Under the pieces are notes generated by a model. The model worked only from the letters and a program-made list of their open reading frames with translations. It did no database searches and was not told where the DNA came from. Positions 1-64,000 of a stretch of DNA of 64,000 nucleotides are shown piece after piece (positions within the stretch are counted from its first letter, which is position 1; each line of letters opens with the position of its first letter). The position numbers and the translations under genes were made by a program. The stretch is from Bacteroidales bacterium (lineage in GTDB: Bacteria; Bacteroidota; Bacteroidia; Bacteroidales; UBA932), in the NCBI GenBank assembly GCA_017400135.1, contig JAFPVJ010000017.1, forward strand, positions 62,001-126,000, read 5' to 3'.

Positions 1-2
1 TG

Positions 3-323
3 CTCAAAGCGGTCGAGTCCGGCACCCAACTATCTCCGGGGTGGTTTGAAAAAACATTCCCAGAAAAGCAGTCGCGACGGCTGACGGCCGGCATCACATG
101 GTCTGTGATCGGCATCTTCCTTACCATTGCCGCGGTCGTGATGTTTGTCCTGCTTACTAAAGCGGGATCCGACGGGGAGGGCATTGCCATAGTCGTCTCC
201 CTGGGAGCGGTTTTGGCTGGAATTGCTCTGGGCGTGGGTGTCGGCAAATGGATCGCTTATTCGGTTGCGAAGAAGAATGCCGAGTTGTTCGCCGGCCACG
301 TTAAGGAAGACGGACAGGACTGA
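3..323 (+). CDS. DUF6249-like membrane protein, 3' part (5' end outside window)
   Basis: The frame is open from the left edge (first full codon at base 3), so the N-terminus is missing. The visible 106 residues contain an amphipathic stretch and then two hydrophobic segments, roughly residues 35-52 and 64-83, separated by a short polar loop (GSDGEG), and end in a charged tail. This two-helix layout directly upstream of an ECF sigma factor fits the DUF6249 membrane proteins that accompany such sigma factors in Bacteroidales. That family call is from layout and context, not from a diagnostic motif. The sigma factor starts 3 bases after the stop, so the two are almost certainly co-transcribed. 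A role in sensing or tethering the sigma factor is inference only. Confidence 0.55.
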   Translation, partial: LKAVESGTQLSPGWFEKTFPEKQSRRLTAGITWSVIGIFLTIAAVVMFVLLTKAGSDGEGIAIVVSLGAVLAGIALGVGVGKWIAYSVAKKNAELFAGHVKEDGQD

Positions 324-326
324 CGG

Positions 327-809
327 ATGACCCGGGAGCAGTTCATCTTTGAAGTGCGCGTGTGTCAGGGACCGTTGAGGCGGTTCCTGACAACGATGTG
401 CAATGGTGATTCCGCCCGGGGGGATGATCTGGCACAGGAGACTATGTTGCGGGCCTGGCTTGCTTCCGACCGCTTCCGGGGCAGTTTCCGTCCCTGGCTG
501 TTCCGCATTGCCTACAACGTGTTTGTCGATCATTTCCGGAGGCAGCCTCAAGGCATCGACACAATGGATGATGTCTGGATGGAGCGCGTGCCGGCTGATG
601 CCGACGCCGACAAGGCCTTCCGCCACGAGGCACTGAACCAAGCTCTGGGCTGCCTTCCGCTTAAGGAACGCACCGCCCTTATCCTGCATTATTGGGAAGA
701 TCTGCCGGTGAAGGAGATTGCCTCCGTCATGCGGGTACCGTCCGGCACAGTCAAATATTGGCTCCATCAGGGCCGGAATCATCTTAAAGCCTTACTTCAG
801 CATGAATGA
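327..809 (+). CDS. RNA polymerase sigma factor, ECF (sigma-70) family
   Basis: This 160-residue protein has the normal ECF size and two-domain plan. Region 2 (about residues 20-75) has the DDLAQETMLRAW helix and the RPWLFRIAYNVFVDHFRR segment that contacts the -10 element. Region 4 (about 105-155) is a helix-turn-helix with LPLKERTALILHYWEDLPVKEI followed by the recognition helix around SGTVKYWLHQGR. It should direct core RNA polymerase to a small regulon, probably envelope genes given the neighbours. The downstream membrane protein starts 8 bases before its stop, which is the classic sigma/anti-sigma coupling. No promoter for the unit is visible because it begins outside the window. Confidence 0.9.
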   Translation: MTREQFIFEVRVCQGPLRRFLTTMCNGDSARGDDLAQETMLRAWLASDRFRGSFRPWLFRIAYNVFVDHFRRQPQGIDTMDDVWMERVPADADADKAFRHEALNQALGCLPLKERTALILHYWEDLPVKEIASVMRVPSGTVKYWLHQGRNHLKALLQHE

Positions 810-1155
810 CATTGAAGAAATCTTGCGTCAAAATAAGCCTTCTATGCCCACAGGAGAGACCTTCCTGGTCGAACTGAATGCGAAACTGGAAGCGGCCGAG
901 ACTGCCAAGGACCTGGTTGCCCGTGAAAGGCGGCGGGGTCGAATCGCCGTGCTGCTGGCCGCCGTTATCGGTATTACACTCGGCTGCCTGTCCGCCGCGC
1001 TGATACCCCTTCTAACGTCCCTTTCGTGGCCGCGTTTGCCGCTGCTTCCTCAGGCTCGGGATTTCCTGACCCAATGGCCCTATTTCTGGCTGGCCCTGTT
1101 CTCCCTGTCCATGCTTTTGATAGGTGTGGTAGGCCTTACCCGGGAATCATATTAG
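802..1155 (+). CDS. Small two-helix membrane protein, candidate anti-sigma partner
   Basis: I place the start at the ATG that overlaps the end of the sigma gene by 8 bases; an upstream in-frame start would lie deep inside the sigma gene. The 117-residue product has a charged N-terminal half (about 1-45, with a run of Arg around residue 42) that would be cytoplasmic. Two long hydrophobic segments follow, near residues 46-67 and 90-112. The layout of a short cytoplasmic head plus membrane anchor, translationally coupled to an ECF sigma, fits an anti-sigma role. I see no ZAS zinc motif or FecR-type domain, so the function is inference. The stop lies 6 bases before the first hairpin-array repeat. 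Confidence 0.6.
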   Translation: MNDIEEILRQNKPSMPTGETFLVELNAKLEAAETAKDLVARERRRGRIAVLLAAVIGITLGCLSAALIPLLTSLSWPRLPLLPQARDFLTQWPYFWLALFSLSMLLIGVVGLTRESY

Positions 1156-1161
1156 TACGGT

Positions 1162-1273
1162 GCTACGAAAGGATACAATGCTGTGTTTCATTCCTTTCGT
1201 GGTAGCGAAACAACTATTTCTTGTGAAACTGTAGCGACGAAAGGAAGATACAAATGTGATTTTTCCTTTCGTC
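1162..1273. repeat. Symmetric inverted-site array, family 1, copy A
   Basis: The 9-base core ACGAAAGGA occurs at 1165-1173 and 1237-1245, and its exact reverse complement at 1192-1200 and 1264-1272. Order is + - + -, with core offsets of 27, 45 and 27 bases, symmetric about 1218.5. The flanks read GCT or GCG before the left cores. Each +/- pair could form a hairpin with an 18-base loop. The sequence between cores is not shared with copy B, only the spacing is. It fills most of the gap between the membrane protein gene and the next lipoprotein gene. Confidence 0.85.
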
Positions 1274-1311
1274 ATAAAAAAGAAACTTGCAAGGGAAAAA
1301 TAGTTGGTGTA

Positions 1312-1344
1312 GGAATTAATTGTTAATTTTGGAATTAATTGTTA
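1312..1344. repeat. 14-base direct repeat just upstream of a lipoprotein start
   Basis: GGAATTAATTGTTA occurs at 1312-1325 and again at 1331-1344, offset by 19 bases, with the second copy running into the ATG. Each copy contains the palindrome AATTAATT. It may be an operator for a dimeric regulator or a chance AT-rich duplication; nothing else in the window matches it by eye. Confidence 0.5.
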
Positions 1345-1847
1345 TGAAAACCCTACGCTCCAAAATCGCGGCGCTGCGCGCCCCAGTGGTTGTCTTGACC
1401 ATATTTGCGGTGGCCATCGGCACGGCGGCGTGTTCGTCCGGGAAATCGGGCGAAGATACGCAGTGGGCGACGATGGGAAAAACGGAGCCTCAGACGTCGG
1501 CTCACAAGATGCCTCCGGTCTCGAAACTCCGCTTGGACGGGACGCTCCGGGGGACGGTGAAGGACGAAGAAGGCCAGCCGTTGCAGGGCGTGACGGTGTA
1601 TGCGCTCATCCCGGATGACCCGCATGTCTTCGGGAACGTGACGGATGCCACCGGGCAGTATGAGATCCAGTTTCCTAAGAAATGGGTGACGGAAGTCCAG
1701 TTTTCGATGCTTGGCAAAGAGAAAGTGACGCTCCCCCTCGGCAAGAAGAAAAGGATTGACGTCGTCCTGAAGAATGAAGCGCTGGAGCTGGACCCCGGCT
1801 ACCTCGACCAACCCGACGGCGCCTTCCGCATCGTCCAGTCGGAGTAA
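1344..1847 (+). CDS. Lipoprotein with carboxypeptidase regulatory-like domain
   Basis: I choose the ATG at 1344 rather than an upstream TTG because it begins a clean lipoprotein signal: basic n-region, hydrophobic core, then GTAAC with the lipidated Cys at residue 30. The mature protein is about 138 residues. A low-complexity linker leads into a CarboxypepD_reg-like beta-sandwich from about residue 65 to 145 (GTVKDEEGQPLQGVTVYALI, then a DATGQYEI turn), the fold found at the N-terminus of SusC-type receptors. Here it stands alone. Such stand-alone domains are cell-surface or periplasmic and their ligands are mostly unknown. It is followed by a TlpA-like lipoprotein, so a joint envelope role is plausible but unproven. 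Confidence 0.75.
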   Translation: MKTLRSKIAALRAPVVVLTIFAVAIGTAACSSGKSGEDTQWATMGKTEPQTSAHKMPPVSKLRLDGTLRGTVKDEEGQPLQGVTVYALIPDDPHVFGNVTDATGQYEIQFPKKWVTEVQFSMLGKEKVTLPLGKKKRIDVVLKNEALELDPGYLDQPDGAFRIVQSE

Positions 1848-1861
1848 GGGCAGAGGATATG

Positions 1862-2016
1862 GGGGAAGGTCTCTGCTCTTTGTGGGGAAGGTGGAAAAAA
1901 AGATACCTCACCTTCCCCGTGAAATCGGCCTTCCAGTGGACTGTGGGCCATAATCAGTGGTGAAGGTGTAGCCCCTAAAATTCCACCTTCCCCAAAACAA
2001 GCCTTTTACCTTCCCC
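1862..2016. repeat. Symmetric inverted-site array, family 2
   Basis: The core GGGGAAGGT(G) or a close variant lies on the plus strand at 1862-1870, 1884-1893 and 1959-1968 (one mismatch). The reverse complement CACCTTCCCC, or the one-base variant TACCTTCCCC, lies at 1909-1918, 1984-1993 and 2007-2016. Order is + + - + - -, mirror-symmetric about 1938.5. Offsets for the inner four are 25, 50 and 25 bases, and the outer two sit 22-23 bases further out. The architecture parallels family 1 although the core sequence differs. It occupies the 221-base gap between two lipoprotein genes; I see no small gene in it. Confidence 0.85.
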
Positions 2017-2068
2017 AGCGGTTGGGCCTAGGCTTCCGAATGAACGGAATAAGAATGAAAATGACGAT

Positions 2069-3970
2069 ATGAAAAGAAGAATGAACGTCCTTGTGGTCGT
2101 GGCAGTCGGACTGGTTCTTATGACTGGCTGTTCTGGCAACAAGGTTTGGGAGCAGCCTGAGGTGTTGTATTCGAATGCAACGCTTACCGTCGCCGGAGTC
2201 GAACGGCTTCAGGACCGGACTGTATTGCATTTGACGGCCCAGGGACAAAATGGAAGCAATTTCCGCATCCAGCCCAACACATACATTGTCGGTGACGACG
2301 GACGGAAATATGCCCTGCAAGGCAGCGAAGGGCTCGTCCCCGGGCAGTGGACACCCTATCCGGAAGAAGGTACCGCGTCCTTCGACTTGTATTTCGAACC
2401 CTTGCGGGGCCGCAATCGGGCAATAGACCTCATCGAACCGAACGGCTGGATGGTCTATGGGATCCATGATGCCGCACATTCACTCAGGATCAAGCCGGTC
2501 CGGGATGAGGGCCAGGCCATCCATGACGAGACGGCCTTCTTCCAAAAGGGCACAGGAAAACTGACAGGAAAGTTCGAGGGCAAGCATCCGGAAGTCATCG
2601 AATTTTTCGGTTACAATGCTTTTCAGGAGGATAACAAGAAAACCGGTCTGGTTGCCCCAGACGGGAGTTTCTCGTTAGAAATCACGTTGGACCATCCTAT
2701 CTATTCCTACGTCAGGGACGATCATTCGAACGACTACTATATCTTCCTGTCACCCGATGAGGAAACGCAGATGCAGGTTGACTCAGCCGGCTTCGTCCAC
2801 TATCCGGCCGGCTCTCGCTGCGGCGCTTTGGCGGAATGGATGACTGAAGCCGGACCGCGGTTCTATTTCCCGATGAAGTCCATCACCCCGGAGGATTGGA
2901 AGACAATCTCCATCCGTGACTATACCACCCGCATCGCGGAGCATTATGCCAAGATGCAGGAACTGGCGGATTACATTTGCCGGCGGCAGGGTTTCTCCGA
3001 TGAGGAAGCGCATTTGTTGAAGCAACAGATCAGGATCCTGGCCGTCGAGGATGAGATGAGCGCTAAGTTTAATCTGCTACGTGCGAAACCGGGTGTGCCA
3101 TTGGATTCTCTGGGCCGGCAGCGTTCGAAAGACCTTGCCGATCCATCCCTGTATGTCTCTATGGCTCAATTGGACCCGGGTGACTGGACAGCTTTCATGC
3201 TCAACAACGACATCTTTTTCCTGTCTAACCGTTATGAGTATTCGTTGCTCTATAACAGAGAAGTCCCGGAAATGGTTGGGGTTGACAGTGCTCTCTTCCA
3301 TCGGACCGGACCTTCCATCTTCCTGCAGGCTGCGCTGATGAACGGTCGCATGCTTTCCCAGGAAGTCAAGGGAGAACGGATCCCTACCCAGGTCTGGATC
3401 GGTGATGATGGCACGCTGCAGTGGAAACAGATTGATTATCAGAAGGTGTGGGACGAGCGTCTTGCCGCCCTGACATCACCGTACCTGAAAGCCCGCTATC
3501 AGGCAACCCTGGATGAACTCCTTGCGGAAAAGGAGGACCGTTATGATCTTCCGTCTGGGGAGGCAACCGACATCTTCAACGCGCTTGTCGCCCCTTTCCG
3601 CGGCAAATGGGTCTATGTCGAATTCTGGTCCACGGGCTGCGGTCCCTGCCGCGCCGGCATTGAAGCATCCGTGGCGAATCGGAAGAAACTCTCCCGACAA
3701 AAGGACCTGGAAATCGTCTTCATCACCGGCGACCGCAGCTCCCCGGAAAAAGCCTACGACGACTACGCTTCGAAATACCTCGCCGACGAAGTCAGCTACC
3801 GTATCCCGGAAGCACACTATATCCTGTTGACCACCCTTTTTAATTTCAACGGAATCCCGCATGTTGAGCTGGTCGCCCCTGACGGTCGTGTCGTCCGCGG
3901 CAAGACCCTCCCCGGCCTCGCCAGCCCGGATTTCCTGACAGAACTAGACTTGCTACGAAAGGAACGGTGA
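2069..3970 (+). CDS. TlpA-like thioredoxin-domain lipoprotein
   Basis: The 633-residue protein begins with a lipoprotein signal (LMTGC, Cys 21). Residues about 25-480 are a long variable region with beta-rich character at the N-terminal side and helices in the middle. I cannot assign it to a named domain with confidence, though DUF4369-like regions often occupy this place. The C-terminal 130 residues are a thioredoxin fold: YVEFWSTGCGPCRAG carries the CGPC redox pair at Cys 524 and Cys 527, and a cis-Pro candidate is GIPH near residue 596. It would act as a periplasmic-face thiol reductase or chaperone. The last codons lie inside repeat copy B, so that element supplies the C-terminus. Confidence 0.8.
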   Translation: MKRRMNVLVVVAVGLVLMTGCSGNKVWEQPEVLYSNATLTVAGVERLQDRTVLHLTAQGQNGSNFRIQPNTYIVGDDGRKYALQGSEGLVPGQWTPYPEEGTASFDLYFEPLRGRNRAIDLIEPNGWMVYGIHDAAHSLRIKPVRDEGQAIHDETAFFQKGTGKLTGKFEGKHPEVIEFFGYNAFQEDNKKTGLVAPDGSFSLEITLDHPIYSYVRDDHSNDYYIFLSPDEETQMQVDSAGFVHYPAGSRCGALAEWMTEAGPRFYFPMKSITPEDWKTISIRDYTTRIAEHYAKMQELADYICRRQGFSDEEAHLLKQQIRILAVEDEMSAKFNLLRAKPGVPLDSLGRQRSKDLADPSLYVSMAQLDPGDWTAFMLNNDIFFLSNRYEYSLLYNREVPEMVGVDSALFHRTGPSIFLQAALMNGRMLSQEVKGERIPTQVWIGDDGTLQWKQIDYQKVWDERLAALTSPYLKARYQATLDELLAEKEDRYDLPSGEATDIFNALVAPFRGKWVYVEFWSTGCGPCRAGIEASVANRKKLSRQKDLEIVFITGDRSSPEKAYDDYASKYLADEVSYRIPEAHYILLTTLFNFNGIPHVELVAPDGRVVRGKTLPGLASPDFLTELDLLRKER

Positions 3971-4064
3971 CGGCTGTATTTTCCTTTCGTGGAAGGAAAT
4001 AGAACGAAAACCATGAAAACCGTGCGACGAAAGGAAAGAACTATGGCTCCCATGTCTTTCGTCG
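3952..4064. repeat. Symmetric inverted-site array, family 1, copy B
   Basis: ACGAAAGGA occurs at 3955-3963 and 4027-4035. The reverse complement is exact at 3982-3990 and has two changes at 4054-4062. The offsets 27, 45 and 27 equal those of copy A exactly, and the centre of symmetry is 4008.5. The GCT and GCG bases before the left cores are also kept in the same order. Loops and central spacer differ from copy A. It overlaps the last codons of the TlpA-like gene and precedes the beta-barrel gene. Confidence 0.85.
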
Positions 4065-4113
4065 CAAAAGAACACGGGAAGAGCATAGGAAGAATACTTG
4101 GAAGCACACAGGA

Positions 4114-7014
4114 ATGAAGAAAACGATAGCCATTATCCTCGTAGCCCTCGGCACGACCCTCAGCGCCCAAGCGCAGATTGTCTTTACGGACAGTATGATG
4201 GGGCAGCTGGCGCAAGTGAAGGTTGCGGTGGTGGACTCCACCAATGCCGAGCCGGTGCCTTTCGCTTCGGTATACCTGACGGAAAGGAAGGACTCGACGA
4301 TCAACCATTTCACCCTTACGGACAACAAGGGTCTGGCGGAACTGAAAGAGGTGCCTTACGGCGTCTATCTTTTCCATATCGAGATGATGGGCTACCGGCC
4401 CTGGGTGAAGGAGATGCGCTTCGAGAAATGGCGCGTGGACGTGGGGACGGTCAAACTGCAGATCGACGACGAGTTCATCCGGGCCGCCACCATCACCGAC
4501 GTGGGCAACCCCATCATCATCAAGCAGGATACCATCGAATACAACGCATCCTCCTTCCAGGTGGGCGCGAATGCCATGCTCAAGGATCTGCTGGTCCGCA
4601 TGCCGGGCATCGACATCGGCGATGACGGCAAGGTGAGGGTCAACGGCGAAGAGGTCAAGCGTATCACCGTGGGCGGCCGGACCTTCTTCTTCGACGACCA
4701 GTCGATGGCGCTCAACAACCTGCCGGCCTCCATCGTGGACAAGATCCGCGTCATCGACAAGGAATCGGAGCAGAAGCGCGTCACCGGCATCGAGGACGGC
4801 CAGCGGGAGAAGGTCATGGACGTCGCTCTCAAGAAAGAGTATGAAGACGGCTGGTTCGGCAATGTCGGCCTCAAGGGCGGCACGACCCTCGACAATAACA
4901 ACGACGAGCTCCGCGACAACCGCGGCATGCTCTACAACGCCAATGCCCTCGTCTCGACCTACAATCCCAAGGACCAACTGACCCTGATTGGCAATGCGCT
5001 GAATATCAATGACGTGGGAGAGGCTTTCTATTTCCGTATGGGCGGGGCGTCCGCCGACGAGATGCCGAAGCTCAGTGGCCTGACGAAGCAGGCGCAGTTT
5101 GGCGCCAACTACAACACCTCCCGTGTCAAGGATGTCGAGATCACGGCTGGCAGCTCCTATAAGTTCAGCCACACCGACGCCGCGACCAAGACCCTGCGCA
5201 CGACTTTCCGGGAAGACGGCGACCTGCTCTCCGAATCGATCGACAAAGGAAGCCAGTGGGGCAATTCGGTCAGCGGGAACGTGGAAGCGAAAAAAGAAAA
5301 GGGCAAGTTCCAGTTCACCCTGGACAGCCAGTTTTCCTGGCAAGACACGCATCTCGATAAAAGCGCCAGTTCATCGACCAGCCGGGAGCAGGAGCCCTTC
5401 TCAAGCGCATCCGCCTTCCTCAACAGTTCCGACCGAACCGAGCACACCGATCTGACCCAGCGGTATTTCGGCATTGGCGGCAGTGGCGGTTACAAGGGCA
5501 TCGGCGGGGATGACCGCCGTGCGATCCACGCCTACCTCAACTACGACCACCGGGGTACCGGCGGCACGAGCCGCGAATGGTCCTTGACGCGCCGCGGCCT
5601 CGCCGAAGAGGAACTGGACCTGCAATATGACCGCCTCGGCGCGTCCAACTTCATCGGCACGGGCCTGAGCTATGCCGAACCCCTGGGCGAGAAATGGCGC
5701 CTGACGCTCAATACCAGCTTCTCCGGCTCCTTCAACGAATCCCACCGGGACGCCTTCAACGCGGACGGGACGGCCAACGCCTACTACACTTCCGCCAACG
5801 ACAACCGCTATCTGGTCCAGCGCTATGGCGCCACGGTCAACTACGAGCAGAAGTGGGGGAGCCTGCAACTCGGCACCTCGGCCGAAGGCATCCTGAACCG
5901 CGTCCAGGCGCGCAGTTTCGGCGTCGAAACCCTTTCCGGCGACGGGGAATGGCTCTGGCACTGGGTCCCGCGCCTAAGTTTCAACTGGCATAAGGAGCAG
6001 ACGAACCTGCGCAGCTCGGTCTATGTCTACCAGAGCGAGCCTTCGCATTCGATGCGCATTCCGACGCTCAATGTCTCCGACCCGACCCGCATCACCGTGG
6101 GAAATGTCTATCTACGACCCACCTCCTCGATATCGGCGAGCGTGTCGTTCCGGAAGGGGAATCCCAAGCGTTTCTCATCCATCAATGCGCGTATCAGCGG
6201 GGACGTTGTTCTCCATCCCATCGTCTCCGCAATGTGGTACGATGCGTTTGGCATCCGTTATTCCGTGCCGGTCAATGCCGCCCGCCCGCATACGACCCTT
6301 TCGCTCACTGCCGGCTACAACCGTCCCGTCAACAAGGACAAGACGATGACGCTGTCTCTGGATCTGGGAGGCAACTACAGTGGGACGGTCAGCTACCATA
6401 CGACCGCTTCCCGACCCGCCCTGCCGACGGACTCCTTCGAATACGGCAGCTTCATGGACGACTTCTGGGGCAGCGAGTCCGGCGAGCGTTTCTACGGCGG
6501 CCAGAGCGGTTTCACGGAGAACCGGACGGACGCTTACAGCACCACCGAACGCATCCACTTGAAATACAACAAGGGCCCCGTCTCCCTGACCCTGGGCTAT
6601 ACCAACGCTTTCAATTACGCCCATTATTCCCTGGAAGGGGCGACGGACGTCATCACGACCCAGAACCGCGCCGGCCTGGCGGGTCGCTACACGACGCCGC
6701 ACCAGTTCGAGATCGGTACGGAATTCAACTACAACTTCTTCACCGGTTACGCAGAAGGTTACGGCCTGCCTGAATGGCACTGGGATGCGAGTCTCTCGAA
6801 GCACATCGGCGTCTTCACCCTGACCCTCAGCGCCCACGACATCCTGGGCCAGACGCGCAACCTCTCGCACCTGGACTCCTCGGACTATATGCAGGACTCC
6901 TACAAGCTCATCCTCGGCCGCTACATCCTCTTCGGGGTGAAATGGAATTTCGGCAAGATGAACGCCCTGCAGAACAGGCGCGCCCAGGACGCCTCCTGGC
7001 GGCTGGCATTCTAA
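4114..7014 (+). CDS. Outer-membrane beta-barrel protein, TonB-receptor-like (OMP family 41 type)
   Basis: This 966-residue protein has a Sec signal (cut near Ala-Gln-Ala-Gln, about residue 21). A carboxypeptidase-regulatory-like domain spans about 30-125 (PVPFASVYL, then TDNKGLAEL). A plug-like region spans about 135-240 (QDTIEYNASSFQVG, MLKDLLVRMPGI, GRTFFFDD). A long barrel rich in alternating aromatic strands follows to the C-terminus. It lacks the SusC signature and has no SusD neighbour, so it belongs to the large group of SusC-independent outer-membrane receptors of Bacteroidota. The substrate is unknown. The next gene is convergent, with only 9 bases between the stops, so no separate terminator fits. 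Confidence 0.85.
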   Translation: MKKTIAIILVALGTTLSAQAQIVFTDSMMGQLAQVKVAVVDSTNAEPVPFASVYLTERKDSTINHFTLTDNKGLAELKEVPYGVYLFHIEMMGYRPWVKEMRFEKWRVDVGTVKLQIDDEFIRAATITDVGNPIIIKQDTIEYNASSFQVGANAMLKDLLVRMPGIDIGDDGKVRVNGEEVKRITVGGRTFFFDDQSMALNNLPASIVDKIRVIDKESEQKRVTGIEDGQREKVMDVALKKEYEDGWFGNVGLKGGTTLDNNNDELRDNRGMLYNANALVSTYNPKDQLTLIGNALNINDVGEAFYFRMGGASADEMPKLSGLTKQAQFGANYNTSRVKDVEITAGSSYKFSHTDAATKTLRTTFREDGDLLSESIDKGSQWGNSVSGNVEAKKEKGKFQFTLDSQFSWQDTHLDKSASSSTSREQEPFSSASAFLNSSDRTEHTDLTQRYFGIGGSGGYKGIGGDDRRAIHAYLNYDHRGTGGTSREWSLTRRGLAEEELDLQYDRLGASNFIGTGLSYAEPLGEKWRLTLNTSFSGSFNESHRDAFNADGTANAYYTSANDNRYLVQRYGATVNYEQKWGSLQLGTSAEGILNRVQARSFGVETLSGDGEWLWHWVPRLSFNWHKEQTNLRSSVYVYQSEPSHSMRIPTLNVSDPTRITVGNVYLRPTSSISASVSFRKGNPKRFSSINARISGDVVLHPIVSAMWYDAFGIRYSVPVNAARPHTTLSLTAGYNRPVNKDKTMTLSLDLGGNYSGTVSYHTTASRPALPTDSFEYGSFMDDFWGSESGERFYGGQSGFTENRTDAYSTTERIHLKYNKGPVSLTLGYTNAFNYAHYSLEGATDVITTQNRAGLAGRYTTPHQFEIGTEFNYNFFTGYAEGYGLPEWHWDASLSKHIGVFTLTLSAHDILGQTRNLSHLDSSDYMQDSYKLILGRYILFGVKWNFGKMNALQNRRAQDASWRLAF

Positions 7015-7023
7015 GCGTGGCGG

Positions 7024-9213
7024 CTAAAGAAAGGTAATGACGCGGATGCTGCGCCCGGGTAGGGTGGTGGAAACGTTCAGGGTTCCCTCGGAAGCCCTTG
7101 CAATCGTCTCGCCGTCCATACAGGCCTGGCAAGAGGCGGGCAGACCGTACAAAGCAGGATCGAGGGCGAAGTCGACGGGCAGGATTTCCTCTCCGATATT
7201 GACGATAAACAGCGCCAGCCCGCCTTCCGGTGATCTCCACATACCCGTGTAGAGCAAAGGTATCTCTTTCGTAATCCGTGCGGCAGACTGGCCGTCGCGG
7301 GCATAGATCGAGACTTTCGAGATGTCAGCCTGCGCGGTGGGGACGGTCATAGAAGGGACTCGTTCCATACGGCCGTAGAGCAGGTAATCCAGATAGCGCA
7401 TCCGGGTCCGGGCCAGCAGCAGGGCGAAGCCCATTTCGCGGCTCCGGGCCTCGTCGAGGAAGGCGTGATAGTTGGCGATGGACGGCTGCATCCCGTACAC
7501 CAGCGCCCGCGCCTGCTCCATGCGGAACTGCAGGTTGAAACGCTCGGGGAGGAGCGTTTCGCAACCTTCGGGCTTTAGCTCTACTTTCCAGCGTTCGTCG
7601 AAAGGCGGATACACCAGCGAACTGTAGCTGCCGAAGGTGATCGCATAATCGTGATACACGGCCTGGAACAGGGGAATGGGTTCGGCATCGCCGCCGATGT
7701 ACCGCTCGCGGCTGACACCCAGGGTCAGGAAAAGGTCCAGCGACGGGATCCAGTCTTCACCGGAACCCTCGCCGGCCAGGACCGTCCGGCCAGCTTGGGA
7801 GCGGATGCGCGAAGCCAGGCCGTTGAAGTCTTCGACCCAATAGTTCCCGCCGCCGATGCTGTGCCCGTGCGAAGGATCGTAGCAGCGCAGGTTGGTGCAG
7901 GCCTCGTCCATATAGATGCCGCCGATGCCGTACTCCCGCAGCACCGTGTCGGCCATCGCGACATAACGGTCCGTCCAGAAGTCGTTGTGCAGGCACATCG
8001 CGGCGATCGTGTGGCCGGTGAACTTGTTGGACGTGTATTCCCGGAAAGAGCCATCCTGCCTTTTCAGGGCAAAAGGCTTTGCCTCCTCCCATTCCGGCGT
8101 CGAGGTGCCCCATTCGAAGGAATTCATATACACGAGCGCATGCACGCCTTGGTCCGAGGCGGACCGGACCGCGTCACGAAAGAGATCGGCGCCTTCTCGG
8201 GGCGGCAGATAATAGGGGAAATCGTCGTCGTGCCCGCAGTTGCACCACCAATGCCACAGCACGCTCACCGGCAGCCCGGATGTCTCCTGCAGATGCAGGG
8301 CCTCCGGCAGGACGTTCTCCGAGCGCCCGCGGTTCCAGACCCAGAGGCCGGTCCCCAGCGCCCAGTCTTCGATCCGCTGCTGAGCCAGCAGGCTTTCCCG
8401 GCACCAGCGCTGCTCCACGGCCCAGCGGCGGTACAGCTGGGCCGCCGTCATCCAGTCGCCCCGGAAGGGGCCGGTGATAACCTCGTATCCTGGATTCCAG
8501 TCCTTGGACGGGCCCTCGAGGGCCGGATAGTGGGTGAGATAGAAACGGGTCTTCGCCGAATCCAGTTCGACGGTAAAGGTCTTCGTAAAAGAGAGCGAGT
8601 CGTTGGAAGTGAGGTACAGCCCGCGCTCGCTTTCCCTGTCGTATGCGGCGATCAGTTGCAGGGATAACGCCCCGGGACTCTCCGCGTTGAAACGAATGAG
8701 CGGCTTGTCAGACCCGAGGCCGGTCCGGGGATCCCTTTCTATGCGGCCCAGCCAGCTCCCAAAGGCAAAATCCTCGTTCTCCAGCTTTTTGAAATCCAGG
8801 ATGGGGTAGCGTACCGAGGAGCCGGGATCCAATCCCGTGACGGAGAGGCTCCAGTGCAGCAGGCTGTCTTCCGGAGCCAGGCGGGCGAGGGCCTTCACCC
8901 GGATGCCGGAAGCCGTTTTCCAGGACAACTGCAGACCATCCGACTGACGACGGCATCCCAGGAAACTCGTTTCTTCGTTTATCAGGCTATCCTGCCTGTC
9001 CCTTATTTCCCAGAGGGGCACGCAGTCCTCCAGCATCTCCTCCCCGGAAGCCTGGTCCGTCATCGATGCCGGCCAGCCGGTGGCGGCGTCGAACGCCAGG
9101 CGCACGCGCCCGTTTTCCAGCGCAGGGACAGCGTCTCTCCGGCACGATGCAAACAGCATCAACGCCGGAAGGAGGACCGCCAGGGATCGCTTGCAAAAGC
9201 CCCGTATTCTCAT
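7024..9213 (-). CDS. DUF6259 glycoside hydrolase-like lipoprotein
   Basis: I start at the ATG (9213-9211) because AAGGTGA lies about 6 bases upstream and the product opens with a lipoprotein signal ending FASC (Cys 24); a GTG nine bases earlier is possible. The roughly 729-residue protein has an N-terminal beta-sandwich (about 30-260). A TIM-barrel part follows with LWVWNRGRSE, WHWWCNCGHDDDF and GIYMDEAC, where the Asp at the strand end is a candidate catalytic residue, then a C-terminal beta domain. This matches the DUF6259 proteins found in Bacteroidota glycan loci. Substrate is not known from sequence. It is divergent from a GH106-like gene across a 59-base gap, so the two are likely co-regulated. 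Confidence 0.75.
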   Translation of the reverse strand: MRIRGFCKRSLAVLLPALMLFASCRRDAVPALENGRVRLAFDAATGWPASMTDQASGEEMLEDCVPLWEIRDRQDSLINEETSFLGCRRQSDGLQLSWKTASGIRVKALARLAPEDSLLHWSLSVTGLDPGSSVRYPILDFKKLENEDFAFGSWLGRIERDPRTGLGSDKPLIRFNAESPGALSLQLIAAYDRESERGLYLTSNDSLSFTKTFTVELDSAKTRFYLTHYPALEGPSKDWNPGYEVITGPFRGDWMTAAQLYRRWAVEQRWCRESLLAQQRIEDWALGTGLWVWNRGRSENVLPEALHLQETSGLPVSVLWHWWCNCGHDDDFPYYLPPREGADLFRDAVRSASDQGVHALVYMNSFEWGTSTPEWEEAKPFALKRQDGSFREYTSNKFTGHTIAAMCLHNDFWTDRYVAMADTVLREYGIGGIYMDEACTNLRCYDPSHGHSIGGGNYWVEDFNGLASRIRSQAGRTVLAGEGSGEDWIPSLDLFLTLGVSRERYIGGDAEPIPLFQAVYHDYAITFGSYSSLVYPPFDERWKVELKPEGCETLLPERFNLQFRMEQARALVYGMQPSIANYHAFLDEARSREMGFALLLARTRMRYLDYLLYGRMERVPSMTVPTAQADISKVSIYARDGQSAARITKEIPLLYTGMWRSPEGGLALFIVNIGEEILPVDFALDPALYGLPASCQACMDGETIARASEGTLNVSTTLPGRSIRVITFL

Positions 9214-9229
9214 AGAAATCACCTTTATA

Positions 9230-9237
9230 CAAACTTA
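9230..9237 (-). promoter_or_regulatory. -7 box of the DUF6259 gene
   Basis: On the minus strand the octamer reads TAAGTTTG, matching the Bacteroides consensus TAnnTTTG, 16 bases before the ATG at 9213. No clear TTTG is seen at the -33 position. The plus strand of the same divergent gap has TATATTTG at 9262-9269, only 3 bases before the opposite gene's ATG. Confidence 0.5.
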
Positions 9238-9272
9238 CGTGCAAATCCCGAAAAAAGCAATTATATTTGAAC

Positions 9273-12200
9273 ATGCGAAAGATCCTTCATACCCTGGCAG
9301 CCCTTTCGTTGCTGCTTCCCTTTGCCTGCAAACCCTCTCCCGACCGCTTCGACCTGGCCGAATTCCGCCATCCCTCAACGACGTACCGCACTATGTCGTT
9401 CTGGTCGCTCAACGATAGCCTCAGCGCGGACGAGATGCGCCGGCAGCTGGCCCTCTTCAAGGACGGTGGCTTCGGCGGCGCCTTTTTTCACAGCCGGCCG
9501 GGCTTGCTGACACCCTATCTTTCAGAGGAATGGTTCGACATGATGGAGGCGGGTGTGCGCGCTTCGCAGGACCTGGGGCTCGAGTCCTGGTTCTACGACG
9601 AAGACAAGTGGCCCAGCGGATTCGCCGGAGGCATCGTGCCCCGGCAGGATGACGCTTTCCGCGCCCGGACGCTGGTGCGCGTGCCTGTCGGGACTGCGAT
9701 CAGTCCGGAGGACAGCGTCTTGCTCGACGACGGGACGCATCTCTATGTGGCGCACGTCGACCCCATGGGCCAGCCCTGGTACAACGGCGCCTGCTGGGTG
9801 GACCTGATGAATCCGGAGGCCGTCAAGGCTTTCATCGAATGCACCTACAAGCCTTACGCAGAGCGCTTTGCGGGCTGCAAAGGGGTGATGGGCATCTTCT
9901 CCGACGAGCCCCAGGTGTCGCCCCGGCGCGATGTCACGGAGGCGGACGCCTTCATCCCGTATTCGCCCTGGATGGAGCCGGCGTTCCAGGAAAAATACGG
10001 CTATGAACTGAGACAGCACCTTCAGTCCCTGGTCGATACGGTAGGGGACTGGCGGTCCTTCCGCCTGCATTATTACCGGACGGTGGGCGAGTGTATGGAG
10101 AAGGCTTTCAGCCAGCAATTGGGCGACTATTGCGCCCAGGCCGGCCTGCTCTGGACCGGGCATTACAACGGCGAGGAGCTGCCGGTATCCAATATGTTCA
10201 ACCAGGGCAACCTGATGACGCAGTTCCGGCACATGCAAGTCCCGGGCGTGGATGCCCTGGGCCTGCGTTTCAAGGTGCTGCACAACGCCAAGGTAATGTC
10301 TTCGGTCGCCAATCAGTACGGCAAGCAGCGCCGCATCGTCGAGATCTTTGGCACGGCGGGCCACAACCTCTCCTTCGAGGACCGGATGTGGCTGACTGCC
10401 TGGCATACCATCAACGGCCTGAACCTTTTCTGCCCGCACCTCTCGCACTACAGTCTGAAGGGCATACGCAAATACGATTATCCGCCTTCGTTCAACTACC
10501 AGGAGCCTTATTGGCCGGACAATGCGCTCTTTGAGGATTACTCGGCGCGCCTGGCCTATTTTGCGACGGTGGGCAGGACGGTGGGGGAGGTGCTGGCCTT
10601 CTCGCCGCTCGAGTCCGATTACTTGGACCGGGATGTGGCGGAGGCCTCGCCCGAACCGGCGCGGGACCAGTTGCTGGAGGCCATCCTGCAGCAGTTGATG
10701 ACCCTCCATTTCAACGCGGACCTGGGTGACGAGCAGATCGCTTCGGAGATCGGTTCCGTGGAGAACGGCCTGCTCAGGATCGGGGAGATGAACTATCATA
10801 CCGTGATCCTGCCCAGCTTCCTGACGATACGTCCTTCGACGCTCAAACTATTGGAGGAGTTCGCCGCCCAGGGCGGCAACGTACTCGTCTGTGGGGGTTA
10901 TCCTGCATACGTGGATGGCGTGCCGGACGTGCTGGAGGGCCTGCGGGCCTGCAGCACGGAGGTCACGCTGGAGGATTTGCCCGCTTGCCTGGAGGCCCGT
11001 GCGAAGCGCGCTTTCCGCCTGGAAGGCCCCGGCGCCGAAAAGGTCTGGACTCATCTGCGCAAAGTGGACGGCGGCCGCACCCTGCAATTGTCCAACACCT
11101 CTCGGATGGAGTCCGTCCGTGTCCGGGGCGCCCTGGACCGGCCCGCGCGTCATCTTGCCCTGCTGAATCCCTTGAACGGGGAAGCCCTTTCCGTGCCGCT
11201 ATCGTCTGACGGTTCTTTTGAACTGGAACTGGCTCCGGCCCAGACCTGGGTGCTGCTGGATACGGACAAAGCCGTGCCCTTCGACGGGGAATACCGCCTC
11301 CCCGGCGAACAGACTCCCATACAGGCCCTCGCAGGCTGGACCTGCCGGCGCCTCGACCCGAACGCCCGGCCCCTGGACTTCGCCGAATGGTCCACGGACG
11401 GCGGCGCGAGCTGGAACGGCCCCGAGCCCGTGCTGGCCATCTATCACCGCTTCAACGACGGCGCGGCCCATTACGACGGGCCGATGATGCTGCGCTATAG
11501 CTTTGATGTACAGGAACTTCCGGCTCACTGCGACCTGGTCGTCGAGCAGCCTTGGATGTACAAGGCCATCACCCTCAACGGCCACGCGTTGCATTTTGGC
11601 GACGACTGGTACGTGGACCGCTATTTCCGGACCGCTGATGTCGCGCCCTACCTGCAGGCGGGAAGCAATGAGATCCAGCTTTCCCTGGATTTCGTCAATC
11701 CCATTCCAGACTCCATCGACCCCATCGCACGCTATGGCACGGAGATCGAGAACCTCTTCCTCGTCGGGGATTTCGGCGTCGATGCCGCCCTGGCCGGGGA
11801 ACAGCCGACCGAGACCTGGCGCAACCGCAATCCCATCCTCAATCCCAAGCCCCTGCCGGCGCGCTACGGGCAGACGTCGTTATGCCTGACCGCGGACCGG
11901 GATGCCCCGGAAGGCGATTTCACCCGCCAGGGTCATCCTTTCTATGCCGGGCGCATCTGTTGCACCGGTACCCTCAATCTGACCGCCAAAGAGGAAGGCG
12001 TGCGATACAAGATCGCCTTCCCAAAGGTCGAAGCCATCACCGTTCAAGTCAAGGTCAATGGGCAGACCCTCCCGACCGTCTTCTGCAGCCCGTGGGAGAC
12101 GGATGTCACCGATGTCCTGCAACCCGGCGAAAACGAAGTGGAATTGATTCTGACCGGCAGCCTGCGCAACCTTCTCGGCCCGCTCCACTGCGTGGGCGGC

Positions 12201-12392
12201 GAATTCGCGATGCTGGGCCCGGCCACCTTCACGGGGGCTGATTCCTGGCCCAACGCCGATCCTGGCGACAACGACTGGTACGATCTCCGCAAGACAGGTA
12301 AAACGCGCCTTTGGAGGGATGACTATTACTGCATTCCCTTTGGCCTGATGGAAAGCCCGGTCCTCGTGACGGAAACAATGAGTTTGCAATGA
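9273..12392 (+). CDS. Glycosyl hydrolase, GH106 (alpha-L-rhamnosidase)-like lipoprotein
   Basis: The ATG at 9273 starts a lipoprotein signal (LLLPFAC, Cys 19). The product is 1039 residues, the usual size for this group. The TIM-barrel begins with FWSLNDSLSADEMRRQ, then FKDGGFGGAFFHSRPG, a stretch holding WFYDEDKWPSG, and GHYNGEELPVS. A beta-sandwich typical of GH2/GH106 architecture occupies about 700-1000 (YRLPGE, then MYKAITLNGH and VKVNGQTL). Family knowledge: the well studied GH106 enzymes remove L-rhamnose from rhamnogalacturonans. The relation here is by overall motif layout, so the substrate is uncertain. The stop overlaps the start of the BNR-4 gene by 4 bases (ATGA), indicating an operon. 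Confidence 0.75.
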   Translation: MRKILHTLAALSLLLPFACKPSPDRFDLAEFRHPSTTYRTMSFWSLNDSLSADEMRRQLALFKDGGFGGAFFHSRPGLLTPYLSEEWFDMMEAGVRASQDLGLESWFYDEDKWPSGFAGGIVPRQDDAFRARTLVRVPVGTAISPEDSVLLDDGTHLYVAHVDPMGQPWYNGACWVDLMNPEAVKAFIECTYKPYAERFAGCKGVMGIFSDEPQVSPRRDVTEADAFIPYSPWMEPAFQEKYGYELRQHLQSLVDTVGDWRSFRLHYYRTVGECMEKAFSQQLGDYCAQAGLLWTGHYNGEELPVSNMFNQGNLMTQFRHMQVPGVDALGLRFKVLHNAKVMSSVANQYGKQRRIVEIFGTAGHNLSFEDRMWLTAWHTINGLNLFCPHLSHYSLKGIRKYDYPPSFNYQEPYWPDNALFEDYSARLAYFATVGRTVGEVLAFSPLESDYLDRDVAEASPEPARDQLLEAILQQLMTLHFNADLGDEQIASEIGSVENGLLRIGEMNYHTVILPSFLTIRPSTLKLLEEFAAQGGNVLVCGGYPAYVDGVPDVLEGLRACSTEVTLEDLPACLEARAKRAFRLEGPGAEKVWTHLRKVDGGRTLQLSNTSRMESVRVRGALDRPARHLALLNPLNGEALSVPLSSDGSFELELAPAQTWVLLDTDKAVPFDGEYRLPGEQTPIQALAGWTCRRLDPNARPLDFAEWSTDGGASWNGPEPVLAIYHRFNDGAAHYDGPMMLRYSFDVQELPAHCDLVVEQPWMYKAITLNGHALHFGDDWYVDRYFRTADVAPYLQAGSNEIQLSLDFVNPIPDSIDPIARYGTEIENLFLVGDFGVDAALAGEQPTETWRNRNPILNPKPLPARYGQTSLCLTADRDAPEGDFTRQGHPFYAGRICCTGTLNLTAKEEGVRYKIAFPKVEAITVQVKVNGQTLPTVFCSPWETDVTDVLQPGENEVELILTGSLRNLLGPLHCVGGEFAMLGPATFTGADSWPNADPGDNDWYDLRKTGKTRLWRDDYYCIPFGLMESPVLVTETMSLQ

Positions 12393-13831
12393 AAAAGCTT
12401 CTGGTCATTCTCCTGTCTTTCCTTGTCGGCTCGGTGGCGCTCTCCGCTCAGGAACCGGGAGCCCTGAACAATACGAAGGTGGACGGCTTCCGTCCAATCT
12501 GGTTCGACCTGGGTCAAAAGAGCGAGTACGGATCCAAGTACAGCGGTGCTTTCGGCACTTATACGATGAAACACCGTCCTCTGGCCATCTATAGCCCCGA
12601 AGTGGACCGGACTTATTTTGTATTCGGCGGCACGACTGCAAAGGATGAAAAGCACCTGCTCTGCATGATCGGTTGCTTCGACCACAAGACAGGTCTTGTA
12701 CAGAAACCGACGGTCGTCTATGACAAGGGACCGGTCAACGATCCGCACGACAATCCCGCCCTGCTGATCGATCCGGAGGGGTATCTGTGGGTGTATGTAG
12801 CCGGCCGGGGAAACAAGCGCGAGGGGTTCCGTTTCCGTTCCGTCAAACCCTACGACATCTCTGCTTTCGAAGAGATGGGACACAGCATCATGGCCTATCC
12901 TCAGCCGTTTTACATTGAGGGGAGGGGCCATTTCCTTTTCGAGACCCGCTATGACGGCTTTCGCCGCCTGTTCTACCAGACTTCGCCCGACGGCATCCAC
13001 TGGAGCGATTATCAGCTGCTGGCCAGCATCATGGATCCGGCGCTGGGGGAGACCCAGTCCGGTCACTACCAGATCAGCGGCCGCTGCGGAGACAAGCTCG
13101 TCACGGCCTTCAACCGTCATCCGGACGGCGTCTGCGACAGCCGGACCAATATCTATGTCATCCAGACGACGGACTTCGGGGACCATTGGACCCTGGTGGA
13201 CGGGACTCTGATAGACTTGCCGGTAACCGACCGCAATTCACCCTGCAAGATCCTGGATCTGGAGCACAATGGGCAGAACTGCTACATCAAGGACGTCAAT
13301 TTCGACAAGAAGGGCAATCCCATCATTCTCTATCTGACCAGCCATGGTTTCGAGCCTGGTCCCAAACAGGGTCCCCGGGAGTGGCATGTCGCTCATTGGA
13401 CGGGTAAGAAATGGGATTTCCGCTTCATCACTTGTTCCACGAACAACTACGATTCCGGTTCCCTCTGGGTCGAAGGCAAGATCTGGACCGTCATCGCTCC
13501 GACCGGGCCCGGACCGCAGAAATGGGGCCAGGGCGGCGAGGTCGAATCCTGGGTGAGCCGCAACAAGGGAAAAAGCTGGAAACGGGCGATCCGCTATACG
13601 GCCCATTCTCAGATGAACCACTGCTATGTCCGACGTCCGGAGCAGTGCAAGGATCCCTTCTGGTGCTTCTGGGCCGACGGGATTGCGGACGTATTCTCCA
13701 TTTCCCACCTCTTCTTCGCCGATTCCGAGGGGAACGTCTACCGTCTTCCGTATGAAATCGCTGCGAACGAAGAGTGGGTCAAACCCGAACCGATGAACTA
13801 TTTCTTCTCCTCGGGGAGAGATTTGATGTAG
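12389..13831 (+). CDS. BNR-4 repeat secreted beta-propeller protein
   Basis: The 480-residue product has a Sec signal (cut after ALSAQ near residue 21) and no lipobox. The body reads as a beta-propeller of the sialidase/BNR-4 superfamily (PF15892): IYSPEVDRTYFVFGG, NPALLIDPEGYLWVYV, TSPDGIHWSDY, and VIQTTDFGDHWTLVDG, the last two with Asp-box-like S-x-D-G-x-x-W patterns. BNR-4 proteins include putative lyases and hydrolases acting on plant or algal polysaccharides. Catalytic residues cannot be assigned. It starts within the stop of the GH106-like gene, so both act on the same glycan, most likely a rhamnose-containing pectin. Its 3' end overlaps the convergent MscS gene by 34 bases. Confidence 0.7.
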   Translation: MKKLLVILLSFLVGSVALSAQEPGALNNTKVDGFRPIWFDLGQKSEYGSKYSGAFGTYTMKHRPLAIYSPEVDRTYFVFGGTTAKDEKHLLCMIGCFDHKTGLVQKPTVVYDKGPVNDPHDNPALLIDPEGYLWVYVAGRGNKREGFRFRSVKPYDISAFEEMGHSIMAYPQPFYIEGRGHFLFETRYDGFRRLFYQTSPDGIHWSDYQLLASIMDPALGETQSGHYQISGRCGDKLVTAFNRHPDGVCDSRTNIYVIQTTDFGDHWTLVDGTLIDLPVTDRNSPCKILDLEHNGQNCYIKDVNFDKKGNPIILYLTSHGFEPGPKQGPREWHVAHWTGKKWDFRFITCSTNNYDSGSLWVEGKIWTVIAPTGPGPQKWGQGGEVESWVSRNKGKSWKRAIRYTAHSQMNHCYVRRPEQCKDPFWCFWADGIADVFSISHLFFADSEGNVYRLPYEIAANEEWVKPEPMNYFFSSGRDLM

Positions 13832-16356
13832 ACGTCGCGCTGCGGGAAGGCAATCTCGATGCCGTTCTCGTGGAAGGCGTTGTAAATCGCCTCCTTGGCC
13901 CGGGCCGGGAAGGTGTAGTGCGTCTCCACCGTCGTATAAAGGACCACGAAGATGTTGACGGTACTTTCGCCGAAATTGTCAAAGCGGACGTCGACAGGGA
14001 AGGACGGGTCCACAATGTCACGGCCGTATTTGTCCTGGACCATCAGGGGCTTTAACGCCTCCATAATGACCTGACGGGCCTGCTCGATGTCCGTTCCGTA
14101 ACGGACGGAGACGGGAATCCTGAGCAGCTCGTAGTTGCGGCCGCGGTTGAGGTTGCGGAATTTCTTGGTGAACAGGTCCGTGTTGGTGAAGGCGATGAGG
14201 GATCCGTCCTCGTCTTCCACCTGCGTCGTCTGGTAACTCACCCGCTTGACGATGCCCCGCACGCCGTCGCAGGAGATCTTGTCTCCCACGCGGATGCGTC
14301 CCGCCATCAGTTGCACGCCATAGAAGAAGTTGTTGATCAAATCCTTGAGTGCGAAACCGACACCGGCGGCGAGACCGGTGGTGATGGCGGTGATGGCTTT
14401 CGTCGGCATGTCCAGGATGGAAAAGACAACGATCAGGAAGGCCAGCCATCCCAGCAGGGACACGAGGGCGTTGGAGAGGGAAAGGTTGACATCAGACTCC
14501 TTGAGCGGCAGAGCGCTTTCTCCTTTCTTCTCGATGATGCCGCGCAGTTTGATCAGGCGGACGATTCCTCTTATCAGGTAGATCAGATAGCGGAATACGA
14601 AGAACAGAGCGATAATCAGGAGGATATTGTACAGGGTCAGGTTATGGAAGGACGCCTGCTTGAACCAGGGATGCCGCAGGAAATCCGCACCTGTCAGGGA
14701 CAGCTGATAGGCGCGGGATGTCAGCTGCACGCTGACCAGGAAGGAAAGGAGGATCATGATCGGGATGATCACCATCCGAAGCAGGTCAGACAGCCAGGTG
14801 ACTTCGATAAAGGCGTTCTTGTCCTCCAACGGGAGGAAGGGGTTCTGCTGGTGATATCTGACTTTGCGTTGCACGATCCGGTTGTCATAATAACGCTTGA
14901 TCAGGTAATAGAGCGTCGTGATGGTATGCAGCAGCGCCAGCTGGAAGGTCCAGAAGGTGAGCAGGAGTACGCCGACCATCGAGTATCCCGTCAGGGACAG
15001 TAAGCAGATGATCACCATGACGGCGACGGAAGCCCAGGTGTAACGCAGGTCCGTGCGGTCGACCAATCCCCGGGAACGGACGTTGACGGCGGATTGCCAG
15101 AATATGAAGATGATCAGGGCTGGAGGGAAGATCAGCGGAATGATGCTAGCCGGCAGGAAAATGGCCCGCAGCAGGATCGCCAGGAATGCCAGCAACAGGG
15201 TAGGGATGTAGAGATTGCGGGAGGCGCGTGCCTGCGAAGGCGGGATGCGGATCAGAAGGGAGACGAAGATGGCGAGCGTCAGCCAGAAGAAGGCCATCAG
15301 CAGGCGGTATGCCATCTTCCAGTAGGGGCTGGCATGGTCTGTTTGGAAACAGAACAGGGCGACGACGAAAAGGATGATCGCCAGGATGGCCGAAAGGATG
15401 GGGCGGAACTCGCGGATGCGTTCCGAACGAACCAGTTTGAAAATCAGGGATGTGACCAGACCGGCCAGTAGGAAAGACAGCACGAGGGCCAGGAGAGCCA
15501 GCCCAGCATGCTTGAGGGAGTTGGTCCCTCCCCAGGGATGGGCGTCTCTTGTATCACCATCCGGGGCGCTGCTTTCTGTCTTTGATCCGAAACGCATTGC
15601 CAGGTCCTTCCTGACGCTGGCGATGAAGGGTTTCCAGTTTTTGATGAGGTGAATGATGTCCACGTTCCCACCCATGAACAGGTCCCGCTGGGTCTGCGCA
15701 TAGTTGGCCTGTGCATAATCGTATGCCTGCCGGAGCCGGCGTTCCGTATCCGCGAAATAGGCGCTGTCCTGAAGGGCCATCACGACGGAACCGCCATAAA
15801 GGTCCGTCAGGGCACGGGTATAGTACAGGCAACTGTCCAGGAGGGCTTTCTTCTCCGGGTTTTCTTCTTCGAGCGGCAGGAAGGGGACTTCCAGCAGCAG
15901 CGAGTCTGACGCAGCCAGCACGGAATCCACCGCATGGTTGGTGTACATGCCCTGCAAGGTCTCTTCCAGCAGGGAATAGCGTTTCAGTCCGGACCGGGAA
16001 GCGATCAGGTATTTGTCGCTCAGGCGTGCCTTCTCGTGGAACGTGTCGTAGACGCTGGAAATCTCTTCCAGGGCGAAAGCCATGTCGAACGCGAAATCCT
16101 GCGGCTTTGTATAGAGCATGATCGTGACGTCATCGGCCGCCTTGACCATCTCGGCCAGTTCCTCACGGCGGAGTTGGTTTTCTACCAGCAGGGAGTCGGA
16201 CGAAAGCGCCTCTATGTAGGACTGCCTGAGCTCGGTCAGCAGGAGATCCAGGGTAGTCTGGGAATCATTGTCCTGCCCGGCGGAGCAGAATGGAAGGGCC
16301 AGCAGCAGGACGGAAGCGGCGGCAAGCGCGCGCAGAATGGAGTTGAGTCGCATCAT
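13798..16356 (-). CDS. MscS-family mechanosensitive channel, large form
   Basis: The 852-residue protein has a Sec signal (cut near CSAGQ, residue 27) and then an extended periplasmic helical domain (about 30-265) of the kind seen in large MscK/YbdG-like channels. A series of about ten transmembrane helices follows (about 285-660). The conserved MscS pore and beta domain is near 665-760: LAAGVGFALKDLINN, VGDKISCDGVRGIVKRVS, and FTNTDLFTKKFRNLNR. A C-terminal alpha/beta domain closes it. It should gate under membrane tension and release solutes on osmotic downshock. It lies 9 bases downstream of the patatin-like gene on the same strand, so they form an operon. The 3' overlap with the convergent BNR gene is unusual. 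Confidence 0.9.
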   Translation of the reverse strand: MMRLNSILRALAAASVLLLALPFCSAGQDNDSQTTLDLLLTELRQSYIEALSSDSLLVENQLRREELAEMVKAADDVTIMLYTKPQDFAFDMAFALEEISSVYDTFHEKARLSDKYLIASRSGLKRYSLLEETLQGMYTNHAVDSVLAASDSLLLEVPFLPLEEENPEKKALLDSCLYYTRALTDLYGGSVVMALQDSAYFADTERRLRQAYDYAQANYAQTQRDLFMGGNVDIIHLIKNWKPFIASVRKDLAMRFGSKTESSAPDGDTRDAHPWGGTNSLKHAGLALLALVLSFLLAGLVTSLIFKLVRSERIREFRPILSAILAIILFVVALFCFQTDHASPYWKMAYRLLMAFFWLTLAIFVSLLIRIPPSQARASRNLYIPTLLLAFLAILLRAIFLPASIIPLIFPPALIIFIFWQSAVNVRSRGLVDRTDLRYTWASVAVMVIICLLSLTGYSMVGVLLLTFWTFQLALLHTITTLYYLIKRYYDNRIVQRKVRYHQQNPFLPLEDKNAFIEVTWLSDLLRMVIIPIMILLSFLVSVQLTSRAYQLSLTGADFLRHPWFKQASFHNLTLYNILLIIALFFVFRYLIYLIRGIVRLIKLRGIIEKKGESALPLKESDVNLSLSNALVSLLGWLAFLIVVFSILDMPTKAITAITTGLAAGVGFALKDLINNFFYGVQLMAGRIRVGDKISCDGVRGIVKRVSYQTTQVEDEDGSLIAFTNTDLFTKKFRNLNRGRNYELLRIPVSVRYGTDIEQARQVIMEALKPLMVQDKYGRDIVDPSFPVDVRFDNFGESTVNIFVVLYTTVETHYTFPARAKEAIYNAFHENGIEIAFPQRDVYIKSLPEEKK

Positions 16357-16365
16357 GTCTGAGAT

Positions 16366-18891
16366 TTAGAAGTCAAAGCCGATGGAAGCGTAAGCGGTGA
16401 TGCCGGTGATGTCGCACCACTGGACGGCGAAGCGCAGCGGCCCCACCATCGTCTGGCGGGCGTATTCTCCGCCGAAGGCATAGATCGGCACCCCCATGAA
16501 CATGTATCGGAATTTGTAATCACGGAAGTAACAGCCGGCCCGGGCCGTGACATAATTCTTGCGGGCGAAACAATACCTCAGGTCCAGCTGGGGCACCGAG
16601 GAGAAGCGGGAAGTCCACCTGAATCCGTTGGGGAAGCCTAAGAATGGGATCTGGCGCTCGACATAACGGTTCGGCATGAAACCGCCCAAGCCGATGCTGT
16701 GCCGGATATTCATAGCCTCGTGATCGGTGGAGTCCCATCCGAAATACAAACTGGGCTGGATGGTGAAATGCTGCCCCAGCGAGAAGGCTGCCTGAAGGCT
16801 TGCGAGGACGCTGCCGTAAGGATTGACGGGTTGCATCCGGATCAGGTCCTTGGTGTCGATATCGGGGCCATTGCCATCCATTTCGTCGACATATCCATCC
16901 GACTCATCTGAACGCGTCAGGATGGGGGAAAGCTTCGCGTAGGATTCCTCACCGTTGCCGCCTTCCACTTCATAGAACCATTTCTTGAGCGCACCCTTGA
17001 AAACATAACGGCCGTCAAGGGAGAAACGGATGCCCCGGGTGGGGAAGTATCCGTCATCAAAGGTGTCGAACTTAAAGGTCGCAAAGCCGGAGAGCCAGTA
17101 ACTCCTCCAATCCCAGCCCAGCCGGGACTGGGCGTATTCCAGGTAATTTTCGTAAGGGTCCATCTCCGCCGTCACGCCGGCCCGGAAGGAGCCGAAGCGC
17201 AGCCTGGCGTCTTCAATGTACGCGTCCAGGGCCGTGGAGAGGAGTCTCTCTTCCGTGCTGGCCATATAACCGTACGTCGTGTTCATGTAGCTGGTGCGGG
17301 AGGCGACACCGACGACGGGGCCTTTCATGGGCTTGAAGGCGAAGTCAAGGGTCAGGGCCGGGTTTGTACCCAGCTTGAGATCCGTGGTGAAACGCGGGCC
17401 GTAGAGGCGCCGGGTCCCCAGTCCGTAGTGCAGGGCTACGGCCACGGTCTCGTCGGTGTCGGCGCGCAGGCCGACCGCGAAATCGTTCGTCTGCCCCTTT
17501 TGGCAGTCGAAGACCAGCGTGTAGGGTTCTCCGCGGCCTCTCAGGTGGTAGGTCACCGATTCGAAGGCGTTGGTGCCATAGATCTTGTTGAGCAGATTTT
17601 CGATGATTTCCCGGTCGAACTCCTGCGTGTTGGGATAGTCCCGGCTGTGAAGGATGATCTGACGGTCCTTGTCGCTGATGCCCTCGAATTGGATCGCATC
17701 CACGCGCACTTTGTTCTGGGCCAGGTTGACGGCGGGGGCGGGGTGGCTGACGGGCGGCTCCTGGCAGTCCTTGAAGAGGGCCGCAATGGACTCGAACAGT
17801 TCTTTCTGTCCCAGGGCGTTCCGGTAGCCTTGGTCGATGATGTCATCCACGCTCTTGTCATCGAAGGACAGCATGTTGTAGCCTTTCAGCTCATGGTGCA
17901 CGTCCATGTCGAGCATCTCGCGGGCCGGACCGGCGGCTTCCTTGGACAGGAGGGTGATGGTCTGGAAGAGGAAGTCCACCGGAGAGTTGAGCTCGTCCAG
18001 TTGGCGCGGGACGGACATTTCCGAACCGATGACGATGTCGGCGCCCATTTCCTTGGCCAGGTCCACCGGGAAATTGTTGCGCATGCCGCCGTCCAGCAAG
18101 ACCTCGGCGTTCTCACGCACGGCCCTGAAATAGAAGGGGATGGCCATCGTGGAACGCAGGGCGTCGTTGAGGTTGCCCGAGGTCCAATATTTGGGTGCCA
18201 TGGCATACAGGTCGGTGGCAACGCAGGCATAGGGGATGGGGAGTTCGGAGAAACTCAAGCTGTCCTGGTAACCCACGCTGATGGAACTGAGCATGTTGCG
18301 CACGTTCAGGCCGTAGAGGTAACCGTCCGGCATGCCGAGGCCCATCTTGTTCATGGCGTCCTGCATCATGTCAGCCGATTTGTGCCCGGCTTCTTCGGAC
18401 ATGATGTCGACGACCTTCTCTTTCCTGAGACGGTCCGCCAGGTCCTCGTCGTCGTAGTGGTGAGGAACGCGGATGATGAAACGCTCGCGGTATTTCTTCA
18501 ACTTATAGGGCAGGAAATCGTTCGGGATGTCATCTGACATCATGACGGGCCATTGGATGTCCCTGACCAGGGAGTCCAGCTGGTCATGCTTGTAGCCCAG
18601 GGCATACAATCCGCCGACGAGACCGCCCATGCTGGTACCCGTGACGATGTCCACGGGGATCCCCAGTTCTTCCATGTACTTGATGACTCCCAGGTGCGCC
18701 AGGCCGCGGGCGCCGCCGCCGGCCAGCACGAGGCCCACCGTAGGACGGTACCGCCGGATCGAATCCATCCGGGCACGGACCTTGGCGAAGGCGATGGAAT
18801 CGGCCTCAGGATGGGCGCTGGGGAGGATTTGGGCGTTGAGGGCAAAAGAGAGGGTACAAGCAAGGACAATGGCCGAGAGGATCCGTTTCAT
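16366..18891 (-). CDS. Patatin-like phospholipase with BamA-type barrel (PlpD-like)
   Basis: The 841-residue product has a Sec signal (cut near NAQ, residue 21) and an N-terminal patatin domain. The oxyanion motif is GGGARG (58-63), the nucleophile elbow GTSMG has Ser 87, and the catalytic Asp is in DGG (Asp 267). A single POTRA-like region is near 390-470 (VRVDAIQFEGISDKDRQIIL). The rest is a 16-strand BamA/Omp85-type barrel ending in an aromatic residue (GFDF). This is the plan of type Vd autotransporters and Bacteroidota homologues, which place a lipase at the cell surface or periplasm. The barrel is complete. It is first in a two-gene operon with the MscS channel. Confidence 0.9.
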   Translation of the reverse strand: MKRILSAIVLACTLSFALNAQILPSAHPEADSIAFAKVRARMDSIRRYRPTVGLVLAGGGARGLAHLGVIKYMEELGIPVDIVTGTSMGGLVGGLYALGYKHDQLDSLVRDIQWPVMMSDDIPNDFLPYKLKKYRERFIIRVPHHYDDEDLADRLRKEKVVDIMSEEAGHKSADMMQDAMNKMGLGMPDGYLYGLNVRNMLSSISVGYQDSLSFSELPIPYACVATDLYAMAPKYWTSGNLNDALRSTMAIPFYFRAVRENAEVLLDGGMRNNFPVDLAKEMGADIVIGSEMSVPRQLDELNSPVDFLFQTITLLSKEAAGPAREMLDMDVHHELKGYNMLSFDDKSVDDIIDQGYRNALGQKELFESIAALFKDCQEPPVSHPAPAVNLAQNKVRVDAIQFEGISDKDRQIILHSRDYPNTQEFDREIIENLLNKIYGTNAFESVTYHLRGRGEPYTLVFDCQKGQTNDFAVGLRADTDETVAVALHYGLGTRRLYGPRFTTDLKLGTNPALTLDFAFKPMKGPVVGVASRTSYMNTTYGYMASTEERLLSTALDAYIEDARLRFGSFRAGVTAEMDPYENYLEYAQSRLGWDWRSYWLSGFATFKFDTFDDGYFPTRGIRFSLDGRYVFKGALKKWFYEVEGGNGEESYAKLSPILTRSDESDGYVDEMDGNGPDIDTKDLIRMQPVNPYGSVLASLQAAFSLGQHFTIQPSLYFGWDSTDHEAMNIRHSIGLGGFMPNRYVERQIPFLGFPNGFRWTSRFSSVPQLDLRYCFARKNYVTARAGCYFRDYKFRYMFMGVPIYAFGGEYARQTMVGPLRFAVQWCDITGITAYASIGFDF

Positions 18892-18927
18892 TTAATGTGG
18901 TCTAGCTTTGCGTTATTTATCGGACTT

Positions 18928-18964
18928 CAAAGATACGATTATTTTTTCTTTATTGTTATCTTTA
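18928..18964. promoter_or_regulatory. Divergent -7 boxes between patatin and GH28 genes
   Basis: On the minus strand TATCTTTG (18935-18928) is an exact TAnnTTTG box 37 bases before the patatin start. On the plus strand TATCTTTA (18957-18964) is a 7/8 match 17 bases before the GH28 start. Neither has a clear -33 TTTG. Together they account for the 90-base AT-rich gap, which holds no other feature I can see. Confidence 0.45.
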
Positions 18965-18981
18965 CCCCATCAAGACCCTGT

Positions 18982-20385
18982 ATGATGACCAGACACCGCA
19001 TTTTTAGCACGGCGTTCCTCCTGACAGCCGCCTTCCTTACCTTCTTTCCGCTTCGTGCGGGGGATTATGAAACCCTGTACAAGGACCTTCCGGTAGCACT
19101 GCCGGAGCCCTCGTTGCCCTCCATCCCCGCCTTCACCCTGACGCTGACGGATTTCGGCGCCGTGGGTGACGGCATTACGGACAATACGGCCGCCTTCGAA
19201 AAAGCGATTTCCGCGCTGTCGAAAAAGGGAGGCGGGCATCTGGTCGTGCCGGCTGGCATCTTTCTGACCGGCCCCATCGTCCTGAAGGACCGGACCGACC
19301 TTCATCTGGAGCGGGGCGCCCTGATCCTGCTCAGTCCGGACAAGACGGCCCACATCCGCAAGGGTAAAGTCCAGCCCGGGATCAGCGCCAGCAATCGTTC
19401 GGACGTGAGCATCACCGGCGACGGCATCATCGACGGCAATGGCGAATGGTGGCGCGGCGTCAAGCGTGGCAAGGTCAGCAATGTCGAATGGGGGGATTTC
19501 CGCCGGATGGGCGGTACGATGACGGAAGACGGGCAGATTTGGTATCCCTTTGATTTGAAGGTGTTTCCCAATGTTGCCGTAACGGCGCCGGAGCAGGAGA
19601 AAATGCGCACGCACCTCGTACGCTTCACGGATTGCGAGCGGGTGCTGGTCCAGGGCGTCACCCTCCAGCATGCGCCCAAATTCCACCTCGTGCCGCAGCG
19701 TTGCCGGCAGGTCGTCATCGACGGCGTGACGGTCCGCTGCCCATGGAATGCCCAGAACGGGGACGGTATCGACCTGATGAACAGCCAGGACGTCCTGGTG
19801 ACCCGGTGCCGGGTGGACGTGGGGGACGACGGCATCTGCCTGAAGGGCGGCGTCGGTGAAGCCGGCGTGCAGGACGGTCCCTGCGCACGCATCCTGGTGA
19901 CGGAAAATATCGTCTTCCGGGCTCACGGGGGCTTTGTGATCGGCTCCGACTTCTCCGGAGGAATGGAGGATATCGTAGTGTGCCGCAATACTTTCTCCGG
20001 CACGGATACCGGACTGCGTTTCAAGAGTGCGTCGGGGCGGGGAGGAAAGTGCCGGGCCATCCGTATTTCCGACATCATCATGACTGACATCCGGGACGCG
20101 GCGGTGTCTTTCCGGACTTCCTACGTCGACATGCCGGTGGGGCGCACGGAAGCGGTAGTGCGCCAGACTTCCGGTTTCGTGCCGGAATTCAGCGACATCC
20201 AGATCAGCCGGGTGACCTGCCGGGACACAAGGATCGCGGTGGCCGCGAAGGGCACCCTCGAAATGGTCCACGACATCGTTCTTTCCGACTGCGTTTTCTT
20301 TTATTCGGAGACGGCGATGCGCTTGGACGACCCGGCGTCGATCCATTTTGAGAACGTTCGTTTCGAGACTTTTGAAAAAAACTGA
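18982..20385 (+). CDS. Polygalacturonase, glycoside hydrolase family 28
   Basis: The ATG at 18982 gives a 467-residue protein with a signal peptide (hydrophobic 8-24). The pectate-lyase-type start VTDFGAVGDGITDNTAAF pattern appears near 56-72 and is followed by right-handed beta-helix repeats. Catalytic motifs of GH28 are visible: NGDGID (Asp 261), GDDG (Asp 282 and Asp 283) and AHGG (His 315), with a GLRFKS segment where the family has R-x-K. It should hydrolyse galacturonan or a rhamnogalacturonan backbone, and a helix insertion near 160-195 may set specificity. It heads a tightly spaced five-gene operon that ends at the terminator near 24.4 kb. Confidence 0.88.
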   Translation: MMTRHRIFSTAFLLTAAFLTFFPLRAGDYETLYKDLPVALPEPSLPSIPAFTLTLTDFGAVGDGITDNTAAFEKAISALSKKGGGHLVVPAGIFLTGPIVLKDRTDLHLERGALILLSPDKTAHIRKGKVQPGISASNRSDVSITGDGIIDGNGEWWRGVKRGKVSNVEWGDFRRMGGTMTEDGQIWYPFDLKVFPNVAVTAPEQEKMRTHLVRFTDCERVLVQGVTLQHAPKFHLVPQRCRQVVIDGVTVRCPWNAQNGDGIDLMNSQDVLVTRCRVDVGDDGICLKGGVGEAGVQDGPCARILVTENIVFRAHGGFVIGSDFSGGMEDIVVCRNTFSGTDTGLRFKSASGRGGKCRAIRISDIIMTDIRDAAVSFRTSYVDMPVGRTEAVVRQTSGFVPEFSDIQISRVTCRDTRIAVAAKGTLEMVHDIVLSDCVFFYSETAMRLDDPASIHFENVRFETFEKN

Positions 20386-20389
20386 AACC

Positions 20390-21424
20390 ATGATAGATGA
20401 GATCCTCTCCTTCAACAGGGACTTTGTTGCCCGGAAGGCGTACGAACCGTTTGTGACTGATAAATATCCTTCGAAGAAACTGGCCGTCCTGACCTGCATG
20501 GACACCCGTCTGACCGAGCTGCTGCCCCAGGCGCTGGGGCTGCGCAACGGTGATGCCAAGATCATCCGGAACGCCGGCGGTGGGGTGCTCTTCGAGGCGG
20601 ATTCCGCCATACGTTCCCTGTTGGTGGCCATTTATGAGCTGGGTGTGGAGGAAGTGATGGTCGTCCATCATTCCGGCTGCGGCGCCTGCCACATGAGCTA
20701 TGCGGAATTCAAGCCGCATTTCCTGGAGCGGGGGATTCCAGAGGAGGTGCTCGCTGCCTGGGAGAAGTGGGGGATCGCTGAATGGCTGGAGGGTTTCCAC
20801 GATACGGAGGCTTCCGTGCGCAGGACGGTCGAGGCGGTCCGTTCCCATTCGCTGATGCCGAAGGACATCGTCGTCCGAGGCTTCATCATCGACTCCGTGA
20901 CGGGTGCCCTGACAGAGGTGGATTGTCCGGAGAATGGCTGCCGTTGCGGGTGCGGAGGAGAGCACGAAGAAGGATGTGGTTGTGGCGGGCATGACGGGGA
21001 GGCGTGCGGCTGCGGTGGCGGAGAAGGTCATCACTGCCACCACGGCGAGGGGGAGGAATGTCATCACGGTGATTCCGAAGGCGGGCACTGCCATCACGGC
21101 GGCGGATGCCGTCGCCACGGCGCCCAGGCTGCCGCGCGGGTGGACGCCATGTCCTGGGCCTTCGACCGGGTCAGCGTAGCGATACGCCCCTATCTGGGCG
21201 GAGCGGACGACCCGGCTGCCCGGGCTGAGGCGCGGAAGGCCCTGGAGCCCTTCCAGGATGAAATAGCCGCCCTCGATTACTACCAGCGCTCCGGCCTCTG
21301 GCAGCAGGATTACGAGGCCGACGAAGCCGGCCGCCTGCCCGCGGACATCCGCCGCAGCGTCCTCTCACAGGACGGCCTTTATAACCTGCTTGAAGAAATC
21401 GGATTTGTTTCTAAAACCAATTAA
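20390..21424 (+). CDS. Beta-carbonic anhydrase with Cys/His-rich metal-binding insert and extra C-terminal domain
   Basis: I start at the ATG 4 bases after the GH28 stop. Residues 1-178 are a small-type beta-carbonic anhydrase: zinc ligands Cys 36, His 94 and Cys 97 (CMDTR and HHSGCG), with the Asp 38/Arg 40 dyad, giving reversible CO2 hydration. No signal peptide, so cytoplasmic. Residues 179-243 then hold 12 Cys and 12 His among Gly and Glu, first as CGCGG blocks and then as HCHHG blocks. Residues 250-344 are an extra helical domain I do not recognise. Beta-CAs of this clade normally end near residue 180. The insert is in frame in GC-normal DNA, so it is not a sequencing slip. Metal storage or delivery, or metal-controlled activity, is inference. 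Confidence 0.88.
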   Translation: MIDEILSFNRDFVARKAYEPFVTDKYPSKKLAVLTCMDTRLTELLPQALGLRNGDAKIIRNAGGGVLFEADSAIRSLLVAIYELGVEEVMVVHHSGCGACHMSYAEFKPHFLERGIPEEVLAAWEKWGIAEWLEGFHDTEASVRRTVEAVRSHSLMPKDIVVRGFIIDSVTGALTEVDCPENGCRCGCGGEHEEGCGCGGHDGEACGCGGGEGHHCHHGEGEECHHGDSEGGHCHHGGGCRRHGAQAAARVDAMSWAFDRVSVAIRPYLGGADDPAARAEARKALEPFQDEIAALDYYQRSGLWQQDYEADEAGRLPADIRRSVLSQDGLYNLLEEIGFVSKTN

Positions 21425-21443
21425 ATAATAAACATTGAAACCC

Positions 21444-22847
21444 ATGATCAGTAGAAGAACATTCGTCAAGGCCGCCGGGACATCCCTTGCGGCTCTGGCA
21501 GTCACTCCCCAAACGATCCTGGCCGCTTCCGCCAAGAACCGGAAATCCGCCCAGGGCGCCTCGGACAAGGTCAACGTCGCCTTCATCGGCATCGGACAGA
21601 AAGGGGAAGAAGAGGCGACGTACGCCTGGAAGACCGGTCTGTGCAACGTGTTGGCCCTGTGCGACGTCAACATGGGGCATCCCTGGACGCAGAAGGTCAT
21701 GGGGATGTTCCCCGAAGCCAAGCGCTATACGGACTTCAGGAAGTTGTTTGACGAGATGGCGAGCCAGTTGGACGCTGTCTTCGTCTGCGTGCCGGACTTC
21801 GCCCATTTCGCCATCGCGATGCGCGCCCTCAAGGAAGGCTTGCACGTCTACTGCGAAAAGCCCCTGTGCCGCACCTTCCACGAGTGCCAGCTGCTGCTCG
21901 AAGAATCCCGGCTCCATCCGGAACTCGTGACCCAGCTGGGTAACCAGGGTCATTCGGGCCCGGCCTATTTCCAGTTCAAGTCCTGGACCGAGGCGGGTAT
22001 CATCAAGAACATCACCCGGATCGACGCCTATATGAACAACTGGCGTCGCTGGCATCCTTACGACGTAAACATCAAGAAGTTCCCCGATCCCGACCCGATG
22101 CCGGAGACGATGCAGTGGGATATCTGGCAGATGCAGACGATGTATCACGACTACAGCGAGAAGTTCGACCACGGCAACTGGCGCGGCTGGTATGACTTCG
22201 GCTGCGGCGCCCTCGGCGACTGGGGCTGTCACATTCTTGACAACTGCCATCAGTTCCTCGAACTGGGCCTGCCGACGGAAGTCAAGATGCTCCGGGCGGA
22301 CGGTCACAACGACTATTTCTTCCCCAAGGCGTCCACCATCGAGTTCAAGTTCCCGCGCCGCGGCAACAAGCCGGCGGTGACGCTGACCTGGTACGACGGG
22401 CAGGAGAATCCCGCGCCCAAGCCGGAAGGCGACTGGTTCGTCCCGCACAACGAGGACAAAGGCGTCGGTAAGTTCCTTTATGGCGACGAGCTGACTTTCT
22501 CCGGTGGCGCGCACCGCACCCCGCTCGTCATCATCCCCAAGGAGGCGCAGATGGAACTGGAGGCCAAGGGCGTGCTGCCCGAGACGCCGCCCATGCCGGA
22601 GGACTTCCTGTTCAACCACCACAGGAACTTCCTCAACGCCGTCCTGGGTAAGGAGAAATCCCATTCCCCGTTCGAAGTTGCGGTCCCGCTGACACAGGTG
22701 CTCTGCCTCGGCATCATCGCGCAGAAACTCAACACCGGTTTCCACTTCGACAGGAACACCCACGAGATCCTCGACAACCCGTTTGCCAATTCCCTGCTGA
22801 CCGGCATTCCGCCGCGCAAGGGTTGGGAAGACTACTACAAGCTATAA
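21444..22847 (+). CDS. Gfo/Idh/MocA-family oxidoreductase with Tat signal
   Basis: The ATG at 21444 starts a twin-arginine signal (SRRTFVKAAG, Arg 4-Arg 5) followed by a hydrophobic core, so the folded, cofactor-loaded enzyme is exported. The Rossmann domain follows (VNVAFIGIGQKGEEE; CDVNMG), with the family signature EKPLCR near residue 145 carrying the catalytic Lys, then a large alpha/beta domain. It is 467 residues, the common length of the exported Bacteroidota subgroup. Such enzymes oxidise or reduce sugar hydroxyls with tightly bound NAD(P). Next to DUF1080 and a TIM-barrel isomerase it fits the 3-keto-glycoside pathway, in which C3 of a glycoside is oxidised before cleavage. Substrate unknown. 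Confidence 0.88.
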   Translation: MISRRTFVKAAGTSLAALAVTPQTILAASAKNRKSAQGASDKVNVAFIGIGQKGEEEATYAWKTGLCNVLALCDVNMGHPWTQKVMGMFPEAKRYTDFRKLFDEMASQLDAVFVCVPDFAHFAIAMRALKEGLHVYCEKPLCRTFHECQLLLEESRLHPELVTQLGNQGHSGPAYFQFKSWTEAGIIKNITRIDAYMNNWRRWHPYDVNIKKFPDPDPMPETMQWDIWQMQTMYHDYSEKFDHGNWRGWYDFGCGALGDWGCHILDNCHQFLELGLPTEVKMLRADGHNDYFFPKASTIEFKFPRRGNKPAVTLTWYDGQENPAPKPEGDWFVPHNEDKGVGKFLYGDELTFSGGAHRTPLVIIPKEAQMELEAKGVLPETPPMPEDFLFNHHRNFLNAVLGKEKSHSPFEVAVPLTQVLCLGIIAQKLNTGFHFDRNTHEILDNPFANSLLTGIPPRKGWEDYYKL

Positions 22848-22852
22848 GGCCT

Positions 22853-23566
22853 ATGAGAAGAATACTTGGAATGGCGGCCGCCTGTATGATGGCGGTCGCT
22901 TGCTCCGGCGGTTGGCAGCCCCTCTTCGACGGCCAGTCGCTGGAGGGCTGGATCGGCGTGGACGGGCAGGAGCTCCCGGCCAGCTATTGGAGCGTCGTGG
23001 ACGGCGTCATCGTTTCCCACCCCAAGTTGGCGGAGCAGCCCGCGGAAATAGGGGATATCGAGGCGCCGGCCGACGATACCCGGGATCTGATGACCCGCTC
23101 GGTTTACGGCAACTTCAAACTGAAGGCGCAGTTCCGCCTCGAGGAAGGTTCCAACGGCGGCATCAAGTATTTCATCAATCCGGGACGTTTCCGGGGCCCG
23201 TCGATCGGGTTTGAATACCAGATCATCGATGACGCTACCTTCGGGAAACTGCATTTCAAGATCAACAATGTCCAGACGACCGCTTCCCTCTACGACCTGC
23301 TTTCCGCCAACAAGACGAAAGCCAATTTCCGGCCTTACGAGTGGAACGATGCGATGATCGTGGTCGACGGCGGCCGGGTGGAGCACTGGCTCAACGGCGT
23401 CAAGGTGCTGGAGATCGACCGTTTTTCGGAGAGTTTCGACCGGCTGGTCGTCAACAGCAAGTTCTGCAACGACGAGGGCTTCGGCAAACTGGACTCGGGG
23501 CACATTCTCCTCCAGGACCATGGCTGTACGGTGTATTATCGCAATATCATGATAAAGGAGATTTGA
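22853..23566 (+). CDS. DUF1080 (3-keto-disaccharide hydrolase domain) lipoprotein
   Basis: I start at the ATG 5 bases after the previous stop because it gives a lipoprotein signal (MAVAC, Cys 17). The 237-residue product is one concanavalin-like beta-sandwich of the DUF1080 type: WQPLFDGQSLEGW near the N-terminus, then YGNFKLKAQFRLEEGSNGGI and EYQIIDD, then WNDAMIVVDGGRVEHWLNG. This family is now linked to cleavage of 3-keto-glycosides by beta-elimination and hydration. It sits between the oxidoreductase and the isomerase-like gene, the usual trio. Membrane anchoring places it on the same side as the Tat-exported oxidoreductase. Confidence 0.88.
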   Translation: MRRILGMAAACMMAVACSGGWQPLFDGQSLEGWIGVDGQELPASYWSVVDGVIVSHPKLAEQPAEIGDIEAPADDTRDLMTRSVYGNFKLKAQFRLEEGSNGGIKYFINPGRFRGPSIGFEYQIIDDATFGKLHFKINNVQTTASLYDLLSANKTKANFRPYEWNDAMIVVDGGRVEHWLNGVKVLEIDRFSESFDRLVVNSKFCNDEGFGKLDSGHILLQDHGCTVYYRNIMIKEI

Positions 23567-23570
23567 CGGT

Positions 23571-24395
23571 ATGAAAAAGTTGATTACCCTGGCATTATCC
23601 TTCCTGTGTCTGTCCTGTGCGGGTCCGAAAGATCCGCCCGCGCAGACCGGTCACAAATCCGACGATTACCGTCTCGGCGTGGCGGGTTATACCTTCCGGA
23701 AGTTTACCATCGACCAGACTTTGGCGCAACTTCAAAGTCTCGGCATCAAGTATCTGTCCGTCAAGGACTTCTGGCTTCCGCTGGATGCCACTGTCGAAGA
23801 GATGGACGCCTTCAAGGCAAAGTGTGCGTCTTACGAGGTCGACCCCTATATCCTGGGCCCCATCTATATGAGCACGCCCGAGCAGGTCGAGCAGGCTTTT
23901 GCCTACGCGCAGCGCTATGGCGCCGATTTGTTTATCGGCGTGCCTTCCTACGACGTGCTGGACAAGGTGGTCGCCAAGGTCAAGGAGACCGGCATCCGGG
24001 TGGCCGTCCACACGCACGGTCCCGACCTGCCCGATCTTTTCCCGGACATCCGGGTGGTCGTGGAGAAGGTGGGCGATCCTTCGCTCGGCATCGGCTGCTG
24101 CATGGACCTGGCCCATTCGTACCGCTACGGCGAAGATCCCGCCCAGGACATCCTGACGTATGCGAAATGGATATGGGACATCCACATCAAGGATGTCACC
24201 GAACCGTCGAAGGCCGGCGTCGCAAAAGAGATGGGACGCGGCGGGATGGATATTCCCGCAATCGTGGAGAGCCTCAGGAAAATCGGCTACCAGGGCGTGA
24301 TCTCCATCGAGTACGAAGGCTCGGGAGAGAATCCTCTTCCTGCCGTCGCCGAAACGGCAGGATATCTGCGCGGCGTGATGGATGCGCTGAAATAA
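23571..24395 (+). CDS. Sugar phosphate isomerase/epimerase-like TIM-barrel lipoprotein
   Basis: This 274-residue protein carries a lipoprotein signal (CLSC, Cys 16) and then a xylose-isomerase-like/AP-endonuclease-2 TIM barrel: LGVAGYTF, YLSVKDFWLP, VAVHTHGPD, CMDLAHSY, DIHIKDVTEP and VISIEYEG. The last strands bear the Asp, His and Glu that usually bind a divalent metal. Being exported, it is unlikely to act on phosphosugars. In its operon with an exported Gfo/Idh/MocA enzyme and DUF1080, a keto-sugar isomerase or epimerase step is the better reading. It ends the operon, 3 bases before a strong terminator. Confidence 0.82.
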   Translation: MKKLITLALSFLCLSCAGPKDPPAQTGHKSDDYRLGVAGYTFRKFTIDQTLAQLQSLGIKYLSVKDFWLPLDATVEEMDAFKAKCASYEVDPYILGPIYMSTPEQVEQAFAYAQRYGADLFIGVPSYDVLDKVVAKVKETGIRVAVHTHGPDLPDLFPDIRVVVEKVGDPSLGIGCCMDLAHSYRYGEDPAQDILTYAKWIWDIHIKDVTEPSKAGVAKEMGRGGMDIPAIVESLRKIGYQGVISIEYEGSGENPLPAVAETAGYLRGVMDALK

Positions 24396-24398
24396 ACG

Positions 24399-24428
24399 AA
24401 AAGCCTTCCCAACTCGGGAAGGCTTTTT
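24399..24428. terminator. Bidirectional intrinsic terminator
   Basis: The stem AAAAGCCTTCCC pairs with GGGAAGGCTTTTT around a 5-base loop (24411-24415), with A and T runs at both ends. It would stop the GH28-to-isomerase operon on the plus strand and tRNA-Glu on the minus strand. Confidence 0.9.
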
Positions 24429-24429
24429 G

Positions 24430-24501
24430 TACTGGGTAGGAGAATCGAACTCCTATTGCAAGATTGAGAATCTTGAGTACTAACCGTTATACGAACCCAG
24501 C
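24430..24501 (-). tRNA. tRNA-Glu (CTC)
   Basis: Read on the minus strand, the 72-base cloverleaf has acceptor GCTGGGT with ACCCAGT (G1 opposite U72, a wobble), a D-arm with GGTTAG, an anticodon stem CAAGA/TCTTG around TTCTCAA (anticodon CTC), a T-arm AGGAG-TTCGATT-CTCCT, and discriminator A. CCA is not encoded. It lies 48 bases downstream of the trigger factor gene on the same strand. The G-U end pair is slightly odd. Confidence 0.93.
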
Positions 24502-24549
24502 GTCAATTTGCAGGTGCAAAGATAGGTAAAAAAACCTTATCTGCAAATT

Positions 24550-25569
24550 TTATTTCAACTCCTTGAATTTCGACAGGGCGATCTTCTTGGGCTTGATGGT
24601 GATTTGCTCCTTGAGGGCGTCCATCACCTTGTTGTTCTCGACCTGCTCCTGGAGCATGCCCGTCTGCTTGCCTTCGGCCAGGATGCGGCCGGCGGCTTCC
24701 TTGATCATCTCTTCGGGGACGTTGCCGATGCCGTACATCGCATACTGATAGGCGACATAGCCTTCGGCGGCCTTCTGGACGTCCTCGCGGGTGACGGTCA
24801 GGCCGTACTTCTCCATCAGGAAATCGCGGACCAGCTGCCAACGGAAATCAGCCAGGAACGAAGGGAATTCCTTCTCGATGTCCTCCATCGTGTACTTGCC
24901 CTTGTTCATCTGGAAGAGCCAGCGCTTGAGGTAATCCTCGGGCAGTTCGAGATTGGCCTTTTCGACGAAATAGTTACGGATGTCGCGGGTCAGGCGGGCG
25001 TCGGCCTCCTGCTTGTACTCGAACTCCAGGCGCTCGGCGACCTCCTTGTCCAGCTCCTCATCCGAAGGGACGGGAATCTGGTCGGCCTCTTCCTTGCCTT
25101 CGTTGCGCTTGGCATAGTATTCGGCGAGGTTCTTCTTCATTTCGGCCTTGGCCTCCTGGGTGATGTTGATGCTGTAGTGAGGCACGACATCCTCCTTGCT
25201 CACCTCGAAGCTGACCTTCTCGGGCGTGGCGAGGTCGAAGATGAAAGTGAAGTCGTTGCCGGGGACCCAGTCGATCTCGGGCTGCTTCTCGCTGTTGAGG
25301 GGCTCGCCGAGGGTGTGGATGCCACTCTCGTTGATGAATTTGTACAGTTCTCCGCCCACGAGGTCGTTGACGGCGTCCACGAGAGCCTGCTCGCCATAGA
25401 CCTTCTCGATCAGGGACATCGGGACGTTGCCCTTGCGGAATCCCTTGAATTCGGCGGTACGCTTGCGCTCGTTGAGTTTCTTCTTGCGGATAGGCTCGTA
25501 GTCGGCGGCCTCGACGGTGACGGTCAGCTCGAGATTGAGCTTGTCCACCTGGTTCTTTTCGATCTTCAT
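24550..25569 (-). CDS. tig: Trigger factor-like chaperone lacking the PPIase domain
   Basis: The 339-residue protein has the trigger factor ribosome-binding N-domain, with signature GFRKGNVP at 43-50 and the surrounding basic helix. It also has the C-terminal helical arms (about 165-339: ELDKEVAERLEFEYKQEADA, LELPEDYLKRWL, then the tip region near VPEEMIKEAAGRI). Between them, where the FKBP-type prolyl isomerase should lie (about 100 residues), there is only a short charged linker near 140-165. Family members in Bacteroidota are usually about 440-450 residues, so this is a natural deletion form. It would still dock at the ribosomal exit tunnel and hold nascent chains. Divergent from carB. 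Confidence 0.85.
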   Translation of the reverse strand: MKIEKNQVDKLNLELTVTVEAADYEPIRKKKLNERKRTAEFKGFRKGNVPMSLIEKVYGEQALVDAVNDLVGGELYKFINESGIHTLGEPLNSEKQPEIDWVPGNDFTFIFDLATPEKVSFEVSKEDVVPHYSINITQEAKAEMKKNLAEYYAKRNEGKEEADQIPVPSDEELDKEVAERLEFEYKQEADARLTRDIRNYFVEKANLELPEDYLKRWLFQMNKGKYTMEDIEKEFPSFLADFRWQLVRDFLMEKYGLTVTREDVQKAAEGYVAYQYAMYGIGNVPEEMIKEAAGRILAEGKQTGMLQEQVENNKVMDALKEQITIKPKKIALSKFKELK

Positions 25570-25625
25570 TGTATGTTTGTTTTTATTATTATTCGAATTA
25601 GGCCGCGAATTTAGTCATTTAATCT

Positions 25626-25652
25626 CAAAAATAAAAAAATTGACTACCTTTA
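25626..25652. promoter_or_regulatory. Divergent -7 boxes between tig and carB
   Basis: On the minus strand TATTTTTG (25633-25626) is an exact TAnnTTTG box 56 bases before the tig start. On the plus strand TACCTTTA (25645-25652) is a 7/8 match 22 bases before the carB start. The 105-base gap contains nothing else I can name. Confidence 0.45.
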
Positions 25653-25674
25653 AGGTCGGTTCTAAAGTCAGTGT

Positions 25675-28600
25675 ATGAAAAAGAAGTTAAGCAAGGTTCT
25701 GGTACTCGGCAGCGGCGCCCTCAAGATCGGCCAGGCCGGCGAATTCGACTACAGCGGCGCGCAGGCGCTCAAGGCCCTCCGGGAGGAGGGGATCCAGTCC
25801 GTTCTCATCAATCCCAACATCGCGACCGTCCAGACGACGGAAGGCATCGCCGACAAGATCTATTTCCTGCCGGTCACGCCCGAATTCGTCGAGAAGGTGA
25901 TCGAGAAGGAACTCCCCGACGGCATCCTGCTCTCGTTCGGCGGTCAGACCGCCCTGAACTGTGGCGTGGCTCTGTACCAGAGCGGCTTCCTCAGGGAGCA
26001 TGGCGTCGAGGTGCTGGGCACCCCGGCCCAGACGATCATGGATACCGAGGACCGCGAGCTCTTCGTCGAGCGGCTCGATGAGATACAGGTCAAGACGATC
26101 AAGTCCCACGCCGCCGAGACGCTGGAGGAAGCGAAACGGGCCGCCGCGGACGTCGGCTATCCCGTCATCATCCGTTCCGCGTACGCCCTGGGCGGTCTGG
26201 GTTCCGGTTTCTGCGACAACGAGCAGGAGCTCATCGCCACGGCCACCAAGGCCTTCTCCTTCGCGCCCCAGGTGTTGGTGGAGAAGAGCCTCAAGGGCTG
26301 GAAGGAGATCGAATTCGAAGTCGTGCGGGATGGCGAGGACCGTTGCCTCATCGTCTGCGACATGGAGAATTTCGACCCGCTGGGCATCCATACGGGGGAG
26401 AGCATCGTCGTGGCGCCGACGCAGAGCCTGACGCAGGAAGAGATCGATTTCCTGCACGAATATTCCTTCAAGATCGTAAGGCATCTGGGCATCGTCGGCG
26501 AATGCAACATTCAGTTCGCCCTCGCACCCGACGGGAGCATGGATTACCGCGTCATCGAAGTCAACGCCCGCCTGAGCCGATCCTCGGCCCTGGCTTCCAA
26601 GGCAACCGGTTACCCGCTGGCCTTCGTGGCCGCCAAGATCGGCCTGGGATACGCCCTGACTGAGATCGGCAATGCGGCCGAGGGCCCGAAGGTCGATTAT
26701 GTCGTCTGCAAGCTGCCGCGCTGGGACCTGGCCAAGATCAAGGGCGTGTCCCGCGAGATCGGCACCAGCATGAAGAGTGTGGGCGAGGTGATGGCGATCG
26801 GCAAGAGCTTCGAGGAAGCGCTGCAGAAAGGCATGCGCATGATCGGGCAGGGCGCTTTCGGATTTGTCTGCAACAAGCCTTACAAGGTCGCGGACCTGGA
26901 CTACGCCCTTTCGCATCCGACCGATACGCGCATGCTGGCCATCGCGGCCGCTTTTCAGTCCGGCTATACCGTAGAACGCATTGCGGCCTTGACCAGCATC
27001 GACCGGGTATTCCTGGACGCCCTGTACGGGATCGAGATGACTTATCGTGAACTGGAGACCTGCGCCGGCCTGGACGCCGTCGGTGTCGAATTGCTGCGCA
27101 AGGCCAAAAGTCAGGGATTCTCCGACATCCAGCTCTCTCGCGTCTTCGGCTGCACGGAGGCCGCGGTGCGGGAACGGAGGCTTAAAGAAGGCCTGCGCGC
27201 CCGCGTCAAGCGCATCGACACGCTCTCGACGGGCCCCGAGGTGCAGTCCGACTACCTCTATCTGACCTACGGTTCCGATACGGATGACGTCCGCTTCGGC
27301 TCCTCCAATAAGACCGTCATCGTCCTGGGCTCCGGCGCCTATCGTATCGGCAGCAGCGTGGAGTTCGACTGGTGCAGCGTCAGCGCCCTGGGTACCCTGC
27401 GCAGCCGCGGCTACCGGGCCGTGATGATCAACTACAACCCGGAGACGGTATCTACGGACTACGACGTCTGCGACCGACTCTATTTCGACGAACTGAGTTT
27501 CGAGACCGTGACCGCCATCTGCGACCTGGAGCACCCCGACGGGGTCATCGTCAGCATGGGCGGCCAGATCCCGAACAACCTGGCTCTGCCCTTGCAGGAG
27601 GCCGGTATTCCGCTGCTGGGCACCAGCGCCACCTCCATCGACAAGGCGGAAGACCGCAACAAGTTCTCCTCCATCGTGGACAGCCTGGGCATCGACCAGC
27701 CCCGTTGGAGCGAATTGACGACCCTGGACGCCGTGGACGCCTTCGTCGAGGAAGTGGGCTTCCCGGTGCTCGTGCGTCCTTCGTACGTGCTCTCCGGCGC
27801 AGCGATGAATGTCTGCTACAACAAGGAAAACCTCCGCGGCTTCCTGGATCTTGCTTCGGACGTGTCCGAGGAGCATCCGGTCGTCATCAGCGCTTTCATG
27901 CAGCGCTACAAGGAGCTCGAATTCGACGCCGTCGCGGACGGCGGAAAGGTCCTTGCCTACGCCATTTCGGAGCACGTGGAATTCGCCGGCGTCCATTCCG
28001 GTGACGCGACCATCCAGTTCCCGCCTCAGAAACTCTACGGCGTGACGGCGGCCCGCATCCGCAAGATCGCGCGCAAGATCGCCGCGGCGCTCGAGATCAC
28101 GGGCCCGTTCAACATCCAGTTCCTGGTCGGCTCCGGCCAGATCAAGGTCATCGAATGTAACCTGCGCGCGTCACGCAGCTTCCCCTTCGCTTCCAAGGTG
28201 CTGAAAGTCAACCTGATCGACCTGGCGACCCGCTGCATGCTCGGCGAGCATCCGGCCCCGCTGGACATCGACGCCTTCGAACTCGAATACGTCGGCGTCA
28301 AGGCTTCGCAGTTCTCCTTCTCGCGCCTGGGTCAGGCCGATCCCGTGCTGGGCGTCGACATGGCCTCGACCGGCGAGGTGGGATGCCTGGGAGACAACTT
28401 CGACGAGGCCCTGCTGAAGTCGATGATCTCCGTGGGACACCGCATCCCGAAACGGAGCGTCCTGATCTCTTCGGGTGACGCACGGCAGAAGGCGGACCTG
28501 CTGCCGGCCTGTCAGCGGCTGGCCGCCCGGGGGTATACGATCTACGCCACCGAGGGCACCTGCCGCTACCTGCAGGAGAACGGGATCCCGGCGCTCCGGG

Positions 28601-28875
28601 CCCTGTGGCCCAGCGAAGCGGACGCCTATTCCCGTACGCTCTCCGGTACGCCTTCCACCCTCGACCTGATCGCCCGGCACGAAGTCGAACTGGTCATCAA
28701 CATCCCGAAGAACTTCGCGACGGGCGAACTGACCAACGGTTACCGTCTGCGCCGCGCCGCCATCGACTTCAACGTCCCGCTGATCACCAACAGCCGCCTT
28801 GCGAAGGCCTACGTCACGGCTTTCTGCAGCCTGGGACCGGACGACCTGAAGATCAAGGCCTGGGATGAGTATTAA
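25675..28875 (+). CDS. carB: Carbamoyl-phosphate synthase large subunit
   Basis: At 1066 residues it is full length. Two homologous halves are visible. The first is an ATP-grasp synthetase (LGSGALKIGQAGEFDYSG at the start, then VIIRSAYALGGLGSG, EIEFEVVRDGEDRC, VIEVNARLSRSSALASKATG). An oligomerisation region and a second synthetase follow (VLGSGAYRIGSSVEFDWC, VLVRPSYVLSGAAM, VIECNLRASRSFPFASK). The C-terminal MGS-like allosteric domain is at about 930-1066. It makes carbamoyl phosphate from bicarbonate, ammonia from the small subunit, and 2 ATP, for pyrimidine and arginine synthesis. No carA gene is adjacent here. It is preceded by a divergent promoter region and followed by a 55-base gap. 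Confidence 0.97.
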   Translation: MKKKLSKVLVLGSGALKIGQAGEFDYSGAQALKALREEGIQSVLINPNIATVQTTEGIADKIYFLPVTPEFVEKVIEKELPDGILLSFGGQTALNCGVALYQSGFLREHGVEVLGTPAQTIMDTEDRELFVERLDEIQVKTIKSHAAETLEEAKRAAADVGYPVIIRSAYALGGLGSGFCDNEQELIATATKAFSFAPQVLVEKSLKGWKEIEFEVVRDGEDRCLIVCDMENFDPLGIHTGESIVVAPTQSLTQEEIDFLHEYSFKIVRHLGIVGECNIQFALAPDGSMDYRVIEVNARLSRSSALASKATGYPLAFVAAKIGLGYALTEIGNAAEGPKVDYVVCKLPRWDLAKIKGVSREIGTSMKSVGEVMAIGKSFEEALQKGMRMIGQGAFGFVCNKPYKVADLDYALSHPTDTRMLAIAAAFQSGYTVERIAALTSIDRVFLDALYGIEMTYRELETCAGLDAVGVELLRKAKSQGFSDIQLSRVFGCTEAAVRERRLKEGLRARVKRIDTLSTGPEVQSDYLYLTYGSDTDDVRFGSSNKTVIVLGSGAYRIGSSVEFDWCSVSALGTLRSRGYRAVMINYNPETVSTDYDVCDRLYFDELSFETVTAICDLEHPDGVIVSMGGQIPNNLALPLQEAGIPLLGTSATSIDKAEDRNKFSSIVDSLGIDQPRWSELTTLDAVDAFVEEVGFPVLVRPSYVLSGAAMNVCYNKENLRGFLDLASDVSEEHPVVISAFMQRYKELEFDAVADGGKVLAYAISEHVEFAGVHSGDATIQFPPQKLYGVTAARIRKIARKIAAALEITGPFNIQFLVGSGQIKVIECNLRASRSFPFASKVLKVNLIDLATRCMLGEHPAPLDIDAFELEYVGVKASQFSFSRLGQADPVLGVDMASTGEVGCLGDNFDEALLKSMISVGHRIPKRSVLISSGDARQKADLLPACQRLAARGYTIYATEGTCRYLQENGIPALRALWPSEADAYSRTLSGTPSTLDLIARHEVELVINIPKNFATGELTNGYRLRRAAIDFNVPLITNSRLAKAYVTAFCSLGPDDLKIKAWDEY

Positions 28876-28889
28876 TGCGTTTCTTTTCG

Positions 28890-28897
28890 TATATTTG
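28890..28897 (+). promoter_or_regulatory. -7 box before the 28.9 kb operon
   Basis: TATATTTG is an exact match to TAnnTTTG in the 55-base gap after carB, 33 bases before the next ATG. No clear -33 TTTG is present. It could start the five-gene run up to 34,975. Confidence 0.45.
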
Positions 28898-28930
28898 TAC
28901 GATTTCAATGCTGTTTAGAATCTGAACGAT

Positions 28931-29350
28931 ATGAAAAAAGGTGCAATCATTTTCTGGGTGGTGCTGGTCCTGCTGCTGGGCCTGGCCGCCTTCTTCTATT
29001 TCCGTTTCTATTTCGTCTTCGGAGAAGGGGTGAAGGCCGGTGAGCTCAACCAGGTCGTGTACAAGGGCTATGTCTTCAAGACCTACGAGGGCCGGTTGAT
29101 CCAGTCCGGTTTCAAGGGCGCCAAGGGCGGCGGTTCCATCCAGTCCAACGAGTTCAATTTCTCCGTTGAGGACAAGGCCGTGGCCGACTCTCTGATGCGC
29201 TGCAGCGGCAAGTCCGTCGAGGTCCATTACAAGGAATACCTCGGCGCGCTTCCTTGGAGAGGGGTCCAGAAGTATGTCGTCGACAGCATCCTGGCTGTCA
29301 CGACGGCGGAGAGAGCGACGTTGATTCCCATAGCAGGAGAAGGGGAGTAA
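28931..29350 (+). CDS. Conserved Bacteroidales single-pass membrane protein
   Basis: The 139-residue product starts with one transmembrane helix (about residues 5-27, followed by aromatic YFRFYF) and then a soluble beta-rich domain: GYVFKTYEGRLIQSGF, NEFNFSVEDKAVADSL, KSVEVHYKEYLGALPWRG. Similar small proteins in Bacteroides genomes have been labelled 6-phosphogluconate dehydrogenase, which this cannot be, since no Rossmann motif is present. Function unknown. The S9 peptidase gene starts 1 base after its stop. Confidence 0.75.
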   Translation: MKKGAIIFWVVLVLLLGLAAFFYFRFYFVFGEGVKAGELNQVVYKGYVFKTYEGRLIQSGFKGAKGGGSIQSNEFNFSVEDKAVADSLMRCSGKSVEVHYKEYLGALPWRGVQKYVVDSILAVTTAERATLIPIAGEGE

Positions 29351-29351
29351 T

Positions 29352-31391
29352 ATGAAAAGAATCCTTTTTTTGCTCTGCGCAATGCTGCCCCTGGGGGCCT
29401 TTGCGCAGGATTTTTCCTATCTGCACGTGCGGGAGGCTTCTCCGGAGGGGAAGACGCTCAGTGTGGAGGATGCCACTTTCGGCCGCGGCGTGCGGCCGGC
29501 GGCCAAGTATTTCACCTGGGAGGATGACGCGACCCTGGTCTGCAATGAGAAGGACAGTCTCCGCCACCTGCCGCTCAGCGGGGCGGAATGGACAAGCGTG
29601 CGCCCTTCGCCCTCGGACCGCAAACCGGTCTTGCCCCGCGGCGCTGCGGGTGCCGTGACCGTGGCCGGCCGCACGGCTTATACCATGGACGGCTGCATTT
29701 ATGTCGAAGAGGGAGGCGTGTCGTCCCTCGTGATCCAGGGCGGTGATGGAATCGTCTGTGGCGAAACCGTCAGCCGCAACGAGTTCGGCATCAACGGGGG
29801 CCTGTTCTGGAGCCCGGACGGCTCGCGCCTGGCCTTTTACCGCAAGGATGAGACGCGCGTGACCGACTTCCCGCTGCTGGACGTCAAGACCCGTACCGGC
29901 GAACTGCTCACTATCAAGTATCCGATGAACGGGATGGCTTCCGAGCGCATCACATTGGGCGTCTATGACCTGGCGTCCCGTACGACGGTCTGGGTGCACC
30001 CCGATGATTTCGACAAGGAACGGTATCTGACCTGCGTGTCCTGGGATCCTTCCTCCACCCATGTCTTCATCCAGGTTCTGAACCGCAAGCAGCACCGGAT
30101 GCACCTGAATATGTACGATGCGTCCGACGGATCTTTCGTGAAGACGCTGCTGAGCGAGGAAAACGAGGCCTGGGTGGAGCCCTGGGAGCCGCTGCATTTC
30201 ATCGACGATGCGACCTTCCTTTACAGCACGGACAACCGCGACGGCTATAAGAGCTTGTATGTCTGTGACTTGAATGGCGGTATCCGGCGACTGACGGACT
30301 GTGCTGCCGATGTGCAGTTTGTCGCTTACGCCGACGGTTATGTGTATTATACTTCCGCGGAAGTTTCACCGGTGGAGAATCATCTGTTCCGCATCCGGCT
30401 GCGCCCTGCCCGCAGAGGCGGTCTGGCCAAGATGCGTTTCGACGCGCCCCAGCGCCTGACTTTCGACGAAGGCTGGCATTCCGTTCAGTTCAACGAAACC
30501 CATACGCATTTCATCGACAGCTGGAGTGCCTTCAACACGCCTCAGGTTTGCGCCCTGCGCCGCTGCGACGGAACGCTGGTCCGCGAACTGGACCGTGCCG
30601 CCGATCCGCTGGAAGGCGTGGCGACGGGGGAGATCCGTTTCGGTACGGTCAAGAGTGCAGACGGGTCTTTCGACAACTATTTCCGTCTTTATCTGCCCGT
30701 TGGCTTCGATCCGGCGCAGAAGTATCCGGTCATCGTTTATGTGTACGGCGGTCCGCACAGCCAAATGGTCCAGGATCGCTGGCTGGCAGGCATCCGGCCG
30801 CTGGAAATGTACTGGGCCCAGCACGGCTATGTCGTGTATGTCCAGGACAACCGGGGTACTTCCAACCGGGGCACGGCTTTCGAGAAAGCTATCAACCGGG
30901 CGTGCGGACAGGTTGAGATGCAGGACCAGATGGCCGGCATCCGTGAGCTGCTGAAGGCTTCCTGGACAGACGCGTCGCGCGTCGGCGTCCATGGCTGGAG
31001 CTACGGGGGCTTCATGACGATTTCGCTGATGACCAATTACCCCGAAGTGTTCAAGGCCGGCGTCGCCGGTGGCCCGGTCATCGACTGGAAGTGGTATGAG
31101 GTGATGTACGGCGAGCGCTACATGGACACGCCCGCAACCAATCCCGAGGGATTCGAGAAGACTTCGCTGATGAACAAGACCTCCGACCTGAAGGGCAAGC
31201 TGCTGATCTGTCAGGGTGCGATTGACAATACCGTGGTCTGGGAGCACAGCCTGAGCTTCACGCAGAAATGCATCGAGGAGGGCGTGCAGCTGGATTATTT
31301 CCCTTATCCCTGCTCCGAACACAACGTGGCTGGCCCCTGGCGCGTGCATCTGAACCAGAAGATTGTTTCTTATTTCGAAGATTATCTGTAG
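29352..31391 (+). CDS. S9 family prolyl oligopeptidase, DPP-IV type
   Basis: The 679-residue protein has a Sec signal (cut near FAQD, residue 18). A DPP-IV-like beta-propeller spans about 25-430 (WSPDGSRLAFYRKDE, TCVSWDPSSTHVFIQVLNR). An alpha/beta-hydrolase domain follows with VYVYGGPHSQMV, the nucleophile elbow GWSYGG (Ser 550), Asp in GAIDNTV, and His in SEHNV. It would cleave dipeptides, likely after Pro or Ala, from peptides in the periplasm. The neighbours (SDR, PAP2-VanX, M20 dipeptidase) follow with almost no gaps, which suggests a peptide-processing or recycling operon. Confidence 0.92.
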   Translation: MKRILFLLCAMLPLGAFAQDFSYLHVREASPEGKTLSVEDATFGRGVRPAAKYFTWEDDATLVCNEKDSLRHLPLSGAEWTSVRPSPSDRKPVLPRGAAGAVTVAGRTAYTMDGCIYVEEGGVSSLVIQGGDGIVCGETVSRNEFGINGGLFWSPDGSRLAFYRKDETRVTDFPLLDVKTRTGELLTIKYPMNGMASERITLGVYDLASRTTVWVHPDDFDKERYLTCVSWDPSSTHVFIQVLNRKQHRMHLNMYDASDGSFVKTLLSEENEAWVEPWEPLHFIDDATFLYSTDNRDGYKSLYVCDLNGGIRRLTDCAADVQFVAYADGYVYYTSAEVSPVENHLFRIRLRPARRGGLAKMRFDAPQRLTFDEGWHSVQFNETHTHFIDSWSAFNTPQVCALRRCDGTLVRELDRAADPLEGVATGEIRFGTVKSADGSFDNYFRLYLPVGFDPAQKYPVIVYVYGGPHSQMVQDRWLAGIRPLEMYWAQHGYVVYVQDNRGTSNRGTAFEKAINRACGQVEMQDQMAGIRELLKASWTDASRVGVHGWSYGGFMTISLMTNYPEVFKAGVAGGPVIDWKWYEVMYGERYMDTPATNPEGFEKTSLMNKTSDLKGKLLICQGAIDNTVVWEHSLSFTQKCIEEGVQLDYFPYPCSEHNVAGPWRVHLNQKIVSYFEDYL

Positions 31392-32237
31392 ATGGATCCC
31401 ATTATCGTAACCGGCGCCAGCGGGGCGATGGGCTCCGAAGCCGTGAAGGCGTTGGCCAAGGCCGGGCGTCCGGTTTGGATGGCCTGCCGCAACTTGGAGA
31501 AAGGGGAGCGGGTGCGCCGGTCGGTGCTGGCCGCCGTTCCTTCCGCTTCGCTGGAACTGAAACAGTTGGACCTGGGCTCCTTCGCGTCCATCCGCGCTTT
31601 CGTGGCGGGCCTTCCGGAGGGACAGCGCTTCTCCGGTCTGTTCAACAATGCAGGGACGCAGTGCCGCCGTTTCTCGACCTCTGAGGATGGCCTGGAGCGC
31701 ACGCTGGCCGTCAATTACGTCGGTCCCTACCTGCTGACGCGCCTGCTGCTGCCGTTTTTGACCGAAGGGGCTGTCGTGGTCAACATGGTCTCGCTTTCGA
31801 CCTGGGTCGCGAAGCTGGACTGGCATTCTTTCGAAGCCGACGAGAAGGCGTTCGGGCAGGTGAAATCATACGCGGCTTCCAAGCTGGCCCTGGCCCTGTT
31901 TACGGTTTCGCTGGAAGAAGAAGCCCGGCGCAAAGGCCTGAAACTGTCCGTCAATATGGCCGATCCGGGCATCGTGGACACGCCCATCATCCACATGGAC
32001 CGCTGGTACGACCGCCTTTGTGACAAGATATTCCGCCCCCTGTGCAAGACGCCCGCCCAGGGTGCCGCAGCCGCGGTCAACGCGCTGCTGCATCCCGAGG
32101 TGTCCGGGGTGCTCTGCACTTCCGGATGGAAGGGTAAGTCCTTTCGCCACAAGCCGTTCCCGCAACGCTATGTCTCTCATCCGCTGCGCACCTGGATCTG
32201 GGATGAGACGGCCACGCGCTGCCATTTCCGCCGATAA
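31392..32237 (+). CDS. Short-chain dehydrogenase/reductase
   Basis: This 281-residue cytoplasmic protein starts on the base after the peptidase stop. The SDR landmarks are all present: TGASGAMG (7-14) for the dinucleotide, NNAG near 86, catalytic Ser 134, and Tyr 160/Lys 164 in YAASK. The length and the region around MADPGIVDTPI resemble retinol dehydrogenase- or protochlorophyllide reductase-like SDRs, but the substrate cannot be told. The tight spacing shows co-transcription with the peptidase, though no metabolic link is obvious. Confidence 0.88.
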   Translation: MDPIIVTGASGAMGSEAVKALAKAGRPVWMACRNLEKGERVRRSVLAAVPSASLELKQLDLGSFASIRAFVAGLPEGQRFSGLFNNAGTQCRRFSTSEDGLERTLAVNYVGPYLLTRLLLPFLTEGAVVVNMVSLSTWVAKLDWHSFEADEKAFGQVKSYAASKLALALFTVSLEEEARRKGLKLSVNMADPGIVDTPIIHMDRWYDRLCDKIFRPLCKTPAQGAAAAVNALLHPEVSGVLCTSGWKGKSFRHKPFPQRYVSHPLRTWIWDETATRCHFRR

Positions 32238-32252
32238 TTTTGTAGTGATAAT

Positions 32253-33626
32253 ATGAAGCGATTATTCCTTTCCGTCCTTTTGGCTGCCTATCTGGCCTCT
32301 CCACTTTCGGCGCAGCCCACGCTGTATTTCTCCACGGAGGAACTTCCGGACCTGATCCAGGCCCTTCCCGCTCCGCCCGATACGATGTCCGCGGGTTTCA
32401 CCTACGACATCATGCGCTATATGTGGGGCAAGGTTCAGCGGCAGGACCCCGAACGCGCGGAAATGGCCTGCCGGGACGCGGTCTGGAGCTATGAGGCCCT
32501 GATTGACGAATTCGACGAGCTTTTCGGCCTGACGGTCTCCCGGGAGGCGACACCGGACATCTGGACCCTGCTGGAGAACAGCCTTGCCACCGCGGACCAG
32601 ATGCGGGTGGCCCCCAAGGCCTATTTTCACCGCAAGCGCCCCTTCGAGCGTTTCCACGAAGCAATGCTAACCGGAGAGGAGGAAGTCCTCAGCGGGGAGG
32701 GAAGTTATCCTTCCGGACATACGATGCGCAGTTGGATGGTCGCCCAGTTGCTCTCCGAGATCAACCCTTCCGCAGCGGAGAAACTCTATGCGCGGGCCTG
32801 GGAATACGGGGAAAGCCGGGTAATCGCGGGTGCCCACTGGCAGAGCGACGTGGACATCAGCCGCGTCGGCGCCAGCATCGCTTACGCGCGGCTTCAGACC
32901 AGTCCTTTCTTCCGCCTTCAGATGGCACGGGCGCAGGACGAGTTCCAGCGCTTGACCGGATATGAGGCCGACGGCGGACGGGGACGTTTCGTTCGGGTAA
33001 CGGATGTAGTCCCGGACGTGATCCTGGAGATCCGTTATTACAGTTCGTACAATTTTGTCGGGGACCGGATCGACGGTTATCTCGCGCCGGTCGCCCTGCT
33101 GACACGGGAGGCGGCAGACAGTCTCAAGGCTGTCAGCGACGATCTGATCCGTCAGGGCTACCGGATCAAGATATTCGACGCATATCGTCCCCAGATGGCG
33201 GTCAACCATTTCGTGCGCTGGGCGGCGGACCTGAAAGATGCCCGCATGAAACCGTATTTCTATCCGGACGTGCGGAAGAACGTCCTCTTCAAGCAGGGTT
33301 ACATCGCGGAGAAAAGCGGCCACTCACGCGGCTCCACCGTGGATCTGACCCTCGTGGAGATGGCCACGGGCAAGGAAGTGGACATGGGCGGTGTTTTCGA
33401 CTGGTTCGGCATCGAGAGCCATCCGGACTACTGCGGAGATCCCGTTACCGGCGTCTTCAAGCCCGCCCGCAAGGGAGGTCTGACCGAGCGACAGTTCCTG
33501 AATCGTCTGATCCTTCGCCAGGCCATGATGCGCCACGGATTCAAGCCCATCGACGAGGAGTGGTGGCATTTCACCCTGAAGGATGAACCTTTCCCGGATA
33601 CCTATTTTGAATTTCCTGTCAATTGA
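32253..33626 (+). CDS. PAP2 phosphatase-VanX-type D-Ala-D-Ala dipeptidase fusion
   Basis: The 457-residue protein has a Sec signal (cut near LSAQ, residue 21). Residues about 25-225 are a class A acid phosphatase/PAP2 domain with all three motifs: K122-x6-RP, PSGH (153-156), and SR-x5-H-x3-D (188-199). Residues about 245-457 are an M15D D-Ala-D-Ala dipeptidase: YRP with Arg 312, zinc ligands His 357 and Asp 364 in SGHSRGSTVD, and EWWH with Glu 436 and His 439. Both active sites look intact. Periplasmic VanX-type enzymes split D-Ala-D-Ala from wall turnover. The phosphatase half has no transmembrane helices, so it is the soluble periplasmic type. An internal TAATTTTG box lies at 32235-32242. 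Confidence 0.92.
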   Translation: MKRLFLSVLLAAYLASPLSAQPTLYFSTEELPDLIQALPAPPDTMSAGFTYDIMRYMWGKVQRQDPERAEMACRDAVWSYEALIDEFDELFGLTVSREATPDIWTLLENSLATADQMRVAPKAYFHRKRPFERFHEAMLTGEEEVLSGEGSYPSGHTMRSWMVAQLLSEINPSAAEKLYARAWEYGESRVIAGAHWQSDVDISRVGASIAYARLQTSPFFRLQMARAQDEFQRLTGYEADGGRGRFVRVTDVVPDVILEIRYYSSYNFVGDRIDGYLAPVALLTREAADSLKAVSDDLIRQGYRIKIFDAYRPQMAVNHFVRWAADLKDARMKPYFYPDVRKNVLFKQGYIAEKSGHSRGSTVDLTLVEMATGKEVDMGGVFDWFGIESHPDYCGDPVTGVFKPARKGGLTERQFLNRLILRQAMMRHGFKPIDEEWWHFTLKDEPFPDTYFEFPVN

Positions 33627-33628
33627 GT

Positions 33629-34975
33629 ATGAAAGCGTATATCGAAGCTCACAAGGAGCGTTTTTTCGAAGAGTTGTTCTCGCTGCTGCGGATTCCGTCC
33701 GTCAGCGCGAAGAAGGAGCATAAACCCGATATGGTTCGCTGCGCGGATCGGCTGGTGGAACTGCTGCTGGAGGCCGGCGCCGACGAGGCGTACGTGTCCC
33801 CGAGCGACGGCAATCCCGTTGTCTATGGATCGAAGATCGTCGACCCGTCCTGGAAGACCGTCCTGGTCTACGGCCACTACGACGTCCAGCCGGCCGAGCC
33901 GTTGGAGAAATGGAATTCCGATCCCTTCGAGCCCGAGATCCACGACGGCGCGATCTGGGGTCGCGGCGCGAATGACGACAAGGGCCAACTGTTCATGCAC
34001 ATTAAGGCTTTTGAGTATCTGGTGCGCACGGGGCAGCTGCGGCACAACGTGAAATTCATGTTCGAAGGCGAGGAAGAGATCGGCAGTCCCAACCTGCCGG
34101 CCTGGATCCGTGCCCACAAGGACCTGCTGGGGGCTGATGTATGCCTGGTCTCCGACACGACGATGATTTCCGACAAGGTACCTTCGATCAACTGCGGCAT
34201 GCGCGGCATGGCGTACCTGGAAGTCAAGGTCACGGGGCCCAACAAAGACCTGCATTCCGGGCACTACGGGGGCGCGGTGGCCAATCCCATCACTACGCTC
34301 TGCGAGCTGATCGCTTCTCTGCACGACGCCGACGGGCGCGTGGCGATTCCGGGCTTCTACGATGATGTCGTGGAACTTTCGGCGGAGGACCGGGCCCAGC
34401 TGGCGCGGGCGCCGTTCGACCTGGATGAATACAAGGCTTTCCTGGATATCGCCGAGGTGAAAGGGGAGAAGGGCTATACCACGATGGAGCGCACCGGCAT
34501 ACGCCCCTGCCTGGACGTCTGCGGCATCTGGGGCGGCTACACCGGCGAGGGCGCCAAGACCGTCCTGCCCAGCGAGGCGCACGCCAAGGTATCGATGCGG
34601 CTTGTTCCGAACCAGGACAGCGCCCGCATCACTTCATTGTTCTGTGAACATTTGAAGCGCATCGCTCCGCCCTATGTCAAAGTGGAAGTCACGCCCTTCG
34701 AGGGCGGCGACGGATTCTTGATCCCGATTACGTCAGACGCCTTCCAGGCAGCTTCCCGCGCCATGGGGGAGGTCTACGGCATCGAGCCCGTGCCCAGCCG
34801 CGGCGGCGGCAGCATCGCCGTTCTCGCCGAGGTCCAGAAGATCCTCGGCATCGACCCGCTCCTGATGGGCTTCGGCCTGGAGCGCGACACCATCCATTCC
34901 CCGAACGAGAGCTACCTGCTGCGGCAGTTCTTCGCAGGGATGGAGTCCATCGCTTTGTTCTACAAGTATTTCTGA
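33629..34975 (+). CDS. M20 family dipeptidase
   Basis: I take the ATG 2 bases after the previous stop. The 448-residue cytoplasmic protein is an M20 di-zinc peptidase: GHYDVQP near residue 90 (first metal His and Asp), WGRGANDDKGQ (bridging Asp), EGEEEIGSPN (catalytic Glu pair), and a final HSPNES motif holding the last His. A dimerisation domain lies between (GPNKDLHSGHYGGAVANP). Members of this subgroup (CNDP- or PepV-like) hydrolyse dipeptides, some of them peptidoglycan-derived. Its stop and the stop of the convergent racemase gene form TGATCA with no spacer. Confidence 0.93.
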   Translation: MKAYIEAHKERFFEELFSLLRIPSVSAKKEHKPDMVRCADRLVELLLEAGADEAYVSPSDGNPVVYGSKIVDPSWKTVLVYGHYDVQPAEPLEKWNSDPFEPEIHDGAIWGRGANDDKGQLFMHIKAFEYLVRTGQLRHNVKFMFEGEEEIGSPNLPAWIRAHKDLLGADVCLVSDTTMISDKVPSINCGMRGMAYLEVKVTGPNKDLHSGHYGGAVANPITTLCELIASLHDADGRVAIPGFYDDVVELSAEDRAQLARAPFDLDEYKAFLDIAEVKGEKGYTTMERTGIRPCLDVCGIWGGYTGEGAKTVLPSEAHAKVSMRLVPNQDSARITSLFCEHLKRIAPPYVKVEVTPFEGGDGFLIPITSDAFQAASRAMGEVYGIEPVPSRGGGSIAVLAEVQKILGIDPLLMGFGLERDTIHSPNESYLLRQFFAGMESIALFYKYF

Positions 34976-35737
34976 TCAGTCGTACAGCTCCCGGATGCAG
35001 GCGTCAGCCAGCGCTTCGAGGGAAGAGATGCAGCCTTCGGCGGGGAGGCCCGTGTAGCCGTAGGCGATAGGGATCTCGGTGCAGGCGGCGACAATGGGAA
35101 TGTTGCGTACGGACCAGAGTTTCAGGCAGACGGCGCGCATCAGTGCGCCGGCTTCTTCGTAGCGGCCTGCCTTCACGGTATTGATCACTTCCTGGACATC
35201 GTTCTTCGTTTCTTCATCCGGCACGACGAAGGAATAACCGCTCCGGGCGGCGTTGTCCTGGAAGATGCCGGCCTTGATCGTTCCCAGGGTGGCTGTCAGC
35301 CAGGCGCCTTCGGGCGACCGCTCGCGGGCCGACCGCACCGTCTCGTCGATGATGTGGATCAGCGGCCGCCTCAGTGAATCCCGGAAATGGTCGATGTAGT
35401 AGTGGGCCGTGTTGCAGGTGACGCACAGGATGTCCGCGCCCCAATCGGTCAGCAACTCCAGTCCCGAGCGCAGCGCAGGCTCCGGATCCTCTCCGAAGCC
35501 GAAAATGAAATCGTTGCGGTTCGGCGTCTGGGGCTGGGAGAGCAGGATGACCCGGGGATGCTCCTGATCGACCGTCGCCGGTGCCTTGACGACCAGCAGA
35601 CGCATGAAGTCGGCCGAAGCCGCCGGGCCCAGACCGCCCAGCACGCCGAGGGTCTTGCCATTATACTTAGGCGTCTGCCCCGCCACGCCCAGGGAGAGCG
35701 CGAGAAGGGCAGACGCAAGGATCAGAAATCTTTTCAT
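34976..35737 (-). CDS. Exported aspartate/glutamate racemase-family protein
   Basis: The 253-residue product has a clear Sec signal (MKRFLILAS..., cut near VAGQ, residue 21) and then an Asp/Glu racemase domain: LGVLGGLGPAASADF, the first catalytic Cys 108 in TCNTAH, and the second Cys 219 in AACTEIP. Both Cys are present, so racemase activity is plausible. The family is normally cytoplasmic. Export of the broad-specificity members gives periplasmic D-amino acids. Position opposite a dipeptidase and VanX-like cluster suggests cell-wall amino acid turnover. It lies 10 bases downstream of kbl on the same strand. Confidence 0.85.
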   Translation of the reverse strand: MKRFLILASALLALSLGVAGQTPKYNGKTLGVLGGLGPAASADFMRLLVVKAPATVDQEHPRVILLSQPQTPNRNDFIFGFGEDPEPALRSGLELLTDWGADILCVTCNTAHYYIDHFRDSLRRPLIHIIDETVRSARERSPEGAWLTATLGTIKAGIFQDNAARSGYSFVVPDEETKNDVQEVINTVKAGRYEEAGALMRAVCLKLWSVRNIPIVAACTEIPIAYGYTGLPAEGCISSLEALADACIRELYD

Positions 35738-35747
35738 AAAGGCGGAA

Positions 35748-36935
<1,188 letters not shown>

Positions 36936-36964
36936 AATTGATTAAAGTTTTAGTTTCATCCTTA

Positions 36965-36993
36965 CAAAATTACTCAAAAATAGTGTATTTTTG
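36965..36993. promoter_or_regulatory. Divergent -7 boxes between kbl and threonine dehydrogenase
   Basis: Minus strand TAATTTTG (36972-36965) serves kbl and plus strand TATTTTTG (36986-36993) serves the dehydrogenase gene. Both are exact TAnnTTTG matches in a 78-base AT-rich gap. The overlap of the two promoter regions would allow joint control of threonine breakdown. Confidence 0.55.
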
Positions 36994-37013
36994 TATGCTT
37001 TATTGCTCATTTG

Positions 37014-37973
37014 ATGATGAAAAATATTTTAGTGATCGGTTCCACCGGCCAGATCGGTTCCGAACTGACTATGATTCTTCGCAAAACCCATCCTGAAGGA
37101 ACCGTCGTCGCGGGTTACATTCCCGGAGCGGAGCCCAAGGGTGAGTTGCTCGAGAGCGGCCCCTCCGAAGTGGCGGACGTCCGCAACGGGCAGCAACTCT
37201 CCGACATCGTCGGGAAGTATCGCATCGATACGATTTACAACCTGGCCGCCCTGCTTTCCGCCGTCGCGGAGCGCAAGCCCCTGATGGCCTGGGACATCCA
37301 GATGAACGGCCTCCTGAACATCCTGGAGGTCGCCCGGGAAAATGGTTGCGCCGTGTTCACGCCGAGTTCCATCGGTTCCTTCGGTCCCTCTACTCCCAAG
37401 ACGGATACCCCCCAGGATACGATCCAGCGTCCGACGTCGATGTACGGCGTCACCAAGGTTGCGACCGAGCTCCTGAGCGACTATTATCACAGCAAATATG
37501 GCCTGGATACGCGTTCCGTGCGCTTCCCGGGCCTTATTTCTTATACGACCCTGCCCGGCGGCGGCACGACCGATTATGCCGTGGAAATCTATTACGCGGC
37601 GGTGAAAGGCGAGGAGTTCGTCTGTCCGATCGCAGCGGGTACGTTCATGGACATGATGTATATGCCCGATGCGCTCCGGGCCGCCATCGAAATCATGGAG
37701 GCGGATCCCGCGCGTCTGATTCACCGCAATTCCTTCAACATCGCTTCGATGAGCTTCGATCCCGAGATTCTGGCCGCTGCCATCAGAAAGGAGATCCCGG
37801 ATTTCAAGATGCGTTATGAGGTCGATCCCGTGCGGGAGGCCATCGCCCAGAGCTGGCCGGACCGGATGGACGACAGCTGTGCCCGTGCCGAGTGGGGCTG
37901 GGCTCCGCGCTACGACCTCGAGACGATGACGAAAGATATGATTGTCAACCTGAAAAAGAAATTGCAGCCATGA
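37014..37973 (+). CDS. tdh: L-threonine 3-dehydrogenase, SDR (epimerase-like) type
   Basis: I take the ATG at 37014 (the next ATG follows directly; a TTG precedes). The 319-residue protein is an extended SDR: GSTGQIG near residue 8 for NAD, NLAALLSAVAE near 74, catalytic Tyr and Lys in MYGVTKVATE near 140, and RFPGLISY. These match the UDP-galactose epimerase-like threonine dehydrogenases of Bacteroidota and animals rather than the zinc-dependent Tdh. It oxidises L-threonine to 2-amino-3-ketobutyrate, the substrate of the divergently encoded Kbl. Its last 4 bases overlap the start of the mutase gene. Confidence 0.88.
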   Translation: MMKNILVIGSTGQIGSELTMILRKTHPEGTVVAGYIPGAEPKGELLESGPSEVADVRNGQQLSDIVGKYRIDTIYNLAALLSAVAERKPLMAWDIQMNGLLNILEVARENGCAVFTPSSIGSFGPSTPKTDTPQDTIQRPTSMYGVTKVATELLSDYYHSKYGLDTRSVRFPGLISYTTLPGGGTTDYAVEIYYAAVKGEEFVCPIAAGTFMDMMYMPDALRAAIEIMEADPARLIHRNSFNIASMSFDPEILAAAIRKEIPDFKMRYEVDPVREAIAQSWPDRMDDSCARAEWGWAPRYDLETMTKDMIVNLKKKLQP

Positions 37974-39385
37974 CCCTGATCAAGTCGATCTCCGGCATCA
38001 GAGGAACGATCGGCGGCCGGCCCGGCGAGGGCTTGTCGCCGATTGACATAGTTAAGTTTACCTATGCGTATTGCGCGAAGCTGCGCGAGCGCAGGCCCCA
38101 CCCGGACGGCGCCCGCTACAAGGTGGTCGTCGGCAAGGATGCGCGCCTCAGCGGCGAGATGGTGGAGCAGTTGGTCTGCGGCACGCTGGTCGCTTGCGGC
38201 GTAGATGTAGTGAAGGCCGGATTCGCATCGACTCCTACGACGGAGATGGCGGTTGTTTTCGCCGGGGCGGATGGCGGTATCATCTTGACCGCTTCTCACA
38301 ATCCGAAGCAATGGAATGCGCTCAAGCTCCTGAACGAACGGGGTGAGTTCCTCAATGCTGCGGAAGGCCAGGCCATCCTGGACTGCGCCGAAAGCGGCGA
38401 ATTCGACTTCGCGCCCGTAGAGGAACTGGGCCGCATCACGGAGCATGACTTTACGGAAGAGCATCTGGATGCCGTGCTGGCGTTGGAAGATGTCGACGCG
38501 GATGCGATCCGTGCCGCCGGTTTCAAGGTGGTCGTGGATGCGGTCAACAGCGTCGGCGGTCTGATCATGCCGCGTCTGCTGGAGCGCCTGGGCGTGGAAT
38601 GCATCCGGCTCAATTGCGAGCCTACGGGTGATTTCGCCCATAATCCGGAACCGCTTCCGGCGAATCTGAAGGAACTCAGCGAAACGGTCATCCGTGAGCG
38701 GGCGGACCTGGGTGTGTCGGTCGATCCTGATGTGGACCGTCTTGCCCTGATCTGCGAGGACGGAGAACCTTTCGTCGAAGAGAATACGCTGGTCGCCGTA
38801 GCTGACTATCTTCTGGAACGTGCCGCGGAGCGGGGTGTGAAGCCTTTGCGGACCGTGTCCAACCTTTCATCCAGCCGTGGCCTGCGCGATGTGACGGAGC
38901 GTCACGGCGGTGAGTATTTCGCCGCTGCTGTGGGAGAGGTCAACGTCACCACCAAGATGCACGAGGTCGGCGCTCTGATCGGCGGCGAAGGGAACGGCGG
39001 CGTCATCTATCCTGCCATCCACTACGGCCGTGACGCGATGGTGGGCGTGGCGCTCTTCCTGAGCAGCCTGGCTCGTAAGCGCGTGACAGTCTCTGCACTG
39101 AAAGCTTCGTTGCCGCAGTATGCGATTGTCAAGAACCGCATCGACCTTTCCGATCCTGCTCTGATCGACCGCATCCTGAAGGCGATGAAGGAGCACTATG
39201 CTGCGGAGAAGATCAACGACATCGACGGGGTGAAGATCGATTTTGAAGCGACCCGCCGCTGGGTCCACTTGCGCCGTTCCAATACCGAACCTATCATCCG
39301 TATCTATGCCGAGGCCCCGACCGTCTCGGAGGCCGAGGCGCTTGCGGCTGAAGTCAAAGCGTTGTCACAGAAGATCATAGGCTGA
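37970..39385 (+). CDS. Phosphohexose mutase (GlmM/phosphomannomutase family)
   Basis: I choose the ATG that overlaps the previous stop (ATGA); the 471-residue product then starts directly with the SGIRGT loop. Four domain landmarks are visible: catalytic Ser in TASHNPKQWNALK, the metal loop DPDVDRLAL, the sugar loop GGEGNGG, and the phosphate loop RRSNTEPIIR. The length and the EGNGG loop fit GlmM-like or bifunctional phosphomannomutase/phosphoglucomutase. I cannot choose the exact substrate. Followed with a 1-base overlap by a NamZ-like muramidase, so a role in amino-sugar or wall-sugar metabolism is likely. Confidence 0.88.
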   Translation: MTLIKSISGIRGTIGGRPGEGLSPIDIVKFTYAYCAKLRERRPHPDGARYKVVVGKDARLSGEMVEQLVCGTLVACGVDVVKAGFASTPTTEMAVVFAGADGGIILTASHNPKQWNALKLLNERGEFLNAAEGQAILDCAESGEFDFAPVEELGRITEHDFTEEHLDAVLALEDVDADAIRAAGFKVVVDAVNSVGGLIMPRLLERLGVECIRLNCEPTGDFAHNPEPLPANLKELSETVIRERADLGVSVDPDVDRLALICEDGEPFVEENTLVAVADYLLERAAERGVKPLRTVSNLSSSRGLRDVTERHGGEYFAAAVGEVNVTTKMHEVGALIGGEGNGGVIYPAIHYGRDAMVGVALFLSSLARKRVTVSALKASLPQYAIVKNRIDLSDPALIDRILKAMKEHYAAEKINDIDGVKIDFEATRRWVHLRRSNTEPIIRIYAEAPTVSEAEALAAEVKALSQKIIG

Positions 39386-40449
39386 TGTTTTCCTTCCGGA
39401 CCACCCCGATCGGGGACCAGTTGGACAAGGCGCTGCGCGATGGCCGCGTCGGCGTGTTCAGCACCCAGAACAGCTGGGATGTGTCGGCGGACCGCTACCT
39501 CTCGGACCTGTTCCGCGAGCGGGGCAACCTGGCCGCCCGTTTCGTACCCAGGGAGACCGAGTTGACACCCGGCACCAACCATATCGAGTTCGATCCGGAA
39601 CAGTTGCAAGGCCTTTCCGCCGTGGTGGTGGAGATCCAGGACGTCGGTTCCCGTTATTTCAATTACACGCGTGACGTGCTGCGGCTGATGTCTGTGCTGG
39701 CCGGGATGGAGGAGGCGCCCGCCTTGTATGTAGTGGACCATGTCAATCCCGCCGGTCGTGTCGTGGAAGGGACCATCCCGGTGGTGGATTCCGATCCCTG
39801 GACGCCGCGGGTCGCGCATCGGCACGGTCTCACGCTGGGCGAGCTGTGCCATTTGTATTATAACGAGATCGGCGCCCGGTTCGCCCTGCACATCGTTTCT
39901 GCGCTGGCAGGGGAGTCCAACAAAGTCCTCCTGCCCTGGACCATCGCGCCGGCCTCCGACATCCCGGGGATGTTCACCTGCCTGATGTACAGCGGGGGAG
40001 CGCTCTGGAACAACACGACCGTCACGCCCGCCATCGGCACGGCGCGTCCCTACGAGTATGTCGGCGCTCCGTTCGTCAAGACGGCGGACATCCCGACCCT
40101 GCCTTCGCCCGAAGGCGTGATGCTGCGCCCCTGCAATTTCACTCCGTCCGCAGGTCGTTATGCCGGCGAAAAGTGTTTCGGCTTCCAGATCATGCTGGGT
40201 CCGGGGGCCGAGTACCATTCGTTCCTGCATACGGTGCTGCTGATGCGCTGCTTCCGGGCCCGCTATTCGCAGTTTGAGTTCGAGGATCTGTTCTGGCGCA
40301 AACTGGCGGATCCGGTGGTGGAGGCGTACCTGAAGGAGGAGATCACCTTCGACGTGGTGCAGGAGCATGTCAAGCTGGAAGAGCAGAAGTGGATTCGGAA
40401 GGCCAAGCGCTACTGTTTGTACGACGACGCCCCTTATCGCATGAAATAA
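39385..40449 (+). CDS. NamZ-like protein (DUF1343; exo-beta-N-acetylmuramidase family, GH171)
   Basis: The 354-residue product shares the DUF1343/NamZ landmarks in order: VVVEIQDVGSRYFNY near 89, the VVDHVNPAGRVVEG segment near 114, HRHGLTLGELCHLYYN, LPWTIAPASDIPG, and GTARPYEYVGAPFV. NamZ removes N-acetylmuramic acid from the non-reducing end of glycan fragments in wall recycling. Typical NamZ proteins are longer and exported; this one has no signal peptide and lacks the usual front strand, so it may act on imported fragments. The start overlaps the mutase stop by one base (TGATG). Confidence 0.8.
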   Translation: MFSFRTTPIGDQLDKALRDGRVGVFSTQNSWDVSADRYLSDLFRERGNLAARFVPRETELTPGTNHIEFDPEQLQGLSAVVVEIQDVGSRYFNYTRDVLRLMSVLAGMEEAPALYVVDHVNPAGRVVEGTIPVVDSDPWTPRVAHRHGLTLGELCHLYYNEIGARFALHIVSALAGESNKVLLPWTIAPASDIPGMFTCLMYSGGALWNNTTVTPAIGTARPYEYVGAPFVKTADIPTLPSPEGVMLRPCNFTPSAGRYAGEKCFGFQIMLGPGAEYHSFLHTVLLMRCFRARYSQFEFEDLFWRKLADPVVEAYLKEEITFDVVQEHVKLEEQKWIRKAKRYCLYDDAPYRMK

Positions 40450-40480
40450 TTTGTTTTACAATTTTTTATTGCTATATTTG
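40450..40480 (+). promoter_or_regulatory. Promoter of rpmE2 (complete -33/-7 pair)
   Basis: TTTG at 40450-40453 and TATATTTG at 40473-40480 are separated by 19 bases, an exact match to the Bacteroides consensus. The -7 box ends 36 bases before the ATG at 40517. One of the two cleanest promoters in the window. Confidence 0.8.
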
Positions 40481-40516
40481 CGCCCACTTTTTGTACAAAT
40501 AGTAATAATTAACACG

Positions 40517-40768
40517 ATGAAAAAAGGAATCCATCCCGAAACCTACCGTCTTGTAGCTTTCAAGGATATGTCAAACGAGGACGTGTTCATCACCCGCTCC
40601 TGCGCCACCACCAAGGAGACCCTGATGGTCGACGGCGTCGAGTATCCCCTCGTGAAGGTCGAGATTTCCAACACCTCTCATCCCTTCTACACTGGCAAGG
40701 TCAAGATCGTTGACACCGCCGGCCGCGTTGACAAGTTCTACCAGAGATACAAGAACCGCCAGAAATAA
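40517..40768 (+). CDS. rpmE2: 50S ribosomal protein L31 type B
   Basis: The 83-residue protein starts MKKGIHPETY and continues VAFKDMSNEDVFITRS, SNTSHPFYTGK and DTAGRVDKFYQRY, all standard for L31. It lacks the CxxC zinc pairs of type A L31, so it is the zinc-independent type B form, which is the normal form in many Bacteroidota. It has its own consensus promoter and is followed by a strong terminator, so it is a single-gene transcript. Confidence 0.97.
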   Translation: MKKGIHPETYRLVAFKDMSNEDVFITRSCATTKETLMVDGVEYPLVKVEISNTSHPFYTGKVKIVDTAGRVDKFYQRYKNRQK

Positions 40769-40791
40769 TTTCTCGTGCGGCAACGATAGTG

Positions 40792-40825
40792 AAAATCCCG
40801 GACTCGGATGTCCGGGATTTTTTTT
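40792..40825 (+). terminator. Intrinsic terminator after rpmE2
   Basis: The stem AAAATCCCGGAC (40792-40803) pairs with GTCCGGGATTTT (40810-40821) around a 6-base loop and runs into eight T. The end of the T tract merges with the -7 box TATCTTTG (40825-40832) of the next gene. Confidence 0.9.
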
Positions 40826-40854
40826 ATCTTTGGACAACCATTAACGTTTTTACC

Positions 40855-41898
40855 ATGGAGATCAAGAAAACCTTGTGGGGCAAGTCGCCCTGCGGACAAG
40901 ACATTTGGAAATATACGATGATCAATGCTTCCGGCGCGTACGTGGAGCTGGGCTCGGTCGGCGCCGCGATCGTGGGAGTATATGTCCCGGACCGGGAGGG
41001 CAAGCTGACGAATGTCGTGCTGAGCTATCCGGATGCGGCGTCCTATTTCGCCGACGGCCCCTGCGCCGGCAAGTGCCCGGGACGTTACGCCAACCGCATC
41101 GCGCGGGGTCATTTCACCCTGGACGGCAAGGAATATACATTACCCGTCAATAATGCCGAGAACCACCTTCACGGCGGTCCCGAGGGCTTCCAGAACAAGG
41201 TGTGGGAGAGCCGCATCGTGGAGGACGGTGTCGAGTTCATGTATTTCTCCGAGGATGGGGAGGCCGGCTATCCCGGCAATCTCAAGGTCGTGGCGCATTA
41301 TCGCTGGACTGAAGAGAATGAACTGGAGCTTGCCTTCACGGCCGAGTGCGACGCGGCGACGGTCGTGAACCTCACGAACCACGTCTATTTCAACCTGAAG
41401 GGAGAAGGGAGTGCGCTGGACCATGAACTGCGGCTCAATGCTTCGGAGTATCTGCCGACTTATCCGGACCTGATTCCGGTCGGAGACAGCGAGCCCGTGG
41501 CGGGGACACCGATGGATTTCGTGGTCGCCAAGCCGCTGGGCCGCGACATCAAGGCCCCGTTCCCGGCGCTGGAGTATGGCAAGGGCTATGACAACTGTTT
41601 CGTGATCGACGGGGCGATGCCCGGGCAGATCCAGCTGGCCGCCGAACTGTACAGTCCGGATTCCGGCCGCCTGTTGGAGGTCCATACGACCCAGCCGGGC
41701 GTGCAGATCTATACCGGCAACTGGCTCGAGGGCTGCCCGGCGGGACCCGACGGGCGTGCCTGGCACGACTACGACGCCGTCGCGATCGAATGCCAGCACT
41801 ATCCCGACTCGCCCAACCACCCGGACTACCCGACGACGGTCCTTCGTCCCGGCGAAGTCTTCGCCGAGTCCATTATCTGGGCCTTCAAAGTGAAATAG
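40855..41898 (+). CDS. galM: Aldose 1-epimerase (galactose mutarotase)
   Basis: I use the ATG at 40855, 22 bases after a TATCTTTG box; longer versions would start inside the terminator. The 347-residue cytoplasmic protein has the family motifs: GRYANRIARGHF near 84, NAENHLHGG (first catalytic His), NLTNHVYFNL (second His), YDNCFVID near 245, and the catalytic Glu in AIECQHYPDSPNHP near the C-terminus. It interconverts alpha and beta anomers of glucose or galactose. The TIM-barrel GH genes elsewhere in the window would feed it. It is followed by an unusual set of nested palindromes. Confidence 0.93.
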   Translation: MEIKKTLWGKSPCGQDIWKYTMINASGAYVELGSVGAAIVGVYVPDREGKLTNVVLSYPDAASYFADGPCAGKCPGRYANRIARGHFTLDGKEYTLPVNNAENHLHGGPEGFQNKVWESRIVEDGVEFMYFSEDGEAGYPGNLKVVAHYRWTEENELELAFTAECDAATVVNLTNHVYFNLKGEGSALDHELRLNASEYLPTYPDLIPVGDSEPVAGTPMDFVVAKPLGRDIKAPFPALEYGKGYDNCFVIDGAMPGQIQLAAELYSPDSGRLLEVHTTQPGVQIYTGNWLEGCPAGPDGRAWHDYDAVAIECQHYPDSPNHPDYPTTVLRPGEVFAESIIWAFKVK

Positions 41899-41914
41899 GT
41901 ACAAAACGATGGAT

Positions 41915-41974
41915 AGCCCGAAGGGCTGGGGAGTTTGAGGGGCATGCCCTTCAATGGGGTCCATGACCCCCAGC
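41915..41974. repeat. Nested palindromes, possible alternative RNA structures
   Basis: Four stems can be read: AGCCC(GAA)GGGCT at 41915-41927; TTGAGGGGCATGCCCTTCAA near 41934-41954 (one wobble pair); GGGGTC(CAT)GACCCC at 41956-41970; and an outer stem GCTGGGG (41925-41931) with CCCCAGC (41968-41974). The outer stem competes with the first and third hairpins, so two mutually exclusive folds exist. It lies between galM and the shared terminator. Confidence 0.6.
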
Positions 41975-41977
41975 ATC

Positions 41978-42014
41978 GCAAAAAAGCAACGCCGAAACTC
42001 GGCGTTGCTTTTTT
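41978..42014. terminator. Bidirectional terminator between galM and tRNA-Phe
   Basis: The stem GCAACGCCGA (41986-41995) pairs with TCGGCGTTGC (41999-42008) around AAC, flanked by six A on the left and six T on the right. It serves galM on the plus strand and the tRNA on the minus strand. Confidence 0.88.
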
Positions 42015-42015
42015 G

Positions 42016-42088
42016 TGGTGCTGGTAGGAGTTGAACCGACGACACATGGATTTTCAGTCCATTGCTCTACCACCTGAGCTACAGCACC
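42016..42088 (-). tRNA. tRNA-Phe (GAA)
   Basis: On the minus strand the 73-base cloverleaf has acceptor GGTGCTG with CAGCACC, D-arm GCTCAGGTGGTAGAGC, anticodon stem ATGGA/TCCAT around CTGAAAA (anticodon GAA), T-arm with GGTTCAACTCC, and discriminator A. CCA is not encoded. Confidence 0.95.
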
Positions 42089-42159
42089 CCGTTGGGATTG
42101 CAAAGGTAGATATTTTTCTTGAAAGTCCAAATTTATTTCAAGTTTTTTCGGGAAAAGCA

Positions 42160-42167
42160 TAACTTTG
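42160..42167 (+). promoter_or_regulatory. -7 box at the GNAT-YgjP gene
   Basis: TAACTTTG matches TAnnTTTG exactly and ends 5 bases before the ATG at 42173. Transcription would then begin at or within a few bases of the start codon, unless the true start is the in-frame ATG at 42185. Confidence 0.45.
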
Positions 42168-42172
42168 GCGAA

Positions 42173-43045
42173 ATGAATCCTCCCATGCCGGAAGCTGCTT
42201 CCAGACAGGTCAGACACACGAAGAAGCGTGATATTCCGAGGCTTATGCTGCTTTTCGCACAGGCCCGGCAAACCATGCGCGCCGACGGCAACCTCTCGCA
42301 GTGGGCAGGCGATTATCCCAACGAAGAATCCATCCTGCGCGACATGGCGCGCAAGGTCAGTTATGTGATCGAGGAGGACGGAAAAGTTATCGGCACTTTC
42401 GCCTTCATTCCCGGCGTCGAGCCGACCTACCGGCGCATTTACCGCGGTCGCTGGCTGGACAAGGATACGCCCTACGGCACCATTCACCGCATCGCGGGGG
42501 ATCCGGCCGGCACGGGGATCTTTGCCACCTGCCTGGACTGGTGCTGGGAGCGCCTTCCCAACATCCGCATCGACACGCACCGGGACAACCGCATCATGCA
42601 GGCGCTGCTGAGCAAGCACGGGTTCAGCTATTGCGGCATCATCTATCTCGCGGACGGGGCGGAGCGGCTGGCCTTCCAGCGAATGGCCGACGTCGAGCGC
42701 CTGCGCAAGGACGCCAAGCTACTCCTGCCGGCCCGCTGCCGCGCCCTGGCGGAACGTTATGGATTCACGCTGAACAAGGTCTTCGTCAAGCACAACCGCT
42801 CCAACTGGGGCAGCTGCTCCGCAAAGGGAAACGTCAACCTGAACCTCAACCTGGTGCGCATCCCAGCCGAGCTGCGCGACTACGTCATCCTCCACGAACT
42901 CTGTCACCTGCGGTATATGAACCACGGCGAGGAATTCCACCGCCTGCTGGAAGCGATGTGCACCGACCTCCTGGGGGACAGTCTCCCCGACCGTCCCCTC
43001 CACGTCGCTTTCCGCCGCTGTCTCCGCGGCTACTGGCTGGTCTGA
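42173..43045 (+). CDS. GNAT acetyltransferase-YgjP-type metallopeptidase fusion
   Basis: The 290-residue protein reads as two families joined. Residues about 10-172 are a GNAT N-acetyltransferase (RHTKKRDIPRLMLLF, VIEEDGKVIGTFAFI, GTIHRIAGD, RIDTHRDNRIMQALLSKHGF, CGIIYL). Residues about 173-290 are a YgjP/DUF45 (M48-related) zinc peptidase with RSNWGSCSAKGNVNLN, HELCH (His 241, Glu 242, His 245) and a third ligand His 251 in MNHGEEF. Both catalytic sets look complete. The stand-alone peptidase is often linked to type I restriction genes; the acetyltransferase partner is new to me. The start could also be the ATG at 42185. No signal peptide. Confidence 0.88.
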   Translation: MNPPMPEAASRQVRHTKKRDIPRLMLLFAQARQTMRADGNLSQWAGDYPNEESILRDMARKVSYVIEEDGKVIGTFAFIPGVEPTYRRIYRGRWLDKDTPYGTIHRIAGDPAGTGIFATCLDWCWERLPNIRIDTHRDNRIMQALLSKHGFSYCGIIYLADGAERLAFQRMADVERLRKDAKLLLPARCRALAERYGFTLNKVFVKHNRSNWGSCSAKGNVNLNLNLVRIPAELRDYVILHELCHLRYMNHGEEFHRLLEAMCTDLLGDSLPDRPLHVAFRRCLRGYWLV

Positions 43046-43048
43046 TGT

Positions 43049-43513
43049 TTACCGGACCATTTCAAGGTCCTTCTTGAGCATGACCTTGGGATCCATCAGG
43101 GCAACCTTCTGGTAAAGGAGAACCTGGTAGCCGAGGGAGAGATAAACTTTCTCTTCATGCTTGCCCTTGCGCCACCAGCGGTAAAAACCGACGGGATCGT
43201 TCTCGAAGGGGATCTTTGCCTTGATGCCGGCGCTGTAGCCAGGGTAGTCGATGACGAGCTGGAGCCCCATGAATTTCTTGTAATAGTCGGGATCGCTCTT
43301 GCGGAGTTTGCTGACCAGGGGATTGAGCACTTCGAAACTGTCAACCTGGAGGGACTTCTCCCGGACGATCATCTTGTGGATCCGCACCGGGTCCTCGTTG
43401 AGCCAGGCCCCCATCTTGAGGGTCTTGGGGCCCTCGTCCGTCTCCAGCGTCAAAAAGTCTGAAGAAGTATAAGTCTTCTCCGAATCGAGCGGGTATAGTA
43501 CTTCTTCAGCCAT
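43049..43513 (-). CDS. Conserved hypothetical protein (154 aa)
   Basis: I do not recognise this protein. It has no signal peptide or transmembrane helix and is rich in Lys, Asp and aromatic residues. The N-terminal 60 residues look beta-rich (SSDFLTLETDEGPKTLKMG), a helical stretch follows (PLVSKLRKSDPDYYKKFMG), and the C-terminal part has WWRKGKHEEKVYLSLGY. Compositional features and phase agree with a real gene, and it has its own divergent upstream region. It is convergent with the GNAT-YgjP gene, with 3 bases between the stops. Confidence 0.7.
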   Translation of the reverse strand: MAEEVLYPLDSEKTYTSSDFLTLETDEGPKTLKMGAWLNEDPVRIHKMIVREKSLQVDSFEVLNPLVSKLRKSDPDYYKKFMGLQLVIDYPGYSAGIKAKIPFENDPVGFYRWWRKGKHEEKVYLSLGYQVLLYQKVALMDPKVMLKKDLEMVR

Positions 43514-43617
43514 GGGTCCTGAATTGCATAACCTCGCAAATATATCGAAAAAAAACGAAAAATGTTGCCTTTATTTCCGGGAATTTCGTATTTTTAAAGG
43601 ATTAAAAGTGCATTTTA

Positions 43618-44322
43618 GTGCAATCGGTGGCTTTTTTTACCCTCTTGTTGGATTTTTCCGGAGTCTATGGTGAAGAAGATTTCCTTCCCGAAGGGACGGT
43701 CCGGGTGGACCTGACCGACCTCGAAGGGACTGAATGCTACTGTGATTCATTCGCCGCCCGGGAGATTCGCCGCCGTATCGCTGCCGCGATGGACGGCCGG
43801 TCCAAGGATCCCTCAGGCGGGCTGACACCCTCGCTTCATTGGATCGATGGGGGAGACTATCACTATGCCTCCCGATTCTTCCTGGAGAGGATAGACTGCC
43901 CTTTCTGCCTGGTGCTGATCGACAACCATCCCGACGATCAGTCGTCCGCGTTCGGCGGGGATCTGCTCAGTTGCGGGGGCTGGGTCGCAGATGCCCGCCG
44001 GGACCTTCCGGCGCTGCGCGGGACGGTCTGGATCAACGGGCCCGGACAGGACTTGCAGCTGCCGGATCTTCCGGTGTATCTCTCCATCGACAAGGATGTC
44101 CTGGGCACGGAATATGCCCGTACCAACTGGGACCAGGGCACTCTGAGCCTGGAGCAATTGAAGGAAATCGTCCTACAGATCGCCGCCCGACGGGAAATCA
44201 TTGGAATCGACGTCTGCGGTGAACTCTCCGCCGCCAAGGGTGCCGTCGCCCGGGATTATGCAATCAATCGCAACACCAACCTTGAACTCCAAGATTTTTT
44301 CGTATCTTTACAAACTAAATAA
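43618..44322 (+). CDS. Arginase/ureohydrolase-family protein, short form
   Basis: The start is a GTG at 43618 (another GTG three codons on is possible; no ATG fits). The 234-residue protein is a ureohydrolase fold: GGDYHYAS near 80, the metal motif DNHPDDQ, SIDKDVL (Asp pair), and the closing IDVCGE with its Glu. These correspond to the GGDHS, DAHxD and SxDxD motifs of arginase and agmatinase, so a di-metal site is likely. It is about 70 residues shorter than typical members. The substrate is unknown; a guanidino compound or formimidoyl-glutamate are candidates. It precedes the gcv operon by 18 bases and may be co-transcribed with it. Confidence 0.82.
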   Translation: MQSVAFFTLLLDFSGVYGEEDFLPEGTVRVDLTDLEGTECYCDSFAAREIRRRIAAAMDGRSKDPSGGLTPSLHWIDGGDYHYASRFFLERIDCPFCLVLIDNHPDDQSSAFGGDLLSCGGWVADARRDLPALRGTVWINGPGQDLQLPDLPVYLSIDKDVLGTEYARTNWDQGTLSLEQLKEIVLQIAARREIIGIDVCGELSAAKGAVARDYAINRNTNLELQDFFVSLQTK

Positions 44323-44340
44323 TACCACAGCATAATAACT

Positions 44341-45444
44341 ATGGAAGAAACCCTGCTCAAAACTTGTCTCTATGACAGCCACGTGGCTCTCGGCGCCAAG
44401 ATGAGCCCCTTCGCGGGCTTCATGATGCCGATCCAATATTCCGGCATCATCGCCGAACACCTTGCCGTCCGTCAGAAAGTCGGCATGTTCGATGTCTCCC
44501 ACATGGGCGAGATCTTCGTCAGCGGCCCGGATGCCGAAAGGTTCGTCAACCATATCTTTACGAATGAAATCAGAGGGTTCGCCCCCGGCAAGGTCCTGTA
44601 CGGGATGATGCTTTATCCGGACGGCGGCGTCGTGGACGACCTGCTGGTCTACCGCGAGTATGAGCCGGACCATTTCCTCCTGGTCGTCAATGCGGCCAAC
44701 ATCGCCAAGGACTACCGGTGGATGCTGGACCAGGCGGAAGGATACGACGTAAAGATCGACAATCAGTCGGACAACTGGGGGCAGATCGCCGTCCAGGGAC
44801 CCGACGCCGAATCGAAGGTCGTCGAGGTCCTGGGCGAAACCAAGGCAAAGGACACCGCCTTCTACGAGTTTTACGACAGCACCTACATGGGCAAGCGGAT
44901 GATCGTCAGCCGCACCGGCTACACCGGCGAAGACGGTTTCGAGATCTATACCTCCGTCGAAGGTACGCAGGATATCTGGCAAAAGATGCTGGACGCCGGT
45001 GTGACTCCTTGCGGCCTGGGCTGCCGCGACACCCTGCGCTTCGAAGCCGGCCTGCCGCTCTACGGCGACGAACTGAGCCCGGAGATCACCCCTGTGGAAG
45101 CGGGACTGGGCATGTTCTGCAAGCTGGACAAGGAAGAATTCATCGGCAAGGATGTGATCGCGCTGCAGAAGGCGGAAGGCACGCAGAAAAAGCTGGTCGG
45201 CATCGGCATCGCCGACCGCGCCATTCCGCGCGCCGGCTATCCCGTCGAACTGGAAGACGGTACGCAGGTGGGTGTCGTCACGACCGGCTACCATTCCATT
45301 TCCCTCGACAAGAGCATCTGTTTCGCTCTCGTGAAGACGGAATATGCCGCCCTCGGCACGCCGCTCTGGATCCGCATCCGCAGCCGCGTATTCCCGGGCG
45401 AGGTCATCAAGAAAAGATTTTATCAGACAAATTATAAAAAATAG
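44341..45444 (+). CDS. gcvT: Glycine cleavage system T protein, aminomethyltransferase
   Basis: The 367-residue protein has normal length and motifs: KMSPFAGFMMPIQY near 22, VGMFDVSHMGEI near 48, folate-site Asp region NQSDNWGQIAVQGP, SRTGYTGEDGFEIY, and the C-terminal barrel (GYPVELEDGTQVG). It transfers the methylene carbon from aminomethyl-lipoyl H protein to tetrahydrofolate, releasing ammonia. The order T-H-PA-PB with gaps of 3, -1 and 12 bases forms one operon. No glycine riboswitch is visible in the 18-base upstream gap. Confidence 0.96.
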   Translation: MEETLLKTCLYDSHVALGAKMSPFAGFMMPIQYSGIIAEHLAVRQKVGMFDVSHMGEIFVSGPDAERFVNHIFTNEIRGFAPGKVLYGMMLYPDGGVVDDLLVYREYEPDHFLLVVNAANIAKDYRWMLDQAEGYDVKIDNQSDNWGQIAVQGPDAESKVVEVLGETKAKDTAFYEFYDSTYMGKRMIVSRTGYTGEDGFEIYTSVEGTQDIWQKMLDAGVTPCGLGCRDTLRFEAGLPLYGDELSPEITPVEAGLGMFCKLDKEEFIGKDVIALQKAEGTQKKLVGIGIADRAIPRAGYPVELEDGTQVGVVTTGYHSISLDKSICFALVKTEYAALGTPLWIRIRSRVFPGEVIKKRFYQTNYKK

Positions 45445-45447
45445 ACT

Positions 45448-45825
45448 ATGAGCAAAGTACAAGAAGGTTTGCTGTACAGCGAATCACACGAGTGGGTCCG
45501 CGTCGAAGGTCCCAACGCATTTGTGGGCATTTCCGATTTCGCGCAGGAAGAGATGGGCGACATCACCTATGTCGACCTCCCGGACCTTGACAATGTCCTG
45601 AAGGGAGAGGAATTCGGCGCCCTCGAGAGCGTCAAGGCCTCCAGCGACCTCTATTCCCCGGTTACGGGCACCGTCAGCGAGCGCAACCTCGACCTGGAAG
45701 ACGCCCCCGAACTGCTGAACGAGGATCCGTACGGCAACTGGATCATCCGCGTCCATCTGGCCAATCCGGCCGAGCTGGACGATCTGATGGACGCCGAAGC
45801 TTACGCCCAATTCATCGCGAAGTAA
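45448..45825 (+). CDS. gcvH: Glycine cleavage system H protein
   Basis: The 125-residue protein has the expected start (LLYSESHEWVR) and the lipoyl attachment loop LESVKASSDLYSP, in which the Lys of SVKAS (about residue 61) carries the lipoyl group. It shuttles the aminomethyl intermediate between P and T proteins. Its stop shares one base with the gcvPA start (TAATG), so translation is coupled. Confidence 0.97.
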   Translation: MSKVQEGLLYSESHEWVRVEGPNAFVGISDFAQEEMGDITYVDLPDLDNVLKGEEFGALESVKASSDLYSPVTGTVSERNLDLEDAPELLNEDPYGNWIIRVHLANPAELDDLMDAEAYAQFIAK

Positions 45826-47141
45826 TGGCGGGATTCTGCTATTTCCCCCAGACGGGGGAGGATATCCGGCAGATGCTGGATCGGATAGGGGTCACCTCGA
45901 TGGATGACCTCTATTGCGATGTGCCCCCGGAGTTTCTCCACAAGGAGGAATTGAACCTGCCGGACGCCATGTCCGAGCAGCAGGTGCGGCACTTCTTCGA
46001 GTCCCTCGCCGCGATGGATCCGAAACTCAAGGTCTTCGTGGGTGCCGGTGCGTATGACCATTACGTACCCGCCGTCATCCCCTACATCACCTCGCGTTCC
46101 GAGTTCCTGACGGCCTACACGCCCTACCAGTGCGAGATCTCGCAGGGCACCCTGCGCTACATCTTCGAATACCAGACGATGATCTGCAACCTGACGGGCC
46201 TGGACGTGTCCAACGCCTCGGTCTATGACGGATCGACGGCCGCCGCCGAGGCGATGCGCATGTGTGTCGCCTGCGCCCGGCGCAAAAACACCGTCCTGCT
46301 CTCGAAGGCCCTGCTGCCGCAGGTGCTGGGCGTCGTGAAGACCTACGCCAAGTATGCCGGCATCCGCCTGGCATTCATCGAGGCGGAAGGCGGCCGCACT
46401 TCGCTCGCCAGCCTGAAAGCCCAGCTGGAAAGCGGCGACGTGGCGGGCGCCATCGTGCCTTCGGTCAACCGCTACGGCATCGTGGAGGACCTGACGGGCT
46501 TCGCCGAGGCCCTCCATGCCTGCGATGCGCTGCTGGTGCAGTATTGCGACCCTTCGGCGCTTGCCGTGCTCAAGACGCCGGCCGAATGGGACGCCGACAT
46601 CGCGGTCGGAGACGGCCAGAGCCTGGGCATTCCGCTCTGCTATGGCGGCCCCTACGTCGGTTTCATGGCCTGCAAGAAGGCTTACATGCGCAAACTCCCG
46701 GGCCGCATCGTGGGACAGACCGTCGATGCGCAGGGACGGCGTGCGTTCGTGCTGACCCTGCAGGCCCGCGAGCAGCACATCCGCCGCGAGAAGGCGACGA
46801 GCAACATCTGCTCCAACGAGTCCCTGATGGCGCTCTGGGTGACGGTCTATCTGTCCTTGATGGGCCCCGAAGGGATGCGCCAGGTCAATGCGAAATCCTC
46901 CGCGGGTGCGCATTACCTGTATGAGAAGCTTCTGGAAACGGGCAAGTTCGAACCGGTGTTCGACGCACCTTTCCTGAAGGAATTCGTACTCAAGCCCCTC
47001 TGCAACGTCAACGAACTCCAGCAGCGCCTCTGCGACGCCGGCTTCTTCGCCGCGTTGAAGACGGAAGAGGGCTATGTCAGCTTCTGCGTGACCGAAAAAC
47101 ACAACCGGGCGGAGATCGACGCCCTGGTGGCAGCCATATAG
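45825..47141 (+). CDS. gcvPA: Glycine dehydrogenase (decarboxylating) subunit 1
   Basis: The 438-residue protein is the N-terminal half-type P subunit: YFPQTGEDIRQML at the start, GAGAYDHYVPAVIPYITSRSEFLTAYTPYQ near 65-95, NLTGLDVSNASVYDGSTAAAEA, and the GGPYVGFMA stretch. It pairs with GcvPB to decarboxylate glycine using PLP. Many Bacteroidota encode a single fused GcvP of about 950 residues, so the split form is noteworthy. Composition resembles its neighbours, so any transfer is old. Confidence 0.95.
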   Translation: MAGFCYFPQTGEDIRQMLDRIGVTSMDDLYCDVPPEFLHKEELNLPDAMSEQQVRHFFESLAAMDPKLKVFVGAGAYDHYVPAVIPYITSRSEFLTAYTPYQCEISQGTLRYIFEYQTMICNLTGLDVSNASVYDGSTAAAEAMRMCVACARRKNTVLLSKALLPQVLGVVKTYAKYAGIRLAFIEAEGGRTSLASLKAQLESGDVAGAIVPSVNRYGIVEDLTGFAEALHACDALLVQYCDPSALAVLKTPAEWDADIAVGDGQSLGIPLCYGGPYVGFMACKKAYMRKLPGRIVGQTVDAQGRRAFVLTLQAREQHIRREKATSNICSNESLMALWVTVYLSLMGPEGMRQVNAKSSAGAHYLYEKLLETGKFEPVFDAPFLKEFVLKPLCNVNELQQRLCDAGFFAALKTEEGYVSFCVTEKHNRAEIDALVAAI

Positions 47142-47153
47142 GAGGGACCGGAC

Positions 47154-48557
47154 ATGAGATACTACGACAAACTGGTTTTCGAACTTTCCAAGCCTGGCCG
47201 GAGCGGTTTTTCGCTCTCGCAGGAATGGGCGGACGCCCCCCTGGACCTCGATCCCGCGCTGCTGCGCGTCGAAGCCCCCGTGCTGCCCGAGGTCAGCGAG
47301 GTGGATGTGGTGCGCCACTACACCAACCTGTCCCAGATGAATTTCGGTGTGGACACCGGTTTCTATCCGCTGGGCAGCTGCACGATGAAATACAACCCCA
47401 AGATTAACGAGGAAATCGCCGCGCTGCCGGCGTTCCTGGGCCTGCACCCGCTGCAGGACCCGGAAACGGTCAAGGGTGCGCGCACCGTCCTGGACTGGAC
47501 GGACCGCTTGCTCGCGGAGATCACGGGGATGAAGCATTTCACCTTCAAGCCCTGCGCCGGCGCGCACGGTGAACTGACAGGCCTGATGATCCTGCGGGAG
47601 TACCATCTCTCCCGGGGCGACGAAGGCCGTACCAAGGTCATCGTTCCGGACAGCGCCCACGGTACCAATCCGGCGAGCGCGGCCGTCTGCGGCCTGGAGA
47701 TCGTGGAGGTGAAGTCCAACGCGGCCGGTCTGGTCGACGTGGAGGAACTCAAGCCCCTGCTCGGACCGGACATCGCCGGCATCATGATGACCAATCCCAA
47801 CACCCTCGGTCTCTTCGAGAAAGACATCAAGGAGATCGCGGCGCTGGTGCACGGATGCGGCGGCCTGCTCTACTATGACGGCGCCAACATGAATCCGCTC
47901 CTGGGCGCCGTTCGTCCGGGCGACATGGGCTTTGACATCATGCATCTGAACCTGCACAAGACCTTCTCCACGCCTCACGGCGGTGGCGGCCCGGGCAGCG
48001 GCCCGGTCGGTGTCGCGGAGCATCTGGTGCCCTTCCTGGGCGTCAGCACTTCCGGCTTCCACGGCAATTTCGGCGTGATCCTGCGTGCCCTGGCCTACAT
48101 CCTGATGCTGGGCAAGCAGAACGTACATCTGGCGGGACGCCTTGCCACGCTGAACGCTAACTACATCAAGGAATGCCTGCGCGATGCGTACAAGCTGCCG
48201 ATCGACAGCGTGTGCAAGCACGAATTCGTCTTTGACGGCCTGATCGACGACGGAGCGTGCGAAGGGAAGGCCGGTGCCACGACGCTCGACGTCGCCAAGC
48301 GCCTGCTGGACTTCGGCTACCACGCCCCGACTATCTATTTCCCGCTCCTGTTCCATCAGGCGCTGATGATCGAGCCGACGGAGACCGAGTCCAAGGAGAC
48401 TCTGGACGACTTCATCGCCGTGATGCACAAGATCGCCGAAGAAGCGGCCGCGGACCCCAACATCCTGCATGCGGCTCCGCACAACGCGCCGATTTCCCGG
48501 CCCGACGAGACAACCGCGGCCCGCAATCCTATCCTGAAGTGGGAAAATGAGAATTAG
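47154..48557 (+). CDS. gcvPB: Glycine dehydrogenase (decarboxylating) subunit 2
   Basis: The 467-residue protein is the PLP-binding half of a split P protein: FYPLGSCTMKYNPKINEE near 79, GAHGELTGLMI, VPDSAHGTNPASA, MMTNPNTLGLFE, and the PLP lysine in NLHKTFSTPHGGGGPG near residue 268. It needs GcvPA for activity. The M23 peptidase gene starts 11 bases before its stop. Confidence 0.96.
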   Translation: MRYYDKLVFELSKPGRSGFSLSQEWADAPLDLDPALLRVEAPVLPEVSEVDVVRHYTNLSQMNFGVDTGFYPLGSCTMKYNPKINEEIAALPAFLGLHPLQDPETVKGARTVLDWTDRLLAEITGMKHFTFKPCAGAHGELTGLMILREYHLSRGDEGRTKVIVPDSAHGTNPASAAVCGLEIVEVKSNAAGLVDVEELKPLLGPDIAGIMMTNPNTLGLFEKDIKEIAALVHGCGGLLYYDGANMNPLLGAVRPGDMGFDIMHLNLHKTFSTPHGGGGPGSGPVGVAEHLVPFLGVSTSGFHGNFGVILRALAYILMLGKQNVHLAGRLATLNANYIKECLRDAYKLPIDSVCKHEFVFDGLIDDGACEGKAGATTLDVAKRLLDFGYHAPTIYFPLLFHQALMIEPTETESKETLDDFIAVMHKIAEEAAADPNILHAAPHNAPISRPDETTAARNPILKWENEN

Positions 48558-49758
48558 GCCCATCCTCTTTCTGACGCTGTGTCTGTCCCTGGCCGCTGCC
48601 TGCGGCCGGGGAAAAGCGCCATCCCAGGAACCGGAGCCCGAACTGCCGCCCCTCGGTTTCTTCGCCGACTCGCTGCTGGTCGAGGAATGGACGGTCCAGC
48701 CGGGAGAGACCTTCACGGGCCTTTTTACCCGTCTGGGAATGACGTCCGACGAGTCCTTCCGCCTGGCGAAGGCCTGCGATTCCGTCTTCGACGTGCGCCG
48801 GCTACGGGCCGGCAACGGACTGGAGGTCTATTTCGACAGCCTGGGCCATGACCTGAAGTATGTCGTATACAACAACGACCGCATCCGCCGGACCGTCTTC
48901 AAATGCTTCGATTCCCTGGAAGTATGGACGTCCGACAGGGAGGTTAGCTATGAGCGGAAATATGCCGACGTGGAGATCACTTCTTCGCTTTGGAACGACA
49001 TGACTTCGGCCGGAGCCTCCCCGATGCTGATCTTGAAACTGTCGGACATTTATGCCTGGACGGTCGATTTCTTCGGCCTCCGCGACGGAGACCGCTTCCG
49101 CATGGTCTACGGCCAGACGCTTTGCGAAGGCGACATCATCTCGGTGGACACCGTGTATTATGCTGTCTTTTCCCGAGATGGCAAGGAAGTCCCGGCGATC
49201 CTGTATGACCAGGGAGACGGGGGAAACAAGTACTGGAACGCGAAGGGGGAGAGCCTGAAAAAAGCCTTCCTCAAGGCACCGCTGCAGTTCACGCGCATTT
49301 CTTCCGGTTTTTCCTACGCCCGACGGCATCCGGTGACGGGTAAGATCCGGCCGCACACGGCCGTCGACTATGCGGCTCCGACCGGTACGCCGGTCATGAG
49401 CATCGGCGACGGTACCGTCTTGAGCGTCGGATGGGCCGGTGGCGGCGGCAACACCGTCAAGATCCGGCACAATTCCTCTTATACGACTTCTTACATGCAC
49501 CTGAGCCGTTATGCCAAGGGCTTGAAAGCCGGGCAGCACGTGCATCAGGGGCAGATCATAGGATATGTCGGGGCGACCGGTACGGCGACCGGTCCGCACC
49601 TCGATTTCCGGGTGTACAGGGACGGCACGGCCATCAATCCCCTGAAAATGGAGTCTCCTTCCGCGGATCCGATCCGTCCGGAGAATCTGCCGGCGCTGGA
49701 TTCCATGCGCCGCGTCTATGAGGCGATGGCCATCGAACTGGGCGCTTCGGAAGAATAG
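48547..49758 (+). CDS. M23 family metallopeptidase lipoprotein
   Basis: The ATG overlaps the gcvPB stop by 11 bases and opens a lipoprotein signal (SLAAAC, Cys 19). Residues about 40-120 form a LysM-like or OapA-like region (VQPGETFTGLFTRLGM). The C-terminal M23 domain (about 255-370) has HTAVDYAAP (His and Asp zinc ligands), SYTTSYMHLSR and GPHLDFRV. In the last motif the usual HxH is HxD, a variant I have seen described in related Bacteroidota proteins, so activity is likely but not assured. It would cut peptidoglycan cross-links in the periplasm. Co-transcription with the gcv genes looks accidental. Confidence 0.88.
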   Translation: MRIRPILFLTLCLSLAAACGRGKAPSQEPEPELPPLGFFADSLLVEEWTVQPGETFTGLFTRLGMTSDESFRLAKACDSVFDVRRLRAGNGLEVYFDSLGHDLKYVVYNNDRIRRTVFKCFDSLEVWTSDREVSYERKYADVEITSSLWNDMTSAGASPMLILKLSDIYAWTVDFFGLRDGDRFRMVYGQTLCEGDIISVDTVYYAVFSRDGKEVPAILYDQGDGGNKYWNAKGESLKKAFLKAPLQFTRISSGFSYARRHPVTGKIRPHTAVDYAAPTGTPVMSIGDGTVLSVGWAGGGGNTVKIRHNSSYTTSYMHLSRYAKGLKAGQHVHQGQIIGYVGATGTATGPHLDFRVYRDGTAINPLKMESPSADPIRPENLPALDSMRRVYEAMAIELGASEE

Positions 49759-49760
49759 CC

Positions 49761-50429
49761 ATGGATCCCGTCGCCGTATTCAAGTCACCCTTCTCCGAGA
49801 AGTTCGGCATCCCGCGCCAGAGCGGCCTGGTCGCCGAACTGCCGGGAGAAGTGCATCTGGTGGGGGAGTATCGCAATCCGGATGCTTTGAGAGGCCTGGA
49901 ATCCTTCGATTACATCTGGCTGATCTGGGACTTTTCCGCGAACGGGAAGGCCCCGGATACGCCGTGGAAAGCGACGGTCCGTCCACCCCGGCTCGGGGGC
50001 AACCGGCGCCTCGGTGTCTTCGCCACGCGTTCTCCTTTCCGGCCCAATCCGTTGGGCCTCTCCTCCGTTCGACTGGAGCGGGTGGACTTTGAAAAAAGAA
50101 TACTTTATGTCCGGGGCGCCGATCTAATGGACGGGACCCCGATCTATGACATCAAACCCTATCTGGCTTATACGGACGCCCATCCCGAGGCGGCCGGCGG
50201 CTTTACGGACGAGACGGCTTGGGAAGGGCTCGAAGTCGTTGTCCCAGATTCTCTTGCGACTGTTTTTACGGAGGATGAAATTTCTGCGCTCAAGGCCTCT
50301 CTGGCCCTGGATCCCCGTCCGCACTACCAGGACGACGCAGAAAAGAAATACGGCCTGACTTTCGCAGGCCGTACTGTCCATTTTGTCGTATGTGACGGCG
50401 TTCTGACCGTCACGGATGTTGAAGAATAA
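49761..50429 (+). CDS. trmO: tRNA (N6-threonylcarbamoyladenosine37-N6)-methyltransferase TrmO
   Basis: The 222-residue protein starts 2 bases after the M23 stop. TrmO/YaeB motifs: FKSPFSEKFGIPRQSGL near the start, GLESFDYIWLIWDF near 46, GVFATRSPFRPNPLGLS near 87, and DLMDGTPIYDIKPYLAY near 122. It uses S-adenosylmethionine to methylate t6A37 in some tRNAs. It ends 2 bases before the stop of the convergent barrel gene. Confidence 0.93.
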   Translation: MDPVAVFKSPFSEKFGIPRQSGLVAELPGEVHLVGEYRNPDALRGLESFDYIWLIWDFSANGKAPDTPWKATVRPPRLGGNRRLGVFATRSPFRPNPLGLSSVRLERVDFEKRILYVRGADLMDGTPIYDIKPYLAYTDAHPEAAGGFTDETAWEGLEVVVPDSLATVFTEDEISALKASLALDPRPHYQDDAEKKYGLTFAGRTVHFVVCDGVLTVTDVEE

Positions 50430-50431
50430 AT

Positions 50432-50911
50432 CTAGAAACAGACCTTGATGCCAAGGCCGACGTTCCCGATGAAGCCCCGTACCTGCGGCAAGACGTTGAG
50501 GAAGGGACGGTAATCCAGGGAGAAGGCGATCGGTGCGCTGTAAAGCTTGTATTCCAGCCCCACGACGCCGGCTGCACCCACGACCATCGATCCGTAGTTG
50601 TCGCTGTCTTCCTTGGACATCGTTGCGGCCCCGATGTGGGCGCCGAGTCCATAATAGAACAGGAATCCGTCTCCGATGACGGGCAGGTTCCACTCATACA
50701 GGAGGGAGAACACACTGGCCCTCAGCATCCGGTCCCTGGGATACTGGAAATTGTAAGTGAACTCCAGGGCGTTGTAGTCGCTCAGGATATGCTTCAGGGT
50801 GACGCCGCTGTCGTTGCCGCCGCCGCGGATGCCGATGGCCCAGTTGTAATCTTGCGCTTGGGCCGCGACGGATGCGAGGCAGAGCGCCGCGATGATCAGG
50901 ATCTTTTTCAT
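50432..50911 (-). CDS. Small outer-membrane beta-barrel-like protein
   Basis: The 159-residue product has a Sec signal (cut near AQAQD, residue 20) and then alternating-hydrophobicity strands with Gly/aromatic girdles (WAIGIRGGGN, NALEFTYNFQY, FLFYYGLGAHIG, FSLDYRPF), ending in KVCF, an aromatic C-terminus. It resembles the small 8-stranded barrels (OmpX/OmpW size) annotated as hypothetical in Bacteroidales. Function unknown. Confidence 0.75.
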   Translation of the reverse strand: MKKILIIAALCLASVAAQAQDYNWAIGIRGGGNDSGVTLKHILSDYNALEFTYNFQYPRDRMLRASVFSLLYEWNLPVIGDGFLFYYGLGAHIGAATMSKEDSDNYGSMVVGAAGVVGLEYKLYSAPIAFSLDYRPFLNVLPQVRGFIGNVGLGIKVCF

Positions 50912-50950
50912 ATTCGGATCAAAGATTTAGTTTCGTTTCACAAATATAAA

Positions 50951-52141
50951 CTATTTTTTGAGATAATCCGCAACGGATCGGGCGCAGATCCAGCCGGTCG
51001 TCCAGGCGGCCTGCAGGTTGAAGCCGCCGGTGACGGCGTCGATGTCCAGGACCTCGCCGGCAAAATAGACTCCGGGATGGTTTCGGGCACCCAGGGTGGC
51101 GGGATCCAGGTTGCGCAGGGACACGCCGCCGCAGGTGACGAATTCCTCCTTGAAGGCCGCCCGGCCGGTAATGGAATAACGGTCATTGGTCAGCGTGCTG
51201 ACCAGGCGGTTGAGTCCCTTGCTGCCCAGTTCCGCCCAGCGGATGTCGGACCGGATGCCGCTGCGTTCGAACAGGAAAGCCCAGAGCCGCCCAGGCAATC
51301 CGGAAAGAGGCGTGTTGACGGTCATCTTCCGGGCGTTGGCCGCAGCCGTAGCGCTGAGAGTCTCCCGGAGGGTCTGCTCGTTTTCTCCGATCCAATTGAC
51401 GGACAGGGAGGTCAGGTAGCCGCATTCGGCGAGGTGACGGGCTGCGTAGGAAGATAGCTTGAGCGTGGCGGGGCCGCCGAAGCCCCAGTCCGTCAGGAGC
51501 AGGGGAGCGGCCGCACGGAAAGCTGTGCCCGGTATCGAAAGGACGGCATTGGGTGCGACCATACCCATGAGGGCTTTCAGCGTCCCGTCATCCGTCTTGA
51601 GGGTGAATAGGGACGGCACCGGTGTTTCGATCTCCAGGCCCAGCGGATCCAGGAAACCGAGGCCGGCGCGTTTCGGGCTTCCGCCCGTCGTGACGATGAC
51701 CGCGTCGGATGCGTCCAGGACCGGGCGGATGTCGCTGACGCGGTTGTTGCAGATGATGCGGACGCCTTCTTTTTCCATCCTGCGCAGCAGGGTGCGGACA
51801 ATCTGCATGGCATCACCCGAGGCCGGAAAGATACGGCCGCCGTCTTCCTCGACGAGACGGACGCCTTCGGCCTCGAACCAGCGCATCGTATCCTCCGGCC
51901 CGAACTCCTTCAGGGCCCGTTTCATCAGCCGGAACCCCCGGGGATAGGCTTCGCGAAGGTCGCCGATCCGGGCGAAGGTGTTGGTCAGGTTGCAGCGCCC
52001 GCCGCCGGTGAGCGCCACTTTGGCCAGGGGCCTGGGGCCTGCCTCAAGGACCGTGACTCCCGTCTCAGGAGACCGGCGTTTCAGTTCGATGGCGGCCAGG
52101 CAGCCTGCCGCTCCGGCGCCTAATATCGTAACATTATTCAT
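50951..52141 (-). CDS. NAD(P)/FAD-dependent oxidoreductase, HI0933 family
   Basis: I choose the ATG at 52141 (product starting MNNVTILGAG), which puts the FAD Rossmann motif GAGAAG at its usual position; a longer frame has an unlikely leader. The 396-residue protein has the family signature GGGRCNLTN near 50, VIVTTGGSPKRAG, and a C-terminal FAGEVLDIDAVTGGFNLQ. HI0933/YhiN proteins are flavoproteins of poorly known function. A minus-strand TATCTTTG box (52156-52149) ends only 7 bases before the ATG. Confidence 0.9.
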   Translation of the reverse strand: MNNVTILGAGAAGCLAAIELKRRSPETGVTVLEAGPRPLAKVALTGGGRCNLTNTFARIGDLREAYPRGFRLMKRALKEFGPEDTMRWFEAEGVRLVEEDGGRIFPASGDAMQIVRTLLRRMEKEGVRIICNNRVSDIRPVLDASDAVIVTTGGSPKRAGLGFLDPLGLEIETPVPSLFTLKTDDGTLKALMGMVAPNAVLSIPGTAFRAAAPLLLTDWGFGGPATLKLSSYAARHLAECGYLTSLSVNWIGENEQTLRETLSATAAANARKMTVNTPLSGLPGRLWAFLFERSGIRSDIRWAELGSKGLNRLVSTLTNDRYSITGRAAFKEEFVTCGGVSLRNLDPATLGARNHPGVYFAGEVLDIDAVTGGFNLQAAWTTGWICARSVADYLKK

Positions 52142-52172
52142 TGATATACAAAGATATGAATAAATATTGATT

Positions 52173-52203
52173 TTTGGTATTTTCATTTTTTTTTCTAATT
52201 TTG
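52173..52203 (+). promoter_or_regulatory. Promoter of the SusCD locus (complete -33/-7 pair)
   Basis: TTTG at 52173-52176 and TAATTTTG at 52196-52203 are 19 bases apart, an exact consensus pair. About 60 bases of untranslated leader follow, with a GCGC...GCGC hairpin near 52213-52230. It likely drives the whole 52.3-64 kb operon. Confidence 0.8.
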
Positions 52204-52271
52204 CAACTCATTGCGCCCATTCGTGCGCGTGTGAAGTGCATACAATTATTTTGTTTTAACTATAAAATCTT

Positions 52272-55200
52272 ATGAGAAAATCAATTAAGTGGATCATCGC
52301 GGTGACCTTCGCTGCGTTCGCCGTGATCGGTTGTGCCAAGCAGGGCGACCTCGAAAAGGTCGTCTCGCGGGTCGACAACATCGAAAACCGTGTCGGCGTT
52401 CTCGAAGAAGCCGTCAAACAGCTCAATGAGACGGACGTTCCCGGTCTGCGGGATCTGGTCCGGGCTATCCAGAACAACATTACCGTCACCTCCGTCGTGG
52501 AGACCGAGGACGGTTACACGATCAATTTCTCCGACGGCACCACCGCCGTTCTCCGCAATGGCAAGAATGGCCAGAACGGCCGTGACGGTGTCGACGGTGT
52601 CGACGGCACCAATGGTAAGGACGGCGTCGACGGTACGAACGGTACGGATGGACAGACTCCCGTGATCGGCATCACCCTGGTGGACGGTGTCTATGTCTGG
52701 ACCGTCAACGGTGAAATCCTGAAGGATGACAGCGGCAAGCCCATTCCCGTTACGGGCAATGACGGCAAGGATGGCGTAGACGGTACCAACGGCACGAACG
52801 GCACGGACGGTATCACCCCTCTGTTCGGCATCCTGGACGGCCACTGGGTCGTTTCCTACGACAACGGTGACACCTGGAAGACCCTCGGTCTGACCAGCGA
52901 CACGGACTATTCCGCCTATATCGATCCTGACAAGGAGACCGACGACTACATCGTCCTCGTGGTCGGTGCGACCGAGGTCCAGATCCCCAAGGAGAAGGCC
53001 TTCACCCTGACCTTCACGACCATTGAGAACAACGGTGTCAACGCCGGCGAGACCGCTGCGTTCCCTTATACCATTGCGGGCGTCAACGCCAGCGACGAGA
53101 CTGATGTCGACGTGATCGGCATCATCGGCGACTGGACGGCTGAGGTTGTTCCGACCGACAACGCTTCCGGTGTCCTGAACGTGACCGCCACCGAGAACGG
53201 TACCGCCAAGGTTACCGTCTATGCGGCTAACCACAAGGGCAAGGCCGACATCCGCACCCTCAAGTTCGAGGGCGGTGTCCTCGAGGCCATCATCGAGACC
53301 CACGACATTTCCTGGGAAGGCGGTGAGCTTGACCTCCTCGTCAGGACCAACGTCGCCTATGACGTCGTCGTTCCCGCTGCCGCACAGGAGTGGATCAGCG
53401 TCGCTCCGGCCACCCGTGTCCGCGTGGATTCCCTCGTGATCGCCGTCGCGAAGAACGAGACCGGTTCCTATCGTCAGGCGACCCTGCAGGTCGTTGACAG
53501 CAAGGGTACCTCCGTCAAGGATATCGAAATCCTCCAGTATGCCAATCCTGAGGCTGCCACGGATCTCGCTTCTGTCGCGGCTCTCCCGGATGACAAGGCC
53601 GTCGCCGTCAATCAGGTGACTGTCGTCGCCGCCTCCAAGGTCAGCACCATCGTCACCGACGGTGAGGCCTTCATGTATGTGACCAACTACACCGGAACGC
53701 CCGGCACCGTCATCGACGTGACCGGTACCAAGAAGACCGACGATTTCGAGCTCGCATTCGTTGAATCTTCCGACGTGAAAGTCAACGCCGAGGCCGAGCC
53801 GGTCGAGGTGGACAAGAAAGCGAATTATTACTACTATGGTTACGGTGCCAATGGCTTCACCTTCTTCTACACGGCCAACAACGGCGTCGTCAGCGAGAAG
53901 GACGGCGTGTACTATGTCACTGCGTATGAGGAGCCCCAGCAGTTCGTCATCGAGGATCCGACCCAGGATCTGAGCTCCCTGGTCGGCAAGTTCGTCGCCA
54001 TGAGCGGCTGGGTCAAGGTCGTTGATTATGAGAGAGATGTCAAGGAAGACATCATCACGGTCCTGACCGACATCCACGAGATCGTATTCACCGAGGAGAC
54101 CGGTTGGAAGCCGTATTATGCGGGAATGACTTCCGATGATGAAGATTATCCCGAAGTGATCGGAAACGAGGTTTCCAATCCCACTGAGGATAGCTATTAT
54201 GAGCTTATCGTGATTGACGCGGCAGAGGCCGCCGCCACCTACGAAAGCATGGATGAAATGGTCGCCACCGTTGCCTACAACGCTTCCGACGATCTTCTCT
54301 GGTATCTTTCCCGCTATGCCGCCTTTGGCTATGACTTTGTGTTTAACTTCTATACCCACAACGAATCTGCCGAGGATACTCTCGAAGAACTCGATTACGG
54401 AGCATACTATCTCCTGGCTGTGGGCTTGGATGCTGAAGGACGCATCAGCGGCAAGTATGCGGTCACGACCTTCGAGAAGAAGGATCCGTCCGTCTTCGCG
54501 AATTATGAGGACTTCCTGGGTGAGTGGATCCTGGCTGGCAACACAATCGAGATTGCGGCGAAAGAGAATGGAAAGACCTACTCCATCACCGGTCTTCCCG
54601 GCTATGACGGAAACAACTATCTTGCCGTCGAGGCCGTTTACGATGCCGAAAAAGGAAAGCTCCTGCTTTATGAACAGGCACTTAAGGATTACACCAACAG
54701 CAACTATGGCGCGTGCAAGCGTATCTTCCAGGGTGTCTTCACTTATTCTGGAACCGATTATGGCTTCTTCTGGTTCAACAGCGAAGATTACGACGACGAG
54801 CCACAGGTCATCCTGACGGGTTCTTTGTTGAATACCGGTGAAGTCAATCTTGCCGCCGGATCTTGCCCTTACGGCAAATTCACGGGATTCCGTTATGCCT
54901 GGGTCATCGTTAATGAGAGCAGTCCGTATTACAGGAACGGTGGTGCCCAGAGCACGGTTGCTCTGCCCAATCTTCTGACCCGGCCGCAGGTTGATCTGGA
55001 AGCCTACAACAAATGGCTCGGAAACTGGACGGTAGGTACTGATTCCTGGACGATTGAGAAGGCGGAGGAGGGTAAGACCTTCACCGTGACCGGCATCTGC
55101 GGAACCGATATTCCTTATGAGGCCCGCTTCAATTCATCCTCCAACGAATTCGAGCTTTATGAGCAAGAAACGGATGTTGTTGTCGAGGTCAGTGTCGGAG

Positions 55201-55628
55201 GTACGCCCACCCAGCTTGTCGTTTGTCTGTTCGGCGAATTTGTCTATTCAGACGGAAATACATACTATCTCGGAAGTGGCAACAAGATGGCATCTGCCGC
55301 CCTCCCTGCAAACGGTACGACGACCCTTACTCCCGCCCCGACCGGATATGGCATGAATTTCAGTGAGATTTGCACCTTTGGTTTCGATCCTTCTACCGGA
55401 AAGGTTTACGGTCTCACAGATGGTTTGGCCCTGCCTGCCTCCATGTCGGTTGCCAGCGGTTCTTCCGTGAAACCTGCCTCAATCGGCTCTCCTTCCCAGT
55501 CTGCCACTTTCGCTCCGGTGTCGGCAGGCAAGTTCGAGGAAATGGCTGCCATGCCGAAGTTCCAGCCTTCCGAGTCTATTTCTGTCCGCAAAAGCGGTAA
55601 GAGTTACTCTAAAGCCTTCAAGTTTTAA
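52272..55628 (+). CDS. Surface lipoprotein: coiled coil, DUF4988/collagen-like repeats, BACON domain
   Basis: The 1118-residue protein has a lipobox (FAVIGC, Cys 21), then a heptad coiled coil (about 24-52). A DUF4988 region follows with two collagen-like G-x-y tracts at residues 97-127 (11 triplets) and 162-180 (7 triplets), mostly G-[VTK]-[DN]. A BACON domain is near 337-425 (WEGGELDLLVRTNVAYDVVV; WISVAP), then OB-fold-like parts (about 440-660). Two C-terminal modules start at YEDFLGEW (745) and YNKWLGNW (912), each with about 60 residues of T-[IV]-x-G and YEQ motifs. DUF4988 is the front domain of the PL29-associated proteins. It probably binds substrate at the surface for the adjacent SusC/D. 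The collagen repeats are short spacers, not a triple helix of known size. Confidence 0.82.
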   Translation: MRKSIKWIIAVTFAAFAVIGCAKQGDLEKVVSRVDNIENRVGVLEEAVKQLNETDVPGLRDLVRAIQNNITVTSVVETEDGYTINFSDGTTAVLRNGKNGQNGRDGVDGVDGTNGKDGVDGTNGTDGQTPVIGITLVDGVYVWTVNGEILKDDSGKPIPVTGNDGKDGVDGTNGTNGTDGITPLFGILDGHWVVSYDNGDTWKTLGLTSDTDYSAYIDPDKETDDYIVLVVGATEVQIPKEKAFTLTFTTIENNGVNAGETAAFPYTIAGVNASDETDVDVIGIIGDWTAEVVPTDNASGVLNVTATENGTAKVTVYAANHKGKADIRTLKFEGGVLEAIIETHDISWEGGELDLLVRTNVAYDVVVPAAAQEWISVAPATRVRVDSLVIAVAKNETGSYRQATLQVVDSKGTSVKDIEILQYANPEAATDLASVAALPDDKAVAVNQVTVVAASKVSTIVTDGEAFMYVTNYTGTPGTVIDVTGTKKTDDFELAFVESSDVKVNAEAEPVEVDKKANYYYYGYGANGFTFFYTANNGVVSEKDGVYYVTAYEEPQQFVIEDPTQDLSSLVGKFVAMSGWVKVVDYERDVKEDIITVLTDIHEIVFTEETGWKPYYAGMTSDDEDYPEVIGNEVSNPTEDSYYELIVIDAAEAAATYESMDEMVATVAYNASDDLLWYLSRYAAFGYDFVFNFYTHNESAEDTLEELDYGAYYLLAVGLDAEGRISGKYAVTTFEKKDPSVFANYEDFLGEWILAGNTIEIAAKENGKTYSITGLPGYDGNNYLAVEAVYDAEKGKLLLYEQALKDYTNSNYGACKRIFQGVFTYSGTDYGFFWFNSEDYDDEPQVILTGSLLNTGEVNLAAGSCPYGKFTGFRYAWVIVNESSPYYRNGGAQSTVALPNLLTRPQVDLEAYNKWLGNWTVGTDSWTIEKAEEGKTFTVTGICGTDIPYEARFNSSSNEFELYEQETDVVVEVSVGGTPTQLVVCLFGEFVYSDGNTYYLGSGNKMASAALPANGTTTLTPAPTGYGMNFSEICTFGFDPSTGKVYGLTDGLALPASMSVASGSSVKPASIGSPSQSATFAPVSAGKFEEMAAMPKFQPSESISVRKSGKSYSKAFKF

Positions 55629-55659
55629 GCAGGTCTAGAGAAACCAGATTGATTAGCTT

Positions 55660-58600
55660 ATGAATAAACTGAGATATATTCTCACGTTACTTGCGCTTGC
55701 GTTCACGGCGTTGGCCGCGCTTGCCCAGAACCGGACGGTGACGGGCAACGTGACCTTCGCCGCGGACGGGACGCCGGTCGTGGGCTGCTACGTGTCCGTC
55801 GAGGGCACGAAGATCGGCGGCGTCACGGACCTGGACGGAAACTTCGAGATTCCGGGCGTTCCCCCAAGTGCCAAGTACGTCGTCGCGTCCTTCGTGGGCG
55901 CGAAGGAAGCCCGTGTCCCGATCGCACCCAACATGAAGATCGTCCTCGAGGACGACGCTGAATTGCTGGAGGGTGCCATCGCGACCGGTATGTACACGGT
56001 GGACCGCCGTATGAACACCGGTTCCGCCGTGAAGGTCGATGCCAAGGAAGCCAACATCAGCGGTATGGCGGATATTTCCCGTTCGCTGGAAGGCCGCGCC
56101 GCCGGTGTCTCGGTGCAGAACGTGTCCGGTACCTTTGGTACGGCTCCGAAGATCCGCGTCCGTGGCGCCACCTCCATCTATGGTTCCTCCAAGCCCCTCT
56201 GGGTCGTGGACGGCGTCATCATGGAAGATGTCGTGGACGTCAGCGCGGACGATCTCTCGTCCGGTGACGCCAACACCCTGATCTCCTCGGCCATCGCCGG
56301 CCTCAACTCGGATGACATCGAGTCCTTCGACATCCTGAAGGACGGCTCCGCTACCTCTATATATGGTGCGCGCGCTATGGCGGGCGTTATCGTCGTCACG
56401 ACCAAGAAGGGTACCGCCGGCAGCAGCAAGATCAGCTACACCGGTGAATACACCTACCGTCTCAAGCCGAGCTACAACACCTTCAACATCATGAACTCCC
56501 AGGACCAGATGGAAATCTACCAGGAGCTCCAGCAGAAGGGTTACCTCAACTATGCGGAGACGGCGAACGCCAGCAACAGCGGTATCTACGGCAAGATGTA
56601 TCAGCTGATCACCCAGTATGACGAGAGTAGCGGTACCTTCGGCCTTGCCAACACCGAGGCCGCCCGCAACGCCTATCTGCGTGCCGCGGAGTTCCGCAAC
56701 ACCGACTGGTTCGACATCCTGTTCAACCACTCCCTGCAGCACAACCACTCCGTGAGCGTGTCCGGCGGTTCCGGGAAGGGCACCTACTATGCCTCCCTGT
56801 CCGCCCTGGCCGATCCGGGTTGGACGCTCCAGAGCAAGGTGAACCGTTACACCGGCAACCTCAACGTGACTTACAAGCTCACCGAGAAACTGTCGGCCAA
56901 CCTGATCAGCAACGCATCCTACCGTTCGCAGCGCGCTCCCGGTACCATCAACAGTGAGATGGACGTCGTGTCCGGTGAGGTGAAGCGTGACTTCGACATC
57001 AACCCTTATTCCTACGCGCTCAACACGTCCAGGGCCCTCGACCCGAACGAGTTCTACACGCGCAACTACGCGCAGTTCAACATCCTGCATGAGTTGGAGA
57101 ACAACTACATCGACCTGGATGTCCACGACCTCCGCGTACAGGGTGAGTTGAAATACAAGCCGATCCCTCATCTGGACCTGAGTGCCCTGGCCGCGTACAA
57201 GGCGACCACCACCTCGCAGGAACATTACATCAAGGACGGCGCCAACCAGGCCCTCGCATACCGCGAGATGTCCACGGCTTCCATCCGTGACGTCAACCCC
57301 TTCCTGTATACGGATCCGGAGAATCCTTACGCACTGCCGATCACGGTTTTGCCCGTCGGCGGTATCTACGAGCGTTCCGACAACAAGATGAACAGCTGGG
57401 ACATCCGTACTACGGCGACCTACAACAACACCTTCTTCACGAACCACATCGTGAACCTGTTCGGCGGTGCCGAGGTTAACAACATCGACCGCCACAGCAT
57501 CTGGTTCCGCGGATGGGGCATGCAGTACGATTTCGGCGAGATCGCCAATTACGACTGGCACGTGTTCAAGCAGGGCGCGGAAGAGAATACCCAGTATTTC
57601 ACGATGGTCAATACCTGCACCCGCAGCATCGCGTTCTTTGCCAACGGTACCTATTCTTATAAAGGCAAGTATACGCTGAACGGTACCTACCGTTATGAAG
57701 GTACGAACGGTCTGGGCAAGGCCCGTACCGCGCGCTGGCTTCCTACTTGGAACGTTTCGGCTGCCTGGAACATGCACGAGGAGCCTTGGATGAAGAATCT
57801 CTATCCGACGGTCACTCACCTGATGCTCAAGGGTTCCTACTCCCTGACCGGTGACCGTCCCAGCGTGTCCAATGCGGAAGTCGTTATCGGTGCGACCAAT
57901 CCCTGGCGTCCCTTTGCGGATGACAAGGAGTCGGCTCTTTATATCGAAGACATGGCCAACCCTTCGCTGACTTATGAAAAGAAACATGAGATCAACCTGG
58001 GTCTGGAGGCCGGTTTCTTCGACAACCGGATCAACTTCACCTTCGACTGGTACAAGCGTAACAACTATGACCTGATCGGTCCTGTCACGACGGTCTTCGG
58101 TACGCGTCTGGGTAACGTCGCCTCCATGGCCTCCGACGGTTATGAGATTTCCCTTACGACCAAGAACATCAAGGCGAAGGATTTCTCCTGGACGACGAAC
58201 TTCATTTATTCGCACACGCACAACGTGGTCACCAAGCTGGAGAGCCAGAAGCGGGCCTTCGACCTGATTTCCGGTTCCGGTTTCGCTTTCGAGGGTTATC
58301 CTGTCCGCAGCCTGTTCTCCTATCAGTTCACCGGCTTGAACGAGGAAGGTCTCCCGACCTTCATCAGCGAGGCGGGTGAGCCTACCGTTTCCGGCGTCTA
58401 CTTCCAGGAGCGGGACGAAGAGCTCCTCAAGAAGAACCTGCTCTACTCCGGCAGCGTCGATCCGACCGATGTCGGTTCCCTGGGTAATATCTTCTCTTGG
58501 AAGGGCCTTAAACTCAACGTGTATATTACGTATTCGTTCGGAAATGTGATCCGTCTGGATCCCGTGTTCCGGAGCGCCTACGATGATCTCAACTCGATGC

Positions 58601-58989
58601 CGAGGGAGTTCAAGAACCGCTGGACCGTTCCCGGCGACGAGAACAAGACCACGATTCCGGTCATTGCCAGCTACTGGCAGAACCGTATCCACTCCAACTC
58701 CGGCTCTTATCTGAGCTATGCGTACAACGCTTACAATTACTCCGACGCCCGTATCGCACGGGGTGATTTCGTTCGCTTGAAGGAGCTCTCCCTGGCTTAC
58801 GATTTCCCGAAGTCGGTCGCCGAAGCGATGAAGTTGGGCAGCCTTGGTGTAAAGGTCCAGGCGACCAACCTCTTCCTCCTCTATTCGGATTCCAAGCTCA
58901 ACGGCCAGGATCCTGAATTCTACAACACCGGTGGTGTGGCTGTTCCGCTTGCGAAGCAGTTCACTTTCACATTGCGTATCGGTCTTTAA
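55660..58989 (+). CDS. SusC/RagA-family TonB-linked outer-membrane transporter
   Basis: The 1109-residue protein has a Sec signal (cut near LAQN, residue 22) and a carboxypeptidase-regulatory-like domain (about 25-100: VTGNVTFAADGTPVVG, DLDGNFEIPGV). The plug follows with the SusC signature near 180-250 (PLWVVDGVI, LKDGSATSIYGARAMAGV), then a 22-strand barrel ending in LRIGL. The VSADDLSSGDANTLISSAIAGL insert in the plug resembles RagA-like importers. RagA takes up peptides, and the HExxH protein two genes downstream fits. It pairs with the SusD gene 18 bases on. Confidence 0.93.
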   Translation: MNKLRYILTLLALAFTALAALAQNRTVTGNVTFAADGTPVVGCYVSVEGTKIGGVTDLDGNFEIPGVPPSAKYVVASFVGAKEARVPIAPNMKIVLEDDAELLEGAIATGMYTVDRRMNTGSAVKVDAKEANISGMADISRSLEGRAAGVSVQNVSGTFGTAPKIRVRGATSIYGSSKPLWVVDGVIMEDVVDVSADDLSSGDANTLISSAIAGLNSDDIESFDILKDGSATSIYGARAMAGVIVVTTKKGTAGSSKISYTGEYTYRLKPSYNTFNIMNSQDQMEIYQELQQKGYLNYAETANASNSGIYGKMYQLITQYDESSGTFGLANTEAARNAYLRAAEFRNTDWFDILFNHSLQHNHSVSVSGGSGKGTYYASLSALADPGWTLQSKVNRYTGNLNVTYKLTEKLSANLISNASYRSQRAPGTINSEMDVVSGEVKRDFDINPYSYALNTSRALDPNEFYTRNYAQFNILHELENNYIDLDVHDLRVQGELKYKPIPHLDLSALAAYKATTTSQEHYIKDGANQALAYREMSTASIRDVNPFLYTDPENPYALPITVLPVGGIYERSDNKMNSWDIRTTATYNNTFFTNHIVNLFGGAEVNNIDRHSIWFRGWGMQYDFGEIANYDWHVFKQGAEENTQYFTMVNTCTRSIAFFANGTYSYKGKYTLNGTYRYEGTNGLGKARTARWLPTWNVSAAWNMHEEPWMKNLYPTVTHLMLKGSYSLTGDRPSVSNAEVVIGATNPWRPFADDKESALYIEDMANPSLTYEKKHEINLGLEAGFFDNRINFTFDWYKRNNYDLIGPVTTVFGTRLGNVASMASDGYEISLTTKNIKAKDFSWTTNFIYSHTHNVVTKLESQKRAFDLISGSGFAFEGYPVRSLFSYQFTGLNEEGLPTFISEAGEPTVSGVYFQERDEELLKKNLLYSGSVDPTDVGSLGNIFSWKGLKLNVYITYSFGNVIRLDPVFRSAYDDLNSMPREFKNRWTVPGDENKTTIPVIASYWQNRIHSNSGSYLSYAYNAYNYSDARIARGDFVRLKELSLAYDFPKSVAEAMKLGSLGVKVQATNLFLLYSDSKLNGQDPEFYNTGGVAVPLAKQFTFTLRIGL

Positions 58990-59007
58990 TGCATGGGAGG
59001 AATGATT

Positions 59008-60678
59008 ATGTTTAAAATGAACAATCTTTTCAAAACCATTGCCGCCGTCATCATCCTTTCCGGTCTGACGGCTTGTGACAAGTTCCTGGACAAAATGCCG
59101 GACAACCGTGCCGAGCTCAATTCCCAGGAAAAGATCCGTGCGCTGCTGACGTCCGCTTACTCGACGGGAACCTACCTGTTCTTCAGTGAATATATGTCGG
59201 ATAATGTGGATAATCTCGGTGACGATAATCCGGGAACCAACCGTTTCGTGGACCAGTGCTATACCTGGGCCGACGTCACAGAGACGGATAATGACAGTCC
59301 CAAGTATTTCTGGGAGGGTGGTTATGAAGCCATCAACACGGCCAACCAGGCTCTCGAGGCGATCGAGAAAATGGCCGGCTGTGAGGATGGTGACCTCAAC
59401 GTCAAGGCCATCGAGCAGGCCGGTCTGACCGCCGAAATGGCGGAAGCGCTGCTCTGCCGCGCCTACCACCACTTCATGCTGGTCAATTTCTTCTCGCTGA
59501 ACTACAATGTCAACACCAGCGACAAGGACCTCGGCATCCCGTATATCGACCGTGTTCCCCAGGAATTGAATCCCCAGTATGACCGCGGCACTGTCGCGGA
59601 GGTCTATGACAAGATCGACAAGGACCTGGAGATCGCACTCCGCTATGTCGACGACAGTTATTACAAGGTACCCAAGTATCACTTCAACGTCAGGGCAGCC
59701 TACGCATTCGCGTGCCGTTTCTATCTCTTCTATGAGAAATGGGACCTGGCAGCGGAATATGCGACCAAGTGCCTGGGTTCCCAGCCTGCGCAGGTGCTGC
59801 GTAACTGGAAGTACCGCAACAGTCTGGAGAAAGACCGCGAGGTGAAGTCCAACGACTACATCAAGTCTTCCTACAGTGCCAATCTGATGCTGATGACCGC
59901 GTACACCGCTTTTGGCTACTACATGGGCTATCCCGGCATCACGAAGTACTCCCACAATGCCTTCCTGAATTTCTCGGAGATCCATTATGCGAAGAACATC
60001 TGGGGTAACGAACAGACCGGTTGGCGAAACGTGTACTCCTGGTATTGGGAGGGGCCGGAATGGTACAGCGGCTCCACTTTCGACCAGATGGCTTTCTGGA
60101 AGATCCCTTACCTGTTCGAGTATACCGATCCCGTCGCCCGTATCGGTTACGCCCACGCCGTTTATCCGGCGTTCACGACTGACGAGACCCTGCTCAACCG
60201 TGCTGAGGCATACGTGATGCTGGGCCGCTATGACGAGGCTGCAGCCGATCTGGATACCTGGACGCACAACCTGATCAAGCCGGCGAACTTCTCCGGTACG
60301 CTGACCCCCGAATTCATCCATGAATTCTATCAGGGTGTCGAGTACTGGACTCCTGAGGTCCCGACGATCAAGAAGCATCTCCATCCGGCTTTCGCCATCG
60401 GTGGCGAAGGTGAACTCCGTGAGAGTATGCTCCAGTGCGTACTGCAGTTCAAGCGTATCGAGAATTCGGCCCAGGGCCTCCGCTGGCTGGATGTCAAGCG
60501 TTACGGAATCGAGATTACCCGCCGTACGCTTCAGCCGGACCCGGATGCCGGAGATGACGATGCCGGCTTCAAACTCCTCAACGGTTCAGTCGATGTGCTG
60601 ACCGTGGATGATCCCCGCCGTGCCATGCAGATCCCTCCGGATACCCAGGCCGCCGGAATCGCCCCGAACCCCCGTTAA
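59008..60678 (+). CDS. SusD/RagB-family nutrient-binding lipoprotein
   Basis: I take the ATG at 59008: GGGAGGA (58995-59001) is 6 bases upstream, a rare Shine-Dalgarno here, and the product has a lipobox LTAC (Cys 23). An ATG at 58993 would add five residues. The 556-residue protein has SusD traits: CDKFLDKMP after the lipid site, WEGGYEAINTANQALEAIEKM near 100, TPR-like helices (EALLCRAYHHFMLVNFFSLNYN), and a C-terminal EFYQGVEYW region. It forms the lid over SusC. Confidence 0.92.
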   Translation: MFKMNNLFKTIAAVIILSGLTACDKFLDKMPDNRAELNSQEKIRALLTSAYSTGTYLFFSEYMSDNVDNLGDDNPGTNRFVDQCYTWADVTETDNDSPKYFWEGGYEAINTANQALEAIEKMAGCEDGDLNVKAIEQAGLTAEMAEALLCRAYHHFMLVNFFSLNYNVNTSDKDLGIPYIDRVPQELNPQYDRGTVAEVYDKIDKDLEIALRYVDDSYYKVPKYHFNVRAAYAFACRFYLFYEKWDLAAEYATKCLGSQPAQVLRNWKYRNSLEKDREVKSNDYIKSSYSANLMLMTAYTAFGYYMGYPGITKYSHNAFLNFSEIHYAKNIWGNEQTGWRNVYSWYWEGPEWYSGSTFDQMAFWKIPYLFEYTDPVARIGYAHAVYPAFTTDETLLNRAEAYVMLGRYDEAAADLDTWTHNLIKPANFSGTLTPEFIHEFYQGVEYWTPEVPTIKKHLHPAFAIGGEGELRESMLQCVLQFKRIENSAQGLRWLDVKRYGIEITRRTLQPDPDAGDDDAGFKLLNGSVDVLTVDDPRRAMQIPPDTQAAGIAPNPR

Positions 60679-60696
60679 TCTTAAAAGCTGAAAGAT

Positions 60697-61641
60697 ATGA
60701 AGAAATATATATACAGCATTATGATTGTCCTGGCCTCCCTCTGCGTCTCGTCCTGTCTGCATGACGAGATCGAGGAAGAGAGCGTCATCAAGGATTCGAC
60801 GGTGGAGCAGAACGATTTTGACAGATGGCTGGAGGCCAACTTCCTCAAGCCGTACAACATCGAGTTCAAGTACCGTTATGCATTGAACGAGTCCGACATG
60901 GGCTTCTATACGGTGCCGGCTGACGTCGAGTCTGCCATCATCTATGCCCATCTGGTGAAGTATCTTTGCATCGATACCTACGATGAGGTTGCCGGAGTCG
61001 CCTTCACCCGTTCCTATTTCCCCAAGATGTTCTTCCTGATCGGTACCTGGGAGTATCGTAACAACGGAAGCATTGTCCTCGGTACCGCTGAAGCCGGTAA
61101 GAAGATCATGCTGGCCGGTGTCAACGAACTGCCCGATGTTCTAGATTATTTCGAGGGCGCCGAGCTGGACGAATATCTGAATCATTATTACATCAAGACG
61201 ATCCATCACGAGTTCACGCATATCCTGAACCAGACCAAGGCTTTCTCCGACGCGTTCAAGCTGATCACGCCGGCCACCTATGTGGCGGATGCCTGCTTCG
61301 ACACGGATGACTATTGGCGTGGTCGCGGATACATTACGGATTACGCCCAGTCGGAGCCGCGTGAAGACTTCGCCGAGCTGCTCTCCGAGTACGTGACGCA
61401 CAATGCCGCCTGGTGGGACACGCAGATGCAGGCCGCTCATTCGGAAACTACCAATGTCCGCGAGAGCGATCCTTCTGCCGAGTACGGTGACGTGCTGATC
61501 CAATCCAAGATCGACATCGTCCGCGATTACATGCTGAACTCCTGGGACATTGATATTGACGACCTCCGTGCCGTCATCAACCGCCGTATGGGAGATGTGG
61601 TGGCCGGCAAGGTCGACCTGAATTCCGTAACGATCTTATAG
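60697..61641 (+). CDS. Substrate import-associated zinc metallohydrolase lipoprotein
   Basis: The 314-residue protein has a lipobox (VSSC, Cys 20) and a catalytic HExxH: His 171, Glu 172 and His 175 in IHHEFTHILNQ. Further helices follow (EPREDFAELLSEYVTH), where the Glu/Asp downstream could be the third ligand. This matches the TIGR04549-type proteins found beside SusC/SusD pairs. It would cleave peptides or glycopeptides at the surface before import. Gaps of 18 and 12 bases to its neighbours show one operon. Confidence 0.88.
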   Translation: MKKYIYSIMIVLASLCVSSCLHDEIEEESVIKDSTVEQNDFDRWLEANFLKPYNIEFKYRYALNESDMGFYTVPADVESAIIYAHLVKYLCIDTYDEVAGVAFTRSYFPKMFFLIGTWEYRNNGSIVLGTAEAGKKIMLAGVNELPDVLDYFEGAELDEYLNHYYIKTIHHEFTHILNQTKAFSDAFKLITPATYVADACFDTDDYWRGRGYITDYAQSEPREDFAELLSEYVTHNAAWWDTQMQAAHSETTNVRESDPSAEYGDVLIQSKIDIVRDYMLNSWDIDIDDLRAVINRRMGDVVAGKVDLNSVTIL

Positions 61642-61653
61642 GAGGACTGAGTT

Positions 61654-62937
61654 ATGCGTAAATTGAATTTACTTTCCATTCTCGCGTTTGTCGCGCTGGT
61701 GATCCTGCCTGCTTGCCAGCAGCTGGAACCCGACGTGTTCGACAAGCCCTCCTCGACCCGTCTGTCCGAATTCCTCGAGGAAATCCGGACGACGCTTTCC
61801 TCCGAGCAGTATGGCTGGACCCTGGATTATTATCCGGGCTCCAAGTATTCCAGCGTTACATACGCGCTCTCCTTCACCGATCAGAAGGTGACGGCCTGCG
61901 TCGAGAAAAAACCGACTGAAACGGAAACCTCGACCTACGCGTTGAAGACCGATGACGGCCCCGTCCTTTCCTTTGACACGTACAACAAGATTCTCCATGC
62001 CTATGCGACTCCCGACAGCAAGAAGTATCAGGCCAAGGGCGGTGATTTCGAATTCGAAATCCGCGCATTCGACAAGGAGAACAAAGTGATCACCCTGATC
62101 GGCAAGCGTTCCCGCAACACCTGTACGCTGCGGCCCCTGACCAAACCGGCCGAAGAGTATTTCGCCGGTGTCAAGTCCTTCGAGCGCAGCATCACCGTTC
62201 CGGCCGCTGCGGCGACGATTGACGGGAAGGAGATCGAACTGTACATCGACAACGGTATCCGCTCGATCACCATTGGCGAGAAAGATGCACCCAAGGATTC
62301 CCTCCAGACGGTCCGCTATGTCCTGACGGAGAATACTTTCCGCTTCTCCAAGCCCTTCAAGGTGGGCGACGTGGAGTTCTCTGAATGGACATACGATCCT
62401 GCCAACGAGACCCTGAACGGCTCTGGTATCACTTTCGTGAAGTTCATCCCTGCGGGATACATCACCTACGAACAGTACCTGGGCAAGTACACCTTCTACT
62501 ATTACAATGCTTCCCGCAGCTTCCCGGTTCAACTGGTGGAAGAGGAAGCCGGCCTTTCCTTCCGGATGGTGGGCTTCTCGACCTACTTTGAGCCCATCCT
62601 TACCTTCAACGGCGGCCGTGGCCGTCTGGACTGGGTCAAGCAGACCATCGGTGGTTCCGGCAGCCTGGAGTACATCCTGGCTCCCTGGGATACCAATGCC
62701 GGTTATCTGACCTGGATGGATGAGGTGGGTCTTGTCGGATCTGTCGAGGACAACACGGTGGAAGATTTCGTCGTTACGTTTGCCGACAACGGCGTGTGGG
62801 AAGACCATAAAGCCTCCGGCTGGCTGGTCTGGTCCATGAACGGCGACAGCAGCGCCGGCGCCGTGTCCAGTTGGACGACTGCCACCGGCAGCTATCAGGT
62901 TCCCGGTGACCTTTCCATGCAAAAGATTAAAGAGTAA
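61654..62937 (+). CDS. DUF4302 lipoprotein
   Basis: The 427-residue product has a lipobox (ILPAC, Cys 21). The DUF4302 front is visible at about 30-140: SSTRLSEFLEEIRTTLSSEQYGWTLDYYPG, then TYALSFTDQKV. A C-terminal part from about 273 begins YEQYLGKY and has strands like those in the collagen-like protein. DUF4302 proteins accompany TIGR04549 proteins and SusC/D in Bacteroidota; their ligand is unknown. It is 6 bases upstream of the last lipoprotein gene. Confidence 0.85.
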   Translation: MRKLNLLSILAFVALVILPACQQLEPDVFDKPSSTRLSEFLEEIRTTLSSEQYGWTLDYYPGSKYSSVTYALSFTDQKVTACVEKKPTETETSTYALKTDDGPVLSFDTYNKILHAYATPDSKKYQAKGGDFEFEIRAFDKENKVITLIGKRSRNTCTLRPLTKPAEEYFAGVKSFERSITVPAAAATIDGKEIELYIDNGIRSITIGEKDAPKDSLQTVRYVLTENTFRFSKPFKVGDVEFSEWTYDPANETLNGSGITFVKFIPAGYITYEQYLGKYTFYYYNASRSFPVQLVEEEAGLSFRMVGFSTYFEPILTFNGGRGRLDWVKQTIGGSGSLEYILAPWDTNAGYLTWMDEVGLVGSVEDNTVEDFVVTFADNGVWEDHKASGWLVWSMNGDSSAGAVSSWTTATGSYQVPGDLSMQKIKE

Positions 62938-62943
62938 GTGCGT

Positions 62944-64000
62944 ATGAAAAAGATATATTCGATATTTCTGGCATTGATTGCCTCGCTTGCCCTTTTCTCC
63001 TGCGACATCATTCCCCAGCCCGACAATGAGCCGGACGGCGCACAGTATCTGGCCGGTCCGGCCCTGGAGATCCTCTCCAAGGACGTGGTCTTCATGCCTC
63101 AGGGGGGTACGGGTTACATCACCGTCAACACGACCGAGACCCTGTCGGCCCGTTCGGACCGTCCTTGGATCAATGTCAGTGTCTCCGGAAACCGTGTCAC
63201 CCTGACCGTCGACCGCAACGAGTCCATTGAGTCCCGTTATTCCGAGATTACCCTGAGGGCGGGTGACAAGACGGCTGAGGTCATGGCCCAGCAGTTCGGT
63301 GTCAACTCCGCTTTTGCGTGGAACGACACCTATACGTTCCCTTATCCCGGTGGTGAGCTTGACTTGCCTTATGGCGAGCTGGGAACCGTGTGGGTGGATG
63401 TCTCCGAGACGCCTTGGGTCACTGCCGTGGTTGACGAGGAGAATAAGGTCATCCACTTCACCGTGGCCAAGAGCATCTATAACTATGAGCGCTCGGGCAA
63501 GGTGACCGTGACCATCAGCGACACCTACGTTCGCGAACTGACCTTCGTCCAGGAAGCGAACCCTGCCGGACTCAACCCCGGCGAGCAGGAGCCGATGGAC
63601 TTCACGATCGAGCCCGCATGGAAACCCTATTACGTCCAGCCGGAAAGTGAGGATCAGACCTTCTCCACGGTGGGCGTTGAAGTAGAGGAAGGCTCCCGTG
63701 CCGGTCGTTATTTCATCAAGGTGGTTCCGGCTTCCGAGTTCAATACCACCGACATGGATGAACTGAAGCTGTACCTCAACCGCAACGCGCCCGAGTGGGC
63801 GGCTGCGTCGCCGACCATCCATCGTTCTTCCTCTCAGGAGGACATCGAACGCCTGCCGCTCGGCTCTTATGTCGTCGGCGCGATCGGTGTGGATAACGAC
63901 GGCAAGGTCAATGGCAGCATTGCCTTCACGGTCTTCAAGGTGTCCAAGGTGCTGAGTCCTTACGAGAAGTTCCTGGGTACCTGGTCCATCCAGCGCGGTT
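62944..64000 (+). CDS. BACON-domain surface lipoprotein, 5' part (cut by right edge)
   Basis: The ATG at 62944 starts a lipobox signal (LALFSC, Cys 20) and the frame stays open to the window end (352 full codons). Two BACON-type beta-sandwiches are visible, about 40-118 (LEILSKDVVFMPQGGTGYI, RPWINVSVSG) and 120-205 (FPYPGGELDL, TPWVTAVV). A longer region follows (EPAWKPYYVQPESE), and SPYEKFLGTW begins at the edge. That phrase matches the start of the repeated C-terminal module in the collagen-like protein, so another module probably follows. BACON domains bind mucin or carbohydrates in some proteins; here the function is open. Confidence 0.85.
   Translation, partial: MKKIYSIFLALIASLALFSCDIIPQPDNEPDGAQYLAGPALEILSKDVVFMPQGGTGYITVNTTETLSARSDRPWINVSVSGNRVTLTVDRNESIESRYSEITLRAGDKTAEVMAQQFGVNSAFAWNDTYTFPYPGGELDLPYGELGTVWVDVSETPWVTAVVDEENKVIHFTVAKSIYNYERSGKVTVTISDTYVRELTFVQEANPAGLNPGEQEPMDFTIEPAWKPYYVQPESEDQTFSTVGVEVEEGSRAGRYFIKVVPASEFNTTDMDELKLYLNRNAPEWAAASPTIHRSSSQEDIERLPLGSYVVGAIGVDNDGKVNGSIAFTVFKVSKVLSPYEKFLGTWSIQRG

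What the first reader, a model, noticed from the sequence alone, without database searches (positions are those of the whole stretch)
20921..21121. Carbonic anhydrase with an in-frame 12-Cys/12-His insert
Residues 179-243 hold 12 Cys and 12 His, organised as CGCGG blocks and then HCHHG blocks, joined to a complete beta-carbonic anhydrase and followed by an unknown helical domain. The small beta-CA clade normally ends where the insert begins. The protein could store or deliver zinc, buffer toxic metals, or switch the CA by metal state. The Cys-rich then His-rich order could give sites for different metals.
Basis: partly seen in the sequence, partly recalled or inferred. Interest (0 to 1): 0.75.

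Follow-up and report, generated by a model that had tools for sequence, protein, structure and literature searches.

The report
Carbonic anhydrase with metal-rich linker
One unnamed bacterium has joined an ordinary carbonic anhydrase to a small domain of unknown function through a 65-residue linker packed with cysteine and histidine that probably holds metal ions; the linker was seen only here, while the small domain turns out to be attached to many unrelated enzymes in its relatives.

Summary
One intact 344-aa frame (20390-21424, +) encodes a complete beta-carbonic anhydrase (residues 1-178), 65 residues with 12 Cys and 12 His (20924-21118), and a further domain. That domain is Pfam DUF4298, distantly related to streptococcal sHIP, which binds GHHPHG peptides. 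The Cys/His stretch is thus a linker at a fusion joint. It was found on no other carbonic anhydrase: the 54 unfused relatives read end at the joint, and two other carbonic anhydrase-DUF4298 fusions in the genus, apparently of separate origin, lack it. Its composition resembles the metal-binding tail of SlyD, so metal binding is likely, but with one copy conservation cannot be tested, and no metal regulator site was found. I favour a tethered metal reservoir for the enzyme; a filler linker and a metal sink are close rivals. The wider surprise is DUF4298: mostly one copy per genome, yet joined to about 14 partner families in one bacterial family, at least two of them in both orders. The linker holds GHHCHHG, close to the sHIP ligand, so recognition in cis is a testable if unlikely idea.

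The parts
20390..20923 (+). beta-carbonic anhydrase domain, residues 1-178, with C36, D38, R40, H94, C97 (Zn-ligand roles recalled for beta-CAs)
   Evidence: Pfam Pro_CA 2.2e-13; PDB 6y04 2.5e-29 and 1g5c 9.6e-26; residues kept in 57 of 57 rows
20924..21025 (+). Cys-rich half of the linker, residues 179-212 (8 Cys, 2 His), three CGCGG units 10 residues apart
21026..21118 (+). His-rich half of the linker, residues 213-243 (10 His, 4 Cys), with GHHCHHG at 213-219 (21026-21046)
21119..21424 (+). DUF4298 (sHIP-related) domain, residues 244-344, and stop codon
   Evidence: Pfam PF14131 1.4e-11 at residues 283-336; 13 invariant columns among 16 rows, this one included; profile hits PDB 4pz1/4mer at 2.2e-6 and 3.1e-6
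18903..18910 (+). TAGCTTTG, possible -7 box (TAnnTTTG, consensus recalled) ahead of the GH28 gene; likely start of the transcript that carries the CA gene (inference)
18925..20385 (+). upstream GH28 family gene (exact start not settled), ends 4 nt before the CA start codon
   Evidence: Pfam PF00295 5.7e-29
21444..22847 (+). downstream GFO/IDH/MocA oxidoreductase gene, 19 nt after the CA-DUF4298 stop
   Evidence: Pfam PF01408 2.8e-15

Best explanation
A standard beta-carbonic anhydrase gene was joined in frame, in this lineage, to a DUF4298 domain that travels among genes in this bacterial family, and the joint is a flexible-looking 65-residue Cys/His/Gly/Glu linker of the kind seen on SlyD-type metal-binding tails. 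Shown here: the anatomy, the intact enzyme motif, the identity of the third domain, and the absence of the linker in the sets searched. Suggested by the trees: the fusion is recent and separate from two other such fusions. Inferred: that the linker binds several Zn(II) (or Ni, Co, Cu) ions, and that this tethered pool, beside an enzyme that needs zinc and brought close to other copies by a DUF4298 domain whose relative sHIP forms tetramers, buffers or hands over metal to keep the carbonic anhydrase loaded when zinc is scarce.
For: 12 C + 12 H of 65, in repeated CGCGG and CHHG motifs, with codons of the repeated residues mostly diverged at offsets 8 and 10. CA motif residues intact. Similar segments sit on other proteins with a metal link: the FKBP (SlyD-like) protein of a genus member, G910, ends in a Cys/His tail, and a Lachnospiraceae protein, L133, has a Cys/His linker between a part that I read as NifX-like and a part that I read as FKBP-like (by eye, no family scan; 59% identity over 40 residues, sequence). 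SlyD tails bind Ni(II) and Zn(II) (E. coli up to 7 Ni per protein; H. pylori 2.4 Ni or 3.3 Zn; PMC7055735, passages seen). sHIP forms tetramers (PMC4742562, abstract).
Against: Singleton: no second linker-bearing CA, so selection on it cannot be measured between species. The two other CA-DUF4298 fusions (L052, L151) have no such linker, so the fusion does not need it. No metal regulator site found; the gene lies in what looks like a glycan-use operon. The codon tests are weak and point both ways (offset 18). No structure could be predicted (tool off).
Confidence: 0.4

Rival explanations
1. The linker is a low-complexity spacer that grew at a recent fusion joint; it may bind metal in a tube but has no selected role.
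For: Seen on a CA in one genome only; the other two fusions do without it. Gly and Glu make up 32 of 65 residues. At offset 18 codons are rather alike (8 of 18 differ), as after a DNA duplication. Its third-position GC differs from its flanks.
Against: C+H density far above anything else in the window; motif numbers rarely reached by shuffles (40 and 55 of 20,000); at offsets 8 and 10 repeated residues are kept while codons differ.
Confidence: 0.25
2. General metal sink: the linker protects the cell from excess metal, or stores metal for other proteins, and the carbonic anhydrase is only a carrier.
For: Composition suits Zn, Cu, Ni and Cd (general knowledge of thiolate and imidazole ligands); SlyD is thought to contribute to nickel storage (PMC7055735, passages); the G910 SlyD-like protein finds no match in this genome, and the four FKBP_C frames that it does have show no Cys/His tail, at most 4 C+H in 40 residues.
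Against: The gene sits in a glycan-type operon with no metal gene among its scanned neighbours; the genome is 88.6% complete, and one search had no positive control in this genome, so the absence of SlyD is weak.
Confidence: 0.2
3. Clamp in cis: the DUF4298 domain, like its relative sHIP, grips the His-rich linker (GHHCHHG beside the sHIP ligand GHHPHG), and metal binding to the linker releases or tightens the grip, switching the shape or assembly of the carbonic anhydrase.
For: A 16-row DUF4298 profile matches sHIP at 2.2e-6 and 3.1e-6, next hit 0.055; sHIP binds GHHPHG with Kd 1.9 uM at a site that includes Ala41-Ala56 (PMC4742562: abstract, passages and section 17 seen); sHIP Phe46 and Trp52 fall on the DUF4298 columns that hold Tyr298 and Trp304 here (my reading by eye of the alignment).
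Against: The window protein alone does not list sHIP at E 0.1. Two other named contact residues, Glu51 and Arg54, are not matched, and sHIP has a gap where DUF4298 has DYEADEAG. No other DUF4298 protein read shows such a linker: the richest other frame, L105 (13 C+H in 40), has it before the likely start codon (judged by eye). In sHIP the Pro of GHHPHG is said to matter and is Cys here.
Confidence: 0.1
4. Assembly or frameshift artefact.
For: One unconfirmed assembly in 28 contigs.
Against: One open frame through two recognised domains; no DNA repeat that would invite mis-assembly; two other CA-DUF4298 fusions exist.
Confidence: 0.03

Closest known systems
SlyD (FKBP-type prolyl isomerase with Cys/His metal-binding tail)
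   Same: Gly/Glu/Cys/His segment of similar make-up; E. coli and H. pylori SlyD tails bind Ni(II) and Zn(II) (PMC7055735, passages)
   Different: Here the segment is an internal linker on a carbonic anhydrase; no FKBP domain in this protein
Small beta-class carbonic anhydrases (Pfam Pro_CA; PDB 6y04, 1g5c, 3las)
   Same: Complete domain and motif
   Different: The relatives read end near residue 178; this one continues for 166 residues
DUF4298 (PF14131) and sHIP of Streptococcus pyogenes (PDB 4mer, 4pz1)
   Same: C-terminal domain matches DUF4298 above cut-off and the DUF4298 profile matches sHIP
   Different: sHIP is a separate, secreted protein (PMC4742562 abstract) with a gap in place of the acidic DYEADEAG stretch
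His-rich metal chaperones: COG0523, UreG and HypB with His stretches
   Same: A His-rich stretch added to some members of a family and not to others; about 40% of COG0523 proteins have one (PMC2770081, passages)
   Different: Those are GTPases of metal-centre assembly; here the stretch is on the metal-using enzyme itself

Membership tests
beta-carbonic anhydrase | Pro_CA profile over its curated cut-off | tested here: met
   51.2 bits, cut-off 25.7
beta-carbonic anhydrase | motifs CxDxR and HxxC (Zn ligands, recalled) | tested here: met
   C36, D38, R40, H94, C97, identical in 57 of 57 rows
beta-carbonic anhydrase | CO2 hydration activity | not testable with these tools
   needs enzyme assay; CS2 and COS hydrolases are among the sequence matches (3ten, 3vqj)
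DUF4298 (PF14131) | profile over curated cut-off and shared residues | tested here: met
   44.7 bits, cut-off 27; 13 invariant columns among 16 chosen rows, window row included
sHIP | sequence relation | tested here: met
   by family profile: 2.2e-6 and 3.1e-6, next hit 0.055; not seen with the single window protein at E 0.1
sHIP | GHHPHG-binding residues | tested here: inconclusive
   Phe46 and Trp52 matched by Tyr and Trp; Glu51 and Arg54 not (read by eye)
sHIP | helix-loop-helix tetramer | not testable with these tools
   structure prediction switched off
SlyD | FKBP domain | tested here: not met
   no FKBP_C among Pfam matches
SlyD | Cys/His-rich segment as a C-terminal tail | tested here: not met
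   composition alike (12 C + 12 H in 65; G910 FKBP tail) but internal, followed by DUF4298
metallothionein | match to a metallothionein family model | tested here: not met
   no such family at E 0.001 in Pfam or NCBIfam

The most novel reading that the evidence does not exclude
DUF4298 is a nomadic recognition module that binds His-rich peptides or acts as a portable oligomerising tag, and in this genome it has been joined to a carbonic anhydrase through a built-in ligand (GHHCHHG) whose metal occupancy gates the module: a zinc-sensing carbonic anhydrase in one chain.
Probability: 0.08. Interest if true: 0.85.

Novelty: new variant of a known kind. Interest (0 to 1): 0.48.

Why it matters
A metal reservoir built into the enzyme that uses the metal would be a simple solution to metal loading, and the fusion can be tested with one purified protein. 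More broadly, the work gives a first lead on DUF4298, a domain whose name and accession are in none of 5.39 million open-licence papers: its profile reaches sHIP, it mostly occurs once per genome, and it has been joined to some 14 unrelated partner families within one bacterial family, to carbonic anhydrase apparently three separate times, and to at least two partners in both orders. That pattern suggests a portable function that works on or through whatever it is attached to.

Tried and rejected
Insert inside the carbonic anhydrase: rejected, it starts where 54 of 54 unfused relatives read end. Among CA hits without a locus in hand, one search lists three whose alignment runs past residue 190 (G396, G481, G499), each through one or more stop codons; the loci held for two of them (L053, L059) end at the joint. 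Shared descent of the three CA-DUF4298 fusions: not supported; both trees need three changes and 0% of 200 bootstrap trees join them (the DUF4298 tree is poorly resolved, and one gain with many losses cannot be strictly excluded). A second copy or source of the linker in the genome: none (next hit E 0.86; the HCHH DNA pattern occurs at two other places, with no Cys/His-rich frame among the two richest frames printed for each). Linker-like segments in 296 genomes of the phylum: three weak hits (E 0.0017-0.005); I printed only the two richest frames of each locus and judged them chance. Alignments that reach into the linker from G403, G517, G860 and G981 were read and show no such linker. Conserved neighbourhood: of 43 window frames, only the CA frame was found in 12 of the 14 CA loci compared (13 close relatives and G498); in the other two (G562, G563) one further window gene, 9267-12392, has a match about 5 kb from the CA gene, 8-11 kb away in the window; the immediate neighbours were found in none. 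Phage and defence libraries, four proteins scanned: the CA part and a peroxiredoxin partner match phrogs of unknown function (4.5e-21, 2.2e-17), the rest is weak; viral contigs gave no relative. Plasmids: 33 records match, none over 80% of the query; the 20 listed rows cover the CA part only. Neighbour clustering of DUF4298 loci gave mostly shadow frames of partners and closely related genomes; I drew nothing from it. Paper searches: one search was swamped by the word ship; listings for a His-rich or chaperoned carbonic anhydrase showed no relevant title or abstract, in the open-licence library only.

Full report
Observation. The frame from the ATG at 20390 to the stop at 21422-21424 encodes 344 residues without interruption. 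Residues 179-243 (20924-21118) hold 12 Cys and 12 His of 65, with 22 Gly and 10 Glu. In all six frames of the window the next richest stop-free 65-residue stretch has 13 Cys+His. The first 34 residues hold 8 Cys and 2 His, the last 31 hold 4 Cys and 10 His; three CGCG and three CHH motifs were reached by 40 and 55 of 20,000 residue shuffles. CGCGG units start exactly 10 residues apart. No tandem DNA repeat is listed there and no exact direct repeat exceeds 8 bases. Identical residues use different codons in 17 of 20 pairs at offset 8 and 20 of 25 at offset 10 (1.9% and 4.1% of 5000 synonymous shuffles as high), but in only 8 of 18 at offset 18 (10.4% as low) (one search gave 3.9% for offset 10). 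So the Cys half looks like protein-level repeats without DNA memory, while the His half may keep a trace of an old duplication. The offsets were chosen because they gave over 35% residue identity, so these fractions are not corrected for that choice. Third-position GC is 0.60 in the insert, 0.76 before and 0.75 after it.

The carbonic anhydrase. Pfam Pro_CA matches residues 32-153 at 51.2 bits (cut-off 25.7); the best solved relatives are 6y04 (2.5e-29) and 1g5c (9.6e-26). C36, D38, R40, H94 and C97 are identical in 57 of 57 aligned CA rows. These rows are the loci in hand with an aligned length over 150; partial copies L028 and L029 and duplicate loci were left out, and CA hits for which no locus was made are not covered. 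Of the 57, 54 are unfused and end between 1 residue before and 16 after position 178.

The third domain. The 'unknown helical domain' is DUF4298 (PF14131; residues 283-336, 44.7 bits, cut-off 27). An alignment of 16 chosen members (A1) has 13 invariant columns. [quoted passage not shown] the next hit is at 0.055. The window protein alone does not list sHIP at E 0.1. sHIP forms tetramers of helix-loop-helix motifs and binds the histidine-rich repeats of its host target; the single motif GHHPHG binds with Kd 1.9 uM in a pocket formed by the start of helix 1 of one chain and residues 41-56 of the other (PMC4742562: abstract, passages and section 17 seen). In the alignment sHIP Phe46 and Trp52 fall on the conserved Tyr and Trp columns (Tyr298 and Trp304 here), while Glu51 and Arg54 have no match (read by eye). 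Neither DUF4298 nor PF14131 is in any of the 5.39 million papers searched.

Relatives. In 400 genomes drawn from the genus, searched with residues 171-344, 115 have a match at 1e-4; one of these (G910) is not DUF4298 but the Cys/His tail of an FKBP protein. No other match longer than the CA part appears in 398 relatives at 1e-90 or in 393 genomes of the order. The 84,980-species scan with residues 171-344, which finds close relatives only and may leave out the window's own record, gave 4 loci, none on a carbonic anhydrase. I read every DUF4298 frame of 250 aa or more listed (rechecked against the list). CA-DUF4298 fusions are three: the window, G498 (L052) and G983 (L151), the last two without a Cys/His linker. 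In the CA tree (57 rows) and the DUF4298 tree (99 rows, few columns, bootstrap not settled) the three need three changes, with 0% of 200 bootstrap trees giving one. The nearest CA in the tree is the unfused L031 (G489; 92/67 support), and the nearest by identity are about 80%.

A wandering domain. Among 99 distinct DUF4298 frames I count 46 with a partner backed by homology: 39 segments in clusters of two or more (13 putative lipoproteins, 9 nucleoside deoxyribosyltransferase-like, 4 GIY-YIG, 4 peroxiredoxin, 3 CA, 2 membrane, 2 alpha/beta hydrolase, 2 glycosyltransferase) and 7 single cases with a family match (Fic, SDR, A1S_2505, AlkZ-related, TSCPD, and two GNAT). That is 14 partner families. 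The names lipoprotein and membrane protein are by eye only (no family match), and the deoxyribosyltransferase name rests on weak matches (phrogs 0.0037; DUF4406 0.046) and on reading. Family matches were run on one or a few members of each cluster, not on all. The peroxiredoxin and the deoxyribosyltransferase-like partner occur on either side of DUF4298 (L118 and L125; L099 and L126, L108); GNAT does so too, but the two GNATs (L128, L174) did not cluster, so they may be different enzymes. The share 46 of 99 is too high as an estimate, because I fetched long frames by preference. In one search, 7 of 115 genomes have two matches and the rest one, with the Pfam profile, 1 of 51. DUF4298 is accessory: 51 of 299 genomes of the family. 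G524 carries a separate DUF4298 gene facing its CA gene.

The linker elsewhere. The own genome has no second copy (next hit E 0.86). In 296 genomes of the phylum only three weak hits appear, judged chance from the two richest frames of each locus. Two analogues came up: the FKBP (SlyD-like) protein of G910 ends in a Cys/His tail, and a Lachnospiraceae protein (L133) has a Cys/His linker between a part I read as NifX-like and a part I read as FKBP-like (by eye). The G910 protein finds no match in the window's genome (no positive control there), and the four FKBP_C frames of that genome have at most 4 C+H in any 40 residues; the genome is 88.6% complete. Among other DUF4298 frames, six besides the window's have 7 or more C+H in 40 residues; the richest, L105 (13), has them before the likely start codon (judged by eye; L078, L129, L170, L174 and L179 likewise lie upstream of the domain and were not checked for a start).

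Context and control. The CA gene starts 4 nt after the stop of a GH28 gene and is followed after 19 nt by a GFO/IDH/MocA oxidoreductase, then a 3-keto-disaccharide hydrolase and an AP_endonuc_2 TIM-barrel gene. The only + strand TAnnTTTG box (Bacteroidota -7 consensus, recalled) between 11.5 and 25.5 kb is at 18903, ahead of GH28. No inverted repeat of 8 bases or more lies in 18860-19010, 20340-20420 or 21380-21480. So the gene is probably expressed with a glycan-use operon, with no sign of zinc control. The immediate neighbours are not kept in 14 CA loci compared; one more distant window gene (9267-12392) has a match near the CA gene in G562 and G563.

Mechanism. I commit to a tethered metal pool: the linker binds several Zn-like ions and helps keep the CA loaded (confidence 0.4). 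SlyD shows that such segments bind Ni and Zn (PMC7055735, passages). His stretches occur in some members of metallochaperone families and not in others, which fits a sporadic add-on (PMC2770081, passages). Shown: anatomy and distribution. Inferred: metal binding, transfer, benefit. Rivals: filler (0.25), metal sink (0.2), clamp in cis with DUF4298 (0.1), artefact (0.03).

Verdict. A real, intact and so far unique domain joint; a new variant of a known kind (a Cys/His metal-binding segment added to a metal protein). The less expected result is the domain after it.

Noticed in passing
L094, L096, L099-L104, L106-L109, L111-L113, L118, L120, L121, L124-L126, L128, L159, L174-L177, L181 and others: DUF4298 behaves as a wandering domain: about 14 partner families in one bacterial family, at least two of them in both domain orders, mostly one copy per genome.
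   Followed up: partly
window 21119-21421 and PDB 4mer/4pz1: A DUF4298 profile reaches sHIP, a protein that binds His-rich peptides; the conserved DUF4298 Tyr and Trp fall in the sHIP peptide site.
   Followed up: partly
L133 3593-4600 (+): A Lachnospiraceae protein with a Cys/His-rich linker between a part that looks NifX-like and a part that looks FKBP/SlyD-like.
   Followed up: no
L172 1996-2913 (-), genome G910: FKBP (SlyD-like) protein with a Cys/His-rich C-terminal tail in the same genus; no match to it in the window's genome.
   Followed up: partly
L194 8113-8712 (+) and 8729-9268 (-), genome G524: Separate carbonic anhydrase and DUF4298 frames face each other with almost no gap.
   Followed up: no
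window 18925-24395: GH28, carbonic anhydrase, GFO/IDH/MocA oxidoreductase, 3-keto-disaccharide hydrolase and TIM-barrel genes in one direction: looks like a glycoside operon with a carbonic anhydrase in it.
   Followed up: partly
window 52557-52810: Short tandem repeats (9 and 27 bases) inside a 1118-aa frame, perhaps a collagen-like or other repeat protein.
   Followed up: no
window, whole: TAnnTTTG boxes occur 28 times against 9.8 expected from shuffles.
   Followed up: no
L179 1991-4057 (-), L127 2403-3371 (-): Other long DUF4298 frames whose extra part has no confirmed partner; L127 looks like a truncated DUF4298 running into a downstream gene.
   Followed up: no
window 24430-24501 (-): A tRNA gene (Rfam RF00005, 59.1 bits) beside the end of the operon.
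   Followed up: no
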